From positions 59,838-123,837 of the forward strand of contig JALUUL010000046.1 of assembly GCA_027021385.1 (NCBI GenBank): a DNA stretch of 64,000 nucleotides, in the 5' to 3' direction. The stretch comes from Planctomycetota bacterium. Lineage in GTDB: Bacteria; Planctomycetota; UBA1135; GCA-002748355. The notes under the pieces were generated by a model. The model was not told where the DNA came from and made no database searches. It was given only the letters and a program-made list of their open reading frames with translations. Below are positions 1 through 64,000 of this stretch, piece after piece; the first letter of the stretch is position 1; each line of letters starts with the position of its first letter. The position numbers were made by a program, and so were the translations under genes.

Positions 1-335
1 AAGAGGATCAGGCCCCAGAGAACATAGCCGTGCATGTCCGAGGGGAGTCCCGTTCGGGGCCCGGGCTCCCGAGCCTTCGCCCCGGTCTCCAAGGAGACCT
101 CGGCTTCGAACCTCCCGTTCCCCCGGCGGGATTCTTCGAGATCTTCGTGGTCTTCGAGAGGAAGGCGGGCCTCGACAATCTTCCGGATGAGTTCGGGGTC
201 CTCGATGCGCTCCGCCAGATCGAGCTTGAGCCGGGCTTCGATCTTGGCGACCTTCGCCGCTCCCTCGTTCTTCAAGGCCAGCTTGATGATCTTGTAAGAG
301 ACGAAAATCAGGCTGAGGGTGACGATCGTGGACAT
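1..335 (-). CDS. Partial small membrane-anchored protein (continues past left edge)
   Basis: Reverse strand reads MSTIVTLSLIFVSYKIIKLALKNEGAAKVAKIEARLKLDLAERIEDPELIRKIVEARLP... open to the window edge; N-terminal TM followed by charged helix. Absent from ORF track because it is truncated. Confidence 0.55.
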   Translation of the reverse strand, partial: MSTIVTLSLIFVSYKIIKLALKNEGAAKVAKIEARLKLDLAERIEDPELIRKIVEARLPLEDHEDLEESRRGNGRFEAEVSLETGAKAREPGPRTGLPSDMHGYVLWGLIL

Positions 336-418
336 CGAAGACCTCCCGGAGGAAACGGAGAGGGCCTTGCGGCCGATCCCTCAGGATATTCGTCCCAGGA
401 CCTTCCGGGAGGGCGTCC

Positions 419-982
419 TCAACCCAGCCCCCCCGAGACGAGGAGGAAGACCAGGTAGGCGAAACCCAGCACGAGGAGGAACGCGACGGTCTGGAACAGC
501 GTGCTCCTCTGCCCGAGATCCTCTCGGAGAAACCCACCTCGGTCCTCCTTCCGGGAAACCTGGAGGAAACTCTCCTTCCGTCGGATCCCGGACCCCCCGG
601 CCTCCGGCCCTCCGGCTGCGTCCGTCGCTCCCCCCGGAGGACACGCCATCCTCTTCTCTCCGGGAACGGGGGCCCCGGGAAGCACGACCTCGACCTGCAA
701 CTCGTGGCCCCCGAGCGCGAGCACCTGCCCCGGCAGGAGACGGCGGGGTCCCCGCAGTCGTTCGCCGTCGACGAAGGTGCCGTTGCGGGATCCCAGGTCC
801 TCGACCCAGGCCTCCCGGTCCCGGAGGAAGACCCTGGCGTGCCGCCGCGAGACCCCGATCCCCTCGAGCATGAGGTCGCTGGAGGGCAGGCGGCCGAGGA
901 GCATGGAACTCCCGCCTTCCCGGACTTCCCCGGCCAGGCTTCCTTTCCGTAGGATCAGGCGCAAACGTGCTTCGTCGGACAT
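419..982 (-). CDS. FHA domain protein with C-terminal TM helix
   Basis: MSDEARLRLILRKGSLAGEV...LLGRLPSSDLMLEGIGVSRRHARVFLRDREAWVEDLGSRNGTFVDGERL: FHA motifs SRRHA and LGSRNGTFV; C-terminal TM. Confidence 0.85.
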   Translation of the reverse strand: MSDEARLRLILRKGSLAGEVREGGSSMLLGRLPSSDLMLEGIGVSRRHARVFLRDREAWVEDLGSRNGTFVDGERLRGPRRLLPGQVLALGGHELQVEVVLPGAPVPGEKRMACPPGGATDAAGGPEAGGSGIRRKESFLQVSRKEDRGGFLREDLGQRSTLFQTVAFLLVLGFAYLVFLLVSGGLG

Positions 983-1073
983 GTTCCTGGCGTAGGGAGA
1001 GGAAGGACCCGGAACCAGGATCGGCGGGCCGGGGCGGGGGCGCAAGGATAGGCCTGGCGGAAAGAGACCGAGA

Positions 1074-1988
1074 GTGGGGCGACCGGAACAGGATCGGGAT
1101 CTCGAACGCGGATCCGGGAAAGCGGTATCTCCGCCGCCGCCCGCAGCCCTCGAGGTCGAAGATTTGAGCTTCTCCTATCGGTCGGGCTTTCTCGGCCGGC
1201 GGAAGGTCCGCGCCCTCGAAGGTCTGGAGATCCGGATTCCGAGGGGCAGGATCGCGGTTCTGGCCGGAGCCAACGGGAGCGGAAAGACGACGCTCCTCAG
1301 ATGCCTGCTCGGGCGCCACCTGCCGGAAAGAGGGAGGATCCGCGTCCTGGGGGGAGAGCCCGGGGCGCGGGAGATCGCGTCGAGGATCGGCTTCGTCGGG
1401 GAGGGGCCCCTCCCCTTCGACCGCTCGAGCGCCCGCGAACTCTGCCTCCTCGCGGGACACCTCCAGGGGATGGCCCCCTCCCGGATCGAGGATCGGACCC
1501 TGGCACTGCTCGAACGCTTCGATCTCCGAGATGTCGCGGACCGGAGCCACCGGGGCTTTTCGACCGGGATGAGGCGGCGGCTCGCCCTCTGCCTGGCCTT
1601 CCTGCACGAACCCGAACTCCTCCTCCTCGACGAGCCCGACGCGGGTCTCGACCCCAGGGGCCTCGTGACCCTCCGCGAGGAACTCGAGGCCTTCCGGGAC
1701 CGGGGAGGAACGGCCCTCGTCGCGACTCATTCCCTGGCGGAGTTCCTGGAACTCACCGACCTCCTCCTCCTCCTCGACGAGGGACGCCTGGCGGCCGCGG
1801 GCCCGCCGGACCGTGTCTTCACTCGTCCCGGGAGATGGTCGCTCGAGGTCTCCGGGGAGATGCCCGGGGAAGACCTTCTCGGAGCGGCTCTCGGAACGCT
1901 CGGTCTCCGGCTCGAGCGTTGGGGACCCGCGCGTCCCGACTTCCCGTCCTGGGCCTCGGCGAGGGGCGGGGAGGGTCGGAAGGGATGA
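1074..1988 (+). CDS. ABC transporter ATP-binding protein
   Basis: Walker A GANGSGKTT, signature FSTGMRRRLALCLAFLHEP, Walker B LLLLDEPDAGLDP. Confidence 0.93.
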   Translation: MGRPEQDRDLERGSGKAVSPPPPAALEVEDLSFSYRSGFLGRRKVRALEGLEIRIPRGRIAVLAGANGSGKTTLLRCLLGRHLPERGRIRVLGGEPGAREIASRIGFVGEGPLPFDRSSARELCLLAGHLQGMAPSRIEDRTLALLERFDLRDVADRSHRGFSTGMRRRLALCLAFLHEPELLLLDEPDAGLDPRGLVTLREELEAFRDRGGTALVATHSLAEFLELTDLLLLLDEGRLAAAGPPDRVFTRPGRWSLEVSGEMPGEDLLGAALGTLGLRLERWGPARPDFPSWASARGGEGRKG

Positions 1989-3004
1989 GGGCCGATCGGG
2001 GGGCGATGCTTCGCCGGATGGGCCGGGGGCTCCTCCCTCTCCGGGGCCTCCTCGCGGCGGGCGCCCCGGCCGCCCTCTGGATCGGGGCCGCCCCCTATCT
2101 GGCCGGTCCGGGACACGGGAGGAGCGAGGAACTCGCGATCGCCGCCCTCCTCCTCCACCTCCCCGGGCTCGCGCTCGCGCTGCGCCTCCGTGAGGCCTGG
2201 CCCGCCCTGGGCCCGGGCGACTCCGCCCTTCCCCATGCCCTGGGCCAGCTCCCGGGAAGGAGGATCCTGGATAGGCTCCTCCTCCTCGCCCTCGCGCTGC
2301 CCGCCCTCCTCCTCCTCCATCTGCTCCTGGGCCTCGGGATCGGATTCGGGACGCGGGGTCTCCCCGATGGCGCCGGCCCCTTCCTGGGGAGCGAGATCGC
2401 GCCTCCCCTCCAGGCCTCGACCCTCCGGCGAAGGGGCGACAGGCTCCGCCTCCGGGTCCCGGCCGGGGTTCGCGAAATCCGCGTCCAACCTCAAGCCTTT
2501 CTCGGAAACCCGGCGGAGGTCGAACTCCTCCTCGAGGATCGAGGCGGCAGGACCCTGTCCCGGGCCTCCTGGAAGACGCCGGGCGCCTTCGTCCGCCTCC
2601 CCCTCCCCGCCCCCCTTCCCCGGCCCTCCGATCTCGTCATCGAACGGGGAGGCGGACCGGGCCCCGTCCTGGACTTCGGGGAGGCCCGGATCCGAGGGGT
2701 CCGGGCCCGCCTTCCGTCCTGGACGACCGGCCTCTGTCTCGCGGCCGACCTCCTCCCCTGGGCCCTCCTCCTCCTCCTCTCGGCCTTCGGCCTCGCCCCC
2801 TTCCTCTCCCCGGGCCCCTGGATCCTTGCAACGGCGGGGGCGGCTCCATTGCTGGCCTCCCTCCTCGACCGGAGATCCCGGGAACTCCTCGAGCGCGGAC
2901 TCTGGCTTCCGCCGCCACCGGAACGCCTCCTCCCCTGGGGGGGGCTCGCCCTCCTCCTGATCGTCCTCGGATTCCGTCCCCCCCGTCCCTCGGAGGCGGG
3001 ATGA
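1985..3004 (+). CDS. Multi-pass membrane protein, putative ABC partner
   Basis: ATGA overlap with upstream ABC ATPase; several hydrophobic segments flanking an extracytoplasmic-looking insert. Confidence 0.7.
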   Translation: MRADRGAMLRRMGRGLLPLRGLLAAGAPAALWIGAAPYLAGPGHGRSEELAIAALLLHLPGLALALRLREAWPALGPGDSALPHALGQLPGRRILDRLLLLALALPALLLLHLLLGLGIGFGTRGLPDGAGPFLGSEIAPPLQASTLRRRGDRLRLRVPAGVREIRVQPQAFLGNPAEVELLLEDRGGRTLSRASWKTPGAFVRLPLPAPLPRPSDLVIERGGGPGPVLDFGEARIRGVRARLPSWTTGLCLAADLLPWALLLLLSAFGLAPFLSPGPWILATAGAAPLLASLLDRRSRELLERGLWLPPPPERLLPWGGLALLLIVLGFRPPRPSEAG

Positions 3005-3816
3005 GAACCTCCCTCCTCCGAACCACCGCCTTCGGTCTTGCGGCCCTCGCCTGCTTCCTGACCGCCGGTCCGCCGCCGCGGGCGGGCCTTCGCGACCTGG
3101 ATCCCATCCGCCTCCTCGGCCCCCTCCCCGGAATCGCTCTCCCCTTCCTCTGGCAGGAATGGGGCCGCGCACGGAAGGACTACGACCTGAAGGCCTCGCT
3201 CGCGGCTCTCCGCTGGATCTCCCGGATCCGCCCGGACCTCCCCGCCCTGCACGAAGGACTCGCCTGGCAGACGGCCTACGACCTCGCGGACCTCGAAGCG
3301 GACCCCGAGGCCCGCGCGGCCCGTCTCTCGCAGGCTCTCCGCGTGCTCGACGAGGCGGCCCGCCTCCGTCCCGAAGACCCCCGTCCCCTCGCGCTGGGCG
3401 CCTTCATGCTCGGAGACCTCTGCCGTCCCGCCCGGCCGGGAGGGTCCGAACTCGCCCGGGCCTTCGAGGACTCGACCGGAACCAAGCCCCTCGATCTCGC
3501 CCGGACCCGGCTCGAACTCGCCCTGGGACGGAGGCCGGAGCTGAGGGGGATAAAGAACCTATCCTACTTTCTGGCCGAAGGTTGTGATCGGCACGCCCTC
3601 CAGGCCCTCGCCGCGGGACATCCCAAGGCGGCCGCCCTCTCCCTGGCGCGCGCCGCCCGGATCCTCCAAGGAGCCGCCCCTCGCAGGGCCGCGCTCCGGC
3701 GGACCCTCGCCGGGCTTCTCGAGAGGGGCGGGGTCCTTCCCGCGGACCTCCTTCCCCGGCTCAACCGGGAACCCATCCTGCGTCGAATAGTCCGGCACTG
3801 GCCCGGCGGGCGCTGA
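3001..3816 (+). CDS. Secreted/anchored TPR-like helical repeat protein
   Basis: ATGA overlap with upstream gene; signal-like N-terminus; repeats such as ALRVLDEAARLRPEDPRPLALGAFMLGDL. Confidence 0.65.
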   Translation: MRTSLLRTTAFGLAALACFLTAGPPPRAGLRDLDPIRLLGPLPGIALPFLWQEWGRARKDYDLKASLAALRWISRIRPDLPALHEGLAWQTAYDLADLEADPEARAARLSQALRVLDEAARLRPEDPRPLALGAFMLGDLCRPARPGGSELARAFEDSTGTKPLDLARTRLELALGRRPELRGIKNLSYFLAEGCDRHALQALAAGHPKAAALSLARAARILQGAAPRRAALRRTLAGLLERGGVLPADLLPRLNREPILRRIVRHWPGGR

Positions 3817-3900
3817 CCGCAAGAGGACCCGCCCCTGGCGCGCCGGAATGCCGGCTGGCAGGGTACTTCGTTTTCGCCTACGAGGCAGGGCGCCCGCAAG

Positions 3901-4746
3901 GTGCCGTTCACCGTGTTCGACGAGCTTCTACAACACCTCTCGACGAACCCGTACCTGGCGGTCTTCGTCCTGATGATCCTCTGCGGGTTGGGGCTCCCGA
4001 TCCCGGAGGAGATCATCCTCGTCGGAGCGGGCTACATCTCCTATCTCGGGAAGGCCGACCCCCTGGTCCTGGGGGCAACGAGCGCCGGGGCCATCCTCGC
4101 CGGCGATCTCCTCCCCTTCCTCCTCGGCCGCCTCTTCGGCCCGAAGATCCTCCGCATCCGCCTGGTCCGCACCTGGATCAGCAAGGAGAAGCTCGCCCTC
4201 TTCGACCACTGGTTCCAGCGACGGGGATGGCTGACGATCTTCGTCGCCCGCTTCATCCCCGGCATCCGGACCCCCGCATTCTTCACGGCCGGCTCGATGC
4301 GGCTCGCGATTCCGAAGTTCCTCCTGATCGACGGCGCGGGGGTCCTCTTCTCCGTCCCCCTCTCCCTCGGGCTCGGCTACCACTTCGGGGACCAGATCGA
4401 CCGGGCGATCTCCCTCGTCCACCGAACCGAGAAGGGCCTCCTGATCCTCGCCGGCGCCTCCCTCCTGATCCTGACCGGAGTGTTCTGGTATCGGATCCAC
4501 CGCCGGCGGAAGCTCCTGGGCAGCGACGTCCGCGAGGCCTTCGTCGGCCCCTCCGAACCCGGGGGGGAGGCGGATCTCACCGGGGAAGCCCGACCGGGCT
4601 CCGCCCCGGCGGAAGAAGAGACCGAGGCCCCCCCGACCCCGGAATCCCGGCTCCCGGACGAACTCGACTCCGGGGATGGGCCGGAGGCCGAGGGGGCGAG
4701 GGAACTCCCCCGCGCGGTCCCCCCGGCCGACCCCTCCTCCACCTGA
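3901..4746 (+). CDS. DedA family membrane protein
   Basis: GTG start; GLGLPIPEEIILVGAGYISYLG...FVARFIPGIRTPAFFTAGSMRL is DedA-like; acidic Pro-rich C-terminal tail. Confidence 0.88.
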   Translation: MPFTVFDELLQHLSTNPYLAVFVLMILCGLGLPIPEEIILVGAGYISYLGKADPLVLGATSAGAILAGDLLPFLLGRLFGPKILRIRLVRTWISKEKLALFDHWFQRRGWLTIFVARFIPGIRTPAFFTAGSMRLAIPKFLLIDGAGVLFSVPLSLGLGYHFGDQIDRAISLVHRTEKGLLILAGASLLILTGVFWYRIHRRRKLLGSDVREAFVGPSEPGGEADLTGEARPGSAPAEEETEAPPTPESRLPDELDSGDGPEAEGARELPRAVPPADPSST

Positions 4747-4956
4747 TCGTCCTCCGGGGGCCGTCCCCTCTCCCCGCGCGCTCGGAGGGGCGCCCCCCGG
4801 AATACCGCGAAAGCTTGAGCCCCTTCCCGGGTCTGGCTAGCCTTCCTCCCCCGAAATTCCACACCTCCCCCGGGGTGGGAGGGGAAAACCGGATCTCAGC
4901 CCTCGCCCGGGCGCGCGGATCGAAGCCCGGGCCGACATTCTAAAGGGAAGGCCAGC

Positions 4957-7023
<2,067 letters not shown>

Positions 7024-7072
7024 GATCGCCCGCGCCGGAGCCGCTCCGGCGCGACGACCGGCCAGCCGCCAC

Positions 7073-7447
7073 TTGGACACCGCACAAATCCTCGAGACCG
7101 CCGTCCGCATCGCCCGCGAGAAGAAGGGGGAGGCGATCCGCGTCCTCGATGTCTCCTCGAACCTCGGGATCACGGATTTCTTCGTCCTGATCACGGCCGA
7201 CAGCCGCCGTCAGGCCCTCGCCATCGCGACCGAGATCGACATCGCGCTGAAGCACGCGGGGGTCCCCAAGGGCCATATCGAGGGAAGGACGGACGGCTGG
7301 TGGGTTCTCCTGGACTTCGATTCGGTCGTCGTGCACGTGTTCCAGCGGGGCGCCCGGGAGTTCTACCGTTTGGATGAACTCTGGGCGGACGCCCTGGATC
7401 GGACCGGGGATTTTCTTTCCGGACCCTCCCGGGACGAAGGCGTCTAG
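7073..7447 (+). CDS. rsfS: Ribosomal silencing factor RsfS
   Basis: TTG start; KKGEAIRVLDVSSNLGITDFFVLITADSRRQALAIATEI...WVLLDFDSVVVHVFQRGAREFYRLDELWADA. Confidence 0.93.
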   Translation: MDTAQILETAVRIAREKKGEAIRVLDVSSNLGITDFFVLITADSRRQALAIATEIDIALKHAGVPKGHIEGRTDGWWVLLDFDSVVVHVFQRGAREFYRLDELWADALDRTGDFLSGPSRDEGV

Positions 7448-7468
7448 GATGGGGGGAGGAGCCGCGCA

Positions 7469-7500
7469 GGGGAGCCGCGGTCCCCGATTCGCGTTTTTTT
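7469..7500 (+). terminator. Candidate intrinsic terminator after rsfS
   Basis: GGGGA-gccgcgg-TCCCC stem, short spacer, then a run of seven T in a GC-rich context. Confidence 0.4.
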
Positions 7501-7578
7501 GAACGGGCCCGCTTGCGGGACCCGGGGCGAACCTGACAATTCCCGCTCCCGGCGGAACGGAGCGAAGGGATCCTGAAC

Positions 7579-9336
7579 ATGGAGGACGGCGGAAAGATGA
7601 CCGCGCCACGGTGGTCGACCTGGGATCAGGGTACGCGGAAAGCCTCCGCGGAAGGAAAGGTCCTCCTGCTCTTCCTCGTCGCTCCCTGGTGCCGCTTCTG
7701 CCGGGAGATGGAGGAGACGACCTTCTCCGACCCCGAGGTCCTCGGCCTGATCGAGGAATCCTTCGTTCCCGTCAAGGTCAACGCCGACCGCCGTCCGGAC
7801 CTCGACAGCCGCTACAACATGGGAGGATGGCCGACCGTCGCCTTCCTGAGCCCCGAGGGGGACCTGATCTCCGGAGACACCTTTCTCGGCCCCGGCTCGA
7901 TGCGGGAACTCCTCCCGAAGGTCCTCGCGTTCTGGAAGGGGCACCGGGACGAGATCGAGACCGAGCCGGTCGGGAGGGGGGAACTCCCCCACGAAATTCC
8001 TCCGACCTTCGACCAGCACATCATCGAGGACATCCAGGCGCGGATGCTCGAGAAGTTCGACCATCGCTGGGGAGGCTGGGGCGAAGGGCAGAAGTTTCCG
8101 CATACCGAGAGCATCGACTTCGCGATGATCCAGTACGCGAAGACCGGCGACCACCGGATGAGGGACGTCGTCGTCAAGACCCTCGACAACATGATGCAAG
8201 GGGGAATCCACGACCTCGTGGACGGAGGGTTCTTCCGCTTCTCGAAGACCCGGGACTGGAGGGTTCCGAACTTCGAAAAGGTCCTCGACAGCAACGCCCA
8301 GAGACTCCGCTGCTATCTCGAGGCCTGGCAACTCTTCGGCGAACCCGGATACCGGAAGGCCGCGGAGAGCATCCTCCGCTGGATGTGCGGGATCATGTAC
8401 GACGAGGAGAGCGGCGCCTTCTATGGAAGCTGCGGGGACGACCCCGAGTACTACGCGCTGGACGCCGAGGCCCGGAGGGACCGCGGATCGCTCTCGATCG
8501 ACAAGACGATCTACACGAACTGGAACGCGATGGCCGTCACGGCCCTCCTCAAGGCCTCGACGGTCCTGGATCGGCCCGATCTCCTGGAACGCGCGACGCG
8601 GACCCTCGACTTCCTCCTGCGGAACCTCTACTTCGAGGAAGAGGGGATGTACCACTACTGGGACGGGACCTACCACCTCCCGGGCCTGCTGACCGACCAG
8701 GCCTACATGATCCAGGCCCTCTTGACCGCCTCGCAGTTCACCGGAGACGCCGACCTCCTCCTGCCGGCCGAGCGCATCGCGGAAGTGCTGATCGAGACCC
8801 ACCGGGCCCCCGAGGGCGGGTTCTTCGATCTCGGCCGGCAGCACGACACCCGGGGGGCCCTCAAGAAGCGGAACCGCTCGATCCTCGAGAACGCGGTCCT
8901 GGCGGAGGCCCTGGTACGCCTTGCCTACCTGTCGAAACGGGACGAGTTCCGCGACGTCGCCCGCGAGACCCTCGAGGCCTTCACGGCGCAATACAAGCAA
9001 TACGGATACTTCGTGACCGGCTACGCCCGCGCGATCGATCTCTTCCTCTACGAACCCCTGGTCGTGACCGTCGTCGGCCGCCGGACCTCGCCGGACGCGA
9101 AGGCCCTGCGCCTGGCCGCGCAGCACGGCTACATCCCCACCCGGATCGTCCAGACCCTGGATCCCGAACTGGACCCGATCCTGATGAAACGCAGCGGCTA
9201 CGAGCCGACCGGGAAGGCCCGGGCCTACCTGAGTCTCGGCAAGACGACCCTCGGGCTCTTCGACGATCCCGAGGCCCTGTCCCGACGAATGAAGGAGGTG
9301 GAACAGGAGCGCCACCTCGAGAAAGGCAGCGAATGA
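7579..9336 (+). CDS. Thioredoxin-domain DUF255 protein (YyaL/SSP411-like)
   Basis: APWCRFCREMEETTFSDPEVLGLIEESFVPVKVNADRRPDLDSRY thioredoxin-like CxxC, then (alpha/alpha)6-type region. Confidence 0.9.
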   Translation: MEDGGKMTAPRWSTWDQGTRKASAEGKVLLLFLVAPWCRFCREMEETTFSDPEVLGLIEESFVPVKVNADRRPDLDSRYNMGGWPTVAFLSPEGDLISGDTFLGPGSMRELLPKVLAFWKGHRDEIETEPVGRGELPHEIPPTFDQHIIEDIQARMLEKFDHRWGGWGEGQKFPHTESIDFAMIQYAKTGDHRMRDVVVKTLDNMMQGGIHDLVDGGFFRFSKTRDWRVPNFEKVLDSNAQRLRCYLEAWQLFGEPGYRKAAESILRWMCGIMYDEESGAFYGSCGDDPEYYALDAEARRDRGSLSIDKTIYTNWNAMAVTALLKASTVLDRPDLLERATRTLDFLLRNLYFEEEGMYHYWDGTYHLPGLLTDQAYMIQALLTASQFTGDADLLLPAERIAEVLIETHRAPEGGFFDLGRQHDTRGALKKRNRSILENAVLAEALVRLAYLSKRDEFRDVARETLEAFTAQYKQYGYFVTGYARAIDLFLYEPLVVTVVGRRTSPDAKALRLAAQHGYIPTRIVQTLDPELDPILMKRSGYEPTGKARAYLSLGKTTLGLFDDPEALSRRMKEVEQERHLEKGSE

Positions 9337-9785
9337 AGCACCTCTCCGAACGAGCACGACAGGCTCTGGACCTCGCCCGGACCCTCGCCGGGGAACAGGA
9401 AGCCCAATGCGTCAACACCGGGCACCTGATCTTCGGACTGACGAGGGACCGGTTGAGCATCGGCAACCGCGTCCTCCACGACATCAACATCTACCCCGAG
9501 ATGTTCCGGGACCACCTGAGGAAGCTCCCCCCCGAGGAGGCCGAGGACCCGAAGGACGGGCTCCATCCCCTGGTCTGGAAGGCGATCGAACGTTCCGTCC
9601 TCGTCCGGAGGGGTCTGGGAGGAGGCAAGGAGACCTCGACCGATCACCTCCTGATCGCCCTGCTCTCGATCCGGGAGGGACTGGCCTACGAGTGCATGAA
9701 GGAGTTCTCCGTCGAACCGAGGGAGATCATCCAGGAGATCACCGAGTCGCTGGGATTCCAGATCTCCGACCTCCCCGAGTTCTGA
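9333..9785 (+). CDS. Stand-alone Clp N-terminal (Clp repeat) domain protein
   Basis: MKHLSERARQALDLARTLAGEQEAQCVNTGHLIFGLTRD and a second half LVWKAIERSVLVRR...STDHLLIALLSIREG match Clp-N repeats; no AAA+ domain; ATGA overlap with upstream CDS. Confidence 0.8.
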   Translation: MKHLSERARQALDLARTLAGEQEAQCVNTGHLIFGLTRDRLSIGNRVLHDINIYPEMFRDHLRKLPPEEAEDPKDGLHPLVWKAIERSVLVRRGLGGGKETSTDHLLIALLSIREGLAYECMKEFSVEPREIIQEITESLGFQISDLPEF

Positions 9786-9876
9786 ACCGAGGCGCGGCCT
9801 GGAGTCGATCCTGCGGATCTCCGGAAGACAGGACGCCGGGAATGGGGAACGCGGAAGGCCGCCGCTCCTCGGACTC

Positions 9877-11757
9877 TTGAAGGATCCCCGGATCCAGTTC
9901 CTCCTGCTGGCGGCCGCGGTGATCCTCGCGGGCTGGCCGGCCACGGGCTGGCGCTTCGGCGCCGATGATTTCCCCTTCCTCCGGACCTACACCCTGACCC
10001 CGGAAAACGGGGTCACGAGCGTGGATTGGGGGAGGGTGCTCGCGGACTGGACCGGACCCTGGGGAGGGAATCCCTACCTCCCCTTCTACCGCCCGCTGGT
10101 CTCCACGAGCCTCGCCCTCGACCTGAGCCTCTTCGGAGCGGACGGCGGAGCGATCGCGGCCGTGAATCTCGGGATCCATCTTCTCGCGACCCTGCTCCTC
10201 TACCTCCTCGCGCGCGAGATCCTCCCGGGGCCCCGCTCGGCCCTGCCGGCCGCCGCCTTCTTCGGCCTGACCCCCCTGGCCCACGAGAATCTCGCCTGGA
10301 TGGTCGGGCGATGCGGGCTGACCGTGCCCCTCGGTCTCGCCGCGGGATACTTCTTCGTCCGGAAGGTCCGGCGGGGCGACCGGGGGCTCGCCCTCTTCAC
10401 GATCCCCCTCCTCCTCGCCGCGCTCGATCTCGCGACGATGGAATCCGCCCTCGCCTGGCTCGCCTTCCCCCCCGCCTGCGTGGCCCTCGCGCGCTGTTTC
10501 CGCCCGAGGGACCCGGGCAGCCTCACGGGGCCCCCCCTCCTTCGCCTCGCCCCGCCCTTCGTCGCCCTCGGCATCCTCTACCTCCTCTGGCGCTGGGTCC
10601 TCCTGGGCGACCCCGCCTCGGGCCGCTTCGACCTCCTCCTCGGCGAGGGCCCCCTCCGTTCGGCGGAACTCCTCTCCCGGCGATTCCTCGACAGCCTCCT
10701 CCCCCTCGATCTCGAATGGCTGTCCGATCCGCGCAACCTCCGCCCCTACCAGATCCTCGGACTCTCCCCCTGGATCCTCGGACTCTTCGCCCCGCTCCAC
10801 TTCAAGGATCCGAGAAGCCGGGCCTACAGGCGCGCCTGTCTCTGGCTCCTCGGTTTCTGGGTCCTCGCGACGCTGCCGAACCTCAACGCGCTAAGACTCC
10901 GGGAAGGACTCGATTCCGCCAGGGCCCTCTACTACCCCCTTCCCGCGATCGCCCTCTGTTTCGGCCTGCTCGCGACGACCTCCAGGTACGGGCGGGCCGT
11001 CGCCCTGCTCCTCCCCCTCTTCTTCGCCTGGAACCTCCATTTCCGTCTCGAGAGGCGCGCGCACTGGTCCTCGCTCGGACTCGAGGCCCGTCTCGAGATC
11101 GGCCTCCTCGCCCCGAAGAAGAAGGACCGTCCGATCGCCTTCGTGAACAATCTGAACGGTCCCTTCGGAGCCCCCGTCTACCAGCCGGGGGAGATGGTCC
11201 TCGCCCTGCATCCCCCTCTCCTGGAAAAACGGATCCCCGCTCTCGAGCTGACCCGTTTCGCGACCCCCGCTCCTGGAGCGGGAGAACCCGAATGGCCCGC
11301 GGCCGCCTGGATCGCGAAGGCCTGCGGAGGGCTCTACCAGGTCCGCCCCGCGGCTCCGCGGACTCCGGGATCCCTCCCTCTGAAGGTGGAGATCATCGAG
11401 GTTCCGATCGAGGGTTTCCTCGATCCGCTGCGCAAGCTCGAGGAGTTCGATCTCCTGCTCGAAGCCTCGTCCTCGGGTCTCCCCCGCCCGAGACTTCCGG
11501 AGGGTTGGCGGGACCTCGCCGCGAAGTTCGCCGCGACCCCCGTCCTCGTCCTCGCGGCCGGGCCGGCCGGGCTCGTCCTCCCCTGGGACGGCGAGGGATG
11601 GCCGGAGGCCGCGGGCCGCGCCCTCGAACGCTGGAGGGACTGGGGGGACGAGGGGGCCGCCGTCGCGGTCTTCGCGGCCCTGCGCGGAGACCCGGCCCGG
11701 CCTTCTACGACGAAGGCCCGCAGCCGGGTTCGATTCTTCCGGATCCGGACCCCCTGA
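9877..11757 (+). CDS. Integral membrane protein, GT-C/mannosyltransferase-like topology
   Basis: Many hydrophobic helices; N-terminal FGADDFPFLRTY...YLPFYRPLVSTSLALDLSLFGADGGAIAAVNLGIHLLATLLLYLLAREI resembles GT-C/TMTC-like proteins. Confidence 0.65.
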   Translation: MKDPRIQFLLLAAAVILAGWPATGWRFGADDFPFLRTYTLTPENGVTSVDWGRVLADWTGPWGGNPYLPFYRPLVSTSLALDLSLFGADGGAIAAVNLGIHLLATLLLYLLAREILPGPRSALPAAAFFGLTPLAHENLAWMVGRCGLTVPLGLAAGYFFVRKVRRGDRGLALFTIPLLLAALDLATMESALAWLAFPPACVALARCFRPRDPGSLTGPPLLRLAPPFVALGILYLLWRWVLLGDPASGRFDLLLGEGPLRSAELLSRRFLDSLLPLDLEWLSDPRNLRPYQILGLSPWILGLFAPLHFKDPRSRAYRRACLWLLGFWVLATLPNLNALRLREGLDSARALYYPLPAIALCFGLLATTSRYGRAVALLLPLFFAWNLHFRLERRAHWSSLGLEARLEIGLLAPKKKDRPIAFVNNLNGPFGAPVYQPGEMVLALHPPLLEKRIPALELTRFATPAPGAGEPEWPAAAWIAKACGGLYQVRPAAPRTPGSLPLKVEIIEVPIEGFLDPLRKLEEFDLLLEASSSGLPRPRLPEGWRDLAAKFAATPVLVLAAGPAGLVLPWDGEGWPEAAGRALERWRDWGDEGAAVAVFAALRGDPARPSTTKARSRVRFFRIRTP

Positions 11758-11765
11758 CCCCTTCC

Positions 11766-11791
11766 GGTCCCGCCCGGGGGCGGGCGGGACC
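11766..11791. terminator. Perfect 10-bp inverted repeat hairpin
   Basis: GGTCCCGCCC-gggggc-GGGCGGGACC directly after the stop at 11757; no T-tract. Confidence 0.4.
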
Positions 11792-11906
11792 GGGCCGGCC
11801 GGAAAGCCGGGAACTTCCCTCGTGGGAAGCCGTCCATCCATTCTCCCGGAACGGGCGGCCGTCCCGACCGCGCCGGGGTGGATCCGAAACCGAGGAGGAA
11901 CACACG

Positions 11907-14261
11907 ATGCGACCCATGATTCCGGCAACCGCCCGCCGCGCGGGGCTTCCGCCTGCCGCCCTGGCGTTCCTGCTGCCCGCCTTCCTCGGAGCCCAGGGAC
12001 GCCACGTCCCTCCGATCCACCCCGTCCCCCCCGTCCGCATCCAGGAGGCCGGGGTGCGCGTGGAGAGCACGAAGGTCGCGGTCGAGATCACTGATGGGGT
12101 CGCGGAGACGACCGTGACCCTCGTCCTGCGCAACGACGGCGCGATCCAGGGCGAGAAGATCCTCCTCCTCCCCCTTCCGCGGGGGGCCGTCGCCGACCGG
12201 GTCCGGATGCGGATCGGAGGCCAGATGCTGGAGGGCGAAGTGCTCGCCGCCGGCAAGGCCCGCCGGATCTACGAGAGCATCGTCGCGAAACGCCGGGATC
12301 CGGCCCTGCTCGAGTACTACGGCCGCGACACGATCAGACTTCGGGTCTTCCCGGTCCCCCCGAAGGGGAGACAGACCGTCGAGATCCGGACCCGGATGCT
12401 GCTCCCGGAATCGGGGGGCCTCTACCGATGGGAGTTCCCGGCGCGGGCCGTCGAGGAAGGGACCTTCGCGATCGATCTGAGGCTCCGCTCCTCGAAGGCG
12501 CTCAAGAACGTCTACTCGCCGATCCAGGTGATGGACATCTCCAGGAAGGGTGACCACGAGGCCCGGGCCGGATTCGAATGCAAGGGGAGGCCCGGAAAGG
12601 ATCCGCTCCTCTTCTACGGGCTCTCGGACCGCGAGTTCGGCCTGAACCTCCTGACCTATCGGCCCAAGGGCGAGGACGGCTACTTCCTTTGCATGATCTC
12701 GCCGAAGCGGGATCGGACCCGCGAACCCGAACTCCGCAAGTCGATTACCTTCGTGCTCGACGTTTCCGGTTCGATGCAGGGCGGGAAGATCGAACAGGCC
12801 CGCTCGGCCCTCGTCTTCTTCCTGAAGAGTCTGGACGGGGACGATCGCTTCAACATCGTTCCCTTCTCGACCGAGGCGCGGCCCTTCGCCCCGGCTCCGG
12901 TCCGGGCGACCCCTGAGAACCTCACCAAAGCCCTCGCCTTCGCCCGGGGACTCGAGGCCCGCGGAGGCACGAACCTCGCGGAGGCCCTCGACACCGCCCT
13001 GGCCCCGGAGCCGGCCGAGGGTCTCGTCCCGATCCTCGTCCTCCTCACGGACGGGTTGCCGACCGTCGGAAGGACCTCCCCCAAGGAGATCCTCGCCTCG
13101 GTCAGGAAACGCAACCGCGCCCGCGCCCGGATCTTCGTTCTCGGGGTCGGGTACGACGTGAACACCTTCCTTCTCGACAGTCTGAGCCGCGAAACGAAGG
13201 GGACGCGCGACTACATCGCCCCGAACGAGGACCTCGAGATCAAGACCTCGGCCCTGTTCACGAAACTCAGCAATCCGGTCATGACGGACCTCGAGCTGAA
13301 GGCCGACGGGATCGAATGGACGGCCGTCGTTCCGGGTAACCTGCCGGACCTCTTCCGGGGAGGCCGCCTGATCGTCGTCGGGCGCTACCGGGGGGCCGGG
13401 CCGACAGCGCTGAGGCTTCGCGGCCGCATCGGCAAGGAAAGGAAGGAGTTCGTCTACGACGCGGCCTTCCCGGCCCAGAGGACCGACCACGCCTTCGTCG
13501 CCGCCCTCTGGGCCCAGCGTCGCCTCGGACAGCTCCTCGAGGCGATCCGCCTGAACGGACGCGACCCCGAACTCATCCGGGAGATCGAGAGGATCGGCCG
13601 GAAGCACGGTCTCGTCACCCCCTACACCTCGCAGATCCTGGTCGAGGAGGGCGACCGCCTGGCCCGGGCCTCGGGCTTCGCCGGGAACTCCGCCCCCTCC
13701 GCTCCCGGCGTCCGGACACGCATGAAGAAGGAACTGAGACGCCAGGGGCTCGACCCGGAGACCCTGGACCTCGACAGGGAGGAGCCCGAAGTCACGAATT
13801 CGGGTCTCACCGACTTCGGCAGGGCCTCCGAGGGGAAGAAGGCCGTCGAGGAGAGCATCCTGTCGGCGAGATACGCCTTCGCGAACACCCTCGACGAGAA
13901 GGGCGGACGGAGGTTCTGGAAGACCCAGAAGGTCGGCGGACACGTCTTCCATCTCGTCTCCGGCTTCTGGATCGACGGGAAATACCGCAAGGAGATGGAG
14001 AAGATCCTCCGGAGGATCCGGGCCTTCAGCCCGGAATACTTCGAACTCTGCCGGAAACACCCCGAGGTCCGGCCGATCCTGGCCTTCTCCACGGCCCTCG
14101 TCCTCGTCCTCGGCGAGGGAGAGGTCTACGAGATCCTTCCCCCCGCCCCGAAGGGCGGAAAAGGAGGAGAGGGAACCCCGGGATCCGGGAAGGGCGGCCG
14201 CCCGGGCGGGGCTCCGGGGGGAGGGGACCCCGCGGCCCCCGGCCGGAAAAAGGGGCCGTGA
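11907..14261 (+). CDS. Secreted VIT and VWA domain protein
   Basis: VIT-like VEITDGVAETTVTLVLRNDGAIQGEKILLLPLPRGAVADRVRMRIGGQMLEGEVLAAGKARRIYESIVAKRRDPALLEY; MIDAS FVLDVSGSMQGGKIEQARSAL; signal peptide; preceded by GAGGA SD. Confidence 0.88.
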   Translation: MRPMIPATARRAGLPPAALAFLLPAFLGAQGRHVPPIHPVPPVRIQEAGVRVESTKVAVEITDGVAETTVTLVLRNDGAIQGEKILLLPLPRGAVADRVRMRIGGQMLEGEVLAAGKARRIYESIVAKRRDPALLEYYGRDTIRLRVFPVPPKGRQTVEIRTRMLLPESGGLYRWEFPARAVEEGTFAIDLRLRSSKALKNVYSPIQVMDISRKGDHEARAGFECKGRPGKDPLLFYGLSDREFGLNLLTYRPKGEDGYFLCMISPKRDRTREPELRKSITFVLDVSGSMQGGKIEQARSALVFFLKSLDGDDRFNIVPFSTEARPFAPAPVRATPENLTKALAFARGLEARGGTNLAEALDTALAPEPAEGLVPILVLLTDGLPTVGRTSPKEILASVRKRNRARARIFVLGVGYDVNTFLLDSLSRETKGTRDYIAPNEDLEIKTSALFTKLSNPVMTDLELKADGIEWTAVVPGNLPDLFRGGRLIVVGRYRGAGPTALRLRGRIGKERKEFVYDAAFPAQRTDHAFVAALWAQRRLGQLLEAIRLNGRDPELIREIERIGRKHGLVTPYTSQILVEEGDRLARASGFAGNSAPSAPGVRTRMKKELRRQGLDPETLDLDREEPEVTNSGLTDFGRASEGKKAVEESILSARYAFANTLDEKGGRRFWKTQKVGGHVFHLVSGFWIDGKYRKEMEKILRRIRAFSPEYFELCRKHPEVRPILAFSTALVLVLGEGEVYEILPPAPKGGKGGEGTPGSGKGGRPGGAPGGGDPAAPGRKKGP

Positions 14262-14386
14262 TCCCCTCGCGGGCTTGAGGAATCCCCCAGAAAGTCGCAT
14301 CTTTGAAGCCCGCGGAGTCCCCTGAGGGCCCCGCGGGTTTCGCCGGCCCCCCCTCCGGCGGGCCTCTCCGACCCGACGAGAAGCCG

Positions 14387-15367
14387 ATGGAACGAAGCGA
14401 CGACGCCCTCCTTTCGATCGATCCGAGCCTCGATCTCTTCGCGGAGATCGAGCGCCTCAAGGTGGAACGCAAGGCCGTCATCCTCGCCCACTACTACCAG
14501 GATCCCGATCTGCAGGACATCGCGGACTTTCTCGGGGATTCCCTCGCGCTCGCGCAAGCGGCCCGCAAGGCCGAGGAGGCGAAGGTCATCCTCTTCCTCG
14601 GCGTCCACTTCATGGCCGAGACCGCGAAGATCCTCTGTCCCGACAAGACCGTCGTCCTTCCCGATCCGGAGGCCGGTTGCTCTCTCGCGGAGGCCTGCCC
14701 CCCCGAGAAGCTCGAGGCCTGGCGCGAGGCCCACCCCGAGCACGTCGTCGTCACCTATATCAACTCCTCCGCGGCGACCAAGGCCCATTCGGACTGGATC
14801 TGCACCTCGAGCAACGCCAGGCGCGTCATCGAGGCCGTTCCGAAAGACCGCCCGATCCTCTTCGCCCCCGACAAGAACCTGGGCGCCTGGCTGTCGAAGA
14901 CCTGCGGGCGCGAAATGGACCTCTGGCCCGGGACCTGCATCGTCCACGAGACCTTCAGCGAGCGGAAGATCCTCGCTCTGATGTCCGAGCATCCCGACGC
15001 CGAACTCGTCGCGCATCCAGAATGCGAGGAATCGGTCCTGAGAAGGGCGCACTTCGTCGGCTCGACTTCCAAGCTCCTGCAGCGGGTCGTCGAGAGCGAC
15101 CGGAGGAAGTTCATCGTCGCGACCGAATCCGGAATCCTCCACGAGATGCGCAAGCGCGCCCCGGACAAGATCCTCTTCGAGGCCCCGACCGAGGACGGCC
15201 TCCGGGAAGACGGGACCTGCGGATGCCAGGAATGCCCGTACATGAAACTCAACACTCTCGAAAAGGCCTACCTGGCCTTACGCGACCTCGAACCCCGCAT
15301 CGAGATCGACGAGGACCTCCGCCGCCGCGCTCTCCTCCCCCTGGAGCGCATGCTCTCCCTGGGCTGA
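14387..15367 (+). CDS. nadA: Quinolinate synthase A
   Basis: KAVILAHYYQDPDLQDIADFLGDSLALAQAA...VLPDPEAGCSLAEACP...YINSSAATKAHSDWICTSSNA...CGCQECPYMKLNTLEK; upstream ORF start 14303 possible but unlikely. Confidence 0.95.
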   Translation: MERSDDALLSIDPSLDLFAEIERLKVERKAVILAHYYQDPDLQDIADFLGDSLALAQAARKAEEAKVILFLGVHFMAETAKILCPDKTVVLPDPEAGCSLAEACPPEKLEAWREAHPEHVVVTYINSSAATKAHSDWICTSSNARRVIEAVPKDRPILFAPDKNLGAWLSKTCGREMDLWPGTCIVHETFSERKILALMSEHPDAELVAHPECEESVLRRAHFVGSTSKLLQRVVESDRRKFIVATESGILHEMRKRAPDKILFEAPTEDGLREDGTCGCQECPYMKLNTLEKAYLALRDLEPRIEIDEDLRRRALLPLERMLSLG

Positions 15368-15384
15368 CCTACCCCCGGTCCCCC

Positions 15385-16056
15385 TCAGCGGATCTCGGCC
15401 GTTCCGTCCTCGCGGCCGATCACGAGCCTGCCGGCCAGCCCGACGAACAGACCGTTCTCGAGAATCCCTGGAATTCCGTTGAGCGTCCGTTCGAGGGCGG
15501 CGGGGTCCTCGATCGCTCCGAAACGGCAATCGACGATCCGATTCCCGTTGTCGGTCGTGAAAGGGACTCCCTCGGGATTCGTCCGGACGAAAGGCCGGGC
15601 CCCGAGATCCCGAAGGCGCTCGCAGACCGGCCCGAGGGCGAAGGGAAGGACCTCGACCGGAAGGAGGAAGGCTGTGCCGAGGACCTCCACGCACTTGTTC
15701 GCCCCCACGAGGACGACCATCTCCCGCGAAGCCGCGGCGACGACCTTCTCCCGCAGCAAGGCTCCTCCGCCGCCCTTGATCAGGTTCTTCGCCGGATCGA
15801 CCTCGTCCGCCCCGTCGATCGTGAGATCGAGTCTCGGATGCTTGTCGAGGGTCGTCAGGGGGACCCCGAGAATGCGCGCCTTCCTCTCCGTCTCCCGGCT
15901 CGTCGGCACACCGACGACCCGGAGCCCCTCGTCATGGATCCTCTCGGCCAAACGCTCGAGCGCGAAGTGGAAGGTCGACCCCGTGCCCAAACCCAGGACC
16001 TGGCCGTTCTCGACCAGTTCGGCCGCCGCCAGACCCGCCGCTCGTTTCACGTCCAT
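15385..16056 (-). CDS. rpiA: Ribose-5-phosphate isomerase A
   Basis: MDVKRAAGLAAAELVENGQVLGLGTGSTFHFALERLAER...LTIDGADEVDPAKNLIKGGGGALLREKVVA...NGLFVGLAGRLVIG. Confidence 0.95.
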   Translation of the reverse strand: MDVKRAAGLAAAELVENGQVLGLGTGSTFHFALERLAERIHDEGLRVVGVPTSRETERKARILGVPLTTLDKHPRLDLTIDGADEVDPAKNLIKGGGGALLREKVVAAASREMVVLVGANKCVEVLGTAFLLPVEVLPFALGPVCERLRDLGARPFVRTNPEGVPFTTDNGNRIVDCRFGAIEDPAALERTLNGIPGILENGLFVGLAGRLVIGREDGTAEIR

Positions 16057-16378
16057 GAACCTGAGCCTTCCCGGAGGAGGGCCCGCCTGCAAGCCCGGCC
16101 TCGGGGGAGAGGCCCCTCTCCGTTCCGGCGGCGGAACCCGCCCGGATGCCCGGGCGGACGATCCTCCCAGAGCAGGCTCGAAGACGTGATGCGGATGGCT
16201 GTTCGAGAAGGCTCAAAGCCGGGCAAGGATCCCTGCGGTCAAGGTCCTTCCGGATCCGAAACTCAACTGGAAGACCTCGATCATGGGTCCGGGATGCTTC
16301 GGAGATGTCTTAAAACGCATGAGCGAAAAGATTTGAGAGTCGCTGTCTGGGTCGGGAGAAATGGGACAATACGACGCA

Positions 16379-16403
16379 GGCAATCTGTCCTATAGCGATT
16401 GTC
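16379..16403. promoter_or_regulatory. Candidate operator upstream of feoB
   Basis: Near-perfect inverted repeat GGCAATC-N11-GATTGTC; a GACAAT copy lies at 16365-16370. feoB may start at ATG 16459, leaving this in the promoter region. Confidence 0.35.
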
Positions 16404-18546
16404 TCGCAAAAGCAAAGCCATAGAATCTGCCGACCCCCTTGGCGAAGAGCTTCCCTTCATGAGACCGCGACCGGAATCCAGCAACAGCGCCGCCCTGGCC
16501 GTCGATCCGGCCGGGATTCCGGAAACGGAGACCCTGGCGGCCGAGGAGGGAAGGAAGGGCCCGGTCCTCCTTGTCGGCTTCCCGAACGTCGGGAAGAGTT
16601 CGATCTTCAATCTCCTGACCGGCTCCTACGTCACGGTCTCCAACTACCCGGGGACGACGGTCGGAGTCTCCTTCGGCCACCTGCGGATCCCCGCGGGCGA
16701 GGAGGTCCTCCGCCTCGAGGTCTCCGACCCCCCCGGGATGTACGGCCTCCTCCCGCTGACCGACGAGGAACGGGTCGCCCGCGAAGCTCTCTTCTCGTCC
16801 CGCCCCTCCTGCGTCCTGCACATCGTCGACAGCAAGACGCTCCCCCGGCAACTCGGCCTCACCCTCCGCCTGATCCAGGCCGGCCTCCCCCTCATTCTCG
16901 TCTGCAACATGACCGACGAGGCGGAAACCCAGGGCTACCGCCTGGACACCGGGGTCCTGGCGGAACGCCTCGGAATCCCGGTCGTCAAGACCTGCGGAAC
17001 GAACGGCGTCGGGCTCCATGAACTCAAGCACGAGATCGCCGCGGTCGTCCGCGGCAACGGGAGACCCGCCGGCCATCGACGGAGGATCCCCTTCGACGAG
17101 GGGGTCATGGGAGTCCTCGACGAGATGGAGGCGCGGATCGAGGAACGGAGGCGGGAGGCCCGGACCTTCCTGCCCGCGGGCATGGATTCACGAACCGCCG
17201 CCCAGCTCGCGCTCGAAGGGGCGACCGACATCGCCGCAGCCTCGGGTCTCGACAGCGAGACCCTCGGCGCCTACGCGAGGAAGGCCCGGGACATGGTCGG
17301 CCACCCCTTCCCCCTCTACGCGCCCCTTTCCTTGAAGGCCGTAACCGACAAAATCCTCGAAGGGGTCTTCGAGGATCCGGAACGCTCCCGAAACTCCGTG
17401 CGGGAAGCCCTTTCCCGCATGCTGATCAACCCCTGGTCCGGGATCCCGATCCTTCTCGCCGTCCTCTACCTCTGCTTCTACCAGTTCGTCGGCGTCTTCG
17501 GAGCCGGAACCGTCGTCGGCTGGCTCGAGGATGATCTCTTCGGCCGCTTCGTGAACCCCTTCTTCCAGAGGGTCGCGGAGGGAGCCCTCCCCTGGCCCTG
17601 GCTGCAGAAGCTCTTCGTCGGCGACTACGGCGTCTTCACGCTGGGCATCACCTACGCGGTCGCCCTCGTCATGCCGGTCGTCTTCTTCTTCTTCCTGTCC
17701 TTCAGTCTTCTCGAGGATTCCGGGTATTTCCCCCGACTCGCCCTGCTCGTCGACCGCTTCTTCAAGCGCATCGGCCTGAACGGACGCGCAGTCATTCCGA
17801 TGGTGCTGGGCTTCGGCTGCGACACGATGGCCACGATCACGACGAGGACCCTCGAAACCGGGAAGGAACGCATTCTCGCGACCCTTCTCCTCGCCCTAGC
17901 GATCCCCTGCTCGGCTCAACTCGGCATCATCATGGCCCTCCTCGGGAGCCGGGGGTTCGGGGTCTGGGTCGGCTACGTCCTCGTCCTGACGGGCATCGTC
18001 TTCTTCGTCGGTTGGGCGGGGTCCAAGGTCCTTCCCGGACGGGCCGCGACCTTCCACATGGAACTCCCGCCCCTTCGCCTGCCGCGCCTCTCGAATGTCC
18101 TGGTCAAGAGTTTCGCGAGGATGCGCTGGTACTTCTTCGAGGTCATCCCCCTCTTCCTGCTCGCCTCGGTCGTCCTCTGGGCCCTCGATCTCAGCGGAGG
18201 GCTCGTCCTCCTGCGCCACGGCCTGGAGCCGGTCATGATGCTTCTCGGACTCCCCGTCGAGGCGGCCGATTCCTTCCTCATCGGGTTCTTCCGCAGGGAT
18301 TTCGGCGCTGCGGGGCTCTTCCACCTGGCCCAGTATTCGCCGGACAAGGCCGGGCTCTCGACGCACCAGCTCTTCGTCGCCAGCGTGACCCTGACCCTCT
18401 TCGTTCCCTGCATCGCTCAGTTCATGATGATGTTCAAGGAGCGGGGCTCCAAGGTCGCCGCCTCGAGCGCTCTCGCGATCACCGGCATCGCGATCCTCAC
18501 CGGTTTCGGCCTGCACCACTTTCTTCTGCTGACCGGATGGCTCTGA
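16399..18546 (+). CDS. feoB: Ferrous iron transport protein B (FeoB), divergent
   Basis: G1 VGFPNVGKSSIFNLLTG, SNYPGTTVGVS, DPPGMYGLLP, CNMTDEAE; C-terminal nucleoside-gate domains. TTG start in ORF track; ATG alternative at 16459. Confidence 0.92.
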   Translation: MSRKSKAIESADPLGEELPFMRPRPESSNSAALAVDPAGIPETETLAAEEGRKGPVLLVGFPNVGKSSIFNLLTGSYVTVSNYPGTTVGVSFGHLRIPAGEEVLRLEVSDPPGMYGLLPLTDEERVAREALFSSRPSCVLHIVDSKTLPRQLGLTLRLIQAGLPLILVCNMTDEAETQGYRLDTGVLAERLGIPVVKTCGTNGVGLHELKHEIAAVVRGNGRPAGHRRRIPFDEGVMGVLDEMEARIEERRREARTFLPAGMDSRTAAQLALEGATDIAAASGLDSETLGAYARKARDMVGHPFPLYAPLSLKAVTDKILEGVFEDPERSRNSVREALSRMLINPWSGIPILLAVLYLCFYQFVGVFGAGTVVGWLEDDLFGRFVNPFFQRVAEGALPWPWLQKLFVGDYGVFTLGITYAVALVMPVVFFFFLSFSLLEDSGYFPRLALLVDRFFKRIGLNGRAVIPMVLGFGCDTMATITTRTLETGKERILATLLLALAIPCSAQLGIIMALLGSRGFGVWVGYVLVLTGIVFFVGWAGSKVLPGRAATFHMELPPLRLPRLSNVLVKSFARMRWYFFEVIPLFLLASVVLWALDLSGGLVLLRHGLEPVMMLLGLPVEAADSFLIGFFRRDFGAAGLFHLAQYSPDKAGLSTHQLFVASVTLTLFVPCIAQFMMMFKERGSKVAASSALAITGIAILTGFGLHHFLLLTGWL

Positions 18547-18664
18547 CATGAAACCCGCATTCCTCGACCAAGCAGACCCTCGATCCGGGATCAAGGATCG
18601 GTCCTCCCCCGTCCGATGGGAATCAGGTAGCTTGGTGCGATCCGTGGATCCCGGGACCTCCTCG

Positions 18665-18880
18665 ATGAAGACTCTCGCGCAACTGAAACCCGGCGAACGA
18701 AGCCGGATCGTCGGGATCGACCCCCGGGATCCGGAGGCGATGCGCAAGGTCCTCTGTCTCGGCATCATGCCCGGGGAACGCATCGAACTCATCCGGAGGA
18801 GTCCGGCCGTGGTCTTCGCGATGGGGGGCAGCCAGTTCGCCCTCGACCGGGAGCTGGCCTCCTGCATCCTCGTGGAATGA
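18665..18880 (+). CDS. feoA: FeoA domain protein
   Basis: MKTLAQLKPGERSRIVGIDPRDPEAMRKVLCLGIMPGERIELIRRSPAVVFAMGGSQFALDRELASCILVE; alternative start 18548 abuts the feoB stop. Confidence 0.85.
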   Translation: MKTLAQLKPGERSRIVGIDPRDPEAMRKVLCLGIMPGERIELIRRSPAVVFAMGGSQFALDRELASCILVE

Positions 18881-20043
18881 GTCCGGGCGCGCGCAGACCG
18901 AAGCCCCGCTCATCCCAAGCCTTCCACCGAAGCCGAACTCCGAGGTGGAGGCTCCTGCTCCTCCTGGTCGCGGTCGCGTCGGCCCTCCTCCCGCTCTCGC
19001 GTTGTCTCGGAGAGCGGGGGGAGCGGCGTCCCCCCGTCGTCCCCCTCGTCCTCATCCTCCGGAGCCCGGAGGGGAGGGTTCTCGAAGGGGCGCGGGTCCG
19101 CTTCTACCCGAAGTCGTCCCCGAGGAGACTCGCCCACGAGACGAGGACGGACGCAAGCGGGAAGGCCGTCCTTCCGGTCGAGAAGGCGGATGGGGATTTC
19201 TATGCCTTGATCCGCGCCCCCGACGGGACGATCGCTCAGAGCCTCGTCTACGGCCGGGATCCGGCTCCGATGAACCTCACCCTCCTCCCGCCCTCTCCGC
19301 TCAGGGGATCCGTCACCGACCGCGAGGGGCGCCCGCTCCCCGGCGCCCTCGTCCACCTGCGCTCGGGAGGCTTCGAACTCCCCGTCCTCGACACGACCCT
19401 CTCGAGACGGGACGGGAGCTTCGTCTTCTCCCACGTCTCCGCCCTCTACGAGGTCCTGAATCTGACCGCCCGGAAGGATGGATTCGCCGAGGAGCGCCTC
19501 GTCTGGTACCGGCGGAACGACGACCCTCCGCGTCTCGCGCTGGCGAAACAACGCCTCCTCCGATTCCGGCTCCTCGACGAAGACGGACATCCGATCGAGG
19601 GGATCGAAGGCCTAGTCACCGCCGGAGGAAAGGGCAAGGCCCGAAGCGACGCGCGGGGCCGGATCTCCTTCGCGGGGCTTCCCCTGACGAAAACCTGCTT
19701 CGTCCGATTCTTCCATCCGACCCTGACCTATCGCGCCCCTCCGGGCCGGAAGCCCGGAGGCAAGACGCGGCGGGTCGTTTTCCACCGCCCGCGCACCCTT
19801 CGCGCGCGTCTCCTCGATGCCGGCGGACGCCCCCTTCGCGGCTACAAGGTCTTCCATCGCCACGGACCGCGCGCCCCCGTCGTCACGAAGACCGATCGCC
19901 GGGGCCGCTTCACCCTCGGAGACCTGCCGCCGGGACCGATCGAGCTGCGATGTCTCGGACCTTCCGGAGCGACGGGCCGGGCGCTCGTCCGCATTCCAAA
20001 GGACGGGGATCTCAACGGCGTCGACCTGACGATGGAACCCTGA
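18877..20043 (+). CDS. Secreted carboxypeptidase-regulatory-like (CarboxypepD_reg/Ig-like) protein
   Basis: ATGA overlap with feoA; N-terminal TM; repeated LRGSVTDREGRPLPGALVHLRSGG / DGSFVFSHVSA and PEGRVLEGARVRFYP patterns. Confidence 0.7.
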   Translation: MSPGARRPKPRSSQAFHRSRTPRWRLLLLLVAVASALLPLSRCLGERGERRPPVVPLVLILRSPEGRVLEGARVRFYPKSSPRRLAHETRTDASGKAVLPVEKADGDFYALIRAPDGTIAQSLVYGRDPAPMNLTLLPPSPLRGSVTDREGRPLPGALVHLRSGGFELPVLDTTLSRRDGSFVFSHVSALYEVLNLTARKDGFAEERLVWYRRNDDPPRLALAKQRLLRFRLLDEDGHPIEGIEGLVTAGGKGKARSDARGRISFAGLPLTKTCFVRFFHPTLTYRAPPGRKPGGKTRRVVFHRPRTLRARLLDAGGRPLRGYKVFHRHGPRAPVVTKTDRRGRFTLGDLPPGPIELRCLGPSGATGRALVRIPKDGDLNGVDLTMEP

Positions 20044-20073
20044 ACGTTTCGCGCCGGGCCCTCGCGCGGGATC

Positions 20074-20961
20074 TCAGGTGTAGAGATTCCGCGAAGGCCG
20101 AGGCCCCGTCGGATTGACGTGGACCTTGACGGCCTGGATATGGGCCACCTGCTCCCGAACGAGATCCTCGATCTGATGAGCGATGTCGTGGGCGGCGTGC
20201 AGGGAGAGGGAGCCGTCCAGGTAGAGTTCGAGGTCCACCATGTAATAGGAGCCCAGGGGGTGGATCCGGATCTCATCGACCTCACGGACATCGGGATGAC
20301 TCTTGACGGTCCAACGGATCCGCTGCCCGAGTTCGGGAGGGGCCTTGTCCATCAGGATCCCGACGTTTCCCATGATCGGCTCGACCGCCATCCAGGCGAT
20401 GTAGAGACCGATGACGAGGGCGGCCAGGGGATCGAGGAACGGCATCCCGAAGCGGGAGGCGAAGATGCCCGCGAAGACCGTCAACGCGACGAATACGTCG
20501 GCCCGGTGATCCCTCGCGCTCGCGAGGAGCGACGGGGAGTTCAGCTTCTCCCCGACCCTCGTCACATACCGGAAGAGAGCCTCCTTGATCAGGATCGTCG
20601 CTCCGGCGACGTAGAGCGCCGGAATCTCCGGAACCTCCTTCTTCCCCTGGATCAGGACCAGCAAGCCCTCGAGGAAGATGAACAACCCGGTCGCCAGCAG
20701 GAGCCCGCCGATGATGAGCCCCGCGACGCTCTCGGCGTTGCCGTGCCCGTAGTGATGATCCTCGTCCGGAGGCTTGCGGGAATACTGGTAGCCGAGGAAG
20801 CCGATCGTCGTGGCCACGATGTCCCCGGCCGAGTTGAATCCGTCGGCCACGAGAGCCGCGCTTCCGGACAGGATGCCGATGACGAACTTCATGATCGTCA
20901 GCCCGAAGTTGGCCGCCAGGCCGATCAGGTTGGCTTTCTTCCCCGGATCCATCGCCGCCAT
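20074..20961 (-). CDS. Cation diffusion facilitator family transporter
   Basis: MKFVIGILSGSAALVADGFNSAGDIVATT...DEDHHYGHGNAESVAGLIIG...SARDHRADVFVALTVFAGI; HxxxD-type metal motifs. Confidence 0.93.
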   Translation of the reverse strand: MAAMDPGKKANLIGLAANFGLTIMKFVIGILSGSAALVADGFNSAGDIVATTIGFLGYQYSRKPPDEDHHYGHGNAESVAGLIIGGLLLATGLFIFLEGLLVLIQGKKEVPEIPALYVAGATILIKEALFRYVTRVGEKLNSPSLLASARDHRADVFVALTVFAGIFASRFGMPFLDPLAALVIGLYIAWMAVEPIMGNVGILMDKAPPELGQRIRWTVKSHPDVREVDEIRIHPLGSYYMVDLELYLDGSLSLHAAHDIAHQIEDLVREQVAHIQAVKVHVNPTGPRPSRNLYT

Positions 20962-21032
20962 GGAGGGGATCGTCCAGGGAATCGCGATCCCGGTCAATGG
21001 ATGTATCCTGAACCCCGAAAGGAACGAAGCGC

Positions 21033-21650
21033 ATGAAGTCTCGAGCACACTGGTCCTGGATTCTCGGAGGCCTGGTCCTTCTTCCGTCGGGATTCCTTCC
21101 TTCGATCCCGGCGCCTTCGCAGGAAGGATCCGGCAAATCGAAGCCCGCGACCCGGCCCGCGGGGGATCCCTCCGCGCAGGGTCGAAAGGCCGAGCCCGCG
21201 ACCCGGTCCGCCCCCTCCCAGACCACTCCCCCCGAGGCGGCCGCTCCGGAACGCCGGGACCTGATCCAACGCTTCCCGATCGCGAACCCCTTTCTCGGAG
21301 TCTGGAAGGTGCGGCGGAAGCTCCTCCCGGGGGCCCATGCGGGAACCCAGGTCACCGGATACCTGATCTTCACCCGCACGCACATGTCCCTCCACCTGAT
21401 GCAGCGCTCCCCGCTCCGGGCGGGCCGGCCCGACTTCCAATCCTCGATCCGCCGCTATTTCATTCAGGGCCCCCTCCTTCGATCGACCTCCCTCATGGGG
21501 GTCCGGAGCGACCCCGGCGGCGGCAAGCTCCTGCTCGAGGCCCAGGGACTCGTCGAGCAGAGGCGCTACCTCTTCCTCGGCCCCGGGGTCCTGCGCATCT
21601 ACCAGGGCCCGCAGAGCTACCTCGAACTCGTCAAGGAAGCCGACCTTTGA
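21033..21650 (+). CDS. Hypothetical secreted protein
   Basis: Signal peptide, Pro/Ala-rich linker, C-terminal lipocalin-like-sized globular region; no motif recognised. Confidence 0.6.
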   Translation: MKSRAHWSWILGGLVLLPSGFLPSIPAPSQEGSGKSKPATRPAGDPSAQGRKAEPATRSAPSQTTPPEAAAPERRDLIQRFPIANPFLGVWKVRRKLLPGAHAGTQVTGYLIFTRTHMSLHLMQRSPLRAGRPDFQSSIRRYFIQGPLLRSTSLMGVRSDPGGGKLLLEAQGLVEQRRYLFLGPGVLRIYQGPQSYLELVKEADL

Positions 21651-21672
21651 GGACCCTTCCGGGAATCGGGGT

Positions 21673-23286
21673 TCAGGGTCTCCGGTCTCCTGGGTCCGCC
21701 GGGCGGCGGGGACGGAACGGGAAGGCCCGCCGTCCAAGGAGGCGCGTGCCGAGATAGAACGCCCCGAGACCGGCGCAGACCGGAGGCCCCAGGACGACCG
21801 GCAAGCGGAGCAATAGGCCCGCGTCGGCGGAAAGGAGGCCGGAACTCCAGGCGGCCGTGCCCATGGCCGCTGCGGCCGTGGGAACCGAGGCCGCGAGGGC
21901 CTCACCGAGCGCGCGGCGCGTTCCCGCGGAGCGTTCGAAGCCCTTCCTTCGGAGGCTCAGGTGGAGCAGGAACGCGTTACCGAGGGCGGCGGCCGACGAG
22001 ATCAAGGCCATGCCCTCCGTTCCGTATCGAGGGGCGGCGAGGAGATGACCGGCGAGCGTGAACAGGAGGACCCGGAGCGCGTAGCGGACCGGAGTGCGGC
22101 GGTCCCCGAGCGCGTAATGCGCGCGCGCCAGGACCTGGACCGCGATCAATCCCGGGAGGCCGATCGCGAACATCCGCACGACACCGGCCGTCTCCCTCCC
22201 GTCCTCCGCCCCGAAATGTCCGTGCACGAAGAGCACGTCGACGAGCAGCGGGGCCAGGGCGGCGAGCCCCGCGGCCGCGGGAAGGGCGAGGAAGAGGCCC
22301 CCGGCGAGAGCCTCGTCGATCCTCGCCGCGAGCTCTTCCTTTTTGCCCTGTTCCCCGAGAAGGGAAAGGAGGGGAAAGACCGCGGTTCCGAGCGCCACCC
22401 CGAGGAGGGCGTGTGGAAAATCCAGAAGGCGATTGCCGAGGAAGAGGATCGCGTTCGCCCCCTCCCGGGGCACGAGGTACGCGGCCACCCCGTAGCTCAG
22501 GAGCACGTTGATCTGGGCGATCGAGAGCCCGAGCATCATCGGCATCATGCCCCGCGCCACCTCGCGGAGGTCCGGATCACGGAGGTCGAACCTCGGGGGG
22601 GCGAGGAGCCGGCTCCTCCGCAGCCCGGGGAACTGCAGTAAGACCTGGGCGATCCCTCCGGCGAGGAGACACAGGGCGAGACGCAGGGCCTTCTCCGCCG
22701 GGGGCAGATCGAGGGATCCGACCCAGAGCAGGCCACCGATCCAGAAGAGGTTCAGGAGCGCCGGGGCGAGCGCGGGCAGGGAAAAGCGCCCGGAGACATT
22801 CTGCGCGGCCGCCGCCAGGGTCATCAGGCAGACCGGAAGCAGGTAGGGCAGGAGGAGGTAGAGCAGGGGGCGCAGCAGGGAGGCGTAGGCTTTCCCGGCC
22901 TCGGGACCGCGGCCGCCCCCGGCCAGCCAGGACTCGGGCGCGAAGCGGGCCGCCCCGAGGCAGAGGACGAGGAGGAGGCCCAATACGAGCAGGAGGGCGC
23001 CGAAGATGGTCGCGACACAGCGGCGCCCCCCCGCTTCCCCCTCGCGCTCCATCCGCCGCGTCAGCACCGGGATGAACGAGGCGGTAAGGGCTCCCTCGCC
23101 GAAGAGCCTCCGGAAGAGGTTCGGGACGGTCCAGGCCAGCAGGAAGGCTCCGGCCTCGATCCCGCGCCCGAATTCCCCGAACATCAGCCGGTCGCGGATC
23201 AGTCCTAGCACCCGGGAGACCAGGGTCCAGGACGCGATCCGCGCCGCCGCGCCCCGGTATCCGCGCACCCCTTCCTGCCGGCCCAT
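21673..23286 (-). CDS. murJ: Lipid II flippase MurJ (MviN)
   Basis: RIASWTLVSRVLGLIRDRLMFGEFGRGIEAGAFLLAWTVPNLFRRLFGEGALTASFIPVLTRR plus about 14 TM. Confidence 0.94.
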   Translation of the reverse strand: MGRQEGVRGYRGAAARIASWTLVSRVLGLIRDRLMFGEFGRGIEAGAFLLAWTVPNLFRRLFGEGALTASFIPVLTRRMEREGEAGGRRCVATIFGALLLVLGLLLVLCLGAARFAPESWLAGGGRGPEAGKAYASLLRPLLYLLLPYLLPVCLMTLAAAAQNVSGRFSLPALAPALLNLFWIGGLLWVGSLDLPPAEKALRLALCLLAGGIAQVLLQFPGLRRSRLLAPPRFDLRDPDLREVARGMMPMMLGLSIAQINVLLSYGVAAYLVPREGANAILFLGNRLLDFPHALLGVALGTAVFPLLSLLGEQGKKEELAARIDEALAGGLFLALPAAAGLAALAPLLVDVLFVHGHFGAEDGRETAGVVRMFAIGLPGLIAVQVLARAHYALGDRRTPVRYALRVLLFTLAGHLLAAPRYGTEGMALISSAAALGNAFLLHLSLRRKGFERSAGTRRALGEALAASVPTAAAAMGTAAWSSGLLSADAGLLLRLPVVLGPPVCAGLGAFYLGTRLLGRRAFPFRPRRPADPGDRRP

Positions 23287-23438
23287 ACCGCGATCCAAGC
23301 CCCCGGCCCCCGGCCGCTCAAGGGGAATCGCCCCCGGGAAGGACCCCGACTCCGGGCGACCCGGATACAATCGGGACACGGAGTTCGCGCTCCGGGGGAA
23401 GGGCGGAAACCGCCGACTCCCAGGAATCGGAGCGAATC

Positions 23439-25871
23439 ATGAAGCCGATCCCCTCTCTCGCGGTCCCGATCGTTTTCCTTTCCCTTCCTCTCCTCGCGCC
23501 GCGAAGCCCGGCCCAGATCTCGGCCTACCACAACGTGACGAGCGCGACGCATCAGAGCAAGTTCTCGGTTCTGTCCAAGCTGGGGTATCGCCCGATCGCC
23601 CTAGCGGTTCACGGCACGTATTCCTCGCCCCGCTACAGCGCCGTCTGGGAAAAGAAGAGCGGGCCGGCCTACTACGGCTTCCACGACCTCCAGGTCACGA
23701 AGTTCCCGGCTTTCTACAACGCCCGCCTCGCCCAGGGATACCACCCTGAAATCCTCGCCTTCCACGGATCGGGGATCTCCGTCCGGGTCGCGGGGCTCTT
23801 CGTCAAGAGCACGGGCTCGTTCGCAAGCTGGTTCGGCCTGAGCGAAACGGCCTTCAAGGACAAGTGCGCATGGGCGCGGAAGAACGGCTTCCTCCCGACC
23901 TGTGTCGCGATCTACGGATCTTCGGCGAATCCGACCTATGCGGTCATTTTCAAACCGAACCCCTCGAAGACGAGATGGAACTACGGGATCGATTCGACTC
24001 CGGCGTCCTTCCAGAAACGCTTCGACGCCTACGCCCGGGTCGCCGTCCGCCCCGCCCTCGTCGCCCACAACCCCTACGGGCGCTACGTCTCCGTCTGGCG
24101 CGACGACCGGCTCACCGCCCCCTTCTTCATGCGCCATGGGATGAACTCCACCGTCTATCAGTACTACTTCAACCTCTACGGGAAGTCCGGCTACCACCCG
24201 ATCCGGCTCGCCGCCGCCGGTTCGGGGGGCGCGACCCGCTGGGACGCGATCTTCGCCAAGAACACGACGGTGAAGAGCCGCATCTTCTCCTCGACTGGGA
24301 CCTACGTCCCCGCTCTCGCCGGCTTCGACGCCTGGATGAAGAACCTGATGGTCAAGTATCGGATCCGCGCCGCGGGTCTCGCGATCGCCTTCGGCGGGGA
24401 ACTCAAATACGCGCGCGGCTACACCTACGCGGAGAGCGGCTACCCCGTCACAAGTCCGGCGAGCGTGTTCCGGATCGCGAGCATGTCCAAACCGCTGACG
24501 AGCATCGCCGTCCACCGGGCCCAGTTCGAGAAACGGCTGAAGGTCACGGATCCAGCCTATCTCAAGCTCCCCTCGACGGGTTTCCTGGATCCCCGGACGA
24601 AGACCGTGCGCCTGATCCACCTCCTTACCCACACCGGAGGCTGGAACATCGATCTCCTCAAGTTCGACCCGATGTTCTACGACTTCCAGATCGCCAAGAA
24701 GCTGAACACGACCGTCCCGATCACGAACGCGCAGATCTGGGATTTCATGAGCCGCTACCAGGGCCTGCAGGCGAACCCCGGCACGAAGTTCGCCTACTCC
24801 AACTACGGGTTCTCGAACCTCGGTCTGATTCTCTCCGGGGTATACGCGGGGACCTATGAGAACGTCGTGCGGACGAAAGTGATGCTTCCCCTGGGCCTGA
24901 AACGCCCCTTCCTCGGCAGGAGCCTCCTCTCGCAGAGGGCCGCAGGCGAAGTCCTCTACCATCCGCGGGTTCCCGGCGTCAGGACGACCGTCCGCTCGAA
25001 CTCCGGGGCCTGGGTCCCGATCCAGTACGGGGGCTGGAGCCAGGAGAACATGAACGCCAACGGCGGATGGGTCATGGCTCCGGCGGACTACGCGAAGATC
25101 CTCGCCTCCTTCGACGTCGGCGACGCGAACCCGGTACTTCCGGCGGGCGTCGCGCGGGAGATGTGGACGCCGCCCTTTCCGAGCATCGACAACAACCTTC
25201 TCCGCGGGTGGTTCCGCCTGGCCGTGAAAGACGCTGGGAACGTGAGCCGATGGGCCTACAACCATAACGGCCGCCTGCCCGGAACCTCCTCGATCGGATT
25301 CCGGCGCGACGACGGACTCTCGGTCGTCGTGATGTGCAACGCCGATTTCAACGGGTTTTTCGGCGCCACTCACATCTACCAACTCAACGCTCTAGCCAAT
25401 AAGGTCCCGAGCTGGCCGGCGCACGACCTCTTCCCGAGTCTCGGCATCCCCCGACTAGGCTCGTTCACGAAGTTCGGAGCGAGTTGCAAGATGCCGGCCT
25501 CGACCCCGGTCCACTCGGGCGTGGGGCACCCCCTGACCGGCCGTTCGATCGGACTCAGGCTGGAGAAGGCCTACGGAGCTCGCATCGCCATTCTCTACAT
25601 GGGCTTCTCGAAGCGCTCCTGGGGGCGCATATCCCTCCCCCTCCCCCTGGACGCCCTCGGCGCCCCCGGTTGCAAACTCCTCGTGGCGCCCCTGATCCCC
25701 CTGGCAGTCCCCGTCGGTCTCAAGGGGACCGCCTACCTCACGCTGCCGATCCCCCCCTCCCCCGCCTATTCCGGAGTCCGACTCTTCACGCAATGGGTCA
25801 TTCACGCTCCCCGGGCCAACAAGCTCGGTCTCGTCCTCACGAACGGCCTCGAAACGAGGATCGGCGGTTGA
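23439..25871 (+). CDS. Secreted beta-lactamase-fold serine hydrolase with N-terminal BTRD1-like tandem repeats (polyglycine hydrolase-like) and C-terminal module
   Basis: Five ~50-aa repeats (e.g. FSVLSKLGYRPIALAVHGTYSSPRYSAVW); SxxK FRIASMSKPLTS, YxN YSNYGFSN, late HNG YNHNGRLPG. Confidence 0.88.
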   Translation: MKPIPSLAVPIVFLSLPLLAPRSPAQISAYHNVTSATHQSKFSVLSKLGYRPIALAVHGTYSSPRYSAVWEKKSGPAYYGFHDLQVTKFPAFYNARLAQGYHPEILAFHGSGISVRVAGLFVKSTGSFASWFGLSETAFKDKCAWARKNGFLPTCVAIYGSSANPTYAVIFKPNPSKTRWNYGIDSTPASFQKRFDAYARVAVRPALVAHNPYGRYVSVWRDDRLTAPFFMRHGMNSTVYQYYFNLYGKSGYHPIRLAAAGSGGATRWDAIFAKNTTVKSRIFSSTGTYVPALAGFDAWMKNLMVKYRIRAAGLAIAFGGELKYARGYTYAESGYPVTSPASVFRIASMSKPLTSIAVHRAQFEKRLKVTDPAYLKLPSTGFLDPRTKTVRLIHLLTHTGGWNIDLLKFDPMFYDFQIAKKLNTTVPITNAQIWDFMSRYQGLQANPGTKFAYSNYGFSNLGLILSGVYAGTYENVVRTKVMLPLGLKRPFLGRSLLSQRAAGEVLYHPRVPGVRTTVRSNSGAWVPIQYGGWSQENMNANGGWVMAPADYAKILASFDVGDANPVLPAGVAREMWTPPFPSIDNNLLRGWFRLAVKDAGNVSRWAYNHNGRLPGTSSIGFRRDDGLSVVVMCNADFNGFFGATHIYQLNALANKVPSWPAHDLFPSLGIPRLGSFTKFGASCKMPASTPVHSGVGHPLTGRSIGLRLEKAYGARIAILYMGFSKRSWGRISLPLPLDALGAPGCKLLVAPLIPLAVPVGLKGTAYLTLPIPPSPAYSGVRLFTQWVIHAPRANKLGLVLTNGLETRIGG

Positions 25872-25929
25872 CCGGGCTTTCCCGGAGAAAGATCGGGGAA
25901 GAGAATGGACGGAGCTTCGGAGGTCCTTC

Positions 25930-27759
25930 ATGTCCCTGATCCTCGCAGCCGCGTTCTGCGGCCTTTCGTTCCTTCCTCCCCTCCCCCCGCAACGGTCCGA
26001 GACCTCGTATCGCTACCGGGTACCGCTCGGCTCGCGGAGAGGCCGGACCCTCGCGCTGTTGCGGAACTACGACCTCCTCGGATCCTGCTCCGGGACGCCC
26101 TTCCTCCCCGGAAGCGGGACGATCGATGTCGTCCTCGCGCCCGGCGAACGGCCGGCCTTCCTGAGACTCTTTCCCGACGCCCGGCTCGTCGACCGCGGTC
26201 GTCCCTTCGCGGACATCGCGGCCGAACGCCGGGCCCGCGATCCCCAGGGACCGGACGCGAACTACTTCACGGTCGCCGAGATCGAGGCCGAACTGCTGCG
26301 ACTCCAGAAGGCCCATCCGACCCTCGCGCTTCGCGTCGACCTGAACGCCCTGACCAAGACCTCGAAGACCTGGAACGGGCATTCCCTCTACGCCCTGAAG
26401 ATCAGCGACCGCGTCGGCGCCGACGAGGGGGAACCCGCGATCCTGATCGCCTCGCAGCATCATGCGCGGGAGTTGAACGGCCCCTACATGACGATCCAGG
26501 CCGCGCGCCGCATCCTCGCAGGCTACGCGACCGACCCCCTGATCAAGGCCGCCGTCGACGCCTATGAAATCTGGATCGTCCCCTGCGTGAACCCCGACGG
26601 CGTCGACTGGGTCTGGACGAAGGACAACTACTGGCGCAAGAACCGCCGAAACAACGGGCGCGACTTCGGCGTCGACTTGAACCGCAACTATCCCTTCGCC
26701 TGGGGTCGCTGCGGCTCCTCCTCGTGGACGCGCTCCCAGGTCTACCGCGGCCCCTCGGCGGCCTCCGAGCCGGAGGTGCGCACGATGATCGCCCTCGCGA
26801 AGGCCAAGCGCTTCGAGCGCTATCTCGACTTCCACAGCTACGGCCAGGAGGTGCTTTCGACCTACAGTCCCTGCATCGCGACATCCTACGCCCGAAGCCC
26901 GGTCCTCGGATACCACGCAGGTCTGCGTAATGTCCTGGCCTCCTCGATGCGGTATCGCGTGCGGAGCCCATCGGCCTCGGGGGAAGCCCCCGAATGGCAC
27001 TGGGCCGAGAACGGCACCCTGTCCTTCCTCGTCGAGGTCGGCCGCTCGTTCCAGCCCGTCTTCACGACGACGAAGGCCGAGGAACTCAGGGTCTGGCCGG
27101 GAATCCGGAAGTGGCTCGCCTGGGTCCCGCCGCTGCGCGGGCGGCTCGAATCCCTAAAGGGCCGCCTCCCGGTCGCAGGCGCCCTGCTGCTCAAGGACTT
27201 CGGCTTCTTGTTCGGCGAACGCACACGCGCGCGCGCCGACGGGAAGTTCGCGCTCTGGGGTCCGGCCGGCATGCGCGGTCTCGTCCTCTCCGGACCCGGT
27301 CACGATTCCCGCACCCTCACCGAAACCCTGCCCGCGACCGGGACACGGACCGTCCGTTATCCGCTCCTCCCGACCCTGCCGGCCGCCGTCCTGCAGGCCC
27401 CCGCGACCCACAAGATGGGGACGCCGACTTCGATCCTCCTGAAGAGCGGGCAGGCCTTCCGCGACTACTGGATCGCGATGTCCGCCGGAACCCGGCCGGG
27501 TATCCCCCTCCCCCTCCGCACCCTGCCGTTGAACCCCGACGGACTGTTCCAAGTCTCGGCCTTCGATCTCCGGCCGATCTACAGCGGACACCTGGGCAAG
27601 ACCGACGCCAAGGGGAACACGACCGCCCGCTTCGCCTTCCCCCGCAGCGCCTTCTTCCACGGGTTCACGATCCATTTCGCGGGCATGCTCCTCGATCCGA
27701 GCTGGCCCCTCGGCGTGCAGGCCTTCACCCCGCCGATCGCGCTGCGCCTGGTCTTCTGA
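25930..27759 (+). CDS. Secreted zinc carboxypeptidase, M14 family
   Basis: ILIASQHHARELNGPYMT (HxxE), VNPDGVDWVW, FGVDLNRNYPFAW, YLDFHSYGQ, catalytic Glu LSFLVEVG. Confidence 0.93.
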   Translation: MSLILAAAFCGLSFLPPLPPQRSETSYRYRVPLGSRRGRTLALLRNYDLLGSCSGTPFLPGSGTIDVVLAPGERPAFLRLFPDARLVDRGRPFADIAAERRARDPQGPDANYFTVAEIEAELLRLQKAHPTLALRVDLNALTKTSKTWNGHSLYALKISDRVGADEGEPAILIASQHHARELNGPYMTIQAARRILAGYATDPLIKAAVDAYEIWIVPCVNPDGVDWVWTKDNYWRKNRRNNGRDFGVDLNRNYPFAWGRCGSSSWTRSQVYRGPSAASEPEVRTMIALAKAKRFERYLDFHSYGQEVLSTYSPCIATSYARSPVLGYHAGLRNVLASSMRYRVRSPSASGEAPEWHWAENGTLSFLVEVGRSFQPVFTTTKAEELRVWPGIRKWLAWVPPLRGRLESLKGRLPVAGALLLKDFGFLFGERTRARADGKFALWGPAGMRGLVLSGPGHDSRTLTETLPATGTRTVRYPLLPTLPAAVLQAPATHKMGTPTSILLKSGQAFRDYWIAMSAGTRPGIPLPLRTLPLNPDGLFQVSAFDLRPIYSGHLGKTDAKGNTTARFAFPRSAFFHGFTIHFAGMLLDPSWPLGVQAFTPPIALRLVF

Positions 27760-27819
27760 ACGGATGGAGATCGACGGAAGAGGAGGAGATCCCGCGCGGC
27801 GGCCTCCGCCAGGACTCCG

Positions 27820-28917
27820 ATGAGAGGAGAACCCGAACTTCCCGGTGAGGGTCCGGTCGCCGAGACCGCACTCTCGTCGCTCAACGGGAAACGCGGCGAA
27901 CTCCGCGTCCGCGGCTACCGCATCGAGGAATGCGCGCACCGCCTGTCCTTCGAGGAGGCCTGCCTTCTCCTCTGGGATGGGGAACTCCCCGGTGCAAAGA
28001 GGCTCTCCGAGTTCCGGGCCGGCCTCGCGCCCTACAGGGAGATCCCGGAGGATCTCGCGCTGCTCGCGCTTCCCCTCGCGGAGGGGGACCCCCTCCGGGC
28101 CCTGCGCGCCCTCCTCGCGCTCTGTCCCCGCCTCCATCCGCGCTGGCCGAAGACCCCCCGGACCCTCGCCCTCGCGACGACCGCCCTGACCCCGGGCCTC
28201 TGCGCGACCCTTCTCCGCGCCCGGGACGGCCTGCCCCCCGTCCCCTCCGACCCGAACCTTCCGCTCGCGGAGGACTTCCTCCGAATGTGCCGCGGGGGGC
28301 CGGCGAAGGCCGCCGAGGACCGGGCCCTCGAGGCCTCCTGGATCCTCCACCTCGAGAACGGCCTGAACGCCTCCAGCTTCGCGGCCCGGGTCGCGGCCTC
28401 CACCGGCGCCTCCCTCGACGCGGCCGTGATCGCCGCCCTCGCGACCCTCGAGGGCCCCCGTCACGGAGGAGCGAACCGTGCGGTCCACGCCTTCCTCCGG
28501 GACCTCGAGGACCCCTCGGAAGCTCCGAGACGGGTCGATCGCGCTCTCGAGGCCGGGGAGCGCATCCCCGGTTTCGGCCACCGCGTCTTCGAGGTCGACG
28601 ACCCCCGGGCCGTCGCGATGCGTTCCCTCGGGGAGGAACTCCGTCGTTTCCTCGGGAAACCGGGTCTCTTCCCCCGCGCCGAGGCCCTGGCCGAGGCCCT
28701 CCGGAGCCGCAGGCCCCTCGTCCAGAACATCGACCTCTGGTCGGCCCCCCTCTGGGACGCCCTGGGTTTCCCTCCCGCATTCTTCCCCTGCCTCTTCGCG
28801 ATCGGGCGCATGCCGGGCTGGACCGCCCATGCCCTGGAGGCCCGGGAAGGCCGGATGATCCGCCCCCGGGCGGCCTACGCGGGCCCTCCTCCGCGGAGCT
28901 TTCCCGAAGCTTCCTGA
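27820..28917 (+). CDS. Citrate synthase-like protein
   Basis: LHLENGLNASSFAARVAASTGASLDAAVIAALATLEGPRHGGAN, GFGHRVFEVDDPRA, QNIDLWSAPLWDALGFP retain the His/His/Asp catalytic positions. Confidence 0.85.
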   Translation: MRGEPELPGEGPVAETALSSLNGKRGELRVRGYRIEECAHRLSFEEACLLLWDGELPGAKRLSEFRAGLAPYREIPEDLALLALPLAEGDPLRALRALLALCPRLHPRWPKTPRTLALATTALTPGLCATLLRARDGLPPVPSDPNLPLAEDFLRMCRGGPAKAAEDRALEASWILHLENGLNASSFAARVAASTGASLDAAVIAALATLEGPRHGGANRAVHAFLRDLEDPSEAPRRVDRALEAGERIPGFGHRVFEVDDPRAVAMRSLGEELRRFLGKPGLFPRAEALAEALRSRRPLVQNIDLWSAPLWDALGFPPAFFPCLFAIGRMPGWTAHALEAREGRMIRPRAAYAGPPPRSFPEAS

Positions 28918-29037
28918 AGGATTCCGAGGCTCCGCTGCTCCCGGGACTGGCCCCGATCCCCTCCGGGGTCTATCCTGCTTTTCCCAATGGGGCCGCGGAG
29001 GCGCGTTCCTCCGTCCCCTGTTTGGATCGGAAGCCCC

Positions 29038-29073
29038 GAAACACCGGCACCTGTTCGCAGTGGCCGGTGTTTC
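29038..29073. repeat. Strong stem-loop in leader of ApaH-like gene
   Basis: GAAACACCGGCAC-ctgttcgca-GTGGCCGGTGTTTC, 13-bp stem with one bulge; starts 20 nt upstream of ATG 29093. Confidence 0.6.
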
Positions 29074-29092
29074 CCTGTACGGCGAGGAAGGC

Positions 29093-29827
29093 ATGAGCGG
29101 GCGCAGGATCTTCATCGGCGACGTGCAGGGTTGCGCCGCGACCCTCGAGGCTCTGCTCGCCCGCTGCGGGGCCGTGCGGGGCGCGGATCGCCTCCATTTC
29201 GTCGGCGACCTCGCACGTCGCGGGCCCTCGAGCGCCGAGGTCCTGGCCCTCGCGAGGGATTGGGAGGCCCGCTGCGTCCTCGGCAACCACGAGGCCCTGC
29301 TCCTCGAGCGGGGGATCCTCGAGGGGAGGGGCACCGACCCGGAGGCCCCCGACCTCGCAAAGGACCCCCGGTCCCCCCGTTTCGCGGCCTGGATCCGGGA
29401 CTGGCCGCTGGCCCGCCTGATCGACGGAAGCATCCTCCTCGTCCACGCCGCGGTGCCCCCGGCGTTCTGGAAGGCGCGCCGCCCCGCCGACCTCGCCCCC
29501 CTCCTCGCCCATCCCCTCCCCGAGCCGGACCGGGCCTGGGACGAGATCCAGAGCTTCGCCCTCACGGCGCGGTACTGCGATCCCGCGGGCCGCCGGCCCC
29601 GGACGGACTTCCCGCCGCCCCCACCCCCCTTCGAGGCCTGGTTCGAGTTCTACGAGGGGGCCTTCACGGTCGTCTTCGGGCACTGGGCGCGGCGGGGCCT
29701 CGTCGTCCGCGAAGGCCTACGCGGCCTCGACACGGGTTGCGTCTACGGCGGTCGGCTCAGCGCCTGGATCGCGGAGGAGGATCGGATCGTGCAGGTACCC
29801 AGGGCGCCGGTCGACGAGCCGGGGTGA
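29093..29827 (+). CDS. ApaH-like calcineurin-type phosphatase
   Basis: RRIFIGDVQGCAATLEALL...LHFVGDLARRGPSSAEVLALARDW...CVLGNHEALLLERG; resembles ApaH GDLVARGP-type motif. Confidence 0.82.
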   Translation: MSGRRIFIGDVQGCAATLEALLARCGAVRGADRLHFVGDLARRGPSSAEVLALARDWEARCVLGNHEALLLERGILEGRGTDPEAPDLAKDPRSPRFAAWIRDWPLARLIDGSILLVHAAVPPAFWKARRPADLAPLLAHPLPEPDRAWDEIQSFALTARYCDPAGRRPRTDFPPPPPPFEAWFEFYEGAFTVVFGHWARRGLVVREGLRGLDTGCVYGGRLSAWIAEEDRIVQVPRAPVDEPG

Positions 29828-29877
29828 ACGGCCCCGGGGGCCGTCGGATCGCATCCCGGAAGCGGTCCCCGCGGGAA

Positions 29878-30513
29878 TCAAGCCTCGTCGGCGAGGCATT
29901 CGATCTCGCCGCCGGCCTTCCAACGCAAGGCCGAACCGCAATTGCCGCAGCGCACGCCCTGCTCCTTCAGATCGAACTCCGGCCCGTGCACGAAAGTCGC
30001 AACCCTCCACCCGCAGCGGCAGACGTAGCCGAGCCGACGCGCCGGATTCCCGGCCACGAGAAGATGCGGGCCGACGTCGTGGATGACGACGCTCGACATT
30101 CCGACCGTCGCGAACTCTCCGATCGTGATGCCGGGCGCGATGCAGCAGCCCGCGCCGAGGGTCGCGCCCCGCCGGACCCGGGTCAGCATCTTCTCCTCGG
30201 TCCGAGCGCTCGGAAGGATTTCACTGACCTCCCAATTCGCGGCGCGCGGGAATCGGTCGTTCGTGAAGGTCGTGTGGGCTCCGACCATGACCCCGTCCTC
30301 GAGGGTCACGCCGTTGCAGATGTATACGAAGGCGTTGATCTTGCAGAAATCCCCGATCCGGACGTCGTAGGCGATATAGGACTTCTCCCCGATCAGGGTT
30401 TCGGACCCGATCTGGACGCCCTTGCGGATATGGACCTGGCTGTAGACCCGCGTCCCCTCGCCGATGGCGACGTCGTCCTCGAGGATGGCGGTTTCGTGGA
30501 TGAAGGATTCCAT
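29878..30513 (-). CDS. Left-handed beta-helix N-acyltransferase (WbpD/WlbB-like) with C-terminal zinc ribbon
   Basis: MESFIHETAILEDDVAIGEGTRVYSQVHIRKGVQIGSETLIGEKSYIA...GVMVGAHTTFTND...; C-terminal CRCGW...CGNCGS. Confidence 0.88.
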   Translation of the reverse strand: MESFIHETAILEDDVAIGEGTRVYSQVHIRKGVQIGSETLIGEKSYIAYDVRIGDFCKINAFVYICNGVTLEDGVMVGAHTTFTNDRFPRAANWEVSEILPSARTEEKMLTRVRRGATLGAGCCIAPGITIGEFATVGMSSVVIHDVGPHLLVAGNPARRLGYVCRCGWRVATFVHGPEFDLKEQGVRCGNCGSALRWKAGGEIECLADEA

Positions 30514-30850
30514 AGATGCGCGGTCCCCGTCCGGGGAAGGCCCCCGCGAGGCCTGGTGCGGGTCCGGCGGGGCGGGGGTAGGAAACTCGTCCGGGCCGGA
30601 CCCGGATAACGAGAGGGGGACCCCCGGATCGCCGGCGGTCCGCGCCGTGGAACCGCCGGAGGGACGGGGGAGGCCGGCCGGACGGGCATGATCCCCTATC
30701 CCCGGGGCCCATGCAAGCCTCGGTCCCATCCGGGGTTGGGCCCTCCTGCGTCGGATTGCCGCAAGGGCCCGGGGAGGAAGCGGAGGCACCATCTTTTCCC
30801 CGGCGGCGGCCCCGGCGGTTTCCGAAGGCCGATTCTGGCAGGATGGGCTC

Positions 30851-31219
30851 ATGAAGCTCTACCACACGATGATCCGCATCCGGGATCTCCAGCGGAGCCT
30901 GGAGTTCTACCAGGGCTTCCTCGGCCTCGAGGAGGTCCGCCGTCACGAGATCGGGGAGGAGGCGACCCTCGTCTTCCTGTCCGATCACGAACGGAACTAC
31001 TTCCTCGAACTGACCTGGAACAAGGACGGCCGAGACTACGTGCTCGGCGACCAGTTCGGCCATCTGGCCTTCCTCGTCGAAGACCTGGAACCCATCATCC
31101 GGAAGATCGAAGAACAGGGCTGGACCTTCCGCCGCTCCCGTCCGGAACTCTCGAGCAAGTATGTCTTCATCCAGGACCCGGACGGTTACGATATCGAGAT
31201 CCTGGAAGCCCGGAGCTGA
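30851..31219 (+). CDS. Glyoxalase/VOC family protein, lactoylglutathione lyase-like
   Basis: MKLYHTMIRIRDLQRSLEFYQGFLGLEEVRRHE...FGHLAFLVEDL...YVFIQDPDGYDIEILE. Confidence 0.88.
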   Translation: MKLYHTMIRIRDLQRSLEFYQGFLGLEEVRRHEIGEEATLVFLSDHERNYFLELTWNKDGRDYVLGDQFGHLAFLVEDLEPIIRKIEEQGWTFRRSRPELSSKYVFIQDPDGYDIEILEARS

Positions 31220-31272
31220 CGCCGGCGGTCGGTTCCGGGAACGGCTCTCCGACACCCACCGCCCGACACCGC

Positions 31273-32013
31273 ATGGACACCTTCACGAGACCTTCGCACT
31301 ACATGGCCGCCCTCTGTGCGGTCGGCCTCGCCCTCCTCCTCGTCCTCCCGCGCTCCGGGACCGGCGACCCGTCGGCCCCCGAGCGGCCCCCCCGCCTCGT
31401 CCGGACCGGATCGGGAACCTCCGGAAAGAATCTCGAAAGCCCGGCACTCAAGCTCACAGGAAGGATCCTCCTCGAGGACCCTGGGCCCGCCGACCGCGTC
31501 GGCGACCTCGACCTCGACATGGAGATCGTTCCCCTCGGAAGAGGCCTCCACGCCTCGGAGGGGGTCCGCAGCTTCGAGGCGGATGCTTCGGGAACCTTCG
31601 AACTCGCCGGCCTGGCGAGCGGCCGCTACCTGCTGCGCGCCCTCCCGCGTGACGACGCGCCCTTCCTGCCGATCGCGACCGAGATCGAATGCTCACCCGA
31701 GAACCCGAAACTCGAGATCGACCTGATCCTACCCAGGCCCCGCTTCCTCCTCGGACGCCTCGAGGACGATTCGCGCGAACCCAGGGCGGGGCTCTTCGTC
31801 ACGGTCCAGGAGAACGGACTGCAGCGAGGTACGGCCCCCTCCGACGACCACGGGAGGTTTCGGATCCCGGCCGTCGGCCACGGACCCTACGAGTTCCTTG
31901 TTCGCGACGGTGAGGGTAGGCCCAAGGCCTTCCGCGCCGAACGCGTCGCCGAGACGAGGCCCCCGAGCATGATGGGGCCTGGCCGGGTCGAGGCAACCCT
32001 CGTGGTCCCCTGA
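31273..32013 (+). CDS. Hypothetical secreted protein, carboxypeptidase-regulatory-like
   Basis: N-terminal TM; LTGRILLEDPG...SGTFELAGLASGRYLLRALPRDDA and DDHGRFRIPAVGHGPYEFLVRDGEG patterns. Confidence 0.6.
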   Translation: MDTFTRPSHYMAALCAVGLALLLVLPRSGTGDPSAPERPPRLVRTGSGTSGKNLESPALKLTGRILLEDPGPADRVGDLDLDMEIVPLGRGLHASEGVRSFEADASGTFELAGLASGRYLLRALPRDDAPFLPIATEIECSPENPKLEIDLILPRPRFLLGRLEDDSREPRAGLFVTVQENGLQRGTAPSDDHGRFRIPAVGHGPYEFLVRDGEGRPKAFRAERVAETRPPSMMGPGRVEATLVVP

Positions 32014-32035
32014 ACCCCGGAGGGGAACGCCCCCC

Positions 32036-33850
32036 TCAGAGGAGACCGTGCCGGATCAACCGCTCGCGGTAGGTCGTGCGCGGCAGACCGAAGAGAGCGG
32101 CGGCCTTCGTCAGGTTCCCGCCAGCCTCCCGCAGCGTCGCCTCTAGGGCTTCTCGTTCCTGGCGTTCGAGGCGCTCCTTCCAGCCCCCGGGAGGTACGCC
32201 GGCAGAATCCCCCTTCGGAGTCTCCTCCCCGAAACGCAGGCCCTGGAGATCGAGATCGCCGGGGCCGACCCTCCCCGAGGTGCAGGAGAGAGCAGCGCCG
32301 CGCATCGCGTGGCGGAGTTCCCGGATATTGCCCGGCCAGTCGTGCTCGAGCAGCCGAGCTGAGGCCTCGGGGCTCAGGCCAGGACGCGGCCCGCGGCCGA
32401 GTTCGAGGGCGGCCTCCTCGAGGAAACGCTCCGCCAGAGGCAGGAGATCCTCGGGCCGTTCCCGCAAGGGTGGTAGGCGGATCTCGAGTTCGCGGAGACG
32501 GTAGTAGAGATCGCCTCGGAAGGCCCCCTTCTCGACCATGGCCTCGAGGTCCCGATGCGTTGCGGCCAGGATGCGCACGTCGACCTTGCGCGCGTTCCGC
32601 CCCCCGACGGGGACGATCTCCCTGGTCTCGAGGGCCCTCAAGATCTTGGCCTGGAGGTCGAGGTCCATGTCCCCGATCTCGTCCAGGAAGAGCGTGCCCC
32701 CCTCGGCGGCGACGAAGAACCCGTCCCGGTCCCGATCGGCCCCGGTGAACGCGCCGCGCGCGTGCCCGAAGAGTTCGCTCTCCATCAGGGCGCTCGGGAT
32801 CGCGGCGCAGTTGACCGCCACGAAGGGCCCCGACGCGCGCTTCGAGAGTTCGTGGATGGCTCGCGCGCAGAGGTCCTTCCCCGACCCGGTCTCCCCGCGG
32901 ATCAGGATCGTGTAGGAGGTCGGGGCCCCGAGCCGGGCCTTCTCGACCATGTCCGCGCAGGCGGGGCTCTTCGTCCGCAGGGCCTCGGGAAGGGGGCCGT
33001 CGTCCTTCATCACGCGCCGCACGAGCTGGCGGTTGCCGACGGCCCCCGCTAGCAGCCGCCCGAGAAGGGCGGCCTTCTGGAAATCCGCGGGGCCCAGGCT
33101 GTGGCCGGGTTCGATGCAGTCGGCGTAGAGCACGCCGACATTCCCCCCCAGGGCCCGCAGCGGAACGACGACCGAACTCGAGATCCCCTCGCGCCTGACG
33201 CTGAGGAGGCCGGCCACCGACGGGTCCGAGGCCGAACGCGGCACGAAGACCACGGCCTTCTCGTCCGCGACCCTGCGCACGAGGGATCGGCTGACGCCGA
33301 AGGGCCGGTCTCCCCCCAGCCTCGAACGGAACCATTCACGGGGCCCGCCCTCCTCGCGCTCCAGCATCAGGAAGACACGGTCGGCCCCGGTCGTCGCGAG
33401 AACCCCCTCCATCGCGGCCCGCGCGAGTTCCTCGAGGTCCCGCACCCCCTCCATCCGGTCGGCCAGGGAAATGAATTCCTCGAACCATCCGGCCAGCCCC
33501 TCCCCCTCTCCTCCCCCCAGACTCGCGACGTCGAGCCCCTCGAGTTCCTCGCCTTGCCAGGAGATCTCGATCCGGTAGTCCCCGATCTCAAGGTTCTCGC
33601 CCTCGAAGAGCGGCTGGAACCGGGCGCCGAGTTCCTGGCCGCCGAGCAGGATCGGGATCGGTGCGCCATCGGCCGCCTTCAGTTCGAGCCCCCCCCGGCC
33701 CGCCCTGACGCGGACGAGGACCCCCCGGATCCCCGGGAGGTCGAGGGAGACGTCGCCGGTCCCCGCCCCGAGGACGAGGACCTCCCCCTCCTTCTCGGCG
33801 AGACCGGATCTTCCGGGATCGGGATGTTGCAGCTTGACCAGGAACTTCAT
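32036..33850 (-). CDS. Sigma-54-dependent transcriptional activator with FHA-like and GAF sensory regions
   Basis: ILIRGETGSGKDLCARAIHELS, ELFGHARGAFTGADRDRDGFF, FLDEIGDMDLDLQAKILRALE, Fis-type HTH LTKAAALFGLPRTTYRERLIRHGLL. Confidence 0.93.
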   Translation of the reverse strand: MKFLVKLQHPDPGRSGLAEKEGEVLVLGAGTGDVSLDLPGIRGVLVRVRAGRGGLELKAADGAPIPILLGGQELGARFQPLFEGENLEIGDYRIEISWQGEELEGLDVASLGGGEGEGLAGWFEEFISLADRMEGVRDLEELARAAMEGVLATTGADRVFLMLEREEGGPREWFRSRLGGDRPFGVSRSLVRRVADEKAVVFVPRSASDPSVAGLLSVRREGISSSVVVPLRALGGNVGVLYADCIEPGHSLGPADFQKAALLGRLLAGAVGNRQLVRRVMKDDGPLPEALRTKSPACADMVEKARLGAPTSYTILIRGETGSGKDLCARAIHELSKRASGPFVAVNCAAIPSALMESELFGHARGAFTGADRDRDGFFVAAEGGTLFLDEIGDMDLDLQAKILRALETREIVPVGGRNARKVDVRILAATHRDLEAMVEKGAFRGDLYYRLRELEIRLPPLRERPEDLLPLAERFLEEAALELGRGPRPGLSPEASARLLEHDWPGNIRELRHAMRGAALSCTSGRVGPGDLDLQGLRFGEETPKGDSAGVPPGGWKERLERQEREALEATLREAGGNLTKAAALFGLPRTTYRERLIRHGLL

Positions 33851-33923
33851 CGGCGGGGCCCCCCCGATCATCCTACCCCCGACCGGTCCCCCGGGTCCTC
33901 CCGGGAAGCTCCCCCGGTTGCCC

Positions 33924-36302
33924 TCAGTACCCGAGCGTCAGGCTGACTCCGTTGCTGAAGACCATCCCCGCCGGAAAGAGCTTGCCGTCCAGGAACCGGT
34001 CCTGACAGAGAACCCTTCCACCGACCAGGGTCCGATCCGAGGGGATCGGAAGTGGGAGGCTCCAGGTCGTCCCCGTTCCGGTTCCGAGGATCCAGAAACC
34101 CGAGAGGGACAGAAAGGAACGAAAACCCCCGAGAATTGGGATCGGGTCCGCAGCAGGCAGGCCGAGCAACAGAACGAGGATCGGAAGGCTCTTTCCGGAC
34201 CAGGTGGTGACCTTGGCCGTCGCCCCGAGCACCGGGTCCTCGGCCCAGAGCTGGGCCGGCCCCAGGACGTCGCCGACGGAATGCGTCGTCGCCCCGTTGT
34301 CGATCCGGCAGAGCTGCATGTCCGCTCCCGGGGAGGGGGTCCGCGTCGCCGAGAAGAACAAGCCGCCCCCGAGCACCGCGAAGCGGAGATCGCGACCGAG
34401 GACATTGTGGGGTCCGCTCCCCTTGGATCCCGGCAGGAGGTCCAGATCCGTGATCTTCTTGGTCTTCAGATCGAAGTAGGCGAGTTCGTCCCCCTGGGTC
34501 GGGTGGTTCAAGCTGGTGAAGTACATCCTCCGGCTTCCGACCCCCGTCAAGTAGCCGTACCCGCCCCGATTCCCCGGCATCGTGAGGAAGGCGCCCGTTC
34601 CCGCGGCCGTCCCGTCGCTCGACCAGAGGACGGAGGCCCGGGTCGGAACATCGCCGAGGAAGAACAGCCTTCCGGCCACGTCCTGGATCCCGAAGGGGTT
34701 GCCCCCCGTGGTTCCGGGGATCAGGTCCTTCAGCAGAACGGTCCCGGTCGAACTGAAGTCGGAGATCCAGAGTTCGGGCCCGTACTTGAAATGGGTCGCG
34801 CGGAACACGACCTTCCCCCGGAAGAGGGTCAGGAACGCGGGATCGCTGCCTGGAATGCCCGGGTTGATGTCCTTCAGGAGCTTCGTGCCCGCCGCCGTTC
34901 CGTCCGTGATCCAGAGTTCGTTGCCCGTCGTGCCGGAGCGGTTCGCCGCGAAGAGGACCTTGCCCGGCAGGCCCGCGAAGGAATCGGGATTGGAACCCAA
35001 GGTTCCGGTCCTGATGTCCTTCAGGACGAAGGTTCCGGCGGCGGTCCCGTCGCTGACGCAGGGTTCCTCCCCCTTGCCCGGGATCCACGCCGAGAAGAAG
35101 ACCTTGTCCCCGATCCCGGCGAGGCGCCTTGGATTCGAGCTGCCGGTCGGGTGCAGATCCTTGACGAGTCTCGTCCCCGCGGAGGTCCCGTCCGTCACCC
35201 AGAGTTCGAAACCGGACTTCGGATCGTAGCCCGTGAAGAAGACCTTCCCGCCCGCACGTGCGAGGCTCCCCGCCGCCCCGTTTCCCGGACCGGGGTTCAC
35301 GTCCTTGACGAGCCTCGTTCCCGCCGCCGTTCCATCGCTGATCCAGAGTTCGCGGCCGTGTTTCCCGGTCCCGGTCCCGTCGCTGGCGAGGAAGAGAAGC
35401 CGTCCGAAGAAGGGCGTGACGGCATCCACCTGGTCCGATTCCGTGACCGGGCCCAGGGTCCAGGTCCCGAGGTCCTGGACCTTCGTCGTCGCGGCCGTCC
35501 CCGAACTGACGCAGATTTCCGAGCCGTAGGTCGGATGGTCGCTCGTGAAGGCGACCGTGCCGGCCCCGAGCTCGGTCGTATACCAGGCGTATCCGCTCCG
35601 GCTCCCCGGGTAGAGGTCGACGATGCGATGCGTTCCCGCCGCCGTCCCGTCGCTGACCCAGGGTTCATAGCCGTAGCCCGACTGGAAAAGGGAGAAGAAC
35701 AGCTTCCCTCCGCTGGGCTGCAGGAACCTGGGCTTTCCGGGAAGGGACTTCACGAAGAGCTTCGTTCCCAGGGCCGTCCCGTCGCTCGACCAGAGGTCGT
35801 ACCCCGAGGTCGAGGACCGGCTCGTGAACCAGGCCTTCGTCCCCGAGGGGTCGGGGACCATCTCCTGGACGTAGGCCGAACTCCGCCCGGGGATCAGATC
35901 CTTCACGAGCTTCGTCCCCGCCGCCGTCCCGTCCGTGACCCAGAGCTCCCTCCCCTCACGGTAGGTCTTCATCGTGAAGAGCATCTTCGTTCCGAGGAAC
36001 CGGAACCTCGCGGGGTGCCCGCTCGCGCTGCTCGACACGGTTCGCACGAGGACCTTCGTGCCCGCGGAGGTCCCGTCCGTCACGAAGAGGTACCCGTAGA
36101 ACGAGGCCGAGACGTAGACCGAGAGCTGGAAATAGGCCCGGATCCCGGCCGGATCCGGGCTGAGGTATCTGAGCGTGACCTTCCCCCCGTAGCTCGCGCT
36201 CAGGTCGCGGACCATCTTCGTGCCCGTCGAGGTTCCGTCGCTGATCCAGAGGCCGCGGCCCTTGGGGCTGTCCGCGAAGAACAGGACCTTCCCCCCGGCC
36301 AT
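33924..36302 (-). CDS. ELWxxDGT repeat protein (main part, downstream of in-frame TAG)
   Basis: Repeated ELWVTDGTAAGTKLVKDL / ELWISDGTAAGTRLVKD units; C-terminal SLPLPIPSDRTLVGGRVLCQD...FSNGVSLTLGY. Confidence 0.75.
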   Translation of the reverse strand: MAGGKVLFFADSPKGRGLWISDGTSTGTKMVRDLSASYGGKVTLRYLSPDPAGIRAYFQLSVYVSASFYGYLFVTDGTSAGTKVLVRTVSSSASGHPARFRFLGTKMLFTMKTYREGRELWVTDGTAAGTKLVKDLIPGRSSAYVQEMVPDPSGTKAWFTSRSSTSGYDLWSSDGTALGTKLFVKSLPGKPRFLQPSGGKLFFSLFQSGYGYEPWVSDGTAAGTHRIVDLYPGSRSGYAWYTTELGAGTVAFTSDHPTYGSEICVSSGTAATTKVQDLGTWTLGPVTESDQVDAVTPFFGRLLFLASDGTGTGKHGRELWISDGTAAGTRLVKDVNPGPGNGAAGSLARAGGKVFFTGYDPKSGFELWVTDGTSAGTRLVKDLHPTGSSNPRRLAGIGDKVFFSAWIPGKGEEPCVSDGTAAGTFVLKDIRTGTLGSNPDSFAGLPGKVLFAANRSGTTGNELWITDGTAAGTKLLKDINPGIPGSDPAFLTLFRGKVVFRATHFKYGPELWISDFSSTGTVLLKDLIPGTTGGNPFGIQDVAGRLFFLGDVPTRASVLWSSDGTAAGTGAFLTMPGNRGGYGYLTGVGSRRMYFTSLNHPTQGDELAYFDLKTKKITDLDLLPGSKGSGPHNVLGRDLRFAVLGGGLFFSATRTPSPGADMQLCRIDNGATTHSVGDVLGPAQLWAEDPVLGATAKVTTWSGKSLPILVLLLGLPAADPIPILGGFRSFLSLSGFWILGTGTGTTWSLPLPIPSDRTLVGGRVLCQDRFLDGKLFPAGMVFSNGVSLTLGY

Positions 36303-36314
36303 CGGAACCGGGTT

Positions 36315-36719
36315 CTACGCGTTCGAGCCGGTCCCCCCGGAGACGACGTCCATGAAGAGGCGGGTTCCGGTCGTCGTTCCGTCGCTGATCCAAGGTTCCT
36401 TCCCATGGACTCCGTCGTCCGCGACGAAGTAGAGCTTTCCGCCCTTCACGAAGAAGTCCCCGGATCCCGAGCCGGGGGTGCCGCTCCGGATGTCCTTGAC
36501 GAGCGAGATCTTCCTCCCGTCGAAGGCGAAGAGTTCCCGGCCTCGGGCGAAGGTCTCGGCCGGAAACACCATCCGGCCACCGAGTTTCGAGAACTTGAAA
36601 CCCTCCGCAAAGGAGCCCCGGGCCTTCCCGATCGAGGGCAGGCTTCCGACCACTGGCGAGACGGGTGTCGTGTTGATGTTCTTGATGACCTTCAGACTCT
36701 GGGCCGGAAGAGAAGGCAT
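36315..36719 (-). pseudogene. 5' part of the same ELWxxDGT gene, separated by an in-frame TAG
   Basis: Same reading frame as 33924-36302: ...GKEPWISDGTTTGTRLFMDVVSGGTGSNA-TAG-NPVPMAGGKVLFFADS...; signal-like LLLLLLSALFMPSLPAQS upstream. Start codon uncertain. Confidence 0.65.
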
Positions 36720-37161
36720 GAAGAGGGCGGACAGAAGAAGAAGAAGGAGGGGAGGACGCGAGAAGGGTATCGGAGAGACTCCAGCGAAAGGACGAGGTGA
36801 AAAAAAGGCTATACCACAAGCCGCGCCGAAATGAGGAAGAGCATCGACTGCAAGGGAATCACATGAACCGGCCGGAGGACTCCGTTCCGAGATTCTGAAA
36901 AGGAGCCGCGCCCCCCGGGGTTTCGAACCGACCCGTACCCGTGATGGTCGCTTTTCCCCGGGGTTTTCCCGAAGAGACGATGAGAGGGAAGCGAAAGCCC
37001 CCCGGCGAACAGCATTGAACCAGGGGAGGAGAGATTCTTTTATAGGAATCCTTCGCAGCAAAGCCGCGCGCGACGAAGTAGTCTTTCTTCGGGATCCCGC
37101 TGCCGGCCCGCCCCCCCGGACCGGCGGCTACAATCACATTTCCTCTCCACCTGCCGTTGTC

Positions 37162-40023
37162 ATGACGATGCATGCCTCCCCCCCGGGCGGCCGGTCCTTC
37201 CCGGTTCCGAGGAACCGTCGTTTCGAGCGCGATCTCGACGAAAACGGAAGGCCCCGACTGCACAAGATCTTTCCGCTCGAAGAGCAGGCCGCCTTCGAGC
37301 GGGAGAGGGAGGCCTTGTCCGTTCTCGCGGGGCCTGGGGTCCCCACCCTCCTCGGATCGGAAACCGGGAAGGAAAAAGGGTTCCGCCTCATCCTCCCCTG
37401 GCTCGGCGAGCGGGACCTCCGGATGGAGACGGCCGCATCCGGCCCCCTACCGACCGGACGGATCCTCGAAATCGCGCGGGATCTCGCAGCAATCCTCGAG
37501 CGGCTGCACGGGCTTTCCTGGGTGCACGGAGACGTCAAACCGGCCAACTGCATCCCCTCCGACTCCGGGCTCACGTTGATCGACTGGGAGGCTTCGGGTT
37601 TCCTGAAGGAGAGGAGGCAGGAGGATTCCGGGCGCGGATTCACCGGCGGAACGCACGGCTTCGCCCCTCCCGAGGCCTATCTCGGCGTTCCGAAAACCCC
37701 GGCCTTCGACATCTACGGACTCGGGGCGACCCTCCATTTCCTGCTGACCGGCTTCGTGCTCGAGACCCTGGAACGCGGGCTTCCCGACCTGAGTCTCCTC
37801 CGGCGCCTCCGCCCGTCGCTCCCCGAGAGGTTCGGGCGGGTCCTCGAGGGCATGCTTCAGCCCGATCCCCGAAACCGTCCGACCGCCGCGGAGGTCCGCC
37901 GGGAATGCGAAGCCGGCCCGCCGCCCGATCCCACGCTCTGGACCTGGGAGGCAGCCCTCATGGGGGCGCCCGAACCTCCGGCCCCCCCCCCGCCCCCCCT
38001 CGCGGACCTTCTCGCCTTGAGGCGACCCTGGCGGGCGCGCCTGGAACGCCTTCTCGACGCTCTTCCGCAGACGCCCTCGGACCTCCCTCCCACGAACATC
38101 TGCGAAGGGGCCTTCCACTTCCTCCGGCGCATTCGTCTCTGTCTCGTCTGGATGCCCCTCCTCCCCGAGGCGCGGCGGAGGTTGGAGCGCGCCTCGGCAA
38201 GACTCCCCGCTCTCCTCGACGACCTACCTCCGGCCGTCCGCCGCCTCCGTTCGGCGATGGACCTGAGCGAGGCCCGACACCTCGCCCGCATGGCCACCGA
38301 CCTCTGCAGCTTGCTCGCCCGGCTGCAGCTCGCCGACCGCGAACTCCCGGCGCGGATCGAACGCTGCGGGCACGCGATGCAGTCGGCGGCCAAGCACCTC
38401 GAACACGAGGAGGCGAGACTCCGCGGCTTCCTGGGCCGAATCAGCCAGGCCGAGGCCCGTCTCGACCTCGAGGAGGCCGACCGTCTCTGCAAGGAGATGC
38501 AACGGAGCTTCTCGGGGACGAACCGGGTCACCGCCAGGATTCGCGACCGCCTGCGCAGACTCGAATGGCTCTGCGACCGCCTTCGTCGCGGGAAAAAGTT
38601 CCTGGACGAGGCCGAGCGGATCTGCGGGGGTTCCGAGGCCGTCGAGGAACGCATACCCGAGACGATCACCCTCCACGCCTTCCTCGAGATGATCGGAGAC
38701 GCCCCCGCCGACGAACCCCGGGCCGGCCCCCACGGACTCAACCAGTTCGCGCGCATCCTCTCCGAACTCTGCGACAGCCAGCCTAAGCTCGCTCTCGGCA
38801 AGGCCGTGTACGGCCTCGAGGAACTCCGGCACGAACTCACCCGCCGCGCCCTCCGTCTCCTCGACACGATGACCGCCCGCCTCGAGGCGGACCCCGTTCC
38901 GATCCGCCCCCTGCTCCGCGACCTCCACGAAGTCGACCGACTCGTCCTCCTCGACGGCTTCATCGACGGCCCCGAGATCTCCCGCGGCGCCCTCCTCGAT
39001 CGGCTGGAGGATCTGCGGCTGCGTATCGAGGAACTCGCCGAGCGCGGGCGCCTCCTGGCCCAGGGAGCCCGGGCACAGGTCGAGCAGGGCCGTCTCACGA
39101 CCGCGCTCTACGATCTCGAGCGCGCGCTTCAGGCCGGACGCGACACGGAGGAGGAATGCGTCGACGACCGCGAACTCCGCGCCGAGGTCGCCCGCCTTCG
39201 ACGATTGAAGGACGACCTGAGCGCGGCTCGCCGGCGCAACTTCGAACTCGCCGGCCTTCAAGCCGAACTCGGCGAGCGGGGAGCGCCGCTCGAGGACCGT
39301 CTCTCGATCCTCGCCCAACGGGAAGAGGTTCTCCGCTTCCTCTCCGAGCACGGAACACCAGAACAGAAAGAGGACCTCGAAGACGAGCTTCGAGAACTCT
39401 TCCTGACCCGGTTGCGGATCCGCTCCGAGGCCGCTGAGTCGAGGATGCGCGAGGAGAAGGACCCGGAAACCCGCCTTGCGATCGCCCGCGAGATGCTCGA
39501 GGTCCTGGCGGACCCAGACGGAGACGCCGCCGCCCTCGGAGAGGCGACGGAAGGTCTCCGGCCGATGAGCGAATGCTGGGAGGAGAACTACATCCAGGCC
39601 CGAAGCGACGTCGAGCGGAAACACCGCGAAACACGCCGCCGCAGACTCAGGCGCCATTGGGCCCTCGCAACCGGTTCCGTGATCCTCCTTCTTCTTTCCG
39701 GCATCCTCCTTCCGGATCTGTTCCAGGGGAGTCGAGCGGCTTCCGGGTCCATCGAGTTCTTGAAGCGCCTCGAGACGGTCGATCGGCCCGCCGGCATCGA
39801 CGAGATCCTGGGCGCCGGGGTCGAACTCCCCCCGAGGGTCGAACGCGCCCTCAACCGCCTGAGGGCCGCATGGGCGAAACTCGAGGACAAGGAAAGAGGG
39901 CCCGACGCGCGCTGGCGCCTGGAAGCCCTCCGCGGGGAACTCGCCTCCTGGCCCCCCGGTCTGCGTCCCTACGCCGAGCCGCTGCTCTCGAGACTCGACG
40001 CTCTCCTCGAGCGCGCGCGCTGA
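37162..40023 (+). CDS. Protein kinase-like protein with long coiled-coil and C-terminal TM region
   Basis: LERLHGLSWVHGDVKPANCIPSDSGLTLIDWEASGF (HxD and DxE motifs), GTHGFAPPEAYLG, FDIYGLGATLHFLLTG; later LATGSVILLLLSGILLP. Confidence 0.85.
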   Translation: MTMHASPPGGRSFPVPRNRRFERDLDENGRPRLHKIFPLEEQAAFEREREALSVLAGPGVPTLLGSETGKEKGFRLILPWLGERDLRMETAASGPLPTGRILEIARDLAAILERLHGLSWVHGDVKPANCIPSDSGLTLIDWEASGFLKERRQEDSGRGFTGGTHGFAPPEAYLGVPKTPAFDIYGLGATLHFLLTGFVLETLERGLPDLSLLRRLRPSLPERFGRVLEGMLQPDPRNRPTAAEVRRECEAGPPPDPTLWTWEAALMGAPEPPAPPPPPLADLLALRRPWRARLERLLDALPQTPSDLPPTNICEGAFHFLRRIRLCLVWMPLLPEARRRLERASARLPALLDDLPPAVRRLRSAMDLSEARHLARMATDLCSLLARLQLADRELPARIERCGHAMQSAAKHLEHEEARLRGFLGRISQAEARLDLEEADRLCKEMQRSFSGTNRVTARIRDRLRRLEWLCDRLRRGKKFLDEAERICGGSEAVEERIPETITLHAFLEMIGDAPADEPRAGPHGLNQFARILSELCDSQPKLALGKAVYGLEELRHELTRRALRLLDTMTARLEADPVPIRPLLRDLHEVDRLVLLDGFIDGPEISRGALLDRLEDLRLRIEELAERGRLLAQGARAQVEQGRLTTALYDLERALQAGRDTEEECVDDRELRAEVARLRRLKDDLSAARRRNFELAGLQAELGERGAPLEDRLSILAQREEVLRFLSEHGTPEQKEDLEDELRELFLTRLRIRSEAAESRMREEKDPETRLAIAREMLEVLADPDGDAAALGEATEGLRPMSECWEENYIQARSDVERKHRETRRRRLRRHWALATGSVILLLLSGILLPDLFQGSRAASGSIEFLKRLETVDRPAGIDEILGAGVELPPRVERALNRLRAAWAKLEDKERGPDARWRLEALRGELASWPPGLRPYAEPLLSRLDALLERAR

Positions 40024-41729
40024 AGGAGTCGGCCGGCCTCCGCCAGGGCCCCCTCGTCCACCGCCGCCTGCCCCACGGCCATCTGGGCGAGTTCGAGTCT
40101 GCGGGCTTCCCCCTCGATCGGGCGTAGGAGGCTGCGCGTGCGGGCCCTCGCGCCCTTTCCCTCGACTTCCTTCCGCACGAGCCAATGGCTGTCGCCGAAA
40201 GCCGCGACCTGGGGAAGATGGGTCACGCAGATGACTTGATGGCTGCGGCCGAGGATGCGCATCTTCTTACCGACCTCGAGCCCCAGCCGCGCCCCGATCT
40301 CGGATTCGATCTCGTCGAAGACGAGCACGGGCACCCGGTCCGCGTCGGCAAGGATCTTCTTGAAGGCCAGCATCGTTCGCGCGACCTCCCCGCCCGAGGC
40401 CGACTCCGACAACGGAGCGGGCGGCTCTCCCGGATTCGGAGCGAGGAAGATCCGGATCTCGCTGGTCCCCAGTTCGTTCGCGTGTTCCAGGAGCGACCCT
40501 CCGGTCTTTTCGACGACCCGGAACTCGACCTCGACCCCGGACATTCCGAGTTCGGAGAGTTCCCGGACCATGAGGCGCTCCAGGGCCTTCGCCGCCCTCT
40601 TCCTTCCTCGGGTCAGGAGCCTCCCCTTCTCCTCGCATGCACGGAGCTTCTCGTCGAGGGCGGCCCGCAAGCGGTCCTCGCTCCGCTCAGGGTCCTCCAG
40701 CTCCCGGAGTTCGGCGCGCATCCTCTCCCGAGCCGAGAGGACCTCGCTCTCTCCGGGACCGAAACGCTCGCAGAGCCTCTCCCAGGCCTCGAGGCGCGCG
40801 CGGCGTTCCTCGAGGAGGCCCGGATCGATATCGAGGCGCGCGAGACCCGCCTGCAACTCCCGCGCGGCGTCTTCCACGAGCGTCACCGAGTCCTCGAGGC
40901 TCGACGCCGCGTTCTCGAGGGAGGGATCGAGTTCCACGAGTCCGCGGATCGCGCGCGAGACCCTCGCGAGTTCCTCGACCACGGGTTCCGGGCGTTCGGG
41001 AGAACCCTCGTGGAGATCGGCAAGACCCTGGCCGATAGTTTCGCGAAGGCGGTCGAGATGCTCGAGACGCCGGACCTCGGCCCGAAGGTCGTCGAGCTCG
41101 CCCTCCACCGGATCCAGTTCGTCGATCTCGGCCAGGCAAAATCGGAGGAAGGCTCGGCGCTCCCGCCGTGTGGACTCGAGACCGAGACGGTGGGACAGGT
41201 CCCGTTCGAGCTTCCGCGCTTCCTCCAGAAGGATCGCAAACTCCCTCCGCGCCTTTCCGAGCCCCCCGAAGGCGTCGACCATTTCGGTCTGTATCTCCGG
41301 GCGCATCAAGCTCTTGTTCGCCCCTTGGCCGTGAATCTCGATACACCAGGCCCCGATGCGCTGCAAATCCGACAGGCCGACCGGACGCCCTGAGATCCGC
41401 GCCCGGCCGCGCCCCTTCGGATCGAGGACGCGGCTGATGAGGATACGGTCGTCTTCCGGCGGCAGGCCGAGGATCTCCTCGTGGAGGGCGCGCACCCTCC
41501 CGGAGCGCTCCCCCTCGGACAGCCGGAACACCCCGTCGATCGTCGCGGCCACCGCCCCCTTCCGGACGAGGCCGGCCCTTCCTCTCTCCCCCCGGAGTAG
41601 GCGCAGGGCCCGCACGACGAGGGTCTTCCCCCCTCCGGTCTCCCCCGAGATCACCGTCAGACCGGATGCGGGCGTGAAGCACGCCTCCTCGAGCAACGCG
41701 AGGTTCCGGATCGTCAAGCTCTCGAGCAT
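39969..41729 (-). CDS. recN: DNA repair protein RecN
   Basis: MLESLTIRNLALLEEACFTPASGLTVISGETGGGKTLVVRAL...IEIHGQGANKSLM...ASGGEVARTMLAFKKIL...VLVFDEIESEIGARLGLEVGKKM. Confidence 0.95.
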   Translation of the reverse strand: MLESLTIRNLALLEEACFTPASGLTVISGETGGGKTLVVRALRLLRGERGRAGLVRKGAVAATIDGVFRLSEGERSGRVRALHEEILGLPPEDDRILISRVLDPKGRGRARISGRPVGLSDLQRIGAWCIEIHGQGANKSLMRPEIQTEMVDAFGGLGKARREFAILLEEARKLERDLSHRLGLESTRRERRAFLRFCLAEIDELDPVEGELDDLRAEVRRLEHLDRLRETIGQGLADLHEGSPERPEPVVEELARVSRAIRGLVELDPSLENAASSLEDSVTLVEDAARELQAGLARLDIDPGLLEERRARLEAWERLCERFGPGESEVLSARERMRAELRELEDPERSEDRLRAALDEKLRACEEKGRLLTRGRKRAAKALERLMVRELSELGMSGVEVEFRVVEKTGGSLLEHANELGTSEIRIFLAPNPGEPPAPLSESASGGEVARTMLAFKKILADADRVPVLVFDEIESEIGARLGLEVGKKMRILGRSHQVICVTHLPQVAAFGDSHWLVRKEVEGKGARARTRSLLRPIEGEARRLELAQMAVGQAAVDEGALAEAGRLLQRARSRRASSLESSGSA

Positions 41730-41831
41730 GCGCGCCCCTCCCCGAAGGACTTCCCAGTCCTTCCGCCGGAAAGGGATCATAGCGCCCGCATTCCGCGAGA
41801 GCCTTCCCGGATTCCCCCGAGGATTTCGAGC

Positions 41832-42710
41832 CTATTTCGAAGGGGAAGCAGGCTTGGATCCGCCGCTTTTTTTCGTCCCCGTGGTTCCGTTCGAGCCGAC
41901 CCGCGACCTGTCCTCGAGGACCTCCCACATCGGTCTCTTGGATTTCGGAAGGTTCTTGTTCGCGACCTTCAGGTCGACGACTCCCTTGGGGTTCTCGAGC
42001 AGGGCCTTCCGATTCGCGGCGATCTCGTATTCCTTGGGCAGGAAACTGCTGGCAAGTGCTGCATTGACCTTGGCCTTCTCGATCTGCCCGACCCGCATGT
42101 AGCAGACCGCGAGGTAATTATGAATCCAGCCCATGATGAAGGGCGTCTGCTCGGAGGCCTTCGCTCTGTTCAGTTCCGCGGCGGCCTGGCTCCATTTACG
42201 TGCGGCCATGAAACGCCTTGCCCGAACCATGTGCGCGAGGGTGGTCGTCGTCAGCTTCTCATTCTCGACCTCGATCTTCGTGACCTCGATCCAGGGCTGG
42301 TTCCGGAAAACGTTCCGGACGATGCCGGTGCAGGTGATCCTCCGGTAACGCTGCAAATCGGAGACCTTCTTCAGGGAATCGTCATCGGTCTTCAACACGA
42401 AGAGAGTCACGCAGGGCTTGTCGTAGGCATCCTTCTCCCAGATCTTTTGGGAATCCCCCCACATCATGAAGTTCGTGTATTCGGAACGGGTGAAGCGCGT
42501 GAAGAAGGGGTTGTGCAGGCTGCCGATCCCGCAGAACCATCCCGAGAACCGGATCCAGACGTTCTTGTAGGCAGCGGGATTCTCGTACACCGCTTTCAAG
42601 GTCGTCTGCTTCGCGTTTCCGAAATCGCCCGTTTCCTGCTGCGCGGGGGCTCGAGCGGAGAAGAGGCCCAGTGCGAGGGCCAGACATGTGACGGTCGTCG
42701 TCCTGGTCAT
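41832..42710 (-). CDS. Hypothetical secreted protein with C-terminal TPR-like region
   Basis: Signal peptide MTRTTTVTCLALALGLFSARAPAQ; ARRFMAARKWSQAAAELNRAKASEQTPFIMGWIHNYLAVCYMRVGQIEKAKVNAALA. Confidence 0.65.
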   Translation of the reverse strand: MTRTTTVTCLALALGLFSARAPAQQETGDFGNAKQTTLKAVYENPAAYKNVWIRFSGWFCGIGSLHNPFFTRFTRSEYTNFMMWGDSQKIWEKDAYDKPCVTLFVLKTDDDSLKKVSDLQRYRRITCTGIVRNVFRNQPWIEVTKIEVENEKLTTTTLAHMVRARRFMAARKWSQAAAELNRAKASEQTPFIMGWIHNYLAVCYMRVGQIEKAKVNAALASSFLPKEYEIAANRKALLENPKGVVDLKVANKNLPKSKRPMWEVLEDRSRVGSNGTTGTKKSGGSKPASPSK

Positions 42711-42809
42711 GGCGGTAATGTCCTCTCGGGTAGGAGACTCGGTCTTCCATCGGAATCCGGAGCGGCCGGAGTTGAGGAAATCCCTTGCCGCCGGGCGGGA
42801 AGAAGCGTC

Positions 42810-43004
42810 TCAGGGATGGTCGAGAATCCTCTCCATCAGGCGCTTGAGGGCCTCGGCGAGGATCTCGTCGGAGAGCTTGTCCCCCTTCCTGACGAGTTCC
42901 TTCATCAACCGGATCCGGTCGGCCTTCGGGAGAGGTTCATGCATCAGCATTTCGACGATCTCGTCGACCTGCGCCTCTTTCTCCGCATCTTCCTGTCGTT
43001 TCAT
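42810..43004 (-). CDS. Small helical protein (64 aa), unknown function
   Basis: MKRQEDAEKEAQVDEIVEMLMHEPLPKADRIRLMKELVRKGDKLSDEILAEALKRLMERILDHP. Confidence 0.55.
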   Translation of the reverse strand: MKRQEDAEKEAQVDEIVEMLMHEPLPKADRIRLMKELVRKGDKLSDEILAEALKRLMERILDHP

Positions 43005-43164
43005 GGCTCCCCCCCAAGCGCCGCCGCTTCCCATATGTCCCTTTCGGCCGGATCTCCGCCCCTCTTGACCCCGCCTCTCCCGCTTCTCCGGGACTCCCGG
43101 AAGTCCGGATACGGAAGGATTCCAGAAGCGCCGCTCCCGGGAACCCCAAGCCCGGAACGGGCCC

Positions 43165-43192
43165 TCGAACCCCGATCCCATCGGGGGTTCGA
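43165..43192. repeat. 12-bp stem inverted repeat
   Basis: TCGAACCCCGAT-ccc-ATCGGGG(G)TTCGA with one bulged G, in the intergenic space between divergent genes. Confidence 0.6.
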
Positions 43193-43382
43193 ATATCGGG
43201 AAGCCCCGGGGCGCCTGAAGCCCGGATCGAAACGGGTCCGGGCCCCGCCCCCGTGGTATCCTTTCCCGGTGCGTACCGGTCCGGGGCGGACAGCCGCCCG
43301 GCGGAACCCGGCCGCGCCTGCCCCCGGTCCCGCTGAGCCCTCGGCCGGGCCGCGAAACCTTCCCGCTGTTCTCGCCTGCCGG

Positions 43383-44438
43383 ATGAACATCCCGATGAAG
43401 CACGCCCTCAGTCTCGGCGGAATTCTCCTCTCCCTCGCCGTAGCCGGTTCCGGCCTCCGTTCCCAGGTCGTGATCTCCGAGATCGAGTTCACGCCCCGTG
43501 GAACCGAGGGCCAGTGGATCGAGATCTACAATGCGGGGACCAAGTCCGTCCCCCTCGAGACCTGGTCGATCTACCAGGCGACCCTGACGGCAAACAAACC
43601 CCAAAACTACTGGTGGGGCTTTCCGAAAGGAACGACGATCGCGCCCAAGGCCTTCCTGAGGATCCACTGGCTCGAGAAGATCCAGCCCTCGACGAAGACC
43701 GACATCTATACCGGCAATACGGTATTCCATTTCCTCTTCGGACTGTTCGCCGAACGGCTCGATCCGAACAGAGGCGCCCTCGCCCTCTACAGCACGAAGG
43801 TCAACACGAACATGAACACCCCGTCCTTCATCCAGGACTGGGTGTCCTGGGGCACGTCGGGATTCAAGAGGGAGAGCCTCGCGGTCACGAACAACCGTTG
43901 GGTCGCGAAAAGCTTCGCCCCCATCCCCTCGGGCAAGCCCGTCCCTTCGCTGGCCTACGACATGACCTCCCTCGGGAAGGCCCATTCCGGCCGTGAATGG
44001 TTCCTCGACTCCACACCGACTCCGGGCAGGGACAACGTCGGCGGCGCCTTCGCGAAGCCCTACGGCTCGGACTGCAAGGGTGGACTCGCCAAGCTCGCCC
44101 GCCTGGAAGCGAGCGGCATTCCGGCCCCTGGCAACAAGGGATTCTATCTGGGCATCGACCGCGCCCTTGCAGCGACCGAGTTCGCGTTCTGGATCATCGG
44201 CGCGAAGCCCGGCGACGGAACCTTCAAGATCGCGGGCTGCTCCTACTGGCTCGACCCTCTGGCCTTCCAGTTCATCGACCTCGCGCCCAAGCAGGGCACC
44301 GTCGCCCGTTTGACCTTCGGAGCCATCCCCGACAAGGTTCTCGCCGGGCTCCACCTCTATACGACCTGGACGGTCATCGAGGTCTCGGCCGGCAAACTCG
44401 GCTTCACGAAGGGTTACGACCTCCAGTTCGGGAGGTAG
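43383..44438 (+). CDS. Secreted lamin-tail-domain-like protein with C-terminal module
   Basis: Signal peptide; VVISEIEFTPRGTEGQWIEIYNAGTKSVPLETWSIYQ (LTD-like); C-terminus GSDCKGG...AGLHLYTTWTVIEVSAGKLGFTKGYDLQFGR. Confidence 0.75.
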   Translation: MNIPMKHALSLGGILLSLAVAGSGLRSQVVISEIEFTPRGTEGQWIEIYNAGTKSVPLETWSIYQATLTANKPQNYWWGFPKGTTIAPKAFLRIHWLEKIQPSTKTDIYTGNTVFHFLFGLFAERLDPNRGALALYSTKVNTNMNTPSFIQDWVSWGTSGFKRESLAVTNNRWVAKSFAPIPSGKPVPSLAYDMTSLGKAHSGREWFLDSTPTPGRDNVGGAFAKPYGSDCKGGLAKLARLEASGIPAPGNKGFYLGIDRALAATEFAFWIIGAKPGDGTFKIAGCSYWLDPLAFQFIDLAPKQGTVARLTFGAIPDKVLAGLHLYTTWTVIEVSAGKLGFTKGYDLQFGR

Positions 44439-44478
44439 ATCCAAAGGGTTCCCGGAGGATTTCGGGCCGGATCCCGGC

Positions 44479-45066
44479 TCAGGAGGGGGTCCGGCGGTGA
44501 AAGATCGCGAGGGCCGCTTCTCCGTACCTCCGGTGATCGATCGCGCAGGATCGGCGCGCGGCCAGGGCGCAAAGCTCCGTTTCCAGGAAGGCTCCCCGGG
44601 GGTGGTGGAAGACGAGCCGTCCATCCGGAGCCAGGGCGCCCAGGAGGGAGTCCAGTCGTTCGATGCATCCCAGGGGATTCTCCCTCGGGTCCGCATACGG
44701 AGGATCGACGAAGCAGAGGTCGGGAACGGAAGCCTCGGGCGGGGGTTTCCAGGCATCCCCCCGTCTCCATTCCAGATCGAGGTCGGGATCGAGGGAGCGG
44801 ACGAGTTCGAGGTTCGCGCGCAGGCAGCGGAGGGCCTCCCGGCCCCGCTCGACGAAGAGGACCGAACGCGCACCGCGGCTCACCGCCTCGATGCCCGTCG
44901 CGCCGGTCCCCGCGAAGAGATCCCAGACCGCCGCTCCTTCGACCTTCTTCCCCAGGATCTGGAACAGGGCCTCCCGCACCTGCCCGAGGAGGGGCCTCGT
45001 CCCCCCGCCGGGGACCGAGGCCAGCCTGCGCCCTTTCCATCGTCCTCCGAGAATCCGGATCGTCAT
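44479..45066 (-). CDS. rsmD: 16S rRNA (guanine966-N2)-methyltransferase RsmD
   Basis: MTIRILGGRWKGRRLASVPGGGTRPLLGQVREALFQIL...WDLFAGTGATGIEAVSRGA...LCFVDPPYADP. Confidence 0.92.
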   Translation of the reverse strand: MTIRILGGRWKGRRLASVPGGGTRPLLGQVREALFQILGKKVEGAAVWDLFAGTGATGIEAVSRGARSVLFVERGREALRCLRANLELVRSLDPDLDLEWRRGDAWKPPPEASVPDLCFVDPPYADPRENPLGCIERLDSLLGALAPDGRLVFHHPRGAFLETELCALAARRSCAIDHRRYGEAALAIFHRRTPS

Positions 45067-45157
45067 CGCCGCGCCGTCCCTTCAACGGGTATCCTTCCGC
45101 CTCGAAGCCCCAATCGCCAGAGCGGCCCCCTCGAGCGGCCCAGGAGAAACGAAGACG

Positions 45158-46024
45158 ATGGAATTCCGCGGCAGCTTTCCCGCCCTCGTGACCCCGTTCT
45201 GCGACGGCGTCATCGACTGGACCGCCCTCGAGGCTCTCGTCGAGGCCGTGATCGAAGGCGGCAGCGCCGGGGTCGTCCCCTGCGGCACGACCGGAGAGTC
45301 GCCCGCCCTGACCCACGAGGAGCACGATCGAGTCGTCTTCGAGGTCGTCAGGATGGCGAAGGGAAGGGTCCCGGTCCTCGCCGGCACGGGCTCGAACTCC
45401 ACCGCGGAGGCGGTGCGTCTGACCCGGCACGCGAAGGAGGCAGGCGCCGACGCGGCCCTCGTCGTCTCCCCCTACTACAACAAACCGACCCAGGAGGGGC
45501 TCTACCGGCACTTCATGACGGTCGCCGACGAGGGAGGACTCCCGATCGTCCTTTACGACATCCCCGGCCGCTGCGCGGTCGAACTCTCCCTCGAGACGAT
45601 CGAACGCCTCTCCCGGCACCCCAGGATCCGGGCGATCAAGGAGGCGACTGGAAGGGTCGCGAAGGTCAGCGAGATCCTCTCGGTCTGCGACCTGACGGTC
45701 CTCTCGGGCGACGACAACCTCACCCTTCCGATCTGCGCCCTCGGAGGGAGAGGGGTCGTCTCGGTCCTTGCGAACCTCCTCCCCTCGGAGATCTCCCGAC
45801 TGGTCGCCCTCTGCCTGGAAGGGGACCTCGTGGAAGCCAGGAAATTGCACGACCGTCTCTTCCCGCTGATGAAGGCGATGTTCCTCGAGACGAACCCGCT
45901 CCCGATCAAGACCGCCCTCGCCCTCGAGGGCCGGTGCGCCGAGGAGTTCCGTCCTCCCCTCTACGGAATGGAGGCAGGAAACCGCGAACGACTGGCCTCC
46001 ATGCTCGAATCCCGCTCGTCCTGA
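45158..46024 (+). CDS. dapA: 4-hydroxy-tetrahydrodipicolinate synthase
   Basis: GSFPALVTPFCDGVIDWTAL...GVVPCGTTGESPALTHEEH...ALVVSPYYNKPTQEGLYRHF...IVLYDIPGRCAVELS...IKEATG. Confidence 0.95.
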   Translation: MEFRGSFPALVTPFCDGVIDWTALEALVEAVIEGGSAGVVPCGTTGESPALTHEEHDRVVFEVVRMAKGRVPVLAGTGSNSTAEAVRLTRHAKEAGADAALVVSPYYNKPTQEGLYRHFMTVADEGGLPIVLYDIPGRCAVELSLETIERLSRHPRIRAIKEATGRVAKVSEILSVCDLTVLSGDDNLTLPICALGGRGVVSVLANLLPSEISRLVALCLEGDLVEARKLHDRLFPLMKAMFLETNPLPIKTALALEGRCAEEFRPPLYGMEAGNRERLASMLESRSS

Positions 46025-46136
46025 AGGTCTTTCGGATCGCGGCTCCTCGAGAACCACGGGCGCGGGAACCGCCCCTTCCGGGAGAATGGGGTAAGATCCA
46101 GGTCGGCCCTGGCGGACGATCCGGGCGGAAGCTCCA

Positions 46137-47897
46137 TTGCGGAATCGAGACACGAGACAGGACCGTGTACAGGAACACGACGCGCTCCTCCTTCACCACG
46201 GCGGAAGGACCTGGGCCCTCTGCGAAGGACGCCGCCTGACGATCGGGTCCTCGCCCCGCGCCGATCTCGTGCTCGATCTGCCCGGCGTGCGGAAGCAACA
46301 TGCCCGGGTCGGGCTCCTGCCGGACGGCCGCCTCCACGTCCGATCCCTGAACGACGCGGAAATCCTTTTCGGGCCCCGGAGAAGCCGCGGCGGCTTCCGC
46401 CTGGAGCCGGGCGAGGCCTTCCAGTGCGGACTCGCGAGGATCGAGACCGAACCCGTCCGCGCCGACTTCCGGATGCATCTCGCCCTCGCCCTCGGAGACC
46501 TGCGCAGGGAATTCGGGCGGCGTCTCGAGGATACGCCCTGGCTCATGGCCTCGATCCTCCTCCATCTTCTCCTCCTCGCCCTGCTCACCCGGGTCCTCCC
46601 CCGATCGTCCCCCCGGACGGGCCCGCCCCCCCGCATTCTCGCCCTCGGCGGAGGGAGTGAAAAACTCATGGACGAGAGGGAGAACCCGGTCGAACTCCCG
46701 GACGATCCCCCCGAGATCTCCGCCCCCGAGCCGATCGTCCCGACCCCCTCGCCGCCGCCCGGAGCGCGGCGGGCCGAAGAGGATTCGACGATCGAGGACC
46801 CGGGCCTCGGCGCCGAGGCCCCGAAAGAGGCCGAACTCGAGGGCTTCGGGGGAGAACTCTTCGCGAAGACCTTCGAGTCGAAGAAGAAGGATCGGAAGCA
46901 GGGGAGCAGGAAGATCCCCGGCGACCTCGCCAAGGGATTCCGGAGGACCCTGGCCCGGATGCGGAGGAAGGGCTTCGAGGTCGCCCTTCTCTTCGATTCG
47001 ACCTCCTCGATGGGCGGCTCGCTGGAGGAGGCCAAGAAGGAGCTGCGGGCGATCTTCCTCCTCTTCCGGGAACTCGTTCCCTCGACCCGCATCGGTCTGA
47101 TCACCTATCGAGACCGCGGCGACGACTACGTCGTCCGGAAGACGCGGCTCGGCATCGGTCTCTATGAAGGGCTCGCCTTCCTTTCCTCGGTCGTGGCGGG
47201 CGGAGGAGGGGACTTCGAGGAAGCCGTGGATGAGGCCATGGCGGCAGCCCTCCGGCTTCCTTGGCGGCCGGGGGCAGAGAAGGCGATGATCCTCGTCGGC
47301 GACGCCCCTCCCCATCCGGGTCGCAGGGAGAAGCGGTGCCTTAGGATCGCGCGGACCTTCGCGAGCCGCCGCGGACGCGTGCACTGCCTCCTCGTCGGAA
47401 ACAACGAGGGCACGATGCGTTCCTTCGGACGGATCGCGGAAGCGGGGAAGGGACGAAGCCTCGGCCTCGACGAGACGGAGATGCTCGCGACGCGTCTTCT
47501 CGTCCTCGCCCTGGGGAGCGACAGCGCCCGCGACATCCCCCGGCTCCTGAAGCGCTGGCATTCCCGGGAGAAGCGCACCTGGCTCGCCGCCCTGAACGTC
47601 CGGGAACTCCCCTCGCCCTCCCTCCTCCTCCGCACGCTGCGCAGTCCCAAACCCGACGCCCTCATCGTCGAATCCTGGACCCGCGCCCCGTTCCGCAGGC
47701 TGATGACGACCCTCCGGACCATCGGTTCCCGAAGACTCGAGCCCGAGGGGTTGATGGCCCTGATCTACCTCCTGAACCGGAGGATCCGCTCCAGGAATCT
47801 CCACGGATCCGGAGGATTCTTCCGCCCCGAGACCCTGCCCCCCGGGCAGGACCGGATCCCTTCGAAACTGCGCCGCTTCCTGTCGCGCTACCGCTGA
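46137..47897 (+). CDS. FHA-TM-VWA protein
   Basis: FHA-like LTIGSSPRADLVLDLPGVRKQHARVGLL; TM LMASILLHLLLLALLTRVL; VWA MIDAS ALLFDSTSSMGGSLEEAKKEL and LITYRDRGDDYVV. Confidence 0.82.
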   Translation: MRNRDTRQDRVQEHDALLLHHGGRTWALCEGRRLTIGSSPRADLVLDLPGVRKQHARVGLLPDGRLHVRSLNDAEILFGPRRSRGGFRLEPGEAFQCGLARIETEPVRADFRMHLALALGDLRREFGRRLEDTPWLMASILLHLLLLALLTRVLPRSSPRTGPPPRILALGGGSEKLMDERENPVELPDDPPEISAPEPIVPTPSPPPGARRAEEDSTIEDPGLGAEAPKEAELEGFGGELFAKTFESKKKDRKQGSRKIPGDLAKGFRRTLARMRRKGFEVALLFDSTSSMGGSLEEAKKELRAIFLLFRELVPSTRIGLITYRDRGDDYVVRKTRLGIGLYEGLAFLSSVVAGGGGDFEEAVDEAMAAALRLPWRPGAEKAMILVGDAPPHPGRREKRCLRIARTFASRRGRVHCLLVGNNEGTMRSFGRIAEAGKGRSLGLDETEMLATRLLVLALGSDSARDIPRLLKRWHSREKRTWLAALNVRELPSPSLLLRTLRSPKPDALIVESWTRAPFRRLMTTLRTIGSRRLEPEGLMALIYLLNRRIRSRNLHGSGGFFRPETLPPGQDRIPSKLRRFLSRYR

Positions 47898-48005
47898 ACG
47901 ACCCGCTGAGGCCCCCGGCGGAAAAACGGACCCCGGACCTCGGAACCCGCGTAGATGCCGCAGACGGTTGGGGAACGACGCAGGAGGGAGCTAGACTTGC
48001 CCACG

Positions 48006-48674
48006 ATGGATCCCGCCCCCTGGATGCAGACCTTTCCGGCCCTCATGGACCTCGAACCGGAGATCCGCGGACGGCTCGCCGCGAAGGCCCAGTGTCTCGA
48101 ACTTCCCCGGGACGCGCAGGTCTTCCGTCCGGGCGACGAGAGCAGGGCCTACCTCCTCGTCCTCGAGGGCACGGTGAAGGTCAGCATGCTGACCGGAGAG
48201 GGCCGAGAGGTCCTCCTCTATCGTGTGGGCCCGGGCGAAGCCTGTCTCCTGACGACCGCATGCCTCCTATCCGGAAGGGACTACGCGGCCGAGGCCCGTT
48301 GCGAAACCGAGGTCCGCGCTGTCGCCATCCCCTCACCGATCTTCCAAGAGACCCTCGACGGTTCCTCCTCGTTCCGCGCCTTCGTCTTCGAACTCTTCTC
48401 CCGACGCCTGGGTGACCTGATGGGGGTTATCGACAAGGTCGCCTTCCAGCGCATCGACCGCCGCCTGGCCGCCGTCCTCCTCCAGCACGATTCGAAGGGC
48501 GAGGACCCGATCCTCCTGACCCACCAGGCCCTCGCGACCGAACTGGGAACCGCCCGCGAGGTCGTCAGCCGCCAGCTCAAGACCTTCGAGCGGGCCGGCT
48601 GGGTCCGGCTCGGACGCGGGGAGATCCGCCTCCTCGATCGGGACCTCCTCCGGGCCATGGCTCAGCGGGACTGA
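48006..48674 (+). CDS. Crp/Fnr family transcriptional regulator
   Basis: Cyclic-nucleotide-type domain FRPGDESRAYLLVLEGTVKVSMLTGEGREVLLYRVGPGE; HTH LTHQALATELGTAREVVSRQLKTFERAGWVRLGRGEI. Upstream start 47955 possible. Confidence 0.92.
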   Translation: MDPAPWMQTFPALMDLEPEIRGRLAAKAQCLELPRDAQVFRPGDESRAYLLVLEGTVKVSMLTGEGREVLLYRVGPGEACLLTTACLLSGRDYAAEARCETEVRAVAIPSPIFQETLDGSSSFRAFVFELFSRRLGDLMGVIDKVAFQRIDRRLAAVLLQHDSKGEDPILLTHQALATELGTAREVVSRQLKTFERAGWVRLGRGEIRLLDRDLLRAMAQRD

Positions 48675-48745
48675 AGTCCCGGGGACTCCTCGCATCCCCG
48701 GCCTCGGAAGCGGCCTCGACCCTCCCGGGAGATGCGAAAGCGCTG

Positions 48746-48758
48746 TGACCTGATCACG
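48746..48758. promoter_or_regulatory. Candidate Crp/Fnr-family operator
   Basis: GTGA-CCTGA-TCAC palindrome between the Crp/Fnr gene and the DUF2892 gene; spacer is 5, not the classical 6. Confidence 0.3.
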
Positions 48759-48804
48759 GAAAAGGACCGCCTCGATGTCCTATCCTTTTCCCGCGAACCG
48801 GGCA

Positions 48805-48853
48805 TCCGGCCCCGGAGGATCCGAGCCTGAGTCCTTCGGGGCCGGACCTTTTT
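48805..48853 (+). terminator. Intrinsic terminator or attenuator hairpin
   Basis: TCCGGCCCCG ... CGGGGCCGGA perfect 10-bp stem followed by ccTTTTT; 54 nt upstream of ATG 48907. Confidence 0.6.
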
Positions 48854-48906
48854 CCGCGGGGGCTCCCCCCTCCCGGAACCCGTCCTCGAACCCCCAGGAG
48901 GCGGCC

Positions 48907-49113
48907 ATGAAGAACGTCGGCGGCGTCGATCGGATCCTGCGTTTGCTCCTCGGCCTCGGTCTGCTCTCCCTCGTCTTCGTCGGCCCGAAGACGCCCTGGG
49001 GCTGGATCGGAGTCGTTCCGCTCCTGACCTCCCTTGTCTCCTTCTGCCCCCTCTACACGCTCCTCGGCGTCCGCACCTGCGCCCGCCAAAAGGACAGCCG
49101 CCTGCCAGGCTGA
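48907..49113 (+). CDS. DUF2892/YgaP-like small membrane protein
   Basis: MKNVGGVDRILRLLLGLGLLSLVFVGPKTPWGWIGVVPLLTSLVSFCPLYTLLGVRTC. Confidence 0.85.
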   Translation: MKNVGGVDRILRLLLGLGLLSLVFVGPKTPWGWIGVVPLLTSLVSFCPLYTLLGVRTCARQKDSRLPG

Positions 49114-49150
49114 CCGCCCTACGAGCCGGAAGCGCTCCCCCCTGCGCTCA

Positions 49151-49175
49151 TAAGCCTATTTATACAAGCGGCTTA
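49151..49175. promoter_or_regulatory. AT-rich inverted repeat upstream of clpB
   Basis: TAAGCC-tatttatacaagc-GGCTTA, the only AT-rich patch in the intergenic region upstream of clpB. Confidence 0.35.
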
Positions 49176-49264
49176 GCCTTTCCTGGCCCCGCGGCATGGG
49201 GCTTGCTCCTGGGCCTCCTCCGGAGGCGCGGCCCTCGAACGGCCCGCCCGGGAGGAGGAAACGA

Positions 49265-51862
49265 ATGCGCCTGGAACGACTGACGATCAAGGCCCAGGAA
49301 GCCCTGGGAAAGGCCCGGGAACTCGCGGAGGGAGCCGGGCATCCGAGCCTCGAGCCGATCCACCTCTTCGACGCCCTGCTCGCGGAAGAGGAGGGGATCG
49401 TCCGCCCGCTCTTCGAGAAGATAGGAGCGCCCCCGAAGGAGCTGCGGGCCCGCGTCGCGGTCGAACTGCGCAAGCGGCCGGTGACCCGGGGGGCGCAGCT
49501 CGCGCTCGATCCCGCCCTCGAATCCCTCTTCGCTCGGGCCGAGGCCCGGATGCGGGAGATGGGCGACCAGTACGTCTCGACCGAGCACCTCTGCCTGGCA
49601 CTCGCCGAGGACGAGACCTGCGGCCCGATCCTCGAGGAGAAGGGCGTGGACCGCGCCCGCCTCGAGGCGGCGATCCGCGAACTGCGCGGCGCCCACCACG
49701 TGACCGACCAGAATCCCGAAGAGAAGTTCCAGGCCCTCCGGAAGTATGCGCGCGACCTGACGGATCAGGCCCGCCAGGGCAAGCTGGACCCCGTCATCGG
49801 CCGGGACGAGGAGGTGCGCCGCGTGATGCAGGTGCTCGCCCGGCGCACGAAGAACAACCCGGTCCTCATCGGCGAACCCGGCGTCGGAAAGACCGCGATC
49901 GTCGAGGGTCTGGCCCGGCGCATCGTCGAGGGGGACGTTCCCGAGACCCTCGAGGGCAAATCGGTCGTGGCCCTGGATCTCGGCGCCCTCGTCGCGGGGG
50001 CGAAGTATCGCGGAGAGTTCGAGGACCGGCTCAAGGCCGTCCTCCGCGAGATCGAGGACGCCGACGGGCGCATCATCCTCTTCATCGACGAGATCCACAC
50101 CCTCGTCGGAGCCGGGGGAGCGGAGGGCGCGGTCGACGCCGCCAACCTCCTCAAACCCGCCCTCGCGCGCGGAGAACTCCGCTGCATCGGCGCGACGACG
50201 CTCGCCGAATACCGCAAGCACATCGAGAAGGACGCAGCCCTCGAACGCCGTTTCCAGCCCGTCTTCGTCACCCAGCCCGACGTCGAGGACGCGATCGCGA
50301 TCCTTCGCGGATTGAAGGAGCGCTACGAGGTCCATCACGGCGTGAGGATCACGGACGGCGCTCTCGTGGCCGCGGCCACGCTCTCGGACCGCTACATCAC
50401 CGACCGCTTCCTTCCCGACAAGGCCATCGACCTCGTCGACGAGGCCGCCTCCCGCCTGCGCATGGAGATCGACTCGATGCCGGCCGAACTCGACGCCGTC
50501 GAGCGCCGCGTGCGCCAGCTCGAGATCGAACGACAGGCTCTCCGGAAGGAGAAGGACCCGGCCTCCAGGGAACGCCTGCAGAAGATCGAGGAGGAACTCG
50601 CCTCCCTGAACGAGGAGGCGACCGGCCTCCGGGCCCGCTGGAAGGCCGAAAAGGAGGTCATCGAGGACCTGAAGCGCACGAAGGAGGCCATCGAGCAGGC
50701 CAAGACGCGCGCCGCCAAGCTCGAGCGGAACGGGGACCTCGACGGGGTCGCGGAGATCCGATACGGCGAGATCCCCGAACTCGAGGCGAAGACGAAGGAA
50801 CTGCACGAGCGCCTGAAGTCCCTGCAGGAGGATCGCGCCCTCCTCCGCGAGGAGGTCGGTGAAGAGGAGATCGCCGAGATCATCTCGAAATGGACCGGCA
50901 TCCCGGTCTCGAAGCTCGTCGAGGGCGAGCGCGAACGCCTCCTCGAGATGGAATCCCGGCTCCGCCGCCGCGTGATCGGCCAGGACGAGGCGATCGCGGT
51001 CATCGCGGACGCGGTGCGGAGGGCCCGCGCGGGCCTCCAGGACCCGAACCGCCCGACCGGTTCCTTCCTCTTCCTCGGACCGACGGGAGTCGGCAAGACG
51101 GAGCTGGCCAAGTCGCTGGCGGACTTCCTCTTCGACGACGAACGGGCGATGGTCCGCATCGACATGAGCGAATACCAGGAGAAGCACTCCGTCTCCCGTC
51201 TCGTCGGCGCGCCCCCCGGCTACGTCGGCTACGAGGAGGGCGGGCAACTGACCGAGGCCGTGCGCCGCCGGCCGTACGCCGTCATCCTCCTCGACGAGAT
51301 CGAGAAGGCCCATCCCGAGGTCTTCCACACCCTGCTCCAGCTCCTCGACGACGGAAGGCTGACCGACGGCCAGGGACGCACGGTCGACTTCAAGAACACG
51401 ATCGTCATCATGACGAGCAACCTCGGCTCGGAGATCCTGCTCGAACACGACCCCGACCAGGAAGGCGTTCGGGAGCGGGTCTTCAACCTGCTCGAACGGA
51501 GCTTCAAACCGGAGTTCCTGAACCGCATCGACGAGATCGTGCTCTTCCACAGGCTCGAGCCCGGGCACCTGAAGGAGATCGTCTCGATCCAGATGCGGAG
51601 GCTCGAGCAGGCGCTCCGGGAGAAGGGCATCCGGATCGAACTCGAGGAGGACGCCCGGGACCTTCTCGCGCGCCTGGGCTACGACCCGGCCTTCGGCGCG
51701 CGCCCGCTGAAGAGGGTTCTCCGCCAGCAGGTCGAGAACCCCCTGGCGCGGAGGATCCTGGACGGGACGATCCGCGAGGGCTCCCGCGTCGCCCTCAACG
51801 CGGAGGAAGGGGGGATCTCCTTCGAGGTCCTCGACCCCGAGCCCCAGGAGGCCGGGACCTGA
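49265..51862 (+). CDS. clpB: ATP-dependent chaperone ClpB
   Basis: Clp-[44 protein letters not shown]; middle coiled coil; [48 protein letters not shown]. Confidence 0.96.
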
Positions 51863-51898
51863 GCCCCGGCCCCGCTTATCTCCGCGAAAGTCCGATCC

Positions 51899-51914
51899 GC
51901 CCCCCGCGGGGGGC
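51899..51914. repeat. Perfect 16-bp palindrome abutting a TACAAT box
   Basis: GCCCCCCGCGGGGGGC followed directly by TACAAT, 14 nt upstream of ATG 51929. Confidence 0.5.
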
Positions 51915-51928
51915 TACAATCCGCACAC

Positions 51929-52648
51929 ATGTCCACGCACAGCTACGACCCGCGCACGATCGCCCTCCTGGCCGAACTGATCCATCCGCCGCTGGAACTG
52001 CAGGCGGCGCGGGTCCAGGAGATCCACAACGAACTCTACAAGGGCTCCGAGTTCCAGTATCAGAACTTCAGCGTCGGACCCGAGGGCATCGCCCTTTCGA
52101 ACCCCGTCGAGAACCCGGGGGCGGTCTCGATGGTCAACTTCCTTCCGGACCGGATCCAGCTTCGCGAGGAGATGACCGGCACCCATGTCGACGACTTCCG
52201 CCGCCGCCTCGAGCACGTCCTCCGGACAGCCATCGAAAAACTCTCTCTGCCGATTCTCGTCGCCCGCCAATACGTGGTCCGCAGCCTGATCTCCCCCAGG
52301 CACTATGCGGACAGCCGCGAGTTCCTCGGGACCGGCGTCTGCCGGCTCCAAAACGAACAGCTCCAGGATTTCGAGAGGCCGGTCGGGCTCTTCGGCTTCA
52401 AGATGATCTTTCCCGTCGCCGAGGGCGAGAACGACTACCACACCCTGCGCGTGGAATCCTTCAACCAGGATCCGCGCAACGTCTTCCTCGAGGACATCGC
52501 GACCTTCACCCAGCCGGTCATGCCCGCGGAACTCGAGGAACTCGGGGGGGAGATGATGGCCACCTACGAGTTCCTGAAGGACAAGGCCCTGAGTTTCCTC
52601 GCGCGCTTCGATCGGAACCCGGAAGCCGGCGGGTTCGAACTCGACTGA
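51929..52648 (+). CDS. Conserved-looking hypothetical protein
   Basis: 239-aa cytoplasmic protein, long coherent ORF with frame-consistent composition; no motif recognised. Confidence 0.65.
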   Translation: MSTHSYDPRTIALLAELIHPPLELQAARVQEIHNELYKGSEFQYQNFSVGPEGIALSNPVENPGAVSMVNFLPDRIQLREEMTGTHVDDFRRRLEHVLRTAIEKLSLPILVARQYVVRSLISPRHYADSREFLGTGVCRLQNEQLQDFERPVGLFGFKMIFPVAEGENDYHTLRVESFNQDPRNVFLEDIATFTQPVMPAELEELGGEMMATYEFLKDKALSFLARFDRNPEAGGFELD

Positions 52649-52652
52649 GCCG

Positions 52653-53360
52653 ATGCGGAAGGTTCCCGCCCTCCTCGTTGCATGCCTTCTCGCGGCCGGC
52701 GTCTACTATCTCGCCCGCGGCGGGACCGCGCCGCCGACCCCGGTCGAACCCGGGGACCGCGAGGTCGTCTTCCGAATCGACCGGATCGAGATCACGAAGG
52801 GGGAACTCGAGGAGCACGCGGCCTTCCTCGAGGAGGTCGGAGGAGACCGCTCGCCCGCCCAGATCCGCCGGTTCCTCCTCAGCGACCTCCTCCTCCCTCG
52901 CCGGATCGCGGAGAGCCTGATCCCCGAGGAGAACCGCCGCGAGGCGCGGGAGAAGGCCGAGGCCCTCGCGGCGGTCGTCGCGGCGAAGGGCGGACGGCTC
53001 GCCGCTCTCCGCGAGGAGGGGGCCCGCTTCGGGGGCGGAGAAGCCCCCCGCCCCTTCACCCCGACCTCCGGCCTCCCGGCCGACGCCCTCGAGATCCTGT
53101 TCAGCCTCGAGATCGGCGCGGTCAGCCCCCCGCTCGAACTCCGCTGGGGATGTCTGATCCTGAGTCCGATCTCCGAGAAGAAGGGCCTGGATCTGCGGAG
53201 CACCGAGCGTCGCGCCTACACGGTCTTCTTTCCAAACGGAGCCACCGAGGCCTTGAAGGCTGAGGCCGACGACATCCTCCGGGACCTCCTCCGGAACGGG
53301 CGCCCCTGGATCCACCCCTACTACGAGGACGCCCTCTCCCCCCTCTTCCCCTCCCTCTGA
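52653..53360 (+). CDS. SurA/parvulin-like membrane-anchored protein
   Basis: N-terminal TM; FRIDRIEITKGELEEHAAFLEE (SurA_N-like); FTPTSGLPADALEILFSLEIGAVSPPLELRWGCLILSPISEKK resembles the end of a PPIC rotamase domain. Confidence 0.55.
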   Translation: MRKVPALLVACLLAAGVYYLARGGTAPPTPVEPGDREVVFRIDRIEITKGELEEHAAFLEEVGGDRSPAQIRRFLLSDLLLPRRIAESLIPEENRREAREKAEALAAVVAAKGGRLAALREEGARFGGGEAPRPFTPTSGLPADALEILFSLEIGAVSPPLELRWGCLILSPISEKKGLDLRSTERRAYTVFFPNGATEALKAEADDILRDLLRNGRPWIHPYYEDALSPLFPSL

Positions 53361-53437
53361 CCACGGAGACCTCCCCCGTGCTACACTCGGAGGCCGCGCC
53401 CCTTGCCCGTCACGGAATCCCGAACAGCCCGCCGCCG

Positions 53438-54421
53438 ATGATTTCGACGCTCCGCCGGCCGCTCGCGGCCCTCTGCGCCCTCTCCCTGACGATCGCCGCC
53501 CCAGGGGCCGCCTTGAACGCGGGTCCGGCCCGGCCGGAGTTCCTCCCCGCGGCCCGCGGCCCCCTCCAGGGGAGCGGAACTCCCTCCGCGAGGAGACAGG
53601 AGCGGCCCGCCCCCGGGAAGGAAAAGAGGCCCTCCCGCCCCGCGACCAGGAAGGCCGAGCCCTCCTGGCCGAAGCTGAAATTCGTCCGGCGCAAGATCGC
53701 GAAGGAACGTCTCTACCGCTTGATCTCGAAGAAGCCCGGCCGCGCGGCCGAGGCCCGCAGGCTCCTCCTCTCCTACGGCCCGGGGGTCTGCCCGATCCTT
53801 CTCGCCGCGCTCAGGGAGAACCAGAAGGAGGGCCTGGCCGCGGAACTCGAGAACCTCCTCGACTCCCTCGTCACGCCCGAACACGCCCCCCTCCTCGTCA
53901 AGGCCTACCGGACGAACAACAGGGTCGCCGGCCGCTGGATCCTGAAGAAGCTGAAGGACTTCGAGAACCCGAGCCTGGCCCCGTTCTTCCGCAAGCGCAG
54001 CCGTGACAAGGACCCCGAAATCGCGCTGCTCGCCCGTTACGCGCTCGCGGGGCTCGGCGACCTCGACTGGCTCCCCTTCCTCGTCGACGAGGCCGCGAAG
54101 CACTGGAACGAGCGGAACGTCGAGATCCGCCGGGCGGGCGCGACGATGAAGGGCGAGGAGGCCTCGGCCCGCCTCGTGTCGATGCTCCGCGAGGCCGACG
54201 ACGGCCGCAAGGTGGCGGTCCTCAGGCTCCTGGCCGTCGCCGGGGTGAAGAGCGCGGTCGGTCCGGTCGCCTCCCTGCTCGACTCCAGCAAGCACCAGGT
54301 CCGCGTGGGCGCGGTCAACGCCCTCCGCGGCCTGGTCGACGGCGACCCGCCGTTCCGGAATCTCCCGGTCTTCGCCGCCATCGAGGAGGTCAAGAAATGG
54401 AAGCGACGCGTCGGCCGATGA
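53438..54421 (+). CDS. Secreted HEAT-repeat-like protein
   Basis: Signal peptide; helical repeats LLARYALAGLGDLDWLPFLVDEAAK, VAVLRLLAVAGVKSAVGPVASLLDSSKHQVRVGAVNALRGL. Confidence 0.65.
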   Translation: MISTLRRPLAALCALSLTIAAPGAALNAGPARPEFLPAARGPLQGSGTPSARRQERPAPGKEKRPSRPATRKAEPSWPKLKFVRRKIAKERLYRLISKKPGRAAEARRLLLSYGPGVCPILLAALRENQKEGLAAELENLLDSLVTPEHAPLLVKAYRTNNRVAGRWILKKLKDFENPSLAPFFRKRSRDKDPEIALLARYALAGLGDLDWLPFLVDEAAKHWNERNVEIRRAGATMKGEEASARLVSMLREADDGRKVAVLRLLAVAGVKSAVGPVASLLDSSKHQVRVGAVNALRGLVDGDPPFRNLPVFAAIEEVKKWKRRVGR

Positions 54422-55635
54422 AGGCGTTCCCGCTCGCCGCCGCGCTCCTCTGCCTCTGCCTTCCGGGAAGCGCGCAGAAGCGCAAGAAGCTCCCCCGCTG
54501 GAAGATCGATCCCTACACGAGGAACGATCCGAAGGCGATGGCGAAGGCGGGCTACGTCTCCTTCGGCCCCTTCCCCCTCGGCGACGCCCACGGCACGGAG
54601 GAAGTCGAGAAGGCCCTCGCGAAGGCCAAGATCCGCTGGGTCGAGACCGCGCATTTCCGGATCGGATCCACCCTGCCGGCCTGGACCCTTCCCTTCGACC
54701 CCAAGATCAAGAAGAAGTACCGCGCGGAACTCACCGAACTCAAGAAGAAGCTCCCCAGGGTCAAGCCCAAGACGAAGCGATTGGACCCCTGGCTCCGCCT
54801 GCACCTCTTCGCGCACCGCTGCGAGAAGCTCTACGCGGACTTCTGCAGGAGGATGAAGGTCACCGACGCGAGCTTCCCCGACAAGCCCGGGACCTACATC
54901 GACAACAAGTACATGGGCGAGGGCAAGTTCCTCGGCATGAAGCAGAAGTACGTCGTGCTCCTTTTCGACAAGTTGACCGACCACGTGCGCTACCTCAGCA
55001 CCTTCGTCGGCACGACCCAGAAATTCGCGAAGCGCCACCACTTCAAGAACTTCGGCTCCTTGCTGATCTGCACCGCCGCCGAACTCGAGGACGGCCGTCT
55101 CAAGAACGACGTCGCGATGCACTGCCACGTCGTCTGGAACGTCACGCACAACCTGATCGACGGGTACAAGCTCTACCACGTCGACATCCCCGTCTGGTTC
55201 AAGGAGGGCGCGGCGCATTGGTTCGGCCGCCGAGTCGACCCCAAGTGGAACAACTTCGACCAGAACGAGAGTTCGACCGCCGACATGCGCAGGACATGGC
55301 GCTGGGAGGTCGCCGTCCGGAGGATGATCGACTCCGACAAGTACGCCCCCTTCGCCGACGCCAGCCGCTGGCGCGACTACGGGCAGATCAGTTTCTATGA
55401 CCACCTCGCGATCTGGTCGCGGATCGATTTCCTGATGAAGACCTTCGGGGACGAGGGCTTCCGCAAGTTCCTCGACATCATGAAAGCCCCTCCGGGGAAC
55501 GGAGCCGACCTCACCTCCTCGAAGGAGATCATCAAGGTCCAGCGCAAGGCGATGCAGGAGGCCTTCGGCATGGGGCCTCTGAGCTTCGAGATGAAATGGA
55601 AGGAATGGGTCAAGAAGACCTACCCGATCCGGTGA
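54397..55635 (+). CDS. Secreted gluzincin-like (Peptidase_MA-like) protein with degenerate metal motif
   Basis: Signal peptide; CHVVWNVTHNLIDGYKLYHVDIPVWFKEGAAHWFGRR resembles HExxH...WFxEGxAxxxE with substitutions. Confidence 0.55.
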   Translation: MEATRRPMKAFPLAAALLCLCLPGSAQKRKKLPRWKIDPYTRNDPKAMAKAGYVSFGPFPLGDAHGTEEVEKALAKAKIRWVETAHFRIGSTLPAWTLPFDPKIKKKYRAELTELKKKLPRVKPKTKRLDPWLRLHLFAHRCEKLYADFCRRMKVTDASFPDKPGTYIDNKYMGEGKFLGMKQKYVVLLFDKLTDHVRYLSTFVGTTQKFAKRHHFKNFGSLLICTAAELEDGRLKNDVAMHCHVVWNVTHNLIDGYKLYHVDIPVWFKEGAAHWFGRRVDPKWNNFDQNESSTADMRRTWRWEVAVRRMIDSDKYAPFADASRWRDYGQISFYDHLAIWSRIDFLMKTFGDEGFRKFLDIMKAPPGNGADLTSSKEIIKVQRKAMQEAFGMGPLSFEMKWKEWVKKTYPIR

Positions 55636-55780
55636 CGGCGGGCGGGGGCGGTTTCCCGGACGGCTTCCGGGCGCCCGGGGACCCGGATCTGGCTTCCGGA
55701 ACGGGCGGGGCATAACCTGGACCGCCGTTCCCGGTCGCCCCGCGCCGGCACTCCGCTCTCCGTCGCGAACAGGAGGGACC

Positions 55781-56623
55781 TTGCAGGTTCGAACGCTCCT
55801 CGTGCTGCTCCCGGTCGTCGTCCTCGGCGCGTGCAAGACCCTCCAGGTCCCGATCGTCCGGGATTTCCGCCTCCTCCCGAAGAGGTCCAAGGTCTCCCTC
55901 GAGCCCGTGGCCGGGGCGATCGAACTCGCGGGCAAGGCCAAGATGCAGAGCGCATCCGCCTTCGGAGCCGTCGACAACTCCTACGTCGGCGTCGAGTCCG
56001 GACTCAACATGGGGGACCGGGACACCGCCGTCGGAGGCACCCTGTCCTATGGGGACGGGTTCAGCGGGATCTCTTTCGGCGGCATCTTCTTCCACTCGGA
56101 ACTCGTGAAGACGACCGGGACGCTCGAGGACGACTTCGGCGCCTTGAAGGGCGGGGACAAGATCATCTCGAAGGTCGACTACACGCATCTTCGCTTCGAC
56201 TGGGTCCTTCCGATACTCGAGGCCCGCAGGATCGGCGACGCGGACCTCCGCCTGGGGGCCGGGATCTCGGTCCAGCACGACGAGTTCAAGCTCGACGCCC
56301 GGAATGACACCAAGACGCGGCGGCAGACCCTCAGCTTCAAGGACGATTTCGGCGTCCCGAAGGGACTGCTCCGCACAGAGGTCGAATGGACCCCCTTCAC
56401 GCTGAGGCTCGAGGGCGCGGCGATGAACGGGGACTTCGGCGGCCTCGGAGGGGCCTTGCTCGACTTCTCGATCTCCGGCCGATACCGGATCCAGCGTGGG
56501 ATCTCGGCCTGGGCCGGCTACTGGCGCCACAACCTCCCCGGCCAGGGGACCAAGGACGGGCTCGCCTTCGACTTCGACATGTCGATCCAGGGCTTCATGG
56601 CGGGTGTCCGCTTCGAGTTCTGA
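55781..56623 (+). CDS. Putative outer-membrane beta-barrel lipoprotein
   Basis: TTG start; lipobox-like LLPVVVLGAC; alternating beta-strand pattern and C-terminal aromatic (VRFEF). Confidence 0.6.
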   Translation: MQVRTLLVLLPVVVLGACKTLQVPIVRDFRLLPKRSKVSLEPVAGAIELAGKAKMQSASAFGAVDNSYVGVESGLNMGDRDTAVGGTLSYGDGFSGISFGGIFFHSELVKTTGTLEDDFGALKGGDKIISKVDYTHLRFDWVLPILEARRIGDADLRLGAGISVQHDEFKLDARNDTKTRRQTLSFKDDFGVPKGLLRTEVEWTPFTLRLEGAAMNGDFGGLGGALLDFSISGRYRIQRGISAWAGYWRHNLPGQGTKDGLAFDFDMSIQGFMAGVRFEF

Positions 56624-56651
56624 GGTCTCGGGCGAACGGAGGACCCCCCGC

Positions 56652-59201
56652 ATGCTTCGATCCCTTCCCTTCGCCGTTCTCTCGATCCTCCCCGGCCTCG
56701 CGGCGCAACATTCGCCGCCGCGCGTATCCCTCCCCGAAGGATGGCTCCACGTCGAGGCGGTCGACCCGAGGGGGCGCCGCCCCTTCCTTCCGGACACGGT
56801 CTACGCGCGGCGCCTTCTCGAGAAGGACGCTCCCTTCCCGAAGCCCGGCGACGAGGAACGAGGGGCCTCGGGCAAACGGGCTTCCTGGCGCAAGGTCCCT
56901 TCCGACGCGAAGGGGAACGTCCGCTGCGGGCGCGGCGGCTTCGCGGCGGCCATCGTCCGCGCGAAGCCCGGCGTCTACCTCTGCGCCCTCCGGGGCGCGT
57001 CCGTCCTCTTCGTCGACGGGACCCCCTTTCCCGGCGACGTCTACGGCAACGGCGACTGGAAGGTCCCCGTCGAACTGAAGGAGACGAGCCACGTCTTCGT
57101 GACGGGGATCCGCGGGGGATTCCGGCTCCGCTTCGAGGCCGCCGCCCAGAGGGAACGCGTCCGGATCGCGGCCTTCGACCGCCTGCTCCCCGACGTCGTG
57201 CGGGGAGAACCCTTCGAGGAATGGGCGGGTCTCCTCCTGGTGAACACGACCCTGAAGGCCAGCGGCCCGCTGCGCCTCGTCGTCGAGGGCCCGGGGATCG
57301 AACGAGCCGAGACCTCGATCCCCGAGGGGCTCCCCCCGCTCGGCATGCAGAAGGCGCCGGTCAGGCTGCGCGGCGCGCCGCTCGACCAGGAGTTCCCTTC
57401 CGCCGAGGGAGGGGTCGAAATCCGCCTGCGCCTCCTGGACGCGAAGGGAGCCGTCCTCGCCGAGGACCGAGCGAAGCTCCGGATCCTCGAGCCCTCGGCC
57501 CCCCACCGGCACACCTTCCTCTCCCAGATCGACGCCTCCGCCCAGGAATACGCGGTCCTAAGGCCCGCCCCCGCCGCCGCGGGGGCGGCCTCCCGCCCCG
57601 CCTCCTCGAAGACGGGCCTGGTCCTGAGCCTGCACGGCGCCGGCGTCCCCTGCCTCAATCAGGCCCGGGCCTACTCGCCGAAGGCCGATTTCTGGATCGT
57701 CGCGCCGACGAACCGAAGACGCTTCGGTTTCGACTGGCAGGACTGGGGCAGGCGCGACGCCTACGAGGTCCTCGACGAGGCCCTGCGGCGGAGCGGCGTT
57801 TCGAGACGCCGCGTCTACCTGACCGGCCATTCGATGGGCGGGCATGGGACCTGGCACCTCGCGGCGAACGACCCCGACGGCTTCGCGGCCGCGGCCCCGA
57901 GCGCCGGCTGGGCGGATTTCGACAGTTACACGGGGAGGCCCGGGACCCCGCTGGCCGATCTCTGGGACCGCGCGGACCTCGCTTCCCTGACGCGAAGGCT
58001 CCTCCCTAACCTCCTGCGCATCCCCCTCTTCGTCCTGCACGGAACGAAGGACCAAAGCGTCCCCTTGCGCGAGGCCGAGGGGATGCTGAAGGCGCTCGCC
58101 GAGGCCGGCCGGAGCGAGGTCCCCCACCACTTCGAGAAGGGGGCCGGACACTGGTGGGACGGGAAGAAGGCCGAGGGCGCGGACTGCGTCGACTGGCCCG
58201 GGATCTTCGATCTCTTCCGCGCCTCGGAGATCGGGGACGAGCCCGACGAGATCTCCTTCCTGACCGTCTCGCCCGACATCGACCGCGACCATCACTGGAT
58301 CTCGGTCTTCCAGCCGCTCGAATACGGACGTCCGATCTCGGTGAAGGCCCGCCGCGACCGCAAGAAGAGGCGGGTCGTGATCGAGACGCGGAACCTGCGC
58401 GCCTTCGCGATCCGCATGCCCCCGGAGGCCGCCGCCCTCGAACCGCGCGCGCCCTTCGACCCGGCGACGGCCTGGCGCCTCGTCATCGACGGGGTCGAAT
58501 GCGTGCTCGCGCCGCAAGCCCTCGCCGGCAAGCGACCCGTGCTCCACCTCCGCCGGGAGGAAGGGAAGGAGACCCCCGCGGGCGAGGCGCCCTTCCTCCT
58601 CACCGGAGGCCCGCCGCCTCCCTCCGAAAAGGGCCCCGGCCACGAGGGTCCGATCAAGCGGGCCTTCGACCACGACTTCGTCCTCGTCTACGGCACGGCC
58701 GGGAACGAGGAGGAACGCGCGCTCCTCCTCGCCCGCGCGCGCTACGACGCCGGCGTCTTTTGGTATCGCGGGAACGGCCGCGCGCGCGTCCTCAGCGACC
58801 GCTTCTACCTCGCCCACGCGAGGGAACCCTGGCTGCGCGACGCGAACCTGGTCCTCTACGGAAACGCGGACAGCAACGCGGCCTGGAAGCCCCTCGTCCC
58901 CGGCGAGACCCCCCTCCTCGCGCGTCGTGGGCGTCTCGTCTGGAACCTCAAGGGCCGACGAACCTCCTTCGACGGGCCGGACCTCGCGGCCTTCGTCCTG
59001 CGCCCCCGTCCCGATCGCGACGGACGGCTCCTCCTCCTCTGCGCGGACACCGGACCCCGGGGCGCCCGCGCCGCCTTCCGCCACCTCTTCTTCGTCTCGG
59101 GCGTCGGCTATCCCGACTACGTGCTCTTCGGCTCGGACGTCCTCCTCAGAGGGGATCCGGCCGTCCGCTTCGCCGGCTTCTTCGACCACCGCTGGCGCTG
59201 A
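56652..59201 (+). CDS. Secreted alpha/beta hydrolase (prolyl oligopeptidase/esterase-like)
   Basis: Signal peptide; GLVLSLHGAG, GHSMGGHGTWHLAANDPDGFAAAAPSAGW, IPLFVLHGTKDQSVPLREAEGMLKALAEAGRSEV, FEKGAGHWW. Confidence 0.85.
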   Translation: MLRSLPFAVLSILPGLAAQHSPPRVSLPEGWLHVEAVDPRGRRPFLPDTVYARRLLEKDAPFPKPGDEERGASGKRASWRKVPSDAKGNVRCGRGGFAAAIVRAKPGVYLCALRGASVLFVDGTPFPGDVYGNGDWKVPVELKETSHVFVTGIRGGFRLRFEAAAQRERVRIAAFDRLLPDVVRGEPFEEWAGLLLVNTTLKASGPLRLVVEGPGIERAETSIPEGLPPLGMQKAPVRLRGAPLDQEFPSAEGGVEIRLRLLDAKGAVLAEDRAKLRILEPSAPHRHTFLSQIDASAQEYAVLRPAPAAAGAASRPASSKTGLVLSLHGAGVPCLNQARAYSPKADFWIVAPTNRRRFGFDWQDWGRRDAYEVLDEALRRSGVSRRRVYLTGHSMGGHGTWHLAANDPDGFAAAAPSAGWADFDSYTGRPGTPLADLWDRADLASLTRRLLPNLLRIPLFVLHGTKDQSVPLREAEGMLKALAEAGRSEVPHHFEKGAGHWWDGKKAEGADCVDWPGIFDLFRASEIGDEPDEISFLTVSPDIDRDHHWISVFQPLEYGRPISVKARRDRKKRRVVIETRNLRAFAIRMPPEAAALEPRAPFDPATAWRLVIDGVECVLAPQALAGKRPVLHLRREEGKETPAGEAPFLLTGGPPPPSEKGPGHEGPIKRAFDHDFVLVYGTAGNEEERALLLARARYDAGVFWYRGNGRARVLSDRFYLAHAREPWLRDANLVLYGNADSNAAWKPLVPGETPLLARRGRLVWNLKGRRTSFDGPDLAAFVLRPRPDRDGRLLLLCADTGPRGARAAFRHLFFVSGVGYPDYVLFGSDVLLRGDPAVRFAGFFDHRWR

Positions 59202-59261
59202 CCCGCCGCCGGCGGGACCCCGCCCCCTCCCGAAGAAGAGCCTGGCAAGGACGTGAGGAGA

Positions 59262-61046
59262 TCACTGGCCGGGGTAGAGGGTGACTCCGTTCGTCCCGGC
59301 GAGCCCGTTCTTCTTCAGGTAGAAGGTCTGCACCTCGATCTCGACCCCCTTCAGCGAGGGAGTGTTCGGGATCTTGCCGACCGTGATCTTCCAGGTCTTG
59401 CCGTTCACGGTGCCGACATAGGTGATCGCCGGCTTCTTGAGATCGGGGTAGATATCGCAGGTCATGAAGGTCGGCGGACTCCCGTCCCGTTGTCCGATGA
59501 TCGTGACCGTGATCGTCGGCGCCCCGGGTCCGACGGGAGCCCCCTCCCCCCGCAACTCGAGGAATCCGTCGAGGACCGGATCGCTCGTCGTAAGACGCGG
59601 CTCGGCCCCCGTCCCCCCGCAACCCCGGCCGTGCGGCATGGTCACCGCGCCCGGATCGAGGACGTAGGGTTCTTTTCCCGTGGTCGCCGTGGCCCCAGCC
59701 AAGAACACTTTTCCGCCAATGGCGAGGAACAGGTCCGGCGCGAAGGAGCCCGGCCCCGGGACGTAATCCTTGAACATCCGTGTCCCCTTGGCCGTGTAGT
59801 CCGAGCGCCAGACCTCCCTCCCCGCCCTCCCGTTCAGGAGGCCGCCCTGGAACCACAAATAGCGGTCTCCGAGAGCCAGATAACTATCGGGACGGTCGGT
59901 GGTCAGCTTGGTCAGAGTCGGACTCCCATTGGTCATGGCCAACGAGTACAGACCTCGGATCGTGGGCGGAGACAAGGGGCTGATGATCCGGAACACGATG
60001 CCCCGCGGCGTCGGAAGGAAATCTTCCGGCCAGGATCCCTTGTAGCCTGGGGCGATGTCGGTCAGCCGCCTCGTCGAAGCGGGGGTCCCACGCGTGGCCC
60101 AGACCTCCTGACCGTTCAATCTCGTCGAGGTCGCGAAAAAGACTTCTTCGCCGGATCCGACGAAACCGCGCACATCCCCTCGCCAGAGGCCTTGACTCCA
60201 AGTCCTGCGGGTCGGTTCGATCCCCGGAGACGTGTCCTTCAACATCATGGTTCCTCGAGCCGTTCCATCGGAGACCCAGGGCTCGAATCCATGCTTCCCG
60301 TCGTGGGCGAAGAAGTAACACCGCCCTCGGTAAACCGTGAGATCCTGGATGAGGCTCTCCCTCGAACCCGGCCAGATGTCCTTCACGAGCTTCGTTCCGG
60401 CCGGAGTCATGTCGGTAATGACGAGTTCCTGGCCGTATCCGCTCATCAGTTTCTTGCAGATCACACGGTTCCCGAAGTTCCTCAAGTAGTAGATGTTTCG
60501 AATCCCGGTCGAGCGGGTTCCCGAGGCCGTGCCGTCGGTCTCGAAGAGCAAGGTGGGATAGAGGTGGAAGTAGAGTTTTCCCCGGTAGTAGAGGGGGCGG
60601 TATGGGCCTTTCGGCAGATAGGAGTAAGACCATGTGCTTCCCGAACCCGGCGTCAGGTCCTTGACGAGCCAGACCTTCAGACCGTCGAAGGCCCAAAGTT
60701 CCCGCCCCGTCTTCGGCTCCGTCGCGAGGAAGTAGAGGATGCTCGGGGTTTTCGCGAACAACCTGGGCGAACTCCCCTGAGTTCCGGGATTGATGTCCAG
60801 GAGCAAACGGGTCCCCGCCGGGGTGCCGTCGGAAATGAACAGCTCCGGCCCCGTGGCGGGCGTGGTGGCCCGGAACACGAATTTCCCGCGGAACTCCGTC
60901 CAGAAATCGCCCCCGAGGGAGGTGATGGACGAGCCCTTCCCGGGATTGAGGTCCTTGAGAAGCGTGATCTGAGCCGGGAGCGTGGAACCGAGCCAGAGGG
61001 ACGCGCAGGGGACAAGAGCAAGGAAACGCAGAACGAATGAGGGCAT
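59262..61046 (-). CDS. Secreted ELWxxDGT repeat protein with C-terminal module
   Basis: MPSFVLRFLALVPCASLWLGSTLPAQITLLKDLNPG...ELFISDGTPAGTRLLLDINPG...EPWVSDGTARGTMMLKDTSPG; C-terminal GKIPNTPSLKGVEIEVQTFYLKKNGLAGTNGVTLYPGQ. Confidence 0.88.
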   Translation of the reverse strand: MPSFVLRFLALVPCASLWLGSTLPAQITLLKDLNPGKGSSITSLGGDFWTEFRGKFVFRATTPATGPELFISDGTPAGTRLLLDINPGTQGSSPRLFAKTPSILYFLATEPKTGRELWAFDGLKVWLVKDLTPGSGSTWSYSYLPKGPYRPLYYRGKLYFHLYPTLLFETDGTASGTRSTGIRNIYYLRNFGNRVICKKLMSGYGQELVITDMTPAGTKLVKDIWPGSRESLIQDLTVYRGRCYFFAHDGKHGFEPWVSDGTARGTMMLKDTSPGIEPTRRTWSQGLWRGDVRGFVGSGEEVFFATSTRLNGQEVWATRGTPASTRRLTDIAPGYKGSWPEDFLPTPRGIVFRIISPLSPPTIRGLYSLAMTNGSPTLTKLTTDRPDSYLALGDRYLWFQGGLLNGRAGREVWRSDYTAKGTRMFKDYVPGPGSFAPDLFLAIGGKVFLAGATATTGKEPYVLDPGAVTMPHGRGCGGTGAEPRLTTSDPVLDGFLELRGEGAPVGPGAPTITVTIIGQRDGSPPTFMTCDIYPDLKKPAITYVGTVNGKTWKITVGKIPNTPSLKGVEIEVQTFYLKKNGLAGTNGVTLYPGQ

Positions 61047-61201
61047 GGCGATCATGGAAATATATTGCGGACCAATCGCAAGCCCGGCAATCCCCCGACC
61101 CGGCTCCCCTCGAGTTCCCCTCCAGCCCTGAGCCTTCCGGAAGGGGCGAAGCCCGGACCCCGGCCCCATCGCATTTCCACCCGGGCGGATTGCCCGGACT
61201 A

Positions 61202-61252
61202 ACATACGGCTTTTTTTACGTATGTCGTTTTCTACGTACGTCGATTTTGACA
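61202..61252. promoter_or_regulatory. AT-rich operator-like array upstream of ATPase pair
   Basis: ACATACG-N10-CGTATGT inverted repeat, then TCTACGTACGTCGATTTTGACA; ACGTAYGTCG units at 61218 and 61234. Confidence 0.5.
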
Positions 61253-61330
61253 GAATGCCCTCGGAGGCGGCGGCGGCCGGCTCCCCCGCCGGGCGGGCGG
61301 GATCCGACACCCCACGCGAGGGAGGGGAAG

Positions 61331-62539
61331 ATGCGCGCGAATCCGGGAGGGATGATCGCCCCGGCCGAGGTCGTCGGACGGGACCGCTTGATCGCCGAAC
61401 TCTGGAGGGTCCTCGAACAGCGGAGCCTCGTTCTCGACGCCGAGCGCCGGATCGGCAAGACCTGCATGATCCGGAAGATGACCGCGGAACCGCCCCCCGG
61501 CGTCGTCGCGGTCTACCGCGACCTCGAGGGGATGAGGACCCCGCAGGAGTTCGCCGAATCCGTCGTGCGCGACGGCCTGAACCATCTCGGCCGCATCGGG
61601 CGCACCGCCTGGAAGCTGAAACGATGGGCCGGGAAGCTCGGGGGCGCCGAGCTGAAGGGCAAGTTCAAGCTCCCCGAGGACCTCGGCCCGCACTGGAAGG
61701 CTCTCCTCGAGGAGTTCTGCTCCGCGCTCTGCGAGGGGCGGGAGGAGCGCGTCCTGTTCTTCTGGGACGAGGTCCCGCTGATGCTCCAGAATTTCATGCG
61801 GCGCGACGGCGGGGCGGAGGCGATGGAGCTGCTCGATCTCCTGCGCTCCCTCCGGCAGACGACCCCCAATCTCAGGATGGTCTTCACCGGTTCGATCGGG
61901 ATCGCGAACCTGATCGACCGCCTGCACGAGACCGGCCATCCCGGGGACCCGACGAACGACATGGCCCAGGTCGACGTGCCGCCCCTCGCCCACGTCCACG
62001 CGGTCCGCCTCGCCCACGCGCTCTTCCTCGGCGAGGGCCTGCTCCCCGAGGGGAGCCCCCCCGACGCGGCCTGCGAACTCCTGGCGGCCGAAACGGACGG
62101 CGTCCCCTACTACATCCACCACCTCGTCGACCGCCTCGCGATCGAGAAGGAACGCCCGACGACCGCCCGCATCCGCGCGCTGATCGAGCGGGCTCTCCGC
62201 GACCCCGCCGACCCCTGGCACCTCGCCCACTTCCGGGAACGCCTGCTTCCCTCCTACGGGCCGGCCCGGGGGCCGCTCGCGCGCCGCGTCCTCGACCTCC
62301 TCGCCTTCGAGGACGACCTCTGCGGGTTCGCGCGGCTCGCGAACCTCCTCGCGGGGACCGGCGCGCCGGTGCCCGCCGACGATCTCCGCCCGATGCTGCG
62401 CGCCCTGACGCGCGACCACTACCTGATCCGCGAGGAAGGCTGGCGCTTCCGCTTCCCGCTCGTGCAGCGATGGTGGCGGCGCCGGCTCGAGGGCCTGGAG
62501 TCGCCGCGTCCGGCCGCGACCCGGGAGGACGGCGCGTGA
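61331..62539 (+). CDS. P-loop ATPase, archaeal-ATPase/STAND-like
   Basis: VVGRDRLIAELWRVLEQRSLVLDAERRIGKTCMIRKM (variant Walker A), RVLFFWDEVPLML (Walker B), MVFTGSIGIANLI, C-terminal helical region. Confidence 0.8.
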   Translation: MRANPGGMIAPAEVVGRDRLIAELWRVLEQRSLVLDAERRIGKTCMIRKMTAEPPPGVVAVYRDLEGMRTPQEFAESVVRDGLNHLGRIGRTAWKLKRWAGKLGGAELKGKFKLPEDLGPHWKALLEEFCSALCEGREERVLFFWDEVPLMLQNFMRRDGGAEAMELLDLLRSLRQTTPNLRMVFTGSIGIANLIDRLHETGHPGDPTNDMAQVDVPPLAHVHAVRLAHALFLGEGLLPEGSPPDAACELLAAETDGVPYYIHHLVDRLAIEKERPTTARIRALIERALRDPADPWHLAHFRERLLPSYGPARGPLARRVLDLLAFEDDLCGFARLANLLAGTGAPVPADDLRPMLRALTRDHYLIREEGWRFRFPLVQRWWRRRLEGLESPRPAATREDGA

Positions 62540-63585
62540 CGGCGGCGCGATCCCTCCCCTTCGTCCACGATCCGGCGCGGACCGACGGCCGCCTGCTGGA
62601 GCGGCTCTCCCTGTTCCCCGACGGGCTCCTCGACCGCCTCCGGGCCCGCCTCGAGGAAGGCGCGGGCGGAGGCGCGCTTCCGCGGGACCTGATCGCCGCC
62701 CCCGGAGGCCGGGGCAAGAGCCACCTCTGCGCCCGCCTCGCCCTCCGGCCGGCGGACCTCCCCTGTCCGGCGCGACGTCCCCGGCTCTCCCCGAGGGCGG
62801 AGCACGACTTCGATCGCTTCGAGTCCGAAGTCCTCGCGGGGCTCGAGCCCCCCGTCCTCCTGGTCCTCGACGATCTCGACCTCCTCCTCGCGCGCTGGGG
62901 GGCCCGAGGCCGGAAGGCCTTCCGCGCGGTCCTCCAGGGACTCCCCGCGCTCGGCGTCCTCGCGACGACCCGCCCGAGGGTCGGAGGCCCGGGTCTCCCC
63001 TCCTTCTTCGCCGACCGGGGCGAGGCCTTTTTCGGTTTCTTCCGGGTCGAGGTCCTCGAGGACCCGAGCCCCGAGGCCTTCGTCGACTGGTTCCTCGAGG
63101 CCTTCCGCGTCTCGGCCCCCGGCCCGGCGACGGCCCGGACCCGCGCCCTCGAGGCCTGGCTGGCCGTCGGCTCGGGGAGGGACCTCCTTCGCGAGACCTA
63201 CGCCGCCCGGGGAGCGGACCTCCGCTTCCACCTCCTCCTGGCCCGCCATCTACCCCTCGTCTGCGGGGGAGCGAGACACGGGGACCTGCGCGCCGCCTTC
63301 CTCGAGGCCCTCGCCCAGGCCGAGGACCTCTGCGGCCCCCTCCGGACCCTGGAGCGGGCCGACCTCTCCCCGCAGCAAGGCCTGATCCTCCGCATCCTCG
63401 AGACCTCCCCCGAGGCCCTGACGGTCACCCGCATCGCCGAACTCGCCGGGGTCACGCACCAGACGGCCTCGTCCCAGCTCCGCATCCTCCGGCAGCAGGG
63501 TTTCGCGACCGCGGCGCGGAAGGGGCGCCATTCCTACTACTCCACGAACAGGGCCTCCAGGGGAGTCCCCGCATCCCGAGGGTGA
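62536..63585 (+). CDS. P-loop ATPase with C-terminal winged-helix domain
   Basis: GTG start overlapping upstream TGA; LIAAPGGRGKSHLCARLAL, PVLLVLDDLDLLLARW, C-terminal ILRILETSPEALTVTRIAELAGVTHQTASSQLRILRQQGFATAARKGRHSYY. Confidence 0.78.
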   Translation: MTAARSLPFVHDPARTDGRLLERLSLFPDGLLDRLRARLEEGAGGGALPRDLIAAPGGRGKSHLCARLALRPADLPCPARRPRLSPRAEHDFDRFESEVLAGLEPPVLLVLDDLDLLLARWGARGRKAFRAVLQGLPALGVLATTRPRVGGPGLPSFFADRGEAFFGFFRVEVLEDPSPEAFVDWFLEAFRVSAPGPATARTRALEAWLAVGSGRDLLRETYAARGADLRFHLLLARHLPLVCGGARHGDLRAAFLEALAQAEDLCGPLRTLERADLSPQQGLILRILETSPEALTVTRIAELAGVTHQTASSQLRILRQQGFATAARKGRHSYYSTNRASRGVPASRG

Positions 63586-63588
63586 ACG

Positions 63589-63801
63589 ATGGACGACTCG
63601 ACCTTTCTCCTCCTCACCCTCCTCTGGTCCTCGATCGGGACGGGCTACTTCATCTACGGCAAGAAGCAACGCCGCGCCCCCGCCCTCCTCGCCGGCGTCG
63701 CCCTCTGCCTCTTTCCCTACTTCCTCACGAATCCCTGGGCCAACCTCGGCGTCGGCCTCCTCCTGACCGCCGCCCCCTTCGCCCTCGCCTCGATCCTCTG
63801 A
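63589..63801 (+). CDS. Small membrane protein (70 aa), unknown function
   Basis: Two hydrophobic segments; starts 4 nt after previous stop. Confidence 0.6.
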   Translation: MDDSTFLLLTLLWSSIGTGYFIYGKKQRRAPALLAGVALCLFPYFLTNPWANLGVGLLLTAAPFALASIL

Positions 63802-64000
63802 ACCCCCGAAGCCCGGAAGGCCCGCGGCCCGCCCCCCGGACCCGGCCAGGAATCCCCCCCGAGAACCGGGAGAACCCTGCAGCCAGAAACCGTTAAAAGT
63901 CTCGGCTCTTCAGGGTTTCCGGTGGGGACGGGCTGATACGGGGAGCATGTCCAACCCTCCTTTGTGGAAATAGATGGCATGGATGAATCGGTCGAGATTG

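Follow-up and report, generated by a model that had tools for sequence, protein, structure and literature searches.

In toxin–antitoxin modules, two overlapping genes are autoregulated by operator-bound self-repression. The BrxR/CapW WYL regulators of defence islands are repressors that act on inverted repeats upstream of their operon and are linked to defence genes (PMC9122601), and the ORC/Cdc6-like ATPases of BREX and related systems combine an ORC/STAND-type NTPase with a winged helix-turn-helix (wHTH) domain (PMC12839542). Here, we analysed a pair of genes, g1 and g2, in a 64-kb stretch of DNA, referred to below as the window. Comparison with related sequences makes it fairly likely (probability ≈0.6) that they are a copy of a STAND-type NTPase module of two genes, which is mobile and self-contained and represses itself. 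The two-gene module is widespread in bacteria yet unnamed. An earlier note, made from the window sequence alone, had not recognised it as a named system, in agreement with our finding that the pair is not covered by any model of PADLOC, NCBIfam or Pfam. The PADLOC v2 system models matched g1 and g2 only at the level of the wHTH or the P-loop, and no named two-ATPase/wHTH module was found in the open-access literature. Membership of the ORC/Cdc6 initiator or TniB/IstB families was considered and rejected, because the matches were weak and did not reach the curated family scores.

The first gene, g1 (61331..62539, plus strand), runs from an ATG start to a TGA stop and encodes the partner ATPase of 402 amino acids. 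Profile matches to PDB entries 2fna (E = 1.7e-8) and 2qen support its earlier description as archaeal-ATPase/STAND-like. The match of AAA_22 to the window g1 was weak and fell under the Pfam cut-off, which the orthologues L013 and L029 exceeded. In an alignment of 15 homologues, the invariant residues are R17, R39-R40, G42-K43, D146-E147, R172, S188 and P259; these include the RR and GK of the Walker A motif, ERRIGKT (61442..61462, plus strand), and the acidic pair D146-E147 of Walker B (61766..61771, plus strand). The C-terminal end of g1 is a helical, winged-helix-like region.

The second gene, g2 (62536..63585, plus strand; GTG start, TGA stop), encodes a P-loop NTPase with a winged helix (349 amino acids; profile match 2.9e-71). 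The open reading frames were checked, and both the coordinates and the GTGA overlap of g1 and g2 were the same as previously claimed. The N-terminal P-loop domain of g2 matched AAA_16, ATPase_2 and NACHT with weak to moderate scores, the NACHT match being weak in the window g2, and its Walker A motif, APGGRGKS (62698..62721, plus strand), has a GxGK that is invariant in 10 homologues. Walker A and B motifs with conserved residues are thus present in the g1 and g2 alignments, as in STAND proteins and archaeal ATPase_2. The wHTH (63361..63555, plus strand) had been called ArsR/MarR-like, and its matches are indeed of this kind: MarR_2 (E = 4.9e-8) scored above the Pfam cut-off, and SmtB was among the other matches. 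Against NCBIfam, the wHTH stayed under the curated metalloregulator cut-off. AlphaFold models built on alignments of two rows were of low quality, with a mean pLDDT of 47.5 for g1 and 52.3 for g2, and the wHTH of g2 was the only part modelled with usable confidence. Most g2 orthologues carry a C-terminal tail after the wHTH, often with TPR repeats, as seen by alignment and Pfam. The window g2 lacks this tail and terminates just past the wHTH, and its GGNPR motif is altered; with the tail gone and the motif changed, the window copy may have been reduced or be in decay. No effector domain was recognised by Pfam in g1, g2 or the tails, including 10 g2 and 10 g1 homologues.

A third gene, g3 (63589..63801, plus strand), starts with an ATG 3 nt past g2 and encodes a lineage-specific hydrophobic protein of 70 amino acids. 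All three genes look coding, because the GC content at third positions is 0.93, 0.91 and 0.94 for g1, g2 and g3, respectively. No Pfam or PADLOC family matched g3, no homologue was found among the related loci or 3' of g2 elsewhere, and the genes 3' of g2 vary by locus. The conserved trio with a membrane output that had been proposed was therefore dropped, since g3 does not recur. The window contig stops 199 nt past g3.

Upstream of g1 is an operator-like array (61202..61243, plus strand), identified in the sequence and by a pattern search against shuffled sequences. The earlier note had described it as ACATACG-N10-CGTATGT plus ACGTACGT. Both elements are present, and are better described as three 8-bp sites, ACATACGG (61202-61209), ACGTATGT (61218-61225) and ACGTACGT (61234-61241), all on the plus strand and separated by steps of exactly 16 bp. 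The phased pattern occurred in the 64-kb window only at the array and in none of 100 shuffles. In the 3.69-Mb genome, it again matched only the array at ≤2 mismatches; a reversed control pattern had two genome matches at this tolerance, so the zero-mismatch matches of the array carry the weight. The phasing was significant (z = 3.8 for the window array and z = 25 for its operator class), whereas the 7-bp inverted repeat by itself was not (p = 0.23), and a lag-16 periodicity was common to the window, L013, L029, L030 and L040. No sigma-70-like promoter was recognised at the window copy. An ELWxxDGT-repeat secreted-type protein (59262-61310, minus strand; E = 3e-81) is encoded divergently from the module; the mechanical start of its open reading frame spans the array, and the gene itself probably begins near 61046.

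Repeated dyads precede g1 in nearly every locus. The absence of the array upstream of orthologues, named in advance as a result that would count against the proposal, was looked for, and dyad arrays were found in nearly all of them. The median dyad z was 3.2 upstream of g1 (40 loci) and −0.04 upstream of 137 other genes from the same loci (Mann–Whitney p = 8e-12). The period depended on the class: 16 bp, with z about 25, for ACGTACGT and for GAATTTATTC, 15 bp for CCAACA and 27–28 bp for TTGACAAT. Sigma-70-like sites occurred in 18 of the 40 upstream regions, compared to 7.1 expected, often with the operator in the spacer. Tandem GTAGAAAACGCCTCCAGGCGTTTT-type repeats lie upstream of the module in L012 (8700-8900).

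Across these alignments, the operator sequence tracks the recognition helix of g2. The recognition helix of the window g2, THQTASSQLRILRQ (63454..63495, plus strand), belongs to the THQ class, which goes with the ACGTACGT operator. In other loci, THQTA-type helices are likewise paired with ACGTACGT, xNxTS-type helices with CCAACA...TGTTGG, xTSISPQLKRL with GAATTTATTC, ESK-type helices with TTGACAAT... and LPxG[ST]-type helices with TATAC...GTATA. ACGTAC was found upstream in 6/6 THQ-class loci, of which five have a THQ-type helix and the sixth is the remnant L040, and in 0 of the other 37; as most of this class belongs to a single clade, these are not six independent events. Helix similarity predicted operator similarity beyond ATPase identity, with a modest partial Mantel r of 0.18 (p = 0.001). 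Furthermore, a g2-only locus on a Sphingobium plasmid, which had been left out when the classes were defined, has a VNVNTASAMLGRL helix and a CCAACA-type array, as predicted by the xNxTS rule. In ten genomes (that of the window, G382 and eight others), the phased array is found solely at its own pair; the generic pattern CAACA-N4-YGTTG was too loose for uniqueness testing. Because the array stands only before its own pair in these genomes, the comparison suggests that g2 most likely represses its own operon and has no array target elsewhere. Thus, of the self-regulated NTPase switch with membrane output proposed in the earlier note, the self-regulation is supported by the comparative evidence, while the membrane output is not supported, g3 not being conserved.

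Relatives of g1 were detected in 13/392 genomes of its own phylum and 29/396 genomes of a second phylum, that of L013, a Bacteroidetes record. In almost every fetched locus with enough sequence, g2 directly follows g1 in both phyla, usually with overlapping genes, although related loci are non-independent samples. The exceptions are contig ends (L008, L095), L040, in which a deletion has left a remnant, and L097–L099, whose three g1-like genes are distant. A lack of conservation of the pair had also been named as a refuting outcome; we found it conserved in two phyla. The two phyla are intermixed in the g1 tree. A minimum of 5 label changes is required, some of which could be explained by MAG binning errors. 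A plasmid search with the window g1 gave no match, and more central g1 sequences did give matches on plasmids. No relatives were found in phages, and a scan of viral contigs with the window g1 was negative. L040 holds a remnant (minus strand, ~4000-4700) in which a THQ-type array leads straight into the sequence for the C-terminal part of g1; the remainder of that gene and the NTPase-wHTH portion of g2 are missing. The g1 gene is split or truncated in L037 and L039, and g2 is interrupted in L106, a Methylomonas plasmid; such broken copies are a sign that the module is dispensable. Two Mycobacterium plasmids, L100 (5947-7116) and L101 (5941-7092), carry g2-like NTPase-wHTH genes without g1; in L101, this gene overlaps one for a Ser/Thr kinase and is preceded by the perfect dyad ATACAGCA-TTAG-TGCTGTAT.

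Two Moraxella plasmids share a 2.8-kb block that is 94.5% identical (L104 6746-9544; L107 3577-6375), starting ≈250 bp upstream of g1, ending shortly after the wHTH region of g2 and comprising the array, g1 and the g2 core. Outside this block, the g2 tails, flanks and defence-type neighbours differ. Since the plasmids are alike only in the array, in g1 and in the portion of g2 for the NTPase and wHTH, these elements mark the mobile unit. The patchy distribution, the mixing of phyla in the tree and the scarcity of recurrent neighbours indicate that the module is mobile.

On plasmids, the pair is flanked by defence genes: qatD (Qat), PRTase-CE and ORC-CDC6-like genes on the Moraxella plasmid pNP7-2, and Pycsar, TIR and AbiE genes on a Sphingobium plasmid. 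On pSKB0120-2, g2 is followed by an Avs4/PD-Lambda-4-like gene, the two overlapping by 17 nt. On chromosomes, the neighbours are a mixture of many housekeeping genes and a few of defence type, and no neighbour of the pair recurs outside one syntenic clade. The plasmid neighbours, and the overlapping gene of pSKB0120-2 in particular, would suit a pair that regulates neighbouring defence genes as BrxR/CapW WYL regulators do, repressing a shared promoter from which read-through expresses downstream cargo. We consider this unlikely: a conserved cargo gene was sought across the loci but not found, the genes after g2 are often on the opposite strand, the array is confined to the pair in the ten genomes, and a simple repressor would not need two ATPases.

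Weak ORC-CDC6-like, TniB and IstB similarities and the AT-rich phased repeats might also suggest a replication, partition or transposition module, the array being an origin or an element end. With no transposase, second array or recurrent partner found, and with the array apparently overlapping a promoter, such a role is very improbable. Equally, the ArsR/SmtB-type wHTH might belong to a regulator of the ordinary stress- or metal-responsive kind, with the P-loop domain sensing a small molecule, but its score under the curated metalloregulator cut-off, the patchy mobile distribution, the variable tails and the absence of a transporter or enzyme partner leave little room for this explanation.

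We therefore favour the self-repressing NTPase module, in which g2 would bind its own phased array and hold the g1–g2 operon down; in many relatives the array overlaps the putative −35/−10 region. The two proteins probably act as one complex, because their genes are nearly always adjacent and usually overlapping. In other copies, the fast-changing, often TPR-containing tail of g2 is the likely sensor. If the tail or the NTPase perceived a trigger, g2 would leave the array, with NTP turnover; both proteins would then be made in a burst and form an active, NTP-bound complex. As the genome contains only this one array, the module most likely does not act by controlling other genes. Its output would rather be an act of the g1–g2 complex itself, and a role in conflict with phages or plasmids is the most plausible, at about even odds. 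The module is thus possibly a conflict or immune sensor. More tentatively, it may represent a new family of immune systems whose sensor NTPase doubles as the repressor sitting on the phased array at its own promoter, such that recognition of the invader and switching on would be one event, while operator and helix co-diversify and the tail is swapped. STAND/NLR sensors need silence followed by quick expression, and a self-repressing sensor NTPase would link sensing to expression directly. With several operator/recognition-helix classes, this one family also offers natural material for studying the wHTH recognition code, and further copies can easily be traced by their unique phased array.

The module resembles toxin–antitoxin systems in its two overlapping genes and proposed self-repression at an operator, but has large NTPases and no recognised toxin domain. 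With BrxR/CapW, it has in common a putative repressor, inverted repeats upstream of the operon and a link to defence genes; however, no WYL domain was found by Pfam, NTPase domains are present, and the arrays occur only at its own pair. The ORC/Cdc6-like ATPases of BREX similarly combine an ORC/STAND-type NTPase with a wHTH, but none of their PglZ, BrxC-type or HerA partners was seen at the module loci. NLR-like STAND immune proteins (Avs, bacterial NACHT) have a comparable NTPase core and variable C-terminal repeat tail, and are likewise patchily distributed and sometimes found in defence islands; unlike these, the module has no recognised effector domain, its wHTH lies between NTPase and tail, and it has a partner ATPase. 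Finally, the archaeal ATPases (ATPase_2, PF01637; PDB 2fna, 2qen) and STAND/AAA_16/AAA_22 proteins are alike in the P-loop core, the Walker A and B and GxP-type motifs, and the helical and winged-helix-like C-terminal part. The module differs from them in having two related ATPases per operon, one of which carries an added, putatively operator-binding wHTH together with its own array.
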